33,852 nucleotides of DNA, from NCBI GenBank assembly GCA_026984515.1, contig JALSRZ010000168.1, positions 1 to 33,852 of the forward strand, in the 5' to 3' direction. Under the pieces are notes generated by a model. It was not told where the DNA came from. It made no database searches and was given only the letters and a program-made list of their open reading frames with translations. Every line of letters starts with the position of its first letter. Position 1 is the first letter of the stretch. The stretch is from Thiohalobacter sp. (GTDB lineage: Bacteria > Pseudomonadota > Gammaproteobacteria > DSM-19610). A program made the translations under genes and the position numbers. Positions 1-33,852 of the stretch are shown here, one piece after another.

Positions 1-114
1 CGACCGAGGGCCGCGCAGGCATAGTCGACACGATGTCGAGCAGCCCGACCGAGTGAACGCCGCTTAGCGCGCGGCATGACGCCGCCGCAGCAGGAAGTCG
101 GTGAGAAATGCGGG

Positions 115-318
115 CTAGCGGTGCGAGCCCTTTTCGGCGTGGGCTATATCCACCAGTTTAATCGCCAGCTCATTATACTGCTGCCGGTAGCTGGCCAGCG
201 GATGACCTTCCGGGGCTTTAAAGTACTCTTCCTGCGAGACGCCGTTTGCATGCTCATACTCGATGAACTTTTTCTGCATCTCGAGCATTTTACTGATCAT
301 CTCCTGCTTTTCGCTCAT
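115..318 (-). CDS. Small conserved-looking protein of unknown function (67 aa)
   Basis: A short, charged, soluble protein with no cysteine, signal peptide or membrane segment. It looks mostly helical, with a heptad-like N-terminal half containing MISKMLEMQKKFIEYE. I chose the ATG at 318 rather than the upstream in-frame ATG at 342 because GGAGG lies about eight bases before 318 on the minus strand, while 342 has no ribosome-binding site. It is the last gene of the minus-strand group, 146 bases after the cysteine-less DsrC paralogue, and may have its own promoter in that gap. I do not recognise the family. The coding reading is supported by the clean Shine-Dalgarno site and normal amino-acid composition. 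Its position in the dsr neighbourhood suggests, but does not show, a role in sulfur metabolism. Confidence 0.6.
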   Translation of the reverse strand: MSEKQEMISKMLEMQKKFIEYEHANGVSQEEYFKAPEGHPLASYRQQYNELAIKLVDIAHAEKGSHR

Positions 319-372
319 GGTTTTTACCTCCAAAGCGTTCATTCAAAAGGCGTGCGCCGCACGATGATTGCT

Positions 373-390
373 GCGCACTATAGTACGCGC
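373..390 (-). promoter_or_regulatory. Candidate promoter -10 within an imperfect palindrome
   Basis: On the minus strand a TATAGT hexamer (377-382) lies about 60 bases before the ATG at 318. It sits inside the palindrome ACTATAGT, flanked by GCG and CGC arms. The -35 region is poor. If real, it would let the 67-aa gene be expressed separately from the operon, with the palindrome acting as an operator over the -10. Base pattern only. Confidence 0.3.
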
Positions 391-464
391 TGCCAGTCCG
401 GACCATATCCCCAATGGGCAGGCCGGACCAGCCCGCACCTGATCACCGGACGGCAAAAAGCGGT

Positions 465-803
465 TTAGTAACCACCCTTGCGGGTGCTCTGCGGCAAACC
501 GGCGATCTTGCGCCCCTGTTTGCTGGGCATACCCGGGAACATGCTGTACATGAGCTTGCTGGTGGGCTTGTCACCCCATTTTTTGGCCATCGCCTTAAGA
601 ATGGTGCGCTCGTTGGGCTCCACCCCCCCGTTGTTGTAGTGCTCATCACGCAGGTAATTCACTACATCCCAGTGTTTTTCCGTCATTTCCAGCTTGTCCG
701 CATCGGCGATGGCCTGTCCGACGGCCTCCGTCCAGTCATCCATGTTCACCAGGTAACCATTTTCTGTGGTTTCGATGGTTTTACCGTCGACTTCGAGTGC
801 CAT
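465..803 (-). CDS. DsrC/TusE-family protein lacking both redox cysteines (RspA-like)
   Basis: A 112-residue paralogue of the DsrC encoded at 6807. It shares the MA(L/I)EV-GKT start, the HW-V-N-LR core and the C-terminal arm KQxxKxAGLP. DsrC carries Cys98 and the penultimate Cys109; here the aligned residues are Arg98 and Lys109, and the protein ends KGGY with no cysteine at all. It therefore cannot form the DsrC trisulfide or the TusE persulfide. Family members without either cysteine have been called RspA in the literature and proposed to be regulatory. The start has an ACGGAG site. It lies 58 bases downstream of the cas6-like gene on the same strand, probably in one transcript. A role in binding DNA or Dsr partners is inference. 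Confidence 0.88.
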   Translation of the reverse strand: MALEVDGKTIETTENGYLVNMDDWTEAVGQAIADADKLEMTEKHWDVVNYLRDEHYNNGGVEPNERTILKAMAKKWGDKPTSKLMYSMFPGMPSKQGRKIAGLPQSTRKGGY

Positions 804-861
804 ATTATTTCTCCGTACATATCAACCAATTAAAAAATAAACAGCCCGGCTCGTACCGGAA

Positions 862-1572
862 TCAGGTTTTTTTGTCCGCGCTCATCTGGTGTACCGCGCG
901 AATCCCCTTGTGGGGAATAAACAGCCCGCAACCGATTTTCTTGTGCTGACCGATGCCGCTTTGCTGCAGGGCAACCGCCTCTTCCACATCCAGGTCCGCC
1001 AGCATGACGCTGCGCGTATACAGCTCACCATCGGGGTGCTGCAGCGCGTGCGTACGGCCGCATAACAGTTTGCGAACCCGGATATCCAGGTTCTTCAACT
1101 CCTGCGCGGTATAGTCCATGAATGCCGACTCATCCTCGTGGTCCACCCCTTCGGGCACGACCACGTAGCGGGCAAACTGCGTGGACAGCGTGCTAAACAG
1201 TTTCACCTTTGCCTTGCCAACCTCCAGGCGATGACCCTCGATATCCAGTTCCCTGCCCGCCAGGGCACTGGCCTCGTCGATCCGGTGCCGGGGCACACGC
1301 AGGGTCATGCGTGATCGTTTCGACAGGTACAGCAGCTCGTTTTCGGGATCCTCGGGACGCATCCAGCCATTACCGGATTCCGCGCCGTGGATCAGGTGGA
1401 TACCGGCCTGCGGTTCACCCTCCATCCAGGGGAGCGCGGCCAGCACCGCCGTGGAAAAAGCATAGGCATGATCCAGCGGCAGACATTTGCAGCGGATGTT
1501 GTAGACCAGGTCCACGACATCGTCCGGCACCGTGTAGGGTGCGTTTTCGTCTTTTTCCTCTTCCCAGAACAC
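862..1572 (-). CDS. Orphan Cas6/Cmx6-like CRISPR RNA endonuclease homologue
   Basis: A 236-residue protein resembling the Cas6/Cmx6 branch of CRISPR repeat endonucleases. Visible signatures are the N-terminal LPLDHAYAFS segment (His34, the position of a conserved family His), a central LLYLSKRSRM strand, and a C-terminal glycine-rich loop GIGQHKKIGCG (Gly206, 208, 214, 216) followed by LFIPHKGI, typical of Cas6 RAMP folds. Length matches Cmx6. Cas6 enzymes bind a stem-loop repeat and cut at its base. No cas gene and no repeat-spacer array is seen in this window, so a CRISPR role is unsupported here. The start is GTG with GAGGT eight bases upstream, 11 bases after the 64-aa gene, so the genes are probably co-transcribed. 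Family call is from motif recognition; function in this setting is unknown. Confidence 0.78.
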   Translation of the reverse strand: MFWEEEKDENAPYTVPDDVVDLVYNIRCKCLPLDHAYAFSTAVLAALPWMEGEPQAGIHLIHGAESGNGWMRPEDPENELLYLSKRSRMTLRVPRHRIDEASALAGRELDIEGHRLEVGKAKVKLFSTLSTQFARYVVVPEGVDHEDESAFMDYTAQELKNLDIRVRKLLCGRTHALQHPDGELYTRSVMLADLDVEEAVALQQSGIGQHKKIGCGLFIPHKGIRAVHQMSADKKT

Positions 1573-1583
1573 GGTCGCAGACC

Positions 1584-1778
1584 TCAGCGTCTGCCGGCGG
1601 CGGCAAACGCTGCCTCGAGCCGGTCTTCCCAGCTCTCCGGGGTGTCGGGGAACGGCGGACGCACATCCATCTGGAAAAACAGCTCGCCGCCACGCGCTTT
1701 TTTCTCGACCAGCTCTACCAGCTCATCGAAGTTCTCGAGCTCATGGTGCTGCAACAGTATTTCACTCAAACAAAGCAT
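1584..1778 (-). CDS. Small acidic protein of unknown function (64 aa)
   Basis: A compact 64-residue acidic protein, probably helical, with LENFDELVELVEKKARGG followed by FFQMDVRPPFPDTPESWEDRL. No cysteines, membrane segments or known motif. It lies between the dioxygenase (five bases upstream) and the Cas6-like gene (11 bases downstream) in the same orientation, so it reads as a true operon member rather than a chance frame. Its Shine-Dalgarno is weak, which with the short spacing suggests translational coupling to the dioxygenase. Not recognised. A partner or adaptor of the neighbouring enzymes would be a reasonable guess, but nothing in the sequence proves it. Confidence 0.6.
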   Translation of the reverse strand: MLCLSEILLQHHELENFDELVELVEKKARGGELFFQMDVRPPFPDTPESWEDRLEAAFAAAGRR

Positions 1779-1783
1779 CGTGT

Positions 1784-2707
1784 TTACCCGTTGAAACCGG
1801 CTGTTGAAGCCCGGTCAAAATAGCGTGCCCGGTACAGCAGACGACCGGCATCGCCGTCATGGCTGAATGGTGTCCGGCAATGCAACACATTATTGCTGAC
1901 GACACCCTGCCCGGCTTCCAGCCGGTGCCGAAATATATAGGGCGAACCGACCTGAAACAAGTTCAGCAGGAAATCCGCAGCCGCGCGCGTGACCGGATCA
2001 TCCTTCCAGACGATGTTGCGGGTGCGTGCCGAGTAGCGCATGTGCAGGTGACCATCAGCGTCGATCGAAAACACCGGCCCGCCCTGTTCGGGACGTATTT
2101 CCACACCCCCCTGGACATTCGCCGGGATGGTCATGGCATCGCCGGCCATCAGTGCACGTACATAGTCCGGGTTTTCATCGCGCAGCAGAATATAAGCGAT
2201 TTCGTGATCCATGAAGGCGTTTTCCCCACCCTCGCGCGCGGGTCGCACACAATGCAGGATGACGCCACGAACCTGCTCCTGCGGCCGGTTATAGTAGCCG
2301 TCGGTGTGCCAGTTGAGGCGCTGGTTAGTGTAGGGGATGTATTCCCCCGGGCGCCGTTCTGTCACTACGCGCAGTGTGGTAATGCTGTCTTCATCCGCGC
2401 ACAGGTTATTGTCCAGCCGCTCCAGCCCCAGCCGACGGCCAAACCGGCGTATCAGCTGCTTGTCCTGCCCGGCGTCCGGGCCGAAACGGTAGATCACCAT
2501 GTTAGCGCGCTGCAGCCGCCCCGCGAGTGCGGCCTGTTCTGCAGCATCCGGGCAGGCCGGGTCACGCAGTTCCACCATCAGCTCGTCGACAGCAGTCGGC
2601 GCCCGCTCCAGTTTGCGGTCCCGCCAGGCGCGATAGGCACCATCCGCGGCCAGGCAGAACGGGCTGTTCGGACCAGGTTTCGTGATCACCCCGCCACTCG
2701 ATATCAT
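1784..2707 (-). CDS. TauD/TfdA-family Fe(II)/2-oxoglutarate-dependent dioxygenase
   Basis: A 307-residue cytoplasmic oxygenase of the TauD/TfdA/gamma-butyrobetaine hydroxylase superfamily. The iron facial triad is readable: HxD in NWHTDG (His134, Asp136) and the distal His276 in VVSNNVLHCRTPF. The 2-oxoglutarate-binding arginine lies in LLYRARYFDR near residue 293. Such enzymes hydroxylate a substrate with O2 and 2-oxoglutarate; the substrate here cannot be told. I chose the ATG at 2707, because GGAG sits six bases upstream; the GTG at 2710 would leave only three bases. It heads the minus-strand operon facing dsrA, with a candidate extended -10 promoter just upstream. A role in organosulfur or sulfonate chemistry is possible given the context but is inference. 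Confidence 0.85.
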   Translation of the reverse strand: MISSGGVITKPGPNSPFCLAADGAYRAWRDRKLERAPTAVDELMVELRDPACPDAAEQAALAGRLQRANMVIYRFGPDAGQDKQLIRRFGRRLGLERLDNNLCADEDSITTLRVVTERRPGEYIPYTNQRLNWHTDGYYNRPQEQVRGVILHCVRPAREGGENAFMDHEIAYILLRDENPDYVRALMAGDAMTIPANVQGGVEIRPEQGGPVFSIDADGHLHMRYSARTRNIVWKDDPVTRAAADFLLNLFQVGSPYIFRHRLEAGQGVVSNNVLHCRTPFSHDGDAGRLLYRARYFDRASTAGFNG

Positions 2708-2743
2708 CACGCACTCCGCAGGCGTCTGTTCACCGAAGCGAAA

Positions 2744-2752
2744 ATTTTATCA
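2744..2752 (-). promoter_or_regulatory. Candidate extended -10 promoter for the dioxygenase/cas6-like operon
   Basis: The minus strand reads TGA then TAAAAT (2752 to 2744), an extended -10 element of the TGn type. It would place a transcription start near 2737 and give a leader of about 30 bases before the ATG at 2707. The -35 region is weak, as is usual for extended -10 promoters. Inferred from sequence only. Confidence 0.45.
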
Positions 2753-2885
2753 GATTTGTCCGCCTCAATTTCAGATTAAACTTCGGTTTTTTCTGGGGAA
2801 TATTCAGGCCCTGTGCAGTGGGCGACACGCTTTTCCCGACCGCGCAATTTATAAGTTTTTGTTAATATTCGTATATTCTTCGAAA

Positions 2886-2915
2886 TTAGCAATTTAACGG
2901 GGCCGACCGTATAAT
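2886..2915 (+). promoter_or_regulatory. Candidate sigma-70 promoter of the dsr operon
   Basis: TTAGCA (2886-2891) and a consensus TATAAT (2910-2915) are separated by 18 bases, immediately downstream of an AT-rich stretch (about 2846-2895) that could act as an UP element. The predicted start near 2922 gives dsrA a leader of about 260 nt. The short direct repeats ATATTC at 2865 and 2873, eight bases apart, lie just upstream and could bind a regulator. The rest of 2708-3180 holds no convincing gene. Confidence 0.55.
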
Positions 2916-2921
2916 CGCCGG

Positions 2922-3180
2922 CCGCGCATAGTCAGGTTTTATCTATCCCCAAAGAGATAGCGCAGGGGTAGCGGAACACCCCAAGGGTAGGATTCTCGGA
3001 ACCCGTTCAGGCTCCTAGACTGCTACTGGCTTGATGAGTGGGTTCCACGTATCTGTATCCTGCCGTATGGATACGGGAACTGCGGCTCGAAATACCGTAC
3101 CTTGAAATTTTGGCACTACAACACGGCGCTGCCGAACGTACGCGGCAACCGCCACTCGACAAAACTGGAAGGAGATGGCC
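2922..3180 (+). promoter_or_regulatory. Long structured 5' leader of dsrA (possible cis-regulatory RNA)
   Basis: The predicted dsrA leader contains a run of hairpins: CTATC/GATAG (2943-2947 with 2956-2960), GGGGT/ACCCC (2965-2969 with 2978-2982), a long-range GGAACCC/GGGTTCC (2998-3004 with 3040-3046), GTATCC/GGATAC (3055-3060 with 3069-3074) and GCCG/CGGC (3131-3134 with 3143-3146). The fourth overlaps a palindrome CCGTAT-GG-ATACGG (3063-3076) that could pair in its place, as in a switch. I do not recognise a known riboswitch class, and no credible open reading frame fills it. The Shine-Dalgarno GGAG (3171-3174) lies at its end. Confidence 0.4.
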
Positions 3181-4437
3181 ATGGCTGACAAGCATTACCC
3201 AACGCCTATGCTCGACGAACTGGAAAACGGCCCCTGGCCGAGTTTTATTTCCGGGATCAAGCGACTGCGCGATGATCACCCGGATGAGCGTATCCGTAAA
3301 GTAACCGACTCCCTGCTGGGCCAGCTCGAACATTCCTATGAAACCCGCAAGGGCTACTGGAAAGGCGGTACGGTATCGGTATTCGGTTATGGCGGCGGCA
3401 TCATCCCGCGTTTCTCGGAAGTCGGTGACGCTTTCCCCGAATCCAAGGAATTCCATACCCTGCGTGTACAGCCTACTCCGGCCAACTACTACACGACCGA
3501 CATGCTGCGCAAACTGGGCGACAGCTGGGAGAAATGGGGTTCCGGCCTGCAGACCTTCCACGGCCAGACCGGTAATATCATGTTCATCGGTACCACGACC
3601 GAAAACACCCAGCACTTCTTTGACGAGATCAACGAGTACGGCTGGGACCTCGGTGGTGCCGGCCCCTGTGTGCGTACCGCCATGTCCTGTGTCGGTGCCG
3701 CGCGTTGCGAAATGTCCTGCGCCAACGAGCACGCCATTCACCGCCACCTGGTAAACAACTTCACCGATGACGTACATCGCCCGGCCCTGCCCTACAAGTT
3801 CAAGTTCAAGGTATCCGGTTGTCCGAACGACTGCCAGAACTCCATCGAACGTTCCGACTTCGCCGTCATCGGCACCTGGCGCGACGACATGAAAGTCGAC
3901 CAGGAAGAGATCAAGGCCTACGTCGCCAAGAAAGGGCGCCAGTACATCATCGACAACGTCACCACGCGTTGCCCGACCCAGGCCCTGACCCTGAACGACG
4001 ACGACACCCTGACCGTCGACAACCACAACTGTGTACGCTGCATGCACTGCCTGAACGTCATGCCCAAGGCACTGCACCCCGGTGACGACCGTGGTGTCAC
4101 CATCCTGATCGGCGGCAAGCGCACCCTGAAGATCGGTGACCTGATGGGCACCGTGGTCGTACCGTTCAAGAAGCTGGAAACCGAGGAAGACTACGAGTCC
4201 CTGGTCGAGCTGGCGGAAGAAATCATCGATTTCTGGGCCGAGAACGGACTGGAGCACGAACGCTGCGGCGAAATGATCGAGCGTATCGGCCTGGTGAACT
4301 TCCTCGAAGGTATCGGCGTTGAGGTTGACCCGAACATGGTCAACAACCCGCGTCAGTCTTCCTACGTCCGCATGGACGGCTGGGACGAAGAAGCCGAGAA
4401 GTGGTTCGCACGCCAGGCTGAAAAAGCCAGCGCCTGA
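3181..4437 (+). CDS. dsrA: Reverse-type dissimilatory sulfite reductase alpha subunit
   Basis: DsrA of the cytoplasmic alpha2beta2 sirohaem sulfite reductase, which in sulfur oxidisers works in the oxidative direction on sulfur bound to DsrC. The 418-residue length is normal. Sirohaem-[4Fe-4S] ligands are Cys170, Cys176, Cys214 and Cys218 (CX5C and CX3C), matching the spacing in Desulfovibrio DsrA. The inserted ferredoxin domain has Cys264 and a CVRCMHC cluster (Cys284, 287, 290). I chose the ATG at 3181, six bases after GGAG; the ATG at 3175 directly abuts that site. First gene of the dsr operon, preceded by a long leader. The reverse (oxidative) assignment rests on the downstream dsrEFH and dsrL genes and the absence of dsrD. 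Confidence 0.98.
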   Translation: MADKHYPTPMLDELENGPWPSFISGIKRLRDDHPDERIRKVTDSLLGQLEHSYETRKGYWKGGTVSVFGYGGGIIPRFSEVGDAFPESKEFHTLRVQPTPANYYTTDMLRKLGDSWEKWGSGLQTFHGQTGNIMFIGTTTENTQHFFDEINEYGWDLGGAGPCVRTAMSCVGAARCEMSCANEHAIHRHLVNNFTDDVHRPALPYKFKFKVSGCPNDCQNSIERSDFAVIGTWRDDMKVDQEEIKAYVAKKGRQYIIDNVTTRCPTQALTLNDDDTLTVDNHNCVRCMHCLNVMPKALHPGDDRGVTILIGGKRTLKIGDLMGTVVVPFKKLETEEDYESLVELAEEIIDFWAENGLEHERCGEMIERIGLVNFLEGIGVEVDPNMVNNPRQSSYVRMDGWDEEAEKWFARQAEKASA

Positions 4438-4477
4438 ACCACGCCGGTTTATTCACACCGGCAAAAACATTCTGGTT

Positions 4478-4501
4478 CCGGGGCGGGTTTGCCCGCCCCG
4501 G
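4478..4501 (+). other. Strong intercistronic hairpin between dsrA and dsrB
   Basis: A perfect ten-base-pair stem CCGGGGCGGG/CCCGCCCCGG with a TTTG loop lies in the 101-base dsrA-dsrB gap. A smaller hairpin GCCGGT/ACCGGC (4443-4462) precedes it. No U-run follows, so it is more likely an mRNA-stabilising or processing element than a terminator. Confidence 0.6.
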
Positions 4502-4538
4502 CCAGCATTAGACAGCACTCATTTTTTGGGAGAGTAAT

Positions 4539-5615
4539 ATGTCAATGGCAGATATGAGGGAGCCGATCGAGTCAGGCTGCCCGGACGGTTTCCAGTACAT
4601 GCATCCCACGATGCGCAGGAATTTCGGTCAGTGGAAATACCACGATGATCCGCAGCCGGGCGTACTGCGCCATGTTGCCTTCAACGGTGACGAAGTCTAT
4701 ACCGTCAAGGCCGGTACACAGCGTATCCTGGACGTATTCACCCTGCGCACCCTGTGCGACATCGGTGACAAGTTCGCTGACGGCTACATCCGTTTCACCA
4801 TTCGCTCCAACATCGAGTACATCGTCGATGACCAGTCCAAGGTCGAGCCGCTGGTCAAGGCGCTGACCGATGCCGGCTTCATCGTCGGCGGCACCAAGAA
4901 CTCGGTGACTTCACTGTCCCATACCCAGGGCTGGCTGCACTGCGACATCCCGGGCACCGACGCCTCCGGCGTGGTGAAATCCATGATGGACGAGCTGATC
5001 GGCGAGTTCACTGCCTGGAACATGCCGAACCGCGTGCACATGACGACTTCCTGCTGCCAGATCAACTGTGGCGGCCAGGGCGACATCGCCATTAACGTGC
5101 AGCACACCAAACCACCGAAGATTGACCACAACCTGGTCTCCAACGTCTGCGAACGTCCTTCTGTGGTGGCACGTTGCCCGGTTGCAGCCATTCGCCCCGC
5201 CATGGTCAACGGCAAGCCTTCGCTGGAAGTCGACGAAAAGAAATGTATCTGCTGCGGCGCCTGCTTCCCGCCCTGCCCGCCGATGCAGATCAACGACGCC
5301 GAGCACACCAAGCTGGCCATCTGGATCGGTGGTAACCACTCCAATGCCCGCGGCAAACCGACCTTCCAGAAGCTGGTGGCTTCCGGTATCCCGAACAACC
5401 CGCCGCGCTGGCCCGAAGCTACAGCCATCGTCAAGCGTATTCTCAAGGAATACAAGGCCGGTGCGAAGGACTGGGAGCGTATCAACGAGTGGGTCGAACG
5501 CATCGGCTGGCCACGTTTCTTCGAAGTTACCGGTCTGCCCTTCACCAAGTACCATGTTGATAACTGGCGTGGTGCGCGTGCCAGTCTGAATGCGTCTACG
5601 CATATCCGTTTCTAG
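4539..5615 (+). CDS. dsrB: Reverse-type dissimilatory sulfite reductase beta subunit
   Basis: DsrB, partner of DsrA, which carries the catalytically active sirohaem in the characterised enzymes. It has 358 residues. Cluster ligands are Cys135 (GWLHC) and the SCCQINC group Cys172, Cys173 and Cys177, with the same 37-residue spacing as Desulfovibrio DsrB Cys151/Cys188. The ferredoxin domain has Cys213 and CICCGACFPPC (Cys236, 239, 242, 246). GGGAGAG precedes the ATG. It is followed 15 bases later by dsrE. The C-terminal region (WPRFFEVTGLPFTKYHVD) is typical of DsrB, where DsrC docks between the subunits. Confidence 0.98.
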   Translation: MSMADMREPIESGCPDGFQYMHPTMRRNFGQWKYHDDPQPGVLRHVAFNGDEVYTVKAGTQRILDVFTLRTLCDIGDKFADGYIRFTIRSNIEYIVDDQSKVEPLVKALTDAGFIVGGTKNSVTSLSHTQGWLHCDIPGTDASGVVKSMMDELIGEFTAWNMPNRVHMTTSCCQINCGGQGDIAINVQHTKPPKIDHNLVSNVCERPSVVARCPVAAIRPAMVNGKPSLEVDEKKCICCGACFPPCPPMQINDAEHTKLAIWIGGNHSNARGKPTFQKLVASGIPNNPPRWPEATAIVKRILKEYKAGAKDWERINEWVERIGWPRFFEVTGLPFTKYHVDNWRGARASLNASTHIRF

Positions 5616-5630
5616 GCCGGGAGTAGTTGC

Positions 5631-6023
5631 ATGAAGTTATCTGTATTGGTAAACGAAGGCCCGTATCAGCACCAGTCTGCTGACTCGGCATTAATGTTCA
5701 CCAAAGCGGCAGTGGAAAAAGGCCATGAGATCTTCCGCGTGTTCTTTTACCACGATGGTGTCAATGTCGGTACACGTCTTGCGATTCCACCGCAGGACGA
5801 CCGCAACATCACCGAGCAGTGGACTGCCCTGGCAAAAGAACACGACCTGGATCTGGTCATCTGTATCGCCGCTGCCCAGCGCCGCGGCATCCTCGATGAA
5901 AATGAAGCCAAGCGCCAGGGGAAAGATGGCGACAACATCGCCGAAGGTTTTCGCATCTCCGGCCTTGGCCAGCTCATCGAGGCCGGCATCCAGTCTGATC
6001 GCCTCGTCATTTTTGGCGACTAA
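5631..6023 (+). CDS. dsrE: Sulfur relay protein DsrE (TusD-like)
   Basis: DsrE subunit of the alpha2beta2gamma2 DsrEFH sulfurtransferase. It accepts persulfide sulfur in the cytoplasm and passes it to DsrC. The 130-residue protein has the active-site cysteine at exactly position 78 in DLVICIAAAQRRG, the residue shown to be essential in Allochromatium vinosum. It is the only cysteine in the protein. It follows dsrB by 15 bases and is followed by dsrF and dsrH, an order specific to sulfur oxidisers; sulfate reducers lack these genes. Compared with E. coli TusD it sits in a dsr operon, so the name DsrE is preferred. Confidence 0.97.
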   Translation: MKLSVLVNEGPYQHQSADSALMFTKAAVEKGHEIFRVFFYHDGVNVGTRLAIPPQDDRNITEQWTALAKEHDLDLVICIAAAQRRGILDENEAKRQGKDGDNIAEGFRISGLGQLIEAGIQSDRLVIFGD

Positions 6024-6041
6024 GTTTGAGGAAACAGAGTT

Positions 6042-6437
6042 ATGGCTGAACCATGGGAAGACGACGAACTTGAAGGCCCGGTACGCAAGTTCATGTATGT
6101 CAACCGTCGCGCACCCTACGGCACCATCTATGCCCTGGAGTCGCTGGAAGTTGTATTGATCGCCGCTGCCTTTGAACAGGATGTCACACTGGTGTTCATG
6201 GATGACGGCGTCTATCAGATCAAGAAAGAGCAAAACACCGAGGCTATCGGCGTTAAAAACTTCTCCCCGACCTATCGTGCCCTGGAAGGTTACGACGTCG
6301 AGAAGCTGTACGTGGAAAAAGAGTCGCTGGAATCGCGCGGCCTGACCACCGATGACCTTGTTGTCCCCGTTCAGGTGGTCAACAGGGACCAGCTGGCCGA
6401 ACTGATGGAAGAGCAGGAAGTCATCCTGAGCTTCTGA
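6042..6437 (+). CDS. dsrF: Sulfur relay protein DsrF (TusC-like)
   Basis: DsrF subunit of the DsrEFH complex, 131 residues, of the DsrE/F-like fold related to TusC. There is no cysteine, so it does not itself carry sulfur and most likely serves a structural role in the hexamer. The N-terminal segment KFMYVNRRAPYGTIYALESLE and the acidic C-terminal helix ending QEVILSF are characteristic. The gene starts 18 bases after the dsrE stop with a GAGGAAA ribosome site. Confidence 0.95.
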   Translation: MAEPWEDDELEGPVRKFMYVNRRAPYGTIYALESLEVVLIAAAFEQDVTLVFMDDGVYQIKKEQNTEAIGVKNFSPTYRALEGYDVEKLYVEKESLESRGLTTDDLVVPVQVVNRDQLAELMEEQEVILSF

Positions 6438-6453
6438 TACGGAGAGATACGCT

Positions 6454-6762
6454 ATGCCCATGTTACACACGGTAAACAAATCGCCTTTTGAGCGTCGCAC
6501 GCTGGACACCGCGTTGCGGCACGCAGTCAAGGGCGCAGCCATCCTGCTGATCGAAGACGGCGTGTACGCCGCATTTGACGGCACCGTGGTTGCCGACAAG
6601 GTCAGGGCCGCACTGGCTGATCACAAGATCTACGTGCTGGGCCCGGACGTGACTGCGCGAGGCATGTCTGAACACCACGTGATCGACGGCCTGGAAGTCG
6701 TTGATTATGGCGGATTCGTGGATCTTGTCACCGAGTACGACAAGGTTCAGTCCTGGTTATAA
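6454..6762 (+). CDS. dsrH: Sulfur relay protein DsrH (TusB-like), without cysteine
   Basis: DsrH, third subunit of DsrEFH, 102 residues, beginning with the family-typical MLHTVNKSPFERRTL and ending VQSWL. The position equivalent to the Cys20 I recall for A. vinosum DsrH is alanine here (LDTALRHA), and the protein has no cysteine anywhere. Work on A. vinosum indicated that DsrE Cys78, not the DsrH cysteine, is essential, so the complex should still function. It lies 16 bases after dsrF. A short hairpin TTTGCA/TGCAAA (6774-6792) sits between dsrH and dsrC. Confidence 0.95.
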   Translation: MPMLHTVNKSPFERRTLDTALRHAVKGAAILLIEDGVYAAFDGTVVADKVRAALADHKIYVLGPDVTARGMSEHHVIDGLEVVDYGGFVDLVTEYDKVQSWL

Positions 6763-6806
6763 ACCGCAATTGATTTGCACTGCAGCTGCAAACGAGGAGA
6801 GCTATC

Positions 6807-7139
6807 ATGGCTATCGAAGTAAATGGAAAAACCCTGGAAGTTGATGAAGAAGGTTACCTGGCTGACCTGAACCAGTGGGAGCCTGAAGTGGCTACCATCA
6901 TGGCCAAGGAAGACGGCAGTGAACTGACCGACGCCCACTGGGAAGTAATCAACTTCCTGCGCGAGTACTACGAGGAGTACCAGATTGCTCCCGCCGTGCG
7001 CGTGCTCACCAAGGCCATCGGCAAAAAGCTTGGCAAGGACAAGGGCAACAGCAAGTACCTGTACGAACTGTTCCCCTACGGTCCTGCAAAACAGGCCTGC
7101 AAGTACGCCGGCCTGCCCAAGCCGACCGGTTGCGTCTGA
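6807..7139 (+). CDS. dsrC: DsrC, sulfur carrier substrate of DsrAB
   Basis: The small sulfur-carrier protein that receives sulfur from DsrEFH, presents it to DsrAB and is recycled by the DsrK subunit of DsrMKJOP. At 110 residues it has the full C-terminal arm KQACKYAGLPKPTGCV. Both redox residues are present, Cys98 (CysB) and penultimate Cys109 (CysA), separated by ten residues, so it is a true DsrC rather than TusE. A GAGGAGAG site precedes the ATG. A nine-base-pair hairpin follows the gene. Its cysteine-free paralogue is encoded at 465-803. Confidence 0.98.
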   Translation: MAIEVNGKTLEVDEEGYLADLNQWEPEVATIMAKEDGSELTDAHWEVINFLREYYEEYQIAPAVRVLTKAIGKKLGKDKGNSKYLYELFPYGPAKQACKYAGLPKPTGCV

Positions 7140-7164
7140 AGGGCAGCACCTGTATGTAGTCGTT

Positions 7165-7187
7165 GTGGGGGAGCCCGCCTCCCCCAC
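7165..7187 (+). other. Strong hairpin between dsrC and dsrM
   Basis: A perfect nine-base-pair stem GTGGGGGAG/CTCCCCCAC with a five-base loop, followed by GCTTTG without a proper U-run. It may protect the 3' end of an abundant dsrC message or act as a partial attenuator in front of the membrane-complex genes. Confidence 0.55.
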
Positions 7188-7221
7188 GCTTTGAACACCC
7201 GTAGCAAAAGGAGAGTGAAGC

Positions 7222-7959
7222 GTGTCTTTAGTGTCGACCCTGTACGTCGGACTGTTTTACGCTGCGACGGTGATCCTTGTGGTCGGCCTCGCCATGCGTA
7301 TCAAAAAGTACGCACAGACCCCTGCTCCTTTGATTATTCCCACCATGCCGGCTCCGCGTACCGAGACCGGCGTGGCCATGCGCATGTTACGCGAAGTGGC
7401 GTTTTTCGAAAGCCTGTTCCGATCCAACAAGTGGATCTGGCTGTTCGGCGTCATGTTCCACTTCGGCATGCTGCTGGTACTGTTACGCCACCTGCGCTAC
7501 TTCACTGAACCCGTCTGGTTCTGGGTGAACTGGGTGCAGCCGTTTGGCAGATATGCCGCTTTCGCCATGCTGGCCGGCCTGCTCGGCCTGTGGGCACGTC
7601 GTTTCCTGGTTGCCCGGGTCCGTTATATCTCCACCCCGTCCGACCACCTGATGCTGGCCCTGCTGGTCGGTATTGCCATGACCGGTATCGGCATGAGCTT
7701 CCTGGTGCACACCGATATTATTTCGGTCAAGGCATTCTTTCTCGGATTGATGCGCTTCTCGCCGCAACCGCTGCCCGGTGACCCCTTGCTACTGGTGCAC
7801 CTGGGCCTGGTCGCGACACTGATGATCATTTTCCCGATCAGCAAACTTTTGCATGCCCCGGGCGTATTCTTCAGCCCGACCCGCAACCAGACCGACAGTT
7901 CCCGCGAACAGCGCCATATCGCGGACTGGGCAAAGGCACTGGAAGCAGGCGAGCGCTAG
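7222..7959 (+). CDS. dsrM: DsrM, haem b membrane subunit of DsrMKJOP
   Basis: An integral membrane cytochrome b related to NarI/HdrE that exchanges electrons with the quinone pool. It has 245 residues with about five to six hydrophobic helices (roughly 5-25, 70-90, 109-129, 141-163, 188-210). Histidines within or beside them (His80, His90, His142, His163, His193) are candidates for haem b ligation. The start is GTG preceded by AAGGAGAG. It is followed 24 bases later by dsrK, its direct partner. Confidence 0.95.
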   Translation: MSLVSTLYVGLFYAATVILVVGLAMRIKKYAQTPAPLIIPTMPAPRTETGVAMRMLREVAFFESLFRSNKWIWLFGVMFHFGMLLVLLRHLRYFTEPVWFWVNWVQPFGRYAAFAMLAGLLGLWARRFLVARVRYISTPSDHLMLALLVGIAMTGIGMSFLVHTDIISVKAFFLGLMRFSPQPLPGDPLLLVHLGLVATLMIIFPISKLLHAPGVFFSPTRNQTDSSREQRHIADWAKALEAGER

Positions 7960-7983
7960 GCACCGGAGCGGAGGATATAAAGC

Positions 7984-9528
7984 GTGGCTGATTTCGACGT
8001 ACCAAAACTGGAAGACTACCTGATTGTCCCCGAGCCCCGGGACAAGGTGACCAATCACCTGGCACCGTTCCTTGCCAAGCCGCCGCACCAGAGCGACCTC
8101 GGTTTCCCTGAGGAACTGGTCGACAACTGGAAAGACGTCGCGATTGCCAAGATGGGTGATCTGCTCGGCAAATACCGATCGCTGCAGGTTTTCCTCGACA
8201 TCTGCGTCCACTGCGGCGCCTGCACGGACAAGTGTCACTACTTCCTGGGCACGACCGATGCCAAGAACATGCCGGTCGCGCGACAGGAACTGCTGCGCAA
8301 GGTGTACCGTCGCTACTTCACCTTTGCGGGCAAGTATTTCCCCAAACTGGTCGGCGCTGTCGACCTGACCGAAGAAGTACTGGACGACTGGTACAGCTAT
8401 TTTCACCAGTGTTCGCAGTGCCGACGCTGTTCGGTATTCTGCCCCTACGGGATCGACACCGCCGAAATCTCCATGGCGGCACGTGAAATCATGGATGCCG
8501 TCGGCAAGGGCCAGAAGTACTGTAACGAAATCATCGCCAAGGTTTTCAAGATCGGCAACAACCTCGGCCTGCCCGAACCGGCACTGGCCGATACGCTGGA
8601 AGGTCTGGAAGAAGACATCGAAGACGATACCGGCGTCAAGGTCCGCCTGCCGCTGGACGAAAAAGGCGCAGATATCCTGCTGATTACCCCCTCCGCCGAC
8701 TTCTTCGCGGAGCCGCACGTGGACGGCCTGATGGGCTACGCCAAGGTATTCCATGAAGCCGGCGTATCCTGGACGCTGAGCTCCAAGGCGTCCGAAGCTG
8801 CCAACTTCGGCATGTTTATCGGCAGTTACGAGAACATGCGCAAACTGGCATTGCGCATTCGTGAGGCTGCCATCGACCTGGGCGTAAAACGCATTGTATT
8901 CGGCGAATGCGGTCATGCCTGGCGCGTAGCCTACAGCTTCCTCAACACACTGGCCGGCCCGTTCGACTTCCTGGACCAGAATTACCCGATCCCGCAGCAT
9001 ATCTGCGAGTTCACCTACGACCTGATCAAGCAGGACAGGCTGCGCTTCAACAAGGAGGAAAACGATCATATGACCGTCACCTTCCACGACTCGTGCAACG
9101 TCGCCCGCGGCGCCGGCATGGGCGGCTACGAAGGCGGTCAGTTCGAGATTCCACGCGCCGTCATCAGGGCTGCGTGCAATAACTACTACGACATGGATGA
9201 CGATACCATCCATGACGCCACCTTCTGCTGCGGCGGCGGTGGTGGTCTGCTGACCGATGACCTGATGGAAATTCGCGTCAAGGGCGCTATGCCCCGCATG
9301 CAGGCACTGAAAAAAGTAACCGAGGAACACGGCGTAACCAACCTCGCGGCCATCTGCGCCATCTGCAAGAGCCAGTTTGCCAAGACACTGCCCTACTTTG
9401 GATTCCGTATGGACCAGATTGTCAGTGTTCACCAGCTGGTCAGCAACGCCCTCGTGATGAAGGGATCCGAGCAGGAAGCGGAACTCGACGGCAGCGCCGA
9501 GGAAGCGGGCGAAGCCGAGACGGCATAA
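7984..9528 (+). CDS. dsrK: DsrK, HdrD-like iron-sulfur subunit of DsrMKJOP
   Basis: Cytoplasmic catalytic subunit of DsrMKJOP, related to heterodisulfide reductase HdrD and thought to act on the DsrC disulfide/trisulfide. The 514-residue protein has two [4Fe-4S] motifs, CVHCGACTDKC (Cys74-84) and CSQCRRCSVFCP (Cys143-153). A C-terminal CCG domain follows with DSCN, FCCGGGGG and AICAICK, which supply ligands for the unusual noncubane cluster. The C-terminal tail is acidic (EAELDGSAEEAGEAE). GTG start with GGAGG upstream. Confidence 0.97.
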   Translation: MADFDVPKLEDYLIVPEPRDKVTNHLAPFLAKPPHQSDLGFPEELVDNWKDVAIAKMGDLLGKYRSLQVFLDICVHCGACTDKCHYFLGTTDAKNMPVARQELLRKVYRRYFTFAGKYFPKLVGAVDLTEEVLDDWYSYFHQCSQCRRCSVFCPYGIDTAEISMAAREIMDAVGKGQKYCNEIIAKVFKIGNNLGLPEPALADTLEGLEEDIEDDTGVKVRLPLDEKGADILLITPSADFFAEPHVDGLMGYAKVFHEAGVSWTLSSKASEAANFGMFIGSYENMRKLALRIREAAIDLGVKRIVFGECGHAWRVAYSFLNTLAGPFDFLDQNYPIPQHICEFTYDLIKQDRLRFNKEENDHMTVTFHDSCNVARGAGMGGYEGGQFEIPRAVIRAACNNYYDMDDDTIHDATFCCGGGGGLLTDDLMEIRVKGAMPRMQALKKVTEEHGVTNLAAICAICKSQFAKTLPYFGFRMDQIVSVHQLVSNALVMKGSEQEAELDGSAEEAGEAETA

Positions 9529-9558
9529 CCGGACTAATTGTTTATCGTATTGCAACAT

Positions 9559-9577
9559 TGAACCCCGCAGGGGTTCA
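9559..9577 (+). other. Hairpin between dsrK and dsrL
   Basis: TGAACCCC and GGGGTTCA form a perfect eight-base-pair stem with a GCA loop just before the dsrL ribosome-binding site (AGGAGAA). No U-run follows, so this is probably an RNA stability or processing element. Confidence 0.5.
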
Positions 9578-9595
9578 GATAACAGGAGAACAGGC

Positions 9596-11542
9596 ATGGC
9601 TACTTCTCGCGACGACAAGAAATTAACGTTTCGCAAGTTTGAAGACGGTGATAGCAAGTGGGACCGCTGGAATGACGCTATTTTCGAGGGCGATCACTCC
9701 CACAAGTGTCCGACCTACGTACACCGCACCCCGCCGTGCCAGGGCAGCTGCCCGTCCGGTGAAGACATCCGCGGCTGGCTGGATATTGTCCGTGGCATAG
9801 AGCACCCGCCGGAAGGCATCAGCATGCAGGAATACGCATTCCGCCGCTCTACCGACGCCAACCCCTTCCCGGCCATGATGGGCCGCGTTTGCCCGGCACC
9901 TTGCCAGGACGGCTGTAACCGCAACGAGGTCGAGGATTTTGTCGGCATCAACGCCGTCGAGCAGTACATCGGTGACGCTGCTTTCAAGGAAGGCTTCAAA
10001 TTTGAAACCGGCGCAGCACTGACCGGCAAGAAAGTCGCCATCATCGGCGGCGGCCCGGCCGGCATGGCCGCAGCGTACCAGCTGCGCCGTCGCGGCATTG
10101 CCTCCACGATCTTCGATGACCACGACCAGCTCGGCGGCATGATGCGCTACGGCATCCCTAACTACCGTATCCCGCGCGACGAGCTGGACCGTGAATGCGA
10201 GCGCATCCTGGAGATGGGCGACATCGAGTTCAAGGCCAACACCCGCGTTGGTCGCGATATTTCCGTCGATGACCTTGACAAGGAATATGATGCCGTACTG
10301 TGGGCCCTGGGCTGCTGGATCGGCCGTGGCCTGCCGCTGGAAGGCTGGGAAGAAACTCCGAACTGCGTCTCCGCCGTCAAGTTCCTGGAACAGTTCAACA
10401 AGGGCAAGATGCACTACACCGCCAACCGGATCGTCTGTGTGGGTGGTGGTGATACCTCGATCGACGTGGTCTCCGTGTCCCGTCGCATCGGTACGCTGAA
10501 AGACTACAACGAAAAACCCGAAGCCGCGGTAAACGGTGAGATCGAGCAGGAAGATGTCGATCTTTCCCTGAAGAAGGCCTGTGACAACGTCACCCTGACC
10601 GCCCTGTTCCCGCGCGACCAGATGACGGCAGCCGAACACGAAGTGAACGATGCCATTACCGAAGGCGTGGACATCCTGAACGAGGTCATGCCGGTCGAGA
10701 TCATCCGCGATGCAGACGGCCGCGCCACTGCCCTGAAACTGGTCGATGCCAAATGGGAAGGTAACGGACCGGTCGCGATCGAAGGTGGCAAGGAATACAC
10801 CATTGAGTGTGACCTGATCGTATCCGCCATCGGCCAGGGCGGTGACATGAGCGGTCTGGAAGACTACGCCAACGAGCGTAACCTGATCGATGCCGACAAG
10901 TACTACCAGGTTCCGAAGCGTCCCGGTCATTTCGTGGCCGGCGACATCGTACGCCCGCACCTGCTGACGACCGCCATCGGCCAGGGCTCCATCGCGGCTG
11001 AGTCGATCGATAATTACCTCAAACACGCTGAACTGAAAAAGCGCCCCAAGGTCGACAAGCATCACTTCTCGCTGCTGGACAAGATGAAGGAGGCCGGGCT
11101 TGAACCGGAACCCTACACCGTCGGTGAAACCCGCGGCACCAGCGAACAGAAGTTTGCCATTCACAACTTCGAGGACCGCTCCAAGCAGGAAATCATCACT
11201 GCTGACAAACTGTTCCTGGGCCACTTCGAATACACCGATCGCGTACTGCGCAGCGAAGATGTGCCGGATGCCGAACACGTACTTGGTCATTTCGAGGAAC
11301 GCATGGCCGGCTACAGTGACGAACAGGCGATCGAGGAAGCCGGTCGCTGCATGAGCTGCGGCATGTGCTTCGAATGTGACAACTGCGTCATCTTCTGTCC
11401 GCAGGACGCCGTGTTCCGCGTCAAGAAGAGCGAGGCCACTACCGGCCGTTACGTGGATACCGACTATACCCGCTGTGTCGGTTGTCACATCTGTGCGGAT
11501 GTCTGCCCCACCGGCTACATCGACATGGCACTTGGTGAATAA
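9596..11542 (+). CDS. dsrL: DsrL, iron-sulfur flavoprotein NAD(P)H:acceptor oxidoreductase
   Basis: Cytoplasmic partner of DsrAB in sulfur oxidisers, related to the small subunit of glutamate synthase (GltD), linking sulfite formation to NAD(P). In order: an N-terminal cysteine-rich [4Fe-4S] region (Cys38, 48, 52 and 99, 103, 107), FAD-binding GGGPAG (151-156), NAD(P)-binding GGGDTS (283-288), a linker with the second FAD segment around GHFVAGD (444-450), and a C-terminal two-cluster ferredoxin domain (Cys585-601 and Cys627-637). The 648-residue length fits the A. vinosum-type protein. It is diagnostic of oxidative or reversible rather than classic sulfate-reducing dsr operons. AGGAGAA precedes the ATG. 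Confidence 0.97.
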   Translation: MATSRDDKKLTFRKFEDGDSKWDRWNDAIFEGDHSHKCPTYVHRTPPCQGSCPSGEDIRGWLDIVRGIEHPPEGISMQEYAFRRSTDANPFPAMMGRVCPAPCQDGCNRNEVEDFVGINAVEQYIGDAAFKEGFKFETGAALTGKKVAIIGGGPAGMAAAYQLRRRGIASTIFDDHDQLGGMMRYGIPNYRIPRDELDRECERILEMGDIEFKANTRVGRDISVDDLDKEYDAVLWALGCWIGRGLPLEGWEETPNCVSAVKFLEQFNKGKMHYTANRIVCVGGGDTSIDVVSVSRRIGTLKDYNEKPEAAVNGEIEQEDVDLSLKKACDNVTLTALFPRDQMTAAEHEVNDAITEGVDILNEVMPVEIIRDADGRATALKLVDAKWEGNGPVAIEGGKEYTIECDLIVSAIGQGGDMSGLEDYANERNLIDADKYYQVPKRPGHFVAGDIVRPHLLTTAIGQGSIAAESIDNYLKHAELKKRPKVDKHHFSLLDKMKEAGLEPEPYTVGETRGTSEQKFAIHNFEDRSKQEIITADKLFLGHFEYTDRVLRSEDVPDAEHVLGHFEERMAGYSDEQAIEEAGRCMSCGMCFECDNCVIFCPQDAVFRVKKSEATTGRYVDTDYTRCVGCHICADVCPTGYIDMALGE

Positions 11543-11557
11543 CGGAGTCTGCCGACA

Positions 11558-12073
11558 ATGACCTACGCAATGGTGGCACGCCGCGTTTCCGGGTTACTGC
11601 TTTCCGCCCTGCTGTTGCTGCCACTGGCAGTTTCAGCAGAAGATGCAGAGGCAGAAAACCTGCCATTCTCCGACCTGACCATGACAGAACCGGAACGACA
11701 CGTCAGCGCCACAGAGGAGTGTGTCGCGCCGGAAGCCGTTATGCGCCGCAACCACATGAAGTTTATCCTGCACCAGCGTGATGACACTATGCACAGGGGC
11801 ATACGCACCCGTCGCTATTCACTGGAGGAATGCGTTAACTGCCACGCGGCAAAAAATGAACAGGGAGAGTATATACCGGTGAATGCGGAGAACCAGTTCT
11901 GCTCCAGTTGCCACACCTACGCAGCGGTCAATATAGACTGCTTCCAGTGCCATGCCACCAAACCGGTACGTGCATCCAGACTGAACGGTCGTAGTGCCAG
12001 TGCCGCGCACCCGTCCGGTGGCCCGGGTAACGCGCCACACCCCTTTCTTGTTTCGGAGGGTAACGCCCAATGA
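11558..12073 (+). CDS. dsrJ: DsrJ, periplasmic trihaem cytochrome c
   Basis: Periplasmic cytochrome subunit of DsrMKJOP. A Sec-type signal peptide or membrane anchor (SGLLLSALLLLPLAVSA, cleavage possible after residue 27) is followed by three CXXCH haem sites at 92-96, 115-119 and 128-132. Cys55 in EECVAP corresponds to the unusual cysteine haem ligand known for DsrJ. At 171 residues the C-terminal tail is slightly long and rich in Ser, Gly and Pro. The stop overlaps the dsrO start (ATGA), indicating translational coupling. Confidence 0.96.
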   Translation: MTYAMVARRVSGLLLSALLLLPLAVSAEDAEAENLPFSDLTMTEPERHVSATEECVAPEAVMRRNHMKFILHQRDDTMHRGIRTRRYSLEECVNCHAAKNEQGEYIPVNAENQFCSSCHTYAAVNIDCFQCHATKPVRASRLNGRSASAAHPSGGPGNAPHPFLVSEGNAQ

Positions 12074-12828
12074 GCGATACCAGTAACAGGATCGATTCCG
12101 CTCGCCGCGCATTCCTGAACAAGGCCGGCGCCGCCGCCGGTGCCGCTGCAATCGCGCCGGGAGTGTTCCTGACCACCCCGGCGGTTGCCAGGCCAGCCGA
12201 CCAGCCGGTAAGCAGCGAGAAGCGCTGGGGCATTCTGGTGGATACCAACAAATGCGCCAGTAACTGTGATGCCTGCGTTACTGCCTGCAAGGATGAAAAC
12301 GGCTGGGGTTCTACCGAGCACCACTCCAGCCAGGAACAGCAGTCGCAATGGATTCGCAAGGTAGAGATACGCAACAGGTCCACCGGTTTTGTCGCCACGC
12401 TGCCCCTGATGTGCCAGCACTGCGAACACCCGCCCTGCGTCGATGTGTGCCCGACCGGTGCCTCATTCAAACGCGCAGACGGTATCGTGCTGGTCGACAA
12501 GCACATCTGTATCGGCTGCCGTTACTGCATGATGGCCTGCCCCTACAAGGCCCGCAGTTTTATCCACGAAGACCTGGAAGACCAGCTGCCATGGGCGCCA
12601 CGCGGCAAGGGAACGGTCGAGTCCTGCACCCTGTGCGTACAACGTGTCGACAACGACGGCACACCGGCCTGCGTCGAAGCCTGTAGCGCGGAAAACCATA
12701 ACGCGCTGGTCTTCGGTAACCTGAACGACGAAAACAGCGACATCTCCCGTGAACTGGCGCGGGCGGAAAGCATCGAACTGCGCGCTGATCTTGCACTGAA
12801 CACCGGCGTACGCTACCGCGGTATCTGA
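12070..12828 (+). CDS. dsrO: DsrO, Tat-exported periplasmic ferredoxin-like subunit
   Basis: Periplasmic iron-sulfur subunit that wires DsrJ to DsrP. The N-terminus carries a twin-arginine signal (SARRAFLNKAG, Arg12-Arg13) followed by an alanine-rich hydrophobic stretch and a likely cleavage after residue 40. Sixteen cysteines are arranged in four groups (Cys62-73, Cys115-127, Cys147-157, Cys186-205), enough for four [4Fe-4S] clusters as in HmcB/NrfC-like proteins. Length 252 is normal. It overlaps dsrJ by four bases and precedes dsrP by 28. Confidence 0.96.
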   Translation: MSDTSNRIDSARRAFLNKAGAAAGAAAIAPGVFLTTPAVARPADQPVSSEKRWGILVDTNKCASNCDACVTACKDENGWGSTEHHSSQEQQSQWIRKVEIRNRSTGFVATLPLMCQHCEHPPCVDVCPTGASFKRADGIVLVDKHICIGCRYCMMACPYKARSFIHEDLEDQLPWAPRGKGTVESCTLCVQRVDNDGTPACVEACSAENHNALVFGNLNDENSDISRELARAESIELRADLALNTGVRYRGI

Positions 12829-12856
12829 ACCCTCAACGAGACTGGCAAACTGACCC

Positions 12857-14074
12857 ATGAAACTAGCGCCGAACTATCGTGAAATTGAAGGTAAAAGCAC
12901 CGGATTCCGGGTGCTGCTTGGTGGACTTGGCCTGCTGGCCGCCCTCGCCTTTGGTGCATTCCTGTACATGGAGCACTCGGGCCACTATGTAACCGGCATG
13001 ACCAACCAGATCGTCTGGGGTATGCCCCATGTGTTTGCCATATTCCTGATTGTGGCCGCCTCGGGCGCACTGAATGTGGCCTCGATTGGTACCGTGTTCG
13101 GCAAGTCGCTGTACAAGCCGCTGGGTCGTCTGTCCGGCCTGCTGGCCATCGCCCTGCTGCTGGGCGGCCTGATGGTGCTGGTGCTCGATCTGGGCCACCC
13201 CGACCGGCTGATCGTGGCCATGACCTACTACAATTTCAAATCCATCTTCGCCTGGAACATTATCCTCTATAACGGGTTCCTGGCCGTCACCATCGTGTAC
13301 CTTTGGTTCATGATGGAACGCAAGATGAACAGATACTACCGGGCCGCCGGTACCGTTGCCTTCGTCTGGCGCCTGATTCTCACCACCGGTACCGGTTCGA
13401 TCTTCGGCTGGCTGGTGGCGCGCTCAGCCTATGACATGGCCATGCTGGCACCCATGTTCATCATCATGTCCTTCGCCTTCGGGCTGGCAATCTTCATACT
13501 GGTGCTGATGGCTGCCTACAGCTGGACCGGACGTCCGCTCGGGGACGCGGTCCTGTTCCGCCTGAAAAACCTGCTGGGAGTCTTCATCGCCGCGGTACTG
13601 TATTTCGTCATGGTGTACCACCTCAGCAACCTGTACGCTACCGAACACCACGGCGTGGAGCGCTTCATACTGATGGACGGCGGCATCTACACCCAGCTGT
13701 TCTGGATCGTACAGATTCTCATCGGCAGCCTGCTGCCGCTGGCCATGGTCTATCACCCGACCATTGGCAAGTCACGACCGGCCATTGCCACTGCCAGCCT
13801 GCTGGTCATCATCGGCGGCATGGCCCAGGTATACGTACTGCTGATCGGCGGCCAGGCCTATCCGCTGGAAATATTCCCGGGCTATGAAGTCACCAGCTCT
13901 TTCCACGACGGCGTCGTGAACAGCTACAGCCCGTCGATCTGGGAAATCACCCTGGGTGTCGGTGGCGTTGCCGTTGCGTTACTGGTGGTGACAATCGCGA
14001 TCCGCGTGTTGCGCTTTTTACCGGTATCCCTCGCGGACGACGCCGTGGACCCGCACGCTGCCAAAGCAGACTGA
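12857..14074 (+). CDS. dsrP: DsrP, NrfD-like quinone-interacting membrane subunit
   Basis: Polytopic inner-membrane protein of the NrfD/PsrC family, 405 residues with about ten hydrophobic segments (first near 18-38, then 49-72 and 92-111). The VLDLGHPDR motif (109-117) is typical of the family. It takes or gives electrons to the quinone pool on behalf of DsrO and DsrJ. It is the last structural gene of the main dsr transcript, and a terminator-like hairpin follows. Confidence 0.96.
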   Translation: MKLAPNYREIEGKSTGFRVLLGGLGLLAALAFGAFLYMEHSGHYVTGMTNQIVWGMPHVFAIFLIVAASGALNVASIGTVFGKSLYKPLGRLSGLLAIALLLGGLMVLVLDLGHPDRLIVAMTYYNFKSIFAWNIILYNGFLAVTIVYLWFMMERKMNRYYRAAGTVAFVWRLILTTGTGSIFGWLVARSAYDMAMLAPMFIIMSFAFGLAIFILVLMAAYSWTGRPLGDAVLFRLKNLLGVFIAAVLYFVMVYHLSNLYATEHHGVERFILMDGGIYTQLFWIVQILIGSLLPLAMVYHPTIGKSRPAIATASLLVIIGGMAQVYVLLIGGQAYPLEIFPGYEVTSSFHDGVVNSYSPSIWEITLGVGGVAVALLVVTIAIRVLRFLPVSLADDAVDPHAAKAD

Positions 14075-14103
14075 GCAGCGCTTCAGATTTCCTGAATGGC
14101 ACG

Positions 14104-14135
14104 GCCGGCAGTGGACAGCTGCCGGCTTTCTGTTT
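14104..14135 (+). terminator. Likely rho-independent terminator after dsrP
   Basis: GCCGGCAG (14104-14111) and CTGCCGGC (14119-14126) form a perfect eight-base-pair stem with a seven-base loop, followed by TTTCTGTTT. It is probably leaky or partial, because dsrN and dsrR continue on the same strand with no obvious new promoter in the 100-base gap. Confidence 0.65.
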
Positions 14136-14174
14136 CCCGCCGCCGTGTTTGTCACGTGCATAGAGCACTAGCGC

Positions 14175-15602
14175 ATGTCACAGATATTCATTTCCGCCGC
14201 ACACAAGTCATCCGGTAAAACCACGGTTACGCTGGGCCTGTGTGCCGCGCTGCGCGCACTTGGCATTGAGGTAAGCCCCTTCAAGAAAGGCCCTGACTAC
14301 ATCGACCCGATGTGGCTGGGGCGTGCCGCCGGCCACGCCTGCCACAACCTGGATTTCCACACCATGGGCAGCGACGAGATCCGGGATACCGTTGGCTACT
14401 ATGCCGCCGAAGCCGATATCAGCATTATCGAGGGCAACAAGGGGCTGTATGACGGCCTGGATCTGGATGGCAGCAACAGTAATGCTGCCCTTGCCAAGCT
14501 GCTCGGCGCGCCGGTAGTGCTGGTGCTGGATGCCCGTGGCATGACGCGTGGCATCGCACCGCTTATCCTCGGCTACCAGGCCTTCGATCCGGAAATCCGC
14601 ATTGCCGGAGTCATACTCAACCAGCTGGGCGGCAGCCGCCACGAAGCCAAGCTGCGCGCTGTCATCGAACATTACACCGACGTCCCGGTGCTCGGCGCGG
14701 TCGCAAAGAACCACGGCCTGCAGATACTGGAACGACACCTGGGCCTGGTTCCCAGCAACGAGCAGGACAATGCGACGCAACAGGTCAGGGCCATCGGTGA
14801 CGCCATTGCCGAACAGGTTGATCTGGACGCTGTGCTGGAAATCGCCAGGACAGCGCCGCTGCCTGCCGCACCGGACGTTTCTCCCTTCGCGATCGACCCG
14901 CTGCCACAGGCCCTGCGTATCGGGGTCGCCAGGGACGAGGCGTTTGGCTTTTACTATCCCGGCGACCTGGACGCCATGCAACAGGCCGGTGCCGAACTGG
15001 TCGAAATCGACATGCTGCGTAACCCTTCCCTGCCGGACATCGATGGCCTGGTCATCGGCGGCGGCTTCCCGGAAAGCTGCATGGAAGCATTGCAGGCCAA
15101 CGATTCGCTGCGGCACGCGATCAGAAATGCCATCGAGGCCGGTTTACCGGTCTATGCCGAGTGTGGCGGTCTCATGTACCTCGCCCGCACCCTGACCTGG
15201 AAAGGCAAAACCTGCTCGATGGCAGGCGTCATTCCCGCCGATGCAGTCATGCATGATCGCCCCCAGGGCCGTGGTTATGTACGCCTGGAAACGACCTCCG
15301 CTTTCCCCTGGGCCGTGGCTTCCGGACAGGAGGTGGCTGCCCACGAGTTTCATTACTCTGCGCTGGAGCAAGCCGCTTCCCTGGAACATTATGCATTCAG
15401 GGTGCTGCGCGGAACCGGGCTGGACGGAGAACACGACGGCTACCTGTACAAAAATCTGCTGGCCTGTTACAGCCACCAGCGCAGCACTCGCAGCAACCCC
15501 TGGACACAGCATTTCCTGGCGTTTGTCGCACAGTGCAAATCGACTGCGCGCGCACTGGACAGCGCTGCCAACCAACTCACAAGCGAGGACAAAACAACAT
15601 GA
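14175..15602 (+). CDS. dsrN: DsrN, sirohaem amidase (CobB/CbiA-like)
   Basis: A 475-residue glutamine-dependent amidase related to cobyrinic acid a,c-diamide synthase; DsrN makes the sirohaem amide used by DsrAB. The N-terminal P-loop domain has AAHKSSGKTT (8-17) and KKGPDYIDPMW. The C-terminal triad glutamine amidotransferase domain has GLVIGGGFPE and the nucleophile Cys330 in YAECGG. Assignment as DsrN rather than CobB rests on location after dsrP and the following dsrR. The stop overlaps the dsrR ATG (ATGA). Confidence 0.93.
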   Translation: MSQIFISAAHKSSGKTTVTLGLCAALRALGIEVSPFKKGPDYIDPMWLGRAAGHACHNLDFHTMGSDEIRDTVGYYAAEADISIIEGNKGLYDGLDLDGSNSNAALAKLLGAPVVLVLDARGMTRGIAPLILGYQAFDPEIRIAGVILNQLGGSRHEAKLRAVIEHYTDVPVLGAVAKNHGLQILERHLGLVPSNEQDNATQQVRAIGDAIAEQVDLDAVLEIARTAPLPAAPDVSPFAIDPLPQALRIGVARDEAFGFYYPGDLDAMQQAGAELVEIDMLRNPSLPDIDGLVIGGGFPESCMEALQANDSLRHAIRNAIEAGLPVYAECGGLMYLARTLTWKGKTCSMAGVIPADAVMHDRPQGRGYVRLETTSAFPWAVASGQEVAAHEFHYSALEQAASLEHYAFRVLRGTGLDGEHDGYLYKNLLACYSHQRSTRSNPWTQHFLAFVAQCKSTARALDSAANQLTSEDKTT

Positions 15603-15904
15603 TCACCATCACCCCGGATGCCGCCACAAAAATCCAGGAGTCCGCCAGACTTACCGACAGCGAGGGCATGCCGCTGCGCATCGCGGTTACCCGCAGGGAA
15701 GACGGCAGCTTCCACTACGCCATGGGCTTTGATGAAACCCGCGACAATGACAAAACCTTTCGCTCCGAAGGTATTGAGATCGTAGTGGCCCCTCACAGTG
15801 CAGAACTGCTCACCGGTACAGTAGTCGACTATGTAGAACTGGATGGAAACCGGGAGATCATCTTCATCAACCCGAATGATCCGGCCCGGCAGAGCGAAGC
15901 ATAG
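15599..15904 (+). CDS. dsrR: DsrR, cysteine-free A-type scaffold relative
   Basis: A 101-residue protein of the IscA/HesB fold that lacks all of the iron-sulfur ligand cysteines, as known for DsrR, which in A. vinosum affects dsr expression after transcription rather than building clusters. Visible features are MITITPDAATKIQESARL and the C-terminal IIFINPNDP. I chose the ATG at 15599 because it overlaps the dsrN stop and has GAGG about ten bases upstream. A. vinosum continues with dsrS; here a two-component system follows instead. Confidence 0.92.
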   Translation: MITITPDAATKIQESARLTDSEGMPLRIAVTRREDGSFHYAMGFDETRDNDKTFRSEGIEIVVAPHSAELLTGTVVDYVELDGNREIIFINPNDPARQSEA

Positions 15905-15926
15905 AACGCCCACCTTCGGCGTTTTC
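15905..15926 (+). terminator. Short terminator-like hairpin after dsrR
   Basis: AACGCC (15905-15910) and GGCGTT (15918-15923) form a six-base-pair stem with a seven-base loop that runs into a short T tract. It lies directly at the dsrR stop. A TATAAT at 15932-15937 just beyond could be the -10 of a promoter for the sensor kinase gene, but no good -35 accompanies it. Confidence 0.45.
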
Positions 15927-15966
15927 AGCGCTATAATGTCCGCATGTGGACCTGTGCGAGGCATTT

Positions 15967-17637
15967 GTGAATCCGGATTACCGCGCTAAAGGCGAGTTGG
16001 ACTACCTTGCTGCCGGGCAAAACGAGCGCCAGCGCCGCCTGCACCTGCTGGACTGGCCAACCACGCGCCAGTTCCTGCGCGCGCTGTCCGCGCTTGGCAT
16101 CCTGCTGTTCATCCTTGGCATACTGAATATCTGGTTTTACCTGTCTTCACCCACCGGCAGCTGGTTACACCTCGCCAACAGCATATTACTGATCGGCGGT
16201 GTCCTGTTGCTGTCTTTCGCCGTATACAGTGCGCGACGCGATTTCCTCACGCCCCTGACTGAAATGCGTGACTGGGTAAAACAGATGCGCAACGGCCACC
16301 TGAGTGCACGCCTGCCACATTCGCCGCAACCAGATTTCAGCACCCTGTACCAGGACATCAACCTGCTGGGCGAACGCCTCGAATCCCTGTCCAGCGACCT
16401 CCAGTCCGAAGTGGAAAAACAGACCAACCGCATCCAGCAGAAAACCCACTCCCTGGAAATCCTCTACGACGTTGCCGCCAACATCAACGCCGCCCGCGAC
16501 CTGGAAGACCTGCTGACCCGCTTCCTGCATACGCTCAAGGATGTGGTTGCTGCACGCGCAGGCACGGTGCGCATGCTGACACCGGACGGCAACATGAAAC
16601 TGATCGCCAGCAGCGGTCTCAGCCCGGAAGTGGTCGAACAGGAGCAACTCATCAGCGTGGATCGCTGCCTGTGCGGCAAGGCCGCACAACAGGGCGAAGT
16701 CTATGCGCTCGACAAGCTGGACAGCTGCAACCAGTTTGCCGGCCGACCGTTTTTCGACAACGGTAACATCGAAATGGTAGCGGTACCACTGCGCTACCGG
16801 GGACAGGTACTGGGCGTGTACAACCTGTTTACCGAACAACACGGCCTGGTCGAGCGCGAGGACATGAAAAACCTGCTCACCAGCATCGGTCACCACCTGG
16901 GCATGGCTATCGAAAAATCCCGCCTGGATGAAGAAGCCAACCTGTTGTCGATCATGGAAGAGCGCACACGCCTGGCCAATGAACTGCACGACTCGCTGGC
17001 GCAGAGTCTGGCCAGTCTCAAATTCCAGGTGCGCGTCCTCGATGAACTGCTGCACAGCGGCTCGGAAGCGGCGCTGTGGCAGGAAATGGAACTGATCGAG
17101 AACAGCCTGGACGAAGCCTATACCGAGTTACGAGAGCTGATTGCGCACTTCCGGGCACCGGTGGACAAACGCGGTCTGCTGCCCGCAGTCGAACAGGCCG
17201 TGGAACGCTTCCGGCGCAACTCCGGCATCAGCGCTTTTCTGCAGATCGAATGGGATGGTGTAAACCTGCCCGCCGAAGTGGAAATCCAGGTATTGCGCAT
17301 CATCCAGGAGGCACTGGCCAATATCCGTAAACACAGTGAGGCCAATGCCGTGCGCGTCATGCTGCGTTCGGGGGACGACAGGCATTACATGATACTGATC
17401 GAGGATGACGGCATCGGCATCCAGAGCAGGGTACTGGACAGTGGTCCCGGCGAACACCTTGGCCTGAAGATCATGCAGGAACGCGCCACCCGCATTGGTG
17501 GCGAACTGAAAATTGAAAGTGACAGCGGTGAAGGTACACGCATTATCCTAAGTTTCCCCCACGATGTGGGTGTGGGCCTGCCCGCACAGACGGTTACGGT
17601 GGAACCACCGGTGGTGCACACGGTGAGCGGATCATGA
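15967..17637 (+). CDS. NarX-like membrane sensor histidine kinase (HAMP-GAF-HisKA_3)
   Basis: Sensor kinase of the NarX/NreB class, 556 residues from the GTG at 15967. That start has GAGG five bases upstream; the GTG at 15946 has none. Two membrane helices (about 36-56 and 69-88) leave only a short periplasmic loop, so the roughly 110-residue nitrate-sensing domain of true NarX is missing. A HAMP linker, a coiled coil, and a GAF-like domain with a Cys cluster (CLCG at 234-236 and Cys254) follow. Next come the phosphoacceptor His341 in NELHDSLAQSL and an HATPase with EDDGIGI and GLKIMQERA. Its gene overlaps the response regulator gene by four bases. Being next to dsrNR it may sense redox or sulfur state, which is inference. 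Confidence 0.88.
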   Translation: MNPDYRAKGELDYLAAGQNERQRRLHLLDWPTTRQFLRALSALGILLFILGILNIWFYLSSPTGSWLHLANSILLIGGVLLLSFAVYSARRDFLTPLTEMRDWVKQMRNGHLSARLPHSPQPDFSTLYQDINLLGERLESLSSDLQSEVEKQTNRIQQKTHSLEILYDVAANINAARDLEDLLTRFLHTLKDVVAARAGTVRMLTPDGNMKLIASSGLSPEVVEQEQLISVDRCLCGKAAQQGEVYALDKLDSCNQFAGRPFFDNGNIEMVAVPLRYRGQVLGVYNLFTEQHGLVEREDMKNLLTSIGHHLGMAIEKSRLDEEANLLSIMEERTRLANELHDSLAQSLASLKFQVRVLDELLHSGSEAALWQEMELIENSLDEAYTELRELIAHFRAPVDKRGLLPAVEQAVERFRRNSGISAFLQIEWDGVNLPAEVEIQVLRIIQEALANIRKHSEANAVRVMLRSGDDRHYMILIEDDGIGIQSRVLDSGPGEHLGLKIMQERATRIGGELKIESDSGEGTRIILSFPHDVGVGLPAQTVTVEPPVVHTVSGS

Positions 17638-18296
17638 CGCTGCGGGTATTGCTGATCGACGACCACACCCTGTTCCGGGTCGGACTGGAGGGCCTGCTGG
17701 CACACCGCAATATCGATGTCATCGCTTCCATTGGCGATGGCCGCGAAGGCCTGCAGTGTGCAGCCGACCTGAAACCGGACATCGTCCTGCTGGACATGCG
17801 CATGCCGGACATCAACGGTATCGGGGTACTGAAAAAACTGCGCGAGTCCGGTTTTCAAAACCCTGTCGTGATGCTTACCACCAGTACCGACGAACACGAC
17901 CTGGTGGAGTCCCTGCGCAACGGCGCCCAGGGCTACCTGCTCAAGGACATGGAACCCGACGAGCTGGTGCTGGCGCTACGGGATATCGTTTCCGGGAAAA
18001 CCGTGGTAGCGCCCGATCTTGCCCCGGTACTGGCCAAGGTAGTCCAGGGTGACGGCACGCTGCTGGATGAATCCTCCCCCTTCGACGAACTGACGCCGCG
18101 CGAAAGCGAAATTCTCAGCCTGCTGGCGGAAGGCCAGAGCAACAAGGTGATCGCACGCAACCTGGGTATTTCCGACGGCACGGTAAAACTGCACGTAAAA
18201 GCCATACTGCGCAAACTGGGCGTCCACTCCCGTGTCGAAGCGGCTGTCATGGCCGTAGAGCAGGGACAACGCAGCAACCGCAATGCGGCCAGCTGA
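17634..18296 (+). CDS. NarL/FixJ-family response regulator
   Basis: Cognate regulator of the upstream kinase: 220 residues with a receiver domain (Asp9, Asp10, phosphoacceptor Asp54, Thr82/83, Lys104) and a C-terminal LuxR-type helix-turn-helix (LTPRESEILSLLAEGQSNKVIARNLGIS split across two helices, residues about 150-200). The ATGA overlap with the kinase gene shows translational coupling. The target genes are not known; the dsr promoter is an obvious candidate. I do not assign the name narL because no nitrate respiration genes are seen nearby. Confidence 0.92.
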   Translation: MTLRVLLIDDHTLFRVGLEGLLAHRNIDVIASIGDGREGLQCAADLKPDIVLLDMRMPDINGIGVLKKLRESGFQNPVVMLTTSTDEHDLVESLRNGAQGYLLKDMEPDELVLALRDIVSGKTVVAPDLAPVLAKVVQGDGTLLDESSPFDELTPRESEILSLLAEGQSNKVIARNLGISDGTVKLHVKAILRKLGVHSRVEAAVMAVEQGQRSNRNAAS

Positions 18297-18316
18297 ATCA
18301 CAGAGCGAGCAGCGAA

Positions 18317-18796
18317 ATGAAAACCATCGAGGATTTTGTCGCTTCAGCACTGCAAACCGTGGATGAACTGTTTCCCTGGGACCTGGAAGAAGCATTACAG
18401 AAGAACCCGGACTTGCTGCTGCTGGACATTCGCGAACCGTACGAATTCGACGCCATGCATATACGCGGCGCCATCAATGTCCCGCGCGGGATACTGGAAA
18501 CCGCCTGCGACTATGACTACGAGGAAACGCGGCCTGAACTGGTGGAGGCGCGTGAGCGCGAGATCGTGGTGATCTGCCGCTCCGGGAAACGCAGCGTGCT
18601 GGCCGCCGATATCATGCAACAGATGGGCTACCGGAAGGTACGCTCGCTGAAAACCGGCATGCGTGGCTGGAGTGATTATGACCAGGAGATGGTCAATGCC
18701 GCAGGAGAACCGGTGGACGAGGACAGCGCCATCGACTACTTCACGCCCAGGCTGCGTCCGGAACAACTGAGCAAAAAAGGCACCTCACCCGCCTGA
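18317..18796 (+). CDS. Single-domain rhodanese-like sulfurtransferase
   Basis: A 159-residue cytoplasmic rhodanese with the LLLDIREPYEFDAMHI region (34-49) and active-site loop CRSGKRS (Cys87) in the usual place, followed by GMRGW near the domain end. The active cysteine suggests it can carry a persulfide. It lies 20 bases after the response regulator, probably in the same transcript, so it may supply sulfur to DsrEFH or be a target or sensor of that system. The C-terminal 35 residues extend beyond the rhodanese domain without a known motif. Confidence 0.88.
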   Translation: MKTIEDFVASALQTVDELFPWDLEEALQKNPDLLLLDIREPYEFDAMHIRGAINVPRGILETACDYDYEETRPELVEAREREIVVICRSGKRSVLAADIMQQMGYRKVRSLKTGMRGWSDYDQEMVNAAGEPVDEDSAIDYFTPRLRPEQLSKKGTSPA

Positions 18797-18797
18797 G

Positions 18798-19115
18798 TCA
18801 GTCGTAGCGTTTCCGGTCCTTGCGCCGGCGCCCTGCCTTCTGGGAAATAACGCCGTGTATGGAATCCAGGCCCGGCAGTTCGACCACTTCGTCGTAGGCC
18901 TCGTTCAGGCACTTCAACAGCAGCCGTTCGCCGTCCATGACCAGCTGGCGGAAATAGAATTCGTCGTTGTGTCTGGCCACCACGAAACAGCCATTCTTCA
19001 CGTGACCTTCCGGATCAATCACAATGACACAACCATGCTCGAATTCGGGCTCCATCCTGTCACCAAGCACCCTGAGTGCAAAGGGTTCCGAAGCAGAACA
19101 TCCGGTGGCTTCCAT
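18798..19115 (-). CDS. LexA/S24-like domain protein with degenerate catalytic dyad
   Basis: A 105-residue stand-alone relative of the C-terminal domain of LexA/UmuD-type S24 peptidases. The core pattern GDxMEPEFEHGCVIVIDP and NGCFVVARHNDE aligns with LexA, but the catalytic serine is Arg20 (GDRM rather than GDSM) and the lysine position is Arg56. It is therefore unlikely to cleave itself. No DNA-binding domain is present. GAGG six bases before the ATG supports the start. It converges on the rhodanese gene with one base between the stops. Possible roles are dimerisation or modulation of another repressor; these are guesses. Confidence 0.75.
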   Translation of the reverse strand: MEATGCSASEPFALRVLGDRMEPEFEHGCVIVIDPEGHVKNGCFVVARHNDEFYFRQLVMDGERLLLKCLNEAYDEVVELPGLDSIHGVISQKAGRRRKDRKRYD

Positions 19116-19206
19116 CGCTAACCTCGTAATGACACAATCATTGAAAGTCGTATTTTAACATGCCCCGACGCACTGATCCGGTACGGCACATGCGGCTTTG
19201 ACCATG

Positions 19207-19228
19207 GATTCCGGCGTTCGCCGGAATC
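19207..19228. repeat. REP-like palindrome
   Basis: Ten-base perfect arms GATTCCGGCG and CGCCGGAATC around a two-base centre. The form (ATGGATTCCGG, then CCGGAATCACGA) resembles palindromic repeats scattered in many proteobacterial genomes. It lies in the 261-base divergent gap between the S24-like and HDOD genes. Confidence 0.55.
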
Positions 19229-19252
19229 ACGAATGAATGATATTTTTAGCTT

Positions 19253-19276
19253 ATTCTACATATAGTTATAGAATAT
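19253..19276. promoter_or_regulatory. AT-rich inverted repeat, possible operator
   Basis: TATTCTA (19253-19259) and TAGAATA (19270-19276) are a perfect seven-base inverted repeat with ten bases between, about 100 bases upstream of the HDOD gene. The centre contains TATAGT, which could serve as a -10. It is a plausible regulator site, seen only as a sequence pattern. Confidence 0.35.
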
Positions 19277-19365
19277 ACTTATTCCCGTTTGGTAAGCTCC
19301 TGGAAACTAAAGTAAGCGGTTGTGACGCCGCCACAGTCTGCAATACTGTTTTCACTGTCAGTTAT

Positions 19366-19370
19366 AAGGA
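19366..19370 (+). promoter_or_regulatory. Ribosome-binding site that fixes the HDOD start
   Basis: AAGGA abuts the ATG at 19371 but lies six bases before the in-frame GTG at 19377. The spacing favours the GTG as the true start. Confidence 0.6.
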
Positions 19371-19376
19371 ATGCCC

Positions 19377-20303
19377 GTGACACCGCAGGACCTGGTTTCC
19401 CGTAACGTACGTCTGGTCTCTCTCCCTGAAGTCTGTATACAGGTTCAGGCGCTTGCCGATTCACCCTATACCACCGCCCAGGATATCGGCGACGTGGTCG
19501 GCAAGGACACGGCCCTCACCACTCGCCTGCTGAAACTGGTGAACAGTGCCTACTTCGGGCTGCCGAGAAAAGTCGACACGGTGACGCGCGCGGTCAACAT
19601 GATCGGTATGCGCGAGCTGCGCAATCTCACCATGGCGGCCTCTGCAGCGGAAGTGTTTTCCCGCATTCCCGGCAACCTGATCGACATGGCCGCATTCTGG
19701 CAACACAGCGTCTACTGCGGCCTGCTGGCGCGTAGCTTTGCAAGGCATTGTAACGTGCTGCATGCCGAACGCCTGTTCACTGCGGGTCTCCTGCACGATG
19801 TCGGTCGCCTGCTGATGCTGACCAAGCTGCCGGATGAAATCGGCCAGGCTGAATCCCTGCGCCTGCAGTCTGACCGGGATATCTGTGATATCGAATCCGA
19901 GCTGGTGGGGTTCGACCATGCCGAAACCGGGCAGGCCCTGCTGCAACACTGGAACATGCCGGAAAACCTGTGCATGTCGGTTCGCTATCACCACAATCCG
20001 CAGGACGCGCACGATGCACACCTGGAAGCCGCCCTGTTGCATATTGCCGACCAGGTCACACACTGCGCCCAGGAGAGCAAGGACCCGCTGGGTTCCCAGT
20101 TCTATGATCCGTACGGTGCGTTGCTCGATTCCGACCTGAACGCCACCGACATTGCCGCGGCCGCAATTGCGGTTGCCCGTCCGGAAGCCCTGGCACTGAC
20201 AAAAATAGACAGGGATGCCATTACCGACGCCGTCGACAAGAGTGCCGCCGCCTTCAACCAGGTGCTCGACCTGCTGTACCCGATGGCATGGGAAACCCGG
20301 TAA
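19377..20303 (+). CDS. HDOD-domain signalling protein
   Basis: A 308-residue protein whose first two-thirds is an HDOD domain, a catalytically altered relative of the HD-GYP/HD phosphohydrolases. Family motifs include LVNSAYFGLPRKVDTVTRAV, LLHDVGRLLM and ETGQALLQHWNMP, then RYHHNPQ. HDOD proteins generally act in signalling and stress or motility control, without known catalysis. The C-terminal third (alanine-rich, IAAAAIAVARPEAL) has no motif I recognise. I chose the GTG at 19377 on ribosome-site spacing. The gene stands alone and converges on the AlkA-like gene, with an 80-base gap. Confidence 0.85.
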   Translation: MTPQDLVSRNVRLVSLPEVCIQVQALADSPYTTAQDIGDVVGKDTALTTRLLKLVNSAYFGLPRKVDTVTRAVNMIGMRELRNLTMAASAAEVFSRIPGNLIDMAAFWQHSVYCGLLARSFARHCNVLHAERLFTAGLLHDVGRLLMLTKLPDEIGQAESLRLQSDRDICDIESELVGFDHAETGQALLQHWNMPENLCMSVRYHHNPQDAHDAHLEAALLHIADQVTHCAQESKDPLGSQFYDPYGALLDSDLNATDIAAAAIAVARPEALALTKIDRDAITDAVDKSAAAFNQVLDLLYPMAWETR

Positions 20304-20383
20304 AGACGGCCGCAGGCTGCCGTTTCGCGCCGAAGACCGGCGCTCCTGCGGGGTGTCAGGAGTGGTCGCCCTTCTTTCAGACG

Positions 20384-21013
20384 TTAATCCACAGCCGCCC
20401 AGTAATACCAGCTGGCGATGGTCCGATAGGGTCGCCACTGCTCGGCCAGTTCCAGGTAGCGGTCGAACCCGGCCTGCTCCGGAAGCCCGTAGTGCAGTCG
20501 GATGGACTTGCGCAGGGCCAGGTCGCCGATCGGCAGAATATCCAGGCGACCCAGGGAAAACATCAACAGCATATCCGCTGTCCAGCGACCGATGCCCGGC
20601 AGGTCCATCAACAGCACTGACACCTGCTCATCATTCAGGTGGTCCAGCTGCTCCAGGTCCAGCTCACCGCAACGCACTCGCCGGGCAATTTCCCGGATGT
20701 AGCGGATTTTTGCGCCACTCAGCCCGCAGCGGCGCAGGCTGCGCTCATGCACCCGGTAGAAGTGCTCCGGCCGGAAAAGGTCCGTTGCCAGGTGCTGCTG
20801 CAAGCGTTGCTGGATGGTCTGCGCGGCTTTTACCGACAACTGCTGGTTGATGATCGCCCACACCAGGGTATGAAAATGCGGGCGCGGGTCCCGCATCAGG
20901 GTACAGGGTCCGTGCCGCTGCATGATCCCGGCCAGTACCGGGTCGGCCTGTTGCAGGTAGCGTTCAGCCTTGCGGATCTTCCTGTCTATGTTGCACCCGT
21001 TCCGACGGACCAC
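20384..21013 (-). CDS. AlkA-like DNA-3-methyladenine glycosylase (HhH-GPD)
   Basis: A 209-residue base-excision repair glycosylase of the HhH-GPD superfamily. The helix-hairpin-helix MDLPGIGRWTADM (about 136-148) is followed by ILPIGD, whose Asp164 matches the catalytic aspartate. The AIINQQLSVKAAQTI segment (53-67) is typical of AlkA and Mag enzymes. It lacks the N-terminal domain of E. coli AlkA, so it belongs to the short form. The apparent GTG start overlaps the small membrane-protein gene by 28 bases and has a weak ribosome site, so it is likely coupled to it. Confidence 0.82.
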   Translation of the reverse strand: MVRRNGCNIDRKIRKAERYLQQADPVLAGIMQRHGPCTLMRDPRPHFHTLVWAIINQQLSVKAAQTIQQRLQQHLATDLFRPEHFYRVHERSLRRCGLSGAKIRYIREIARRVRCGELDLEQLDHLNDEQVSVLLMDLPGIGRWTADMLLMFSLGRLDILPIGDLALRKSIRLHYGLPEQAGFDRYLELAEQWRPYRTIASWYYWAAVD

Positions 21014-21130
21014 ACCGCCCAGGTCACGATGACCATGCCGGCGGCGGCAATCACCGCCTGTCGTTTCCAGCCGTACAGCAGCAACAGCACCACTACGGTC
21101 CAGCCCGTCAGCAATGGCCAGAACTGAACT

Positions 21131-21141
<11 letters not shown>
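20986..21141 (-). CDS. Small two-helix membrane protein (51 aa)
   Basis: A 51-residue protein with two hydrophobic helices, WPLLTGWTVVVLLLLYGW and AVIAAAGMVIVTWAVWSV, joined by a basic KRQ turn. I chose the ATG at 21141, just after a purine-rich GGGGACAGGG. Its start overlaps the end of the HPP-like remnant by 11 bases, and its end overlaps the AlkA-like gene. No known family is recognised. It could also be a degenerate piece of the membrane gene upstream. Confidence 0.5.
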
Positions 21142-23993
<2,852 letters not shown>

Positions 23994-23995
23994 GC

Positions 23996-26900
23996 TCACA
24001 CCGCCGCGAGTTGTACCGCTTCGTCGATGTCGACCGCCACCAGGCGGGAAACACCGGGTTCGTGCATGGTGACGCCGGTCAGCTGGTGCGCAAGATCCAT
24101 GGTGATCTTGTTGTGGGTAATGAAAATAAACTGCACACGCTCGGACATCTCCCGCACCATGTCGCAAAAACGGCCAACGTTGGCGTCATCCAGCGGTGCA
24201 TCCACCTCGTCGAGAATACAGAACGGTGACGGGTTCAGTTCAAAAATGGAAAATACCAGTGCCACGGCCGTCAGCGCCTTTTCGCCACCGGACAGCAGGT
24301 GGATGGTACTGTTACGTTTGCCGGGCGGCCGGGCCATGACGGTCACGCCGGCATCCAGCAGGTCTTCGCCGGTCATTTCCAGGTAGGCGTGCCCGCCACC
24401 GAACAGGCGCGGGAACATCGCCTGCAGTCCGCTGTTGACCTTGTCGAAGGTCTCCTTGAAACGGGTGCGGGTCTCGCGGTCGATTTTGCGAATCGCGTTT
24501 TGCAGGGTATCCAGCGCGGAGGACACGTCCTCGTGCTGGGCATCCAGGTATTTCTTGCGTTCAGACTGCTCCTCGTACTCGTCGATGGCCGCCAGGTTGA
24601 TCGGCCCCAGGCGCTGGATGCGGGTCGCCAGCCGTTCGGCTTCCTCCGCCCAGGTGTCCGCACTGGCGTCCCCGGCCAGCTCTTCCACCAGGGTGGACAG
24701 TTCAAAACCGCTTTCGCGGATCTGTTCCAGCAGGGTTTCACCGCGCACCCGGATTTCCTGCCAGTCCAGCTTTTCCCGGCCCAGCTGTTCGCGCAGCTGC
24801 TGCACGGCACTGTCCTTGCGGTGACGTTCCTGCTCGTCCTCCCGCAGGCGGAATTCGATCGCTTCGACCTTCTTTCTTTCGGCACTCAGTTCGGCTTCGA
24901 CCGCGAGGCGTTTCTGCAGTTGTTCGGCCAGTTCGTCTTCCATCGCCTGCAGCGGTGCTTCGCTGGCGGACAAGGCCTGCCGCAATTCGTCGCGGCGCTG
25001 TTGCAGGTGTGCCTGCTGGCCGCGCATACGTTCCAGGTTCTGGGTCGTGGTTTCCTGTTCCGTGTGCCAGGACTGGTATTTCAATTCCAGCTCATGCGCC
25101 TGGTCCCGGTCACGCTGCGCAGTGGCGCGCGCTTCTTCCAGTGCGCTGCGCAGGCGGTCGCGTTGCGCCTGCCGCTGCTCGCGTTCATCGGCGAGTGATT
25201 CGAGACCGGCCAGCGCAGCGTGCAGGCTTTTGCGTGCGGCATCAGCGGCACTGTTGTCCTCGTCCTGCTGGGCGCTGATTTCGTCCGCTTCCCGGTGTAA
25301 CGCGGCACTGCGTTTGTGCAACGCCTCCAGGCGGCTGCGACGCGCATCCAGCTGGGCACGGGCGTCGCTGAACTGGCGGTGTGCCTGGTTGGCCTCCTGC
25401 TGCAGTTCCTCGCGTTGCGCCTCCGCCTGCTGCAGTTCCGCACGCCCGTCCTCCAGGCTCGACTGAAGGACTGCCACAGCTTCTTTATTTACTTTAAGTT
25501 GTTCTTCTATCTCCTTGATTTCTTTTTCACGCTGCAATACGCCAGACTGGGCATTCTCGTCCCTGGCCACGCGCAACCAGCTGCTGCCAATCCAGATACC
25601 CTGAGGCGTAACTACGGATTCATGAGCCGCCAGCCCGGCACGCAAGGCCAGCGCCTCCGGCAGGCTCTCCGCGATATACACCCCGTCCAGCAAGCCGGCC
25701 AGTGACCAGGGTGCGCGCACCCTGGCGGCCAGCCGGTCAGCCGCGGCTGTAGCAGCCGCTTCCCCGGCCCGCATATCGATAATCGACAGCGCGCCCTGGC
25801 CGAGTTCGTTCAGCGCTGCCGCCAGCTGGTCGCTGCCATCGACACAGACGGCCTCGAGGTAGTGTCCCAGCACGGTTTCCACAGCGCGCTCCCAACCGGC
25901 ATCGACATCCAGTTGCTTGGCAAGCCGCGGCGCATCACCCAGGCCGTGCGCATCCAGCCAGCGTCGTATTTCGCCCTTACCCTGCTCGCCCAGGGCGGCC
26001 TGCTGCAGCGCTTTCAGTGACGCCATGCGCCCGTGCAGGGACTGCTGCTGGTTCTGCTGTTCATTCAGTTCCGCCTGCTGGCTGCGGGTGGATTCACGCA
26101 ACTGCTGGATGCGGCCGCGCAGACCCTCCAGCTGTTCCTGCAGCTGTTGCGCATGCTGCTGGCGTTCGTTTGCCTGCGTTTCCAGCGCGTCGATCTCGGC
26201 TTCCAGCGCGCTGCCGTCGAGCTGTTGCTGCTCCTGCTCGATACGCTCCTGCCGCTGGGTGAGCTGCATCAGGTGACGTTCCAGGTGGTCGATCCGGGTG
26301 CGTTCGACCTGGGCAGTCTGCGAACACTCATTGGCGCGCGTATTAAACGCTTCCCATTCACCCTGCCAGGCCTGCATCTCCTGCTCTGCCTGTTCGCGCG
26401 CCGCGCGCGAAGACCCGGCGCGGGATTCCGCCTGCTCACGCAGGGGCGCAATGTCGGCCAGCTCCCCGGCCAGCTGTTCCAGGCGCTGGCTGTCGACCTT
26501 GATGTGTGCCTGCACTTCGTTCCAGGCCTGCTCGGTTTTTTCCAGTTCTTCCTGCTGGCTGCTGCGCGTTTCCCTGCCGTGCTGGATCGCCTGCTCGATG
26601 CGCGCGACTTCGGCGCCCAGTTCGTAGTAACGCCCCTGCACCTCGTTGAACTGATCGGACACCTCGATATGTTCCGCGCGTCCTTTTTCCAGCGCCGCCT
26701 CGATGGCTCGCAGTTCAGCGGTCACGGCCTGCAGCTGTGTTTCCTGTGCCTGTATGCGCTGGCGGCGGTCACCGCTCTCCTCGTGCAGTTCCTGGTAGCG
26801 CAGGGTGAGCAGCTCGGCCCGCACACGGCGTTCCTCCTCGCGCAGCACCTTGAAGCGCTCCGCGGCGCGGGCCTGGCGCTTCAACTTTTCAAGTTGTTTC

Positions 26901-27505
26901 TCAATTTCCTCCCTCAAGTCATTGAGTCGAGAAAGATTTTCTTCCGTATGCCGGATGCGCCGCTCTGTCTCCTTGCGGCGCTCCTTGTACTTGGAGATAC
27001 CGGCAGCCTCTTCAAAGAACACGCGCAGATCTTCCGGTTTGGCCTCGATCAGGCGCGAGATCATGCCCTGTTCAATGATCGAGTAGCTGCGCGGGCCCAG
27101 ACCGGTACCCAGGAAGATGTCGGTAATATCGCGACGACGGCAACGGGTACCGTTCAGGAAATAGCCGGACTGGCCGTCGCGCGCCACCTGGCGCCGGATG
27201 GCAATCTCGCTGTAGTTGGCATACTGGCCGCCGACACTGCCGTCGGCATTGTCGAACACCAGTTCCACGGATGCCTGCGCCACCGGCTTGCGCGCACTGG
27301 AACCGTTGAAGATGACATCTGCCATCGAATCGCCGCGCAGGTTCTTGGCGGACGACTCGCCCATCACCCAGCGCACGGCATCGATGACATTGGACTTGCC
27401 ACAGCCGTTCGGCCCGATGATGCCGATCAGGTCGGACGGGAAATTCACCACGGTAGGGTCAACAAAGGATTTGAAACCGGAAAGTTTGAGCTTGCTTAGC
27501 CGCAT
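23996..27505 (-). CDS. smc: Chromosome segregation ATPase SMC
   Basis: A full-length 1169-residue SMC, the condensin-like ATPase that organises and segregates the chromosome, used in place of MukB. The N-terminal Walker A GPNGCGKSN (31-39) is followed by a long coiled coil very rich in Gln, Glu, Arg and Ala, a hinge domain around residues 500-660 and a second coiled coil. The C-terminal domain has the signature LLSGGEKAL and Walker B FCILDEVDAPLDDAN. The start ATG has only a weak Shine-Dalgarno. The long coiled coils explain the many long shadow frames on the other strand. Confidence 0.97.
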   Translation of the reverse strand: MRLSKLKLSGFKSFVDPTVVNFPSDLIGIIGPNGCGKSNVIDAVRWVMGESSAKNLRGDSMADVIFNGSSARKPVAQASVELVFDNADGSVGGQYANYSEIAIRRQVARDGQSGYFLNGTRCRRRDITDIFLGTGLGPRSYSIIEQGMISRLIEAKPEDLRVFFEEAAGISKYKERRKETERRIRHTEENLSRLNDLREEIEKQLEKLKRQARAAERFKVLREEERRVRAELLTLRYQELHEESGDRRQRIQAQETQLQAVTAELRAIEAALEKGRAEHIEVSDQFNEVQGRYYELGAEVARIEQAIQHGRETRSSQQEELEKTEQAWNEVQAHIKVDSQRLEQLAGELADIAPLREQAESRAGSSRAAREQAEQEMQAWQGEWEAFNTRANECSQTAQVERTRIDHLERHLMQLTQRQERIEQEQQQLDGSALEAEIDALETQANERQQHAQQLQEQLEGLRGRIQQLRESTRSQQAELNEQQNQQQSLHGRMASLKALQQAALGEQGKGEIRRWLDAHGLGDAPRLAKQLDVDAGWERAVETVLGHYLEAVCVDGSDQLAAALNELGQGALSIIDMRAGEAAATAAADRLAARVRAPWSLAGLLDGVYIAESLPEALALRAGLAAHESVVTPQGIWIGSSWLRVARDENAQSGVLQREKEIKEIEEQLKVNKEAVAVLQSSLEDGRAELQQAEAQREELQQEANQAHRQFSDARAQLDARRSRLEALHKRSAALHREADEISAQQDEDNSAADAARKSLHAALAGLESLADEREQRQAQRDRLRSALEEARATAQRDRDQAHELELKYQSWHTEQETTTQNLERMRGQQAHLQQRRDELRQALSASEAPLQAMEDELAEQLQKRLAVEAELSAERKKVEAIEFRLREDEQERHRKDSAVQQLREQLGREKLDWQEIRVRGETLLEQIRESGFELSTLVEELAGDASADTWAEEAERLATRIQRLGPINLAAIDEYEEQSERKKYLDAQHEDVSSALDTLQNAIRKIDRETRTRFKETFDKVNSGLQAMFPRLFGGGHAYLEMTGEDLLDAGVTVMARPPGKRNSTIHLLSGGEKALTAVALVFSIFELNPSPFCILDEVDAPLDDANVGRFCDMVREMSERVQFIFITHNKITMDLAHQLTGVTMHEPGVSRLVAVDIDEAVQLAAV

Positions 27506-27805
27506 CCGTGGACGATACCGATCTGCAACAGCGGTGACAAGACTTGACAGGATTTACCACATAAAAAGCGTCAGTTGGCGCAAATTTAATCAGCCCGGCC
27601 GTGACTTTTATCCACCATTCAATCCCTGTTTTGTAAATTGCCGGGACACAGGAACTACTGCTGAACTACGTTTTTTCCGGGGCTCATCGCTTGCCGGGAC
27701 CCGCCAGGAAACGCCTTCGATATACGGCCATTTCTACCTATCAAACGCAAGCCCTTGTTCCGGGCTGACTTGTACTGCCAGGACCGCTTCCTGTATCTTG
27801 CGCGC
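27506..27805. other. 300-base intergenic region between smc and queF
   Basis: This divergent gap holds no convincing gene. A candidate promoter for queF is TTGTAC (27770-27775), an 18-base spacer and TATCTT (27794-27799). It would start transcription at or next to the queF ATG, giving a leaderless message. I looked for a preQ1 riboswitch motif before queF and saw none. The smc promoter was not identified. Confidence 0.35.
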
Positions 27806-28195
27806 ATGTCTACGCAGCCCGGCAAGACCCTGGAAACCTTTGCGAACCCGCACCCGGATCGCGACTACACCATTCGCATACGTGTGCCTGAATTTACCTG
27901 CCTGTGCCCGAAGACCGGCCAGCCGGATTTCGCCGTCCTTCACCTGGACTATGTCCCGGACCGGCACTGCATTGAGCTCAAATCGTTGAAAACGTATATC
28001 TGGTCGTTTCGCGATGAAGGGGCCTTCCACGAAGACGTGACCAACCGGATACTGGAGCAGCTGGCGGCGGCCTGTGCGCCGCGCTTCATGCGCCTGACGG
28101 CTGATTTCAACGTGCGCGGCGGTATCTACACCACGGTAGTCGTGGAGCACCGGGCCCCGGACTGGGAGCCGCTCCCGAAGATCGAGCTACCCTGA
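27806..28195 (+). CDS. queF: NADPH-dependent preQ0 reductase QueF (short form)
   Basis: 7-Cyano-7-deazaguanine reductase of queuosine biosynthesis, reducing preQ0 to preQ1. The 129-residue unimodular (Bacillus-like) form has the catalytic cysteine Cys34 and general acid Asp41 in [12 protein letters not shown], the ESKSLK-like substrate motif as [10 protein letters not shown] (Glu57), and FHE (His75-Glu76). I chose the ATG at 27806 because homology begins there; no Shine-Dalgarno is visible, fitting a leaderless transcript. It is an independent housekeeping gene, transcribed away from smc. Confidence 0.93.
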
Positions 28196-28205
28196 ACCAT
28201 TCATT

Positions 28206-28290
28206 CGTCATCGCGAGTCACGAAGTGACGTGGCCATCGCTAACTGCCTGATTCCATGGTATGAGATTGCCACGCTTCACGACCGTAACG
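28206..28290. repeat. Degenerate inverted repeat (dispersed-repeat remnant)
   Basis: The left arm (28206-28238, beginning CGTCATCGCGAG and containing GTCACGAAGTGAC and GTGGCCATC) is partly matched in reverse by the right arm (28263-28290, GAGATTGCCACGCTTCACGA). The pattern resembles the palindromic CGTCATTGCGAG...GTGGCAATC repeats found in many bacterial genomes, here eroded and with an internal gap. It lies between queF and the FGGY kinase gene. Confidence 0.5.
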
Positions 28291-28411
28291 TAGCCGGGAA
28301 GTACTTGTGAACCGCCGCAGGCGGTGGTGCGGAATACGCCTGCAACCATCCACGTAACAGCTGACACAAAGCAATCTTTGCAGTGGATAGCTGCGTTTCG
28401 TTCGCGTTTAC

Positions 28412-28417
28412 TATACT
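28412..28417 (+). promoter_or_regulatory. Candidate -10 hexamer directly before the FGGY kinase ATG
   Basis: TATACT ends six bases before the ATG at 28424, so a start at the usual distance would fall on the start codon itself. No Shine-Dalgarno is present, consistent with a leaderless message. The -35 region is poor. Confidence 0.35.
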
Positions 28418-28423
28418 GCCTCT

Positions 28424-29695
28424 ATGCGCCTGTTTACTGGAATCGATGTCGGCACCTCCGCATGTCGCGCCTGCGCCATTGATGAACGGGGTCGCATACT
28501 GGCGCAGGCACGTCACGACCTCCCCCTGCCACGTCGACAGGGCGACGCAGTGGAACAGGACGCAGACACCTGGTGGCAGGCGCTGGTGCAGACACTGGAT
28601 GCGCTGAACCGGAAAATCGATTCCGCACGGGTGCACCGGGTTGCCGTCGACGCCACTTCGGGTACGCTGCTGCTGTGCACACCGGACGGCACGGCATGCA
28701 CCCCCGGCCTGATGTACAACGATACCCGCGCCGTCGCCGAAGCGCGGCGCATTGCACGGGTGGCGCCAGCTGACAGCGCCGCGCGCGGCGCATCCTCGGG
28801 ACTGGCCAAACTGCTTTACCTGCGCAGCCGCCTCGGGGACGGGGACTACCTGGCCCTGCACCAGGCCGACTGGCTGACCGGAAAGCTGACCGGACAGTTC
28901 GGTTGCAGTGACGAAAACAACGCCCTGAAGAGCGGCTACGATCCCCTTCTGCGCCGCTGGCCGGACTGGCTGGGGGCGCTGTCGGTCACGCCGCGACAGC
29001 TACCCGAGGTGCTGCCACCGGGAACCGTCATCGGCACGGTCAGCAACGCCTGGCGCCAACGCTGGGGCTGGCCCGACGAGACAACCGTGGTCGCCGGCAC
29101 CACTGACAGTACCGCGGGGTTCATCGCCACTGGTGCGGACACGCCCGCCACCGCGGTCACGGCGCTGGGCAGCACGCTGGTGGTCAAGATACTCTCGCAG
29201 CAGCCGGTCAACGCCGCCGCGTACGGCGTGTACAGCCATCGCCTGGGTGACCGCTGGCTGGTGGGTGGCGCATCCAGTGCGGGTGGCGCCGTACTGCGCA
29301 AATGGTTCGGCCCCTGCGACATTCACCGCTACACACGCTTGCTGCAGCCGGAACGGCCAACCGGGCTGGACTACTACCCACTGCCTGCGCGCGGGGAACG
29401 TTTCCCGGTCGCAGACCCCTTGCTGGAACCCCGGCTGGAGCCCCGCCCTCCTTCCGATGCGCAGTTTTTCCAGGGGATACTCGAAGGACTTGCGCACATC
29501 GAACTGCGCGCCTACCGTCTGCTGACCGAACTGGGCGCGCCCTGGCCCGCACAGGTGCTGAGCGTTGGCGGCGGCGCCGCAAACCCCGGCTGGACGGAAA
29601 TCCGCCGGCAACTGCTGAAGGTGCCCGTCACCCGCGCGCAGCACCAGGAAGCCGCCTACGGCGCCGCCCTGCTGGCACTGCACGGACCGCCGTGA
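28424..29695 (+). CDS. FGGY-family carbohydrate kinase, D-ribulose kinase type
   Basis: A 423-residue sugar kinase of the FGGY family that phosphorylates a pentulose with ATP. The N-terminal phosphate loop is GIDVGTS (6-12). The second domain has VAGTTDSTAGFIATG and the C-terminal adenosine motif is SVGGGAANPGW. At 423 residues it is shorter than xylulokinase or glycerol kinase and resembles the plant and cyanobacterial D-ribulose kinases; its best-guess product is D-ribulose 5-phosphate, which could re-enter the Calvin cycle. It converges with cysZ, 20 bases apart. The substrate is inferred from family resemblance. Confidence 0.8.
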   Translation: MRLFTGIDVGTSACRACAIDERGRILAQARHDLPLPRRQGDAVEQDADTWWQALVQTLDALNRKIDSARVHRVAVDATSGTLLLCTPDGTACTPGLMYNDTRAVAEARRIARVAPADSAARGASSGLAKLLYLRSRLGDGDYLALHQADWLTGKLTGQFGCSDENNALKSGYDPLLRRWPDWLGALSVTPRQLPEVLPPGTVIGTVSNAWRQRWGWPDETTVVAGTTDSTAGFIATGADTPATAVTALGSTLVVKILSQQPVNAAAYGVYSHRLGDRWLVGGASSAGGAVLRKWFGPCDIHRYTRLLQPERPTGLDYYPLPARGERFPVADPLLEPRLEPRPPSDAQFFQGILEGLAHIELRAYRLLTELGAPWPAQVLSVGGGAANPGWTEIRRQLLKVPVTRAQHQEAAYGAALLALHGPP

Positions 29696-29715
29696 AGAGC
29701 CAGCAGGGCGGCGCG

Positions 29716-30450
29716 TCAGGCGGCCTGCTGCAAACCTTTTTCCCTGACCCAGATTGCCGTGGCACCGGCTACCGCAGCCGGCATCACCACGAAATTGACA
29801 ACCGGCACCAGGGTACACAGCATCACCAGCCCGCCAAAGCTCCAGGCCAGCATCGGCCGCTTGCGCAGGCGCGCGCGCTGTTCACTGAAAAACAGGTGGT
29901 GGTTGGCCATGGGATAATCCATGTATTGCACGGTCATCATCCAGGCGCTGAACAACACCCACAGCACGGATGCCGCCACGTTCACCAGCGGGATCAGCAA
30001 CAACAGCAACAGGGGTATTGCGCGCAGCGCAAAGTACAGCAGCTTGCGCAGCTCGGACAGGATACCGGGCAGGATATCGCGCAGCAGCTGACGCCAGTCG
30101 CCCTGTAATTCCGCGCCGGCCAGGTGCTTTTCCACGGCCTCTGCCAGCAAACCGTTAAAGGGCGCCGCAATCAGGTTGGCGAGGATCGAAAAACCGTAGA
30201 AGATGACTACCAGGCTGGTCAGCACAAACACCGGCACCACAATGTAGCGCAGCCAGTACAACCAGTCGGGCAGGCCGGCAAGCATGGCACGGGAGTAACC
30301 GTCCACCCAGCCATAGGCCCAGCCGATCAGGCCGGCAAACAACAGGACATTGATCAGCAGCGGCATCAGTACAAAACGCCGCAAGCCGGGTTTGCGCAAC
30401 AGGGAAAACCCCTGCAACAGGTACCCTGCGCCCCTGAACAGATCTTTCAT
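29716..30450 (-). CDS. cysZ: CysZ-like sulfate transporter (EI24 family)
   Basis: A polytopic inner-membrane protein of 244 residues that in E. coli imports sulfate for cysteine synthesis. It begins with the typical GAGYLLQGFSLLRKPGLRRFVLMPLLIN segment and has hydrophobic stretches near 27-47, 67-93, 141-168 and 201-230. The family motif IAAPFNGLLAEAVE lies in the middle, and the C-terminus is basic and polar. In a sulfur oxidiser that makes sulfate it may serve assimilation or sulfate balance. AGGGAG lies ten bases upstream of the ATG. Confidence 0.88.
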   Translation of the reverse strand: MKDLFRGAGYLLQGFSLLRKPGLRRFVLMPLLINVLLFAGLIGWAYGWVDGYSRAMLAGLPDWLYWLRYIVVPVFVLTSLVVIFYGFSILANLIAAPFNGLLAEAVEKHLAGAELQGDWRQLLRDILPGILSELRKLLYFALRAIPLLLLLLIPLVNVAASVLWVLFSAWMMTVQYMDYPMANHHLFFSEQRARLRKRPMLAWSFGGLVMLCTLVPVVNFVVMPAAVAGATAIWVREKGLQQAA

Positions 30451-30508
30451 ACTCGACTAAACTCCCTGCGAGGCGTGAGTATAACCGGCCATCGCAGGCG
30501 TGGCTGCC

Positions 30509-31660
30509 TCATGCGATAAAATCCACCAGCCGCTGCACGCCCTGCTGCAGCCGGTCCATCGATGTCGTATAGGCAAAGCGCACGTGCTGTTCGGCGCGGT
30601 AATGTCCGAAATCGATACCCGGTGTGATGGCGACACCGGCCTGCTCCAGCAAGCCGGTGGCAAAAGCAAAACTGTCGTCGGTAAACCGGCTGCAGTCCGC
30701 ATACAGGTAAAAGGCACCCTGTGGCTCCACGGGAATCACGAAACCCAGTTGCTGCAGGGCCGGCAGCAGGTAGTCACGACGACGCTGGAACTCCAGGCGC
30801 CTCTGTTCCAGGATCTGCTGTGCCGGGGGCGTAAAAGCCGCCAGCGCAGCGTATTGTGCGGGTGTCGGCGCCGCCAGGAACAGGTTCTGCGCCAGCATGT
30901 CCAGTGGTTCGACAAAGGACTCCGGCGCCACCAGCCAGCCCAGCCGCCAGCCGGTCATGCCGAAATACTTGGAAAAGCTGTTGATGACAAACAGGTCCTC
31001 GCCCAGTGCCAGCGCGGTTTCCGGGCGGCCGTGGTAATACAGGTTCTGGTAAATCTCGTCGACGATCAACGCGGCCGACCGCTCCCGTACCAGCGCCAGC
31101 ATGTCCTGCAGGGCAGCACGGGGTACGACGGTACCGGTTGGATTGGACGGGCTGGCCAGCAGCACGCAGCAACTGCGCTCGCTCCAGTGCGTTTCCAGTG
31201 CCGCAGCGGAAAGCTGGTAATCCTGCTCCGGCCCCACCGGGATCATGACCGGTTCCCCTTCGAACAGGTAGACGAAGTTGCGGTTACAGGGGTAACCGGG
31301 GTCAGCCATCAACACCTGGCTGCCCGGATCGACCAGTGCCGCCAGGATCAACTGCAGGGCACCGGAAGCACCGGGCGTAATGAGTATACGCCGGGCGTCC
31401 ACGTCAACACCGAAACGATCCTGGTAGTGCCGGGCGACCGCCGCACGCAGTTCCGGCAGGCCGGCTGCGGGCGTGTAGTGTGTCCGTCCCTGCTGCAGCG
31501 CGCAGATACCGGCATCCGTGACGGGCGACGGGGTAATGAAGTCCGGCTCGCCAATCTCCATGTGCACCACGGAACGTCCCTGCGCTTCGAGCTCACGCGC
31601 CCGCGCCAGCAGTTTCATCACGTGGAATGGAGACATGGAGGCAAGGCGCTGTGCTGACAT
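30509..31660 (-). CDS. PLP-dependent class I/II aminotransferase
   Basis: A 383-residue fold-type I aminotransferase. Features include EIGEPDF (35-41), GRTHYTPAAGLPELRAAV, the PLP-contacting ASPSNPTGTV (169-178), DEIYQNLYY, and the Schiff-base Lys231 in SFSKYFGMTGWRLGW. The C-terminus has the carboxylate-binding arginine in RFAYTTS. It resembles aspartate/aromatic or alanine aminotransferases of the AspC/YfdZ clade; the exact amino donor is not predictable. It lies 20 bases downstream of the CbbY-like gene and upstream of cysZ on the same strand. Confidence 0.9.
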   Translation of the reverse strand: MSAQRLASMSPFHVMKLLARARELEAQGRSVVHMEIGEPDFITPSPVTDAGICALQQGRTHYTPAAGLPELRAAVARHYQDRFGVDVDARRILITPGASGALQLILAALVDPGSQVLMADPGYPCNRNFVYLFEGEPVMIPVGPEQDYQLSAAALETHWSERSCCVLLASPSNPTGTVVPRAALQDMLALVRERSAALIVDEIYQNLYYHGRPETALALGEDLFVINSFSKYFGMTGWRLGWLVAPESFVEPLDMLAQNLFLAAPTPAQYAALAAFTPPAQQILEQRRLEFQRRRDYLLPALQQLGFVIPVEPQGAFYLYADCSRFTDDSFAFATGLLEQAGVAITPGIDFGHYRAEQHVRFAYTTSMDRLQQGVQRLVDFIA

Positions 31661-31680
31661 GATTGGCTGTCCGGTCAGGG

Positions 31681-32436
31681 TCAGGAATGCAATTCGTGCA
31701 GCAGCTCAACATCGACCATGCGGGCATCGTACGCCGGCCCGGAGAGTACCCGGAACGGGTGGCCCGGATCGCCCAGGTGATCGAGCACCAGCGCCGCGCC
31801 GCTGAAATCGTGATGTTGCGTATACGCACTTACCGTGACCAGGGTCTGCAGGCCCGCTGCCAGGGCGGCATGCAAGCCGTTGGTGGAATCCTCGAACGCC
31901 AGGCACTCCGCTGCTTCGACACCCATCGCCTGCATGGCGTACTGGTAGATATCCGGCGCCGGTTTCTTTACCGGCACCACCCCGCCGGCCGCAATCACCT
32001 CGAACCAGCTTTCGGCATCCGCGTCCAGGTTGCGCTGCAACAGCGCCGATACATTGGCCGGCGTGGTGGTGGTGGCAATCCCCAGGCGCAGGCCGGCCTG
32101 TCGTGCTTCCCTGAGCAAGCGCTCGACCCCGGGGCGCATGGGCAGGCCACCCGCCGCCACGGTCTCGGTATAAAAACGGGTCTTGGCCGCATGCAGGGCG
32201 GCAATGTACTCGCCGGGATCTCCGGGCAATACCGCTTCCGGCAGGCAGGTAGCCAGGTAGTGGCGGATGCGTTCCTTGCCGCCGGTAACCGACAGCAACC
32301 CGGTATACAAGTCCTGTGACCAGTGCCACTCCAGCCCCGCCTGCGCAAAGGCGCGGTTAAAGGATTGCCGGTGGATCTCCTCGGTATCCGCCAGTGTGCC
32401 GTCAACGTCAAAAAGCAGTGTGGTCAGTTTCTTCAT
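31681..32436 (-). CDS. HAD-superfamily phosphatase, CbbY-like
   Basis: A 251-residue haloacid dehalogenase-like phosphatase with the nucleophile motif DVDGT (Asp10 and Asp12), a helical cap domain (about 17-90), the motif II threonine in IATTTT, motif III lysine in VKKPAPD and motif IV FEDS. It most closely recalls CbbY of autotrophic bacteria, which removes the Rubisco inhibitor xylulose-1,5-bisphosphate. AAGGA lies five bases before the ATG, supporting the start. It heads the short minus-strand group with the aminotransferase and cysZ genes. CbbY assignment fits the predicted lifestyle but rests on overall resemblance. Confidence 0.8.
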   Translation of the reverse strand: MKKLTTLLFDVDGTLADTEEIHRQSFNRAFAQAGLEWHWSQDLYTGLLSVTGGKERIRHYLATCLPEAVLPGDPGEYIAALHAAKTRFYTETVAAGGLPMRPGVERLLREARQAGLRLGIATTTTPANVSALLQRNLDADAESWFEVIAAGGVVPVKKPAPDIYQYAMQAMGVEAAECLAFEDSTNGLHAALAAGLQTLVTVSAYTQHHDFSGAALVLDHLGDPGHPFRVLSGPAYDARMVDVELLHELHS

Positions 32437-32633
32437 TCCGGTCCTTCTGTAACAAGCCGCTGGGCAGGCGTGCCACCGGTAGACTGTGGACCGGCCTGCA
32501 CCCGTACGACTAGTGTACCGGCAAATCCTGCAACAAGTGATATTCAGCCCTGACCGGTTTTGTTGGTTTGCGCTTGACTCAACCCGTGGACAGCCGGAAA
32601 CTACCGCACTTGGATTCGCCCGGCGTTAAATGC

Positions 32634-32662
32634 TTGCCTGCAAACGCGGATTCTGCTATAGA
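32634..32662 (+). promoter_or_regulatory. Predicted sigma-70 promoter of dksA
   Basis: TTGCCT (32634-32639), a 17-base spacer and TATAGA (32657-32662) would start transcription near 32669 and leave a leader of about 30 bases carrying GGGAGAG before the dksA ATG. The rest of 32437-32633 shows no gene. Confidence 0.6.
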
Positions 32663-32700
32663 GCACGGCTTGTTTTATTTTGTTGGTTGGGAGAGATTGA

Positions 32701-33375
32701 ATGGCTGCCAAGAAAAAGGCTGCGAAGACCAGGGCGAAAGCCAAAACCACGGCAAAGAAAAAGGTTGTCGCGAAAAAGACGACGGCCAGAAAAACGGTCG
32801 CCCGGAAAAAGACCGTAGCCAAAAAGAAAGCCGTTGCAAAAAAGGCGCCCGCCAGAAAACCTGCCGCAAAGAAAAAAGCGGTCGCTGGAAAAGCCGCCCC
32901 GAAAAAAGCCCCTGCCCGCAAAACAGCGCGCAAACCCGCGCCGGCCTCTACTGCCTCGCACGCCGGCCCGGTACCGGGTATCGCGCCTTACGTCGAAAAG
33001 CGCGGCGAGGAGTACATGAATGAAAAACAGATCACGCATTTCCGCAACATCCTGCTGACCTGGAAACGCGACCTGATGGAAGAAGTGGACCGCACCGTGC
33101 ACCACATGCAGGACGAAGCCGCCAACTTCCCCGACCCCAACGATCGCGCCACCCAGGAATCCGATTTCAGCATGGAACTGCGGGCGCGCGACCGGGAACG
33201 CAAACTGATCAAGAAAATCGACGAATCGTTGCTCAACCTCGACAATGACGAGTACGGTTACTGCGAATCCTGCGGCGTCGAGATCGGTATACGTCGCCTG
33301 GAAGCCCGCCCCACGGCGACCCAGTGCATCGATTGCAAGACCCTCGACGAAATCCGTGAAAAACAGATGGGCTGA
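32701..33375 (+). CDS. dksA: RNA polymerase-binding transcription factor DksA with a histone-like N-terminal tail
   Basis: DksA binds the secondary channel of RNA polymerase and, with ppGpp, adjusts rRNA and stress promoters. From about residue 97 the sequence is a standard Dks[15 protein letters not shown], the coiled coil with the acidic tip FPDPNDRA (Asp145, Asp148) and a four-cysteine zinc finger (Cys188, 191, 209, 212). In front lies a roughly 85-residue tail made almost only of Lys, Ala, Arg, Thr, Pro and Val in KKKAVAKK-type repeats, like histone H1 or AlgP. Total length is 224 against 151 in E. coli. The GGGAGAG site and promoter precede the distal ATG, so the tail is probably translated. 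An internal ATG at 33016 lies within the DksA core. Confidence 0.95.
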
Positions 33376-33420
33376 GCAAGCTGCGGTGCAACCCCGCCCT
33401 GTACCCTCCTGTTACAATCG

Positions 33421-33441
33421 CCGGCCCTGTGCCGGTTTTTT
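33421..33441 (+). terminator. Rho-independent terminator after dksA
   Basis: CCGGC (33421-33425) and GCCGG (33431-33435) pair around a five-base loop and are followed by six T residues. It lies 45 bases after the dksA stop, ahead of gluQ. Confidence 0.7.
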
Positions 33442-33490
33442 ATTACAGCGCTGACCGGCTCGGGCATCTCACCGGGACATCCCGAATACC

Positions 33491-33852
33491 ATGAGCGATA
33501 TACACTACCGGGGCCGCTTTGCACCGTCTCCGACCGGCCCCCTGCATTTCGGCTCGCTGCTGGCCGCAGTCGGCAGTTTCCTGGATGCCCGCGCCCACGA
33601 CGGCGAATGGCTTGTGCGCATGGAAGATCTCGATCCGCCCCGCGAGGTGCCCGGCGCGGCTGACGATATCCTGCATACCCTGGAAGCGTTCGGAATGCAC
33701 TGGGATGGCGAGGTCATGTACCAGAGTCGCCGGCATGCCGCCTATCAGGCCGCACTGGAGCAGCTTGAACACAGCGGCGCAACCTATCCCTGCGCCTGCA
33801 CACGCCGGGAGATCCAGGCGCACGCCGGGCCCACCGGTTTACCCGCCATCTA
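33491..33852 (+). CDS. gluQ: Glutamyl-queuosine tRNA(Asp) synthetase, 3'-truncated by the window
   Basis: The frame opens [20 protein letters not shown] and continues [20 protein letters not shown], then [10 protein letters not shown], matching the glutamyl-tRNA synthetase-like GluQRS that attaches glutamate to queuosine in tRNA(Asp). The HIGH-like ATP motif appears as [12 protein letters not shown] (around residue 104) starts the zinc-binding region. About 120 codons are present before the window ends, so the C-terminal half and KMSKS motif are not seen. The dksA-gluQ order is common in Gammaproteobacteria, and queF in this window belongs to the same queuosine pathway. Confidence 0.93.

Follow-up and report, generated by a model that had tools for sequence, protein, structure and literature searches.

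The gene at 862-1572 of the window (the whole 33,852-nt stretch analyzed here, contig JALSRZ010000168.1 of Thiohalobacter sp.) encodes a Cas6-family protein that appears, at a rough probability of 0.6, to have been domesticated out of CRISPR as a fixed accessory of the reverse dissimilatory sulfite reductase (rDsr) gene set of Gammaproteobacteria, where it would act on hairpin RNA together with the DsrC paralogue encoded beside it. A sequence-only reading of the same DNA had offered two ideas for this gene, a Cas6-fold RNase recruited to a non-CRISPR role in sulfur oxidizers and a scavenged remnant. The former is strongly upheld by a very tight co-occurrence with dsrA, a conserved genomic place, the lack of a link to Cas1, preserved active-site residues and purifying selection; because the active-site residues are kept, we infer that an activity on RNA, presumably RNase action, was kept with them.

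A conserved gene set divergent from dsr

As that reading had described, the gene is co-oriented with genes for a TauD-type dioxygenase, a 64-aa protein and a cysteine-less DsrC paralogue, all divergent from the dsr operon, and a 75-aa gene can now be added to the set:

115-342, minus strand: 75-aa conserved protein of no known family, last gene of the set, with homologues in 30 of 61 loci
465-803, minus strand: cysteine-less, RspA-like DsrC paralogue, the next gene downstream of cas6 (PF04358, E 3.8e-31; TIGR03342)
862-1572, minus strand: orphan Cas6/Cmx6-family protein, 236 aa, GTG start (profiles, structural model and alignments)
1584-1778, minus strand: 64-aa conserved protein of no known family, present in 46 of 61 compared loci
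1784-2710, minus strand: TauD/TfdA-family 2-oxoglutarate Fe(II) dioxygenase, which heads the set (PF02668, E 2.5e-24)
3181-4437, plus strand: dsrA, first gene of the reverse-type dsr operon, which runs divergently (TIGR02064, 657 bits at 3211-4422; tblastn and ORF order)

Following dsrA, the genes dsrBEFHCMK extend up to 9528 in the direction opposite to the cas6 set. We surveyed 60 further loci, one per genome, and found the order dsrM-C-H-F-E-B-A / tauD-like, 64-aa, cas6, DsrC paralogue, 75-aa almost unchanged in about 50 of them, with an unnamed protein of ~240 aa between the 64-aa gene and cas6 in 21. The layout is kept even in genomes of 1.0-1.1 Mb in which most intergenic gaps are about zero (L105, L109 and L112). 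In three dsr-positive genomes of 1.4-1.6 Mb (L106-L108), cas6 is not at dsr but next to rnc, era and recO, the RNase III gene there being confirmed by TIGR02191. The neighborhood survey that the sequence-only reading had called for thus shows linkage to dsr in nearly all related genomes.

Among the partner genes, 127 of 129 TauD-family homologues preserve the HTD motif and all 129 the His motif at the C terminus, while the 64-aa protein gave zero matches in Pfam or NCBIfam. The C-terminal Cys pair of DsrC occurs in none of 98 distinct cas6-adjacent paralogues, 84 of which have no Cys at all, as against 96 of 99 DsrC proteins of the dsr operons. Membership in the DsrC family without this pair is what defines a cysteine-less DsrC-type regulator, and by its sequence the gene at 465-803 belongs in that class; since it is devoid of the sulfur-carrying cysteines, it is probably regulatory. 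Such regulators we take to be what is called the RspA type, and the cas6-adjacent gene is a paralogue of this kind; the literature searched holds no link of a cysteine-less DsrC with a Cas6-type protein.

A few kb past the cas6 set we also observed an Alvin_2107-family globule sulfur oxidation protein (NF049856; e.g. L066:675-923), and 2OG-Fe(II) dioxygenases of the PKHD type recur at a similar distance of a few kb in several loci, which suggests a more extensive conserved region for sulfur oxidation.

Family membership, fold and conserved residues

The predicted Cas6/Cmx6-like reading frame proved to be real and its coordinates correct: its GTG coincides with the start conserved in the family (M1 and W3 in a 32-sequence alignment), and the protein matches the Pfam Cas6 profile PF09559 (E 7.8e-63, 212 bits against a cut-off of 26.7), the NCBIfam equivalog TIGR02807 (cas6_cmx6, type I-MYXAN; 122 bits against a cut-off of 98.85) and the PADLOC Cas6 models (E 1.7e-60). 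An AlphaFold2 model built from a 32-sequence alignment has a mean pLDDT of 91.5. All 45 Foldseek matches of this model at E<=0.001 were Cas6 chains or Cas6-containing entries, and in VIA-align it superposed on 8fcj_B with a Z of 24.2 and an rmsd of 2.0 over 196 aligned residues, and on many other Cas6 structures with Z of 10-17, the top rows being Cas6. The structure check proposed earlier therefore comes out in favor of Cas6, His35 included: the predicted structure has the tandem ferredoxin-like RAMP fold of this family.

Closest among solved folds is the Cas6 of a type I-B CRISPR-associated transposon (PDB 8fcj, 8fcu), which the profile also finds (E 8e-25); unlike the window protein, it is part of a Cascade-transposon complex, has no GNGWxRP segment and carries Asn in place of the His. 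The type I-MYXAN Cas6/Cmx6 proteins of cyanobacteria (TIGR02807; e.g. Gloeothece citriformis PCC 7424 pP742402) are homologous over most of their length at 20-25% identity.

Alignment of 61 dsr-linked proteins revealed the catalytic-type His35 in 60, the residues P48, R92, Q203, G208, G214 and G216 in all 61, and the glycines of the loop (G206/G208/G214/G216 in the window protein) in 60-61, so that the glycine-rich loop noted from the sequence is indeed there. Judged from the alignment, the protein has both hallmarks of the Cas6 family, an N-terminal catalytic-type His and a C-terminal glycine-rich loop. His35, P48, R92, Q203 and the loop glycines recur in six of six cyanobacterial Cas6/Cmx6 proteins, which also have R135 in common with the dsr-linked ones. 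To these the dsr-linked set adds W3, GNGWxRP, R86, E148, K168, G172, R187 and K222, of which W3, GNGWxRP, E148, K168, R187 and K222, along with the dsr neighbors and a clade of their own, set these proteins apart from the cyanobacterial ones. The GNGWxRP insertion (residues 67-73) is specific to the main dsr-linked clade and missing from four distant members of the class (28-36% identity). His35 is replaced in two dsr-linked members, L092 and L222, the latter one of the four distant ones, and catalysis may therefore be dispensable in some members.

In a PMSF tree, which is unrooted and in which the CRISPR members are the six cyanobacterial proteins only, 65 dsr-linked Cas6 proteins split from these six at 100/99 support. 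Between the window and its nearest relative, dN/dS values are 0.11 (cas6), 0.17 (tauD-like gene) and 0.008 (dsrA), and the 64-aa protein and the DsrC paralogue show zero amino-acid changes; by this measure, cas6 is under purifying selection.

Distribution follows dsrA and not Cas1

Within the order, we detected a cas6 homologue in 20 of 20 sampled genomes, one copy being split over two contig ends. Across 369 sampled Gammaproteobacteria, 118 genomes from 86 of 271 genera carry a homologue (34-100% identity), nearly always as a single copy and with an open frame in nearly all. The same 369 genomes include 119 with dsrA (TIGR02064) and 136 with Cas1. Cas6 and dsrA occur together in 111, Cas6 only in 7, dsrA only in 8 and neither in 243, an odds ratio of 482 (Fisher p 7e-75) when genomes are treated as independent of kinship. 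For Cas6 and Cas1, with kinship likewise ignored, no association was found in these genomes (odds ratio 1.5, p 0.08): Cas1 is missing from 61 of the 111 genomes with both Cas6 and dsrA, and 51 of the 118 carriers do have it. CRISPR content was judged by Cas1 only in all genomes other than that of the window.

Upon inspection of the exceptions, five of the eight dsrA-only genomes proved to have contig breaks just upstream of dsrA or inside neighboring genes, one of these (G141) with the tauD-like and 64-aa genes still visible, and one of the Cas6-only genomes (G145) has a break inside its tauD-like gene. Contig edges look like the cause of many exceptions to the pairing, while G371 and G228 look like real absences of cas6 at the dsr locus.

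In a second sample of 398 Pseudomonadota, five genomes have a PF09559 match; every one belongs to the window's class and has dsrA, and each of the five genes adjoins dsr, including those of the four distant members. None of the 48 dsrA genomes of other classes in this sample has a PF09559 match, and since dsr loci of those classes do without cas6, the gene is not required for rDsr as such. Thirteen of these 48 were inspected, and in four the tauD-like and 64-aa genes adjoin dsrA and are followed by a small protein at the cas6 position, which contains DUF6967 in three of three scanned. In the four distant members (L219-L222) and in L111, cas6 is immediately preceded by the same domain (PF22295), and at L221:8258-9115 the reading frame is open from the DUF6967 domain into Cas6. 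This arrangement of sequences suggests that DUF6967 and Cas6 may be physical partners. Phage records and viral contigs held no relatives of the window Cas6.

CRISPR context

Scanning the window for repeats turned up no CRISPR array, as the sequence-only reading had stated, yet a different contig of the genome (C135) does carry a complete type I-E CRISPR-Cas locus, with cas3, cas8e, cas7e, cas5e, cas6e, cas1e and an array of ~26 repeats at 61-nt spacing. A CRISPR-Cas locus in this genome that lacks its own Cas6 had been named as a finding that would count against a non-CRISPR role, and we looked for one. The type I-E locus has its own Cas6e between cas5e and cas1e (L223:7083-7757, E 3e-40 to 3e-39), so the gene at 862-1572 is not the missing part of that system.

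Nor do the surroundings resemble type I-MYXAN, in which cas6 would stand beside cas3, cas8a1/cmx, cas7/devR and cas5/devS: in nearly all loci its neighbors are instead the tauD-like, 64-aa, DsrC-paralogue and 75-aa genes and the dsr genes. The array of such a system is likewise absent from the window, array-like repeats occur in only 2 of 161 scanned loci, and Cas1 is unassociated. By comparison, the cyanobacterial Cas6/Cmx6 operons contain cas3 and, where the stretch extends that far, cas8a1/cmx1 or cmx8 and cas5, and five of the six cyanobacterial genes adjoin other annotated cas genes. The homologue on the Gloeobacter morelensis plasmid pGMOR1 (L233) has no other annotated cas genes near it, its neighbors encoding a phosphoadenosine phosphosulfate reductase family protein and hypothetical proteins; it is possibly another non-CRISPR Cas6.

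Regulatory sites and candidate RNA targets

Two stretches upstream of and within the predicted dsrA leader are relevant here:

2943-3021, plus strand: dsrA promoter region (conservation among dsrA upstream regions)
3040-3081, plus strand: hairpin within the 5′ leader predicted for dsrA, a candidate RNA substrate whose conservation is limited to the order

The promoter region comprises a TATCCC-n4-GGGATA-like palindrome (TATCCCAnnTGGGATA-like) at 2943-2960, a CACCCC..GGGTAGG block (CACCCCATGGGTAGGGT) at 2977-2993 and a -10-like TAGACT at 3016-3021. Of 96 non-redundant dsrA upstream regions, 52 contain both the palindrome and the CACCCCATGGGTAGGGT block, against none of the shuffles, and a TAnAnT box follows them in 51 of the 52. 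We had entertained a structured RNA for this element and dropped it, as a 7-2-7 palindrome ahead of a TAnAnT box fits DNA sites better; by their sequence, these look like sites at which a NarL/FixJ-type response regulator would control dsr. A NarL-like response regulator (228 bits to NF007935) is encoded at 17634-18296, downstream of dsr, and its cluster is also found near a few other cas6-dsr loci; from its family assignment, the protein is a candidate dsr regulator. Across the order, alignment shows a CCCATTGGGGATA block (403-420) and a conserved TATAGT-like box ahead of the 75-aa gene, and the resemblance of this block to the site upstream of dsrA means that the 75-aa gene may share the dsr regulator.

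For the leader hairpin at 3040-3081, 89.6% of cells in the alignment are paired, five cells over three pairs are changed on both sides, and the covariation score exceeds that of all 500 shuffles; outside the order, the hairpin is not general. Strong, conserved hairpins of varying sequence occur class-wide in the dsrA-dsrB (4438-4538) and dsrC-dsrM (7140-7221) gaps, with z near -5 in the order, a median z near -4 across loci, and z under -2 in 69% and 87% of loci, respectively. As obligatory Cas6 targets these were rejected, because they are missing in several Cas6 carriers (L109, L112, L219, L222 and others); their probable role is to control how dsr mRNA decays or is differentially expressed. 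We also considered the gap that separates cas6 from the DsrC paralogue, with its median length of 105 nt, as the site of an RNA element and set it aside, alignment and motif search having returned a ribosome binding site only. Rfam gave zero matches on the window at E<=1, and no universal RNA target for the dsr-linked Cas6 emerged among the leader, the intergenic hairpins and the cas6-DsrC gap.

Proposed role and competing explanations

Under the favored reading, a Cas6 protein would have left CRISPR to become a fixed accessory of the rDsr set, recognizing and cutting one or a few specific hairpin RNAs or binding them without release. Some Cas6 proteins are known to remain bound to their product. 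The likeliest target would be a dsr-related transcript, such as the dsrA leader or the transcript of the protein's own operon, on whose hairpin it would act by sequence-specific cutting or capping, and together with the adjacent DsrC paralogue it would adjust dsr expression to the supply of sulfur. For DsrC itself, binding to DNA upstream of the A. vinosum dsr cluster is reported in work cited in PMC5944118. That Cas6 and the cysteine-less DsrC form a dedicated module governing reverse-dsr by cutting dsr or related transcripts at lineage-specific hairpins is a more tentative proposal, to which we give slightly less than even odds.

A domesticated Cas6 may also have become purely an RNA-binding protein or scaffold that holds a structured RNA or a partner (the DsrC paralogue, the 64-aa protein or DUF6967) and cuts nothing. 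The replacement of His35 in L092 and L222, where fold family and loop stay, would fit this, as would the Asn that profile alignment places at the His position of the type I-B transposon protein; however, His35 is preserved in 60 of 61 main-clade proteins and in all six cyanobacterial relatives, more than a scaffold would lead one to expect, and we consider binding alone somewhat unlikely. It is far harder to credit that the protein serves a CRISPR-Cas system encoded elsewhere in the genome by processing its crRNA in trans. Its profile match to Cas6/Cmx6 and the Cas1 genes of 51 carriers would allow for such a service, but more than half of the dsrA carriers (61 of 111) have no Cas1, the gene tracks dsrA with no association to Cas1, and the type I-E system of the window's genome is equipped with its own Cas6e; the idea is largely refuted.

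The DsrC/TusE and DsrEFH/TusBCD families include the relay for tRNA 2-thiouridine, and this kinship, together with a dioxygenase of intact HxD motif in the gene set, could place Cas6, the DsrC/TusE-like paralogue and the TauD-like enzyme in RNA modification or tRNA thiolation rather than mRNA processing. We judge this improbable, given that the cas6-adjacent DsrC paralogue is without the Cys pair for sulfur relay in all cases and that the tauD-like and 64-aa genes adjoin dsr in other classes where there is no Cas6. As for the scavenged remnant, a functionless cas gene riding with the dsr cluster, nothing speaks for it except the absence of a known function; a dN/dS of 0.11, a frame open in nearly all genomes and retention in 1.0-1.1 Mb genomes where most genes nearly abut refute it, and its chances are negligible. 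Domestication into the rDsr set is thus the reading we retain.

Significance

Exaptation of CRISPR parts is already known from the myxobacterial dev operon, type IV systems, Streptomyces I-E derivatives and scaRNA (PMC8730458), and the dsr-linked Cas6 resembles these in being reused outside adaptive immunity. Whereas the earlier examples retain several cas genes or an RNA derived from repeats, the dsr-linked Cas6 stands alone, in an energy-metabolism set and class-wide. Searches of open-access literature turned up no Cas6-dsr link, papers that mention both treating each separately, and no orphan Cas6 with dsr or TIGR02807/Cmx6 in that sense.

For annotation, a protein labeled as type I-MYXAN Cas6/Cmx6 is, in Gammaproteobacteria, a near-constant marker of reverse-dsr sulfur oxidation, which corrects a family-wide misreading; CRISPR surveys would otherwise count defense genes that are not there. 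The family presents a clear example of one Cas protein taken into metabolic service throughout a class, and it raises the question of how sulfur oxidizers regulate their central energy pathway. Should the Cas6-DsrC module prove true, this would be the first CRISPR RNase known as a core component of an energy-metabolism pathway.
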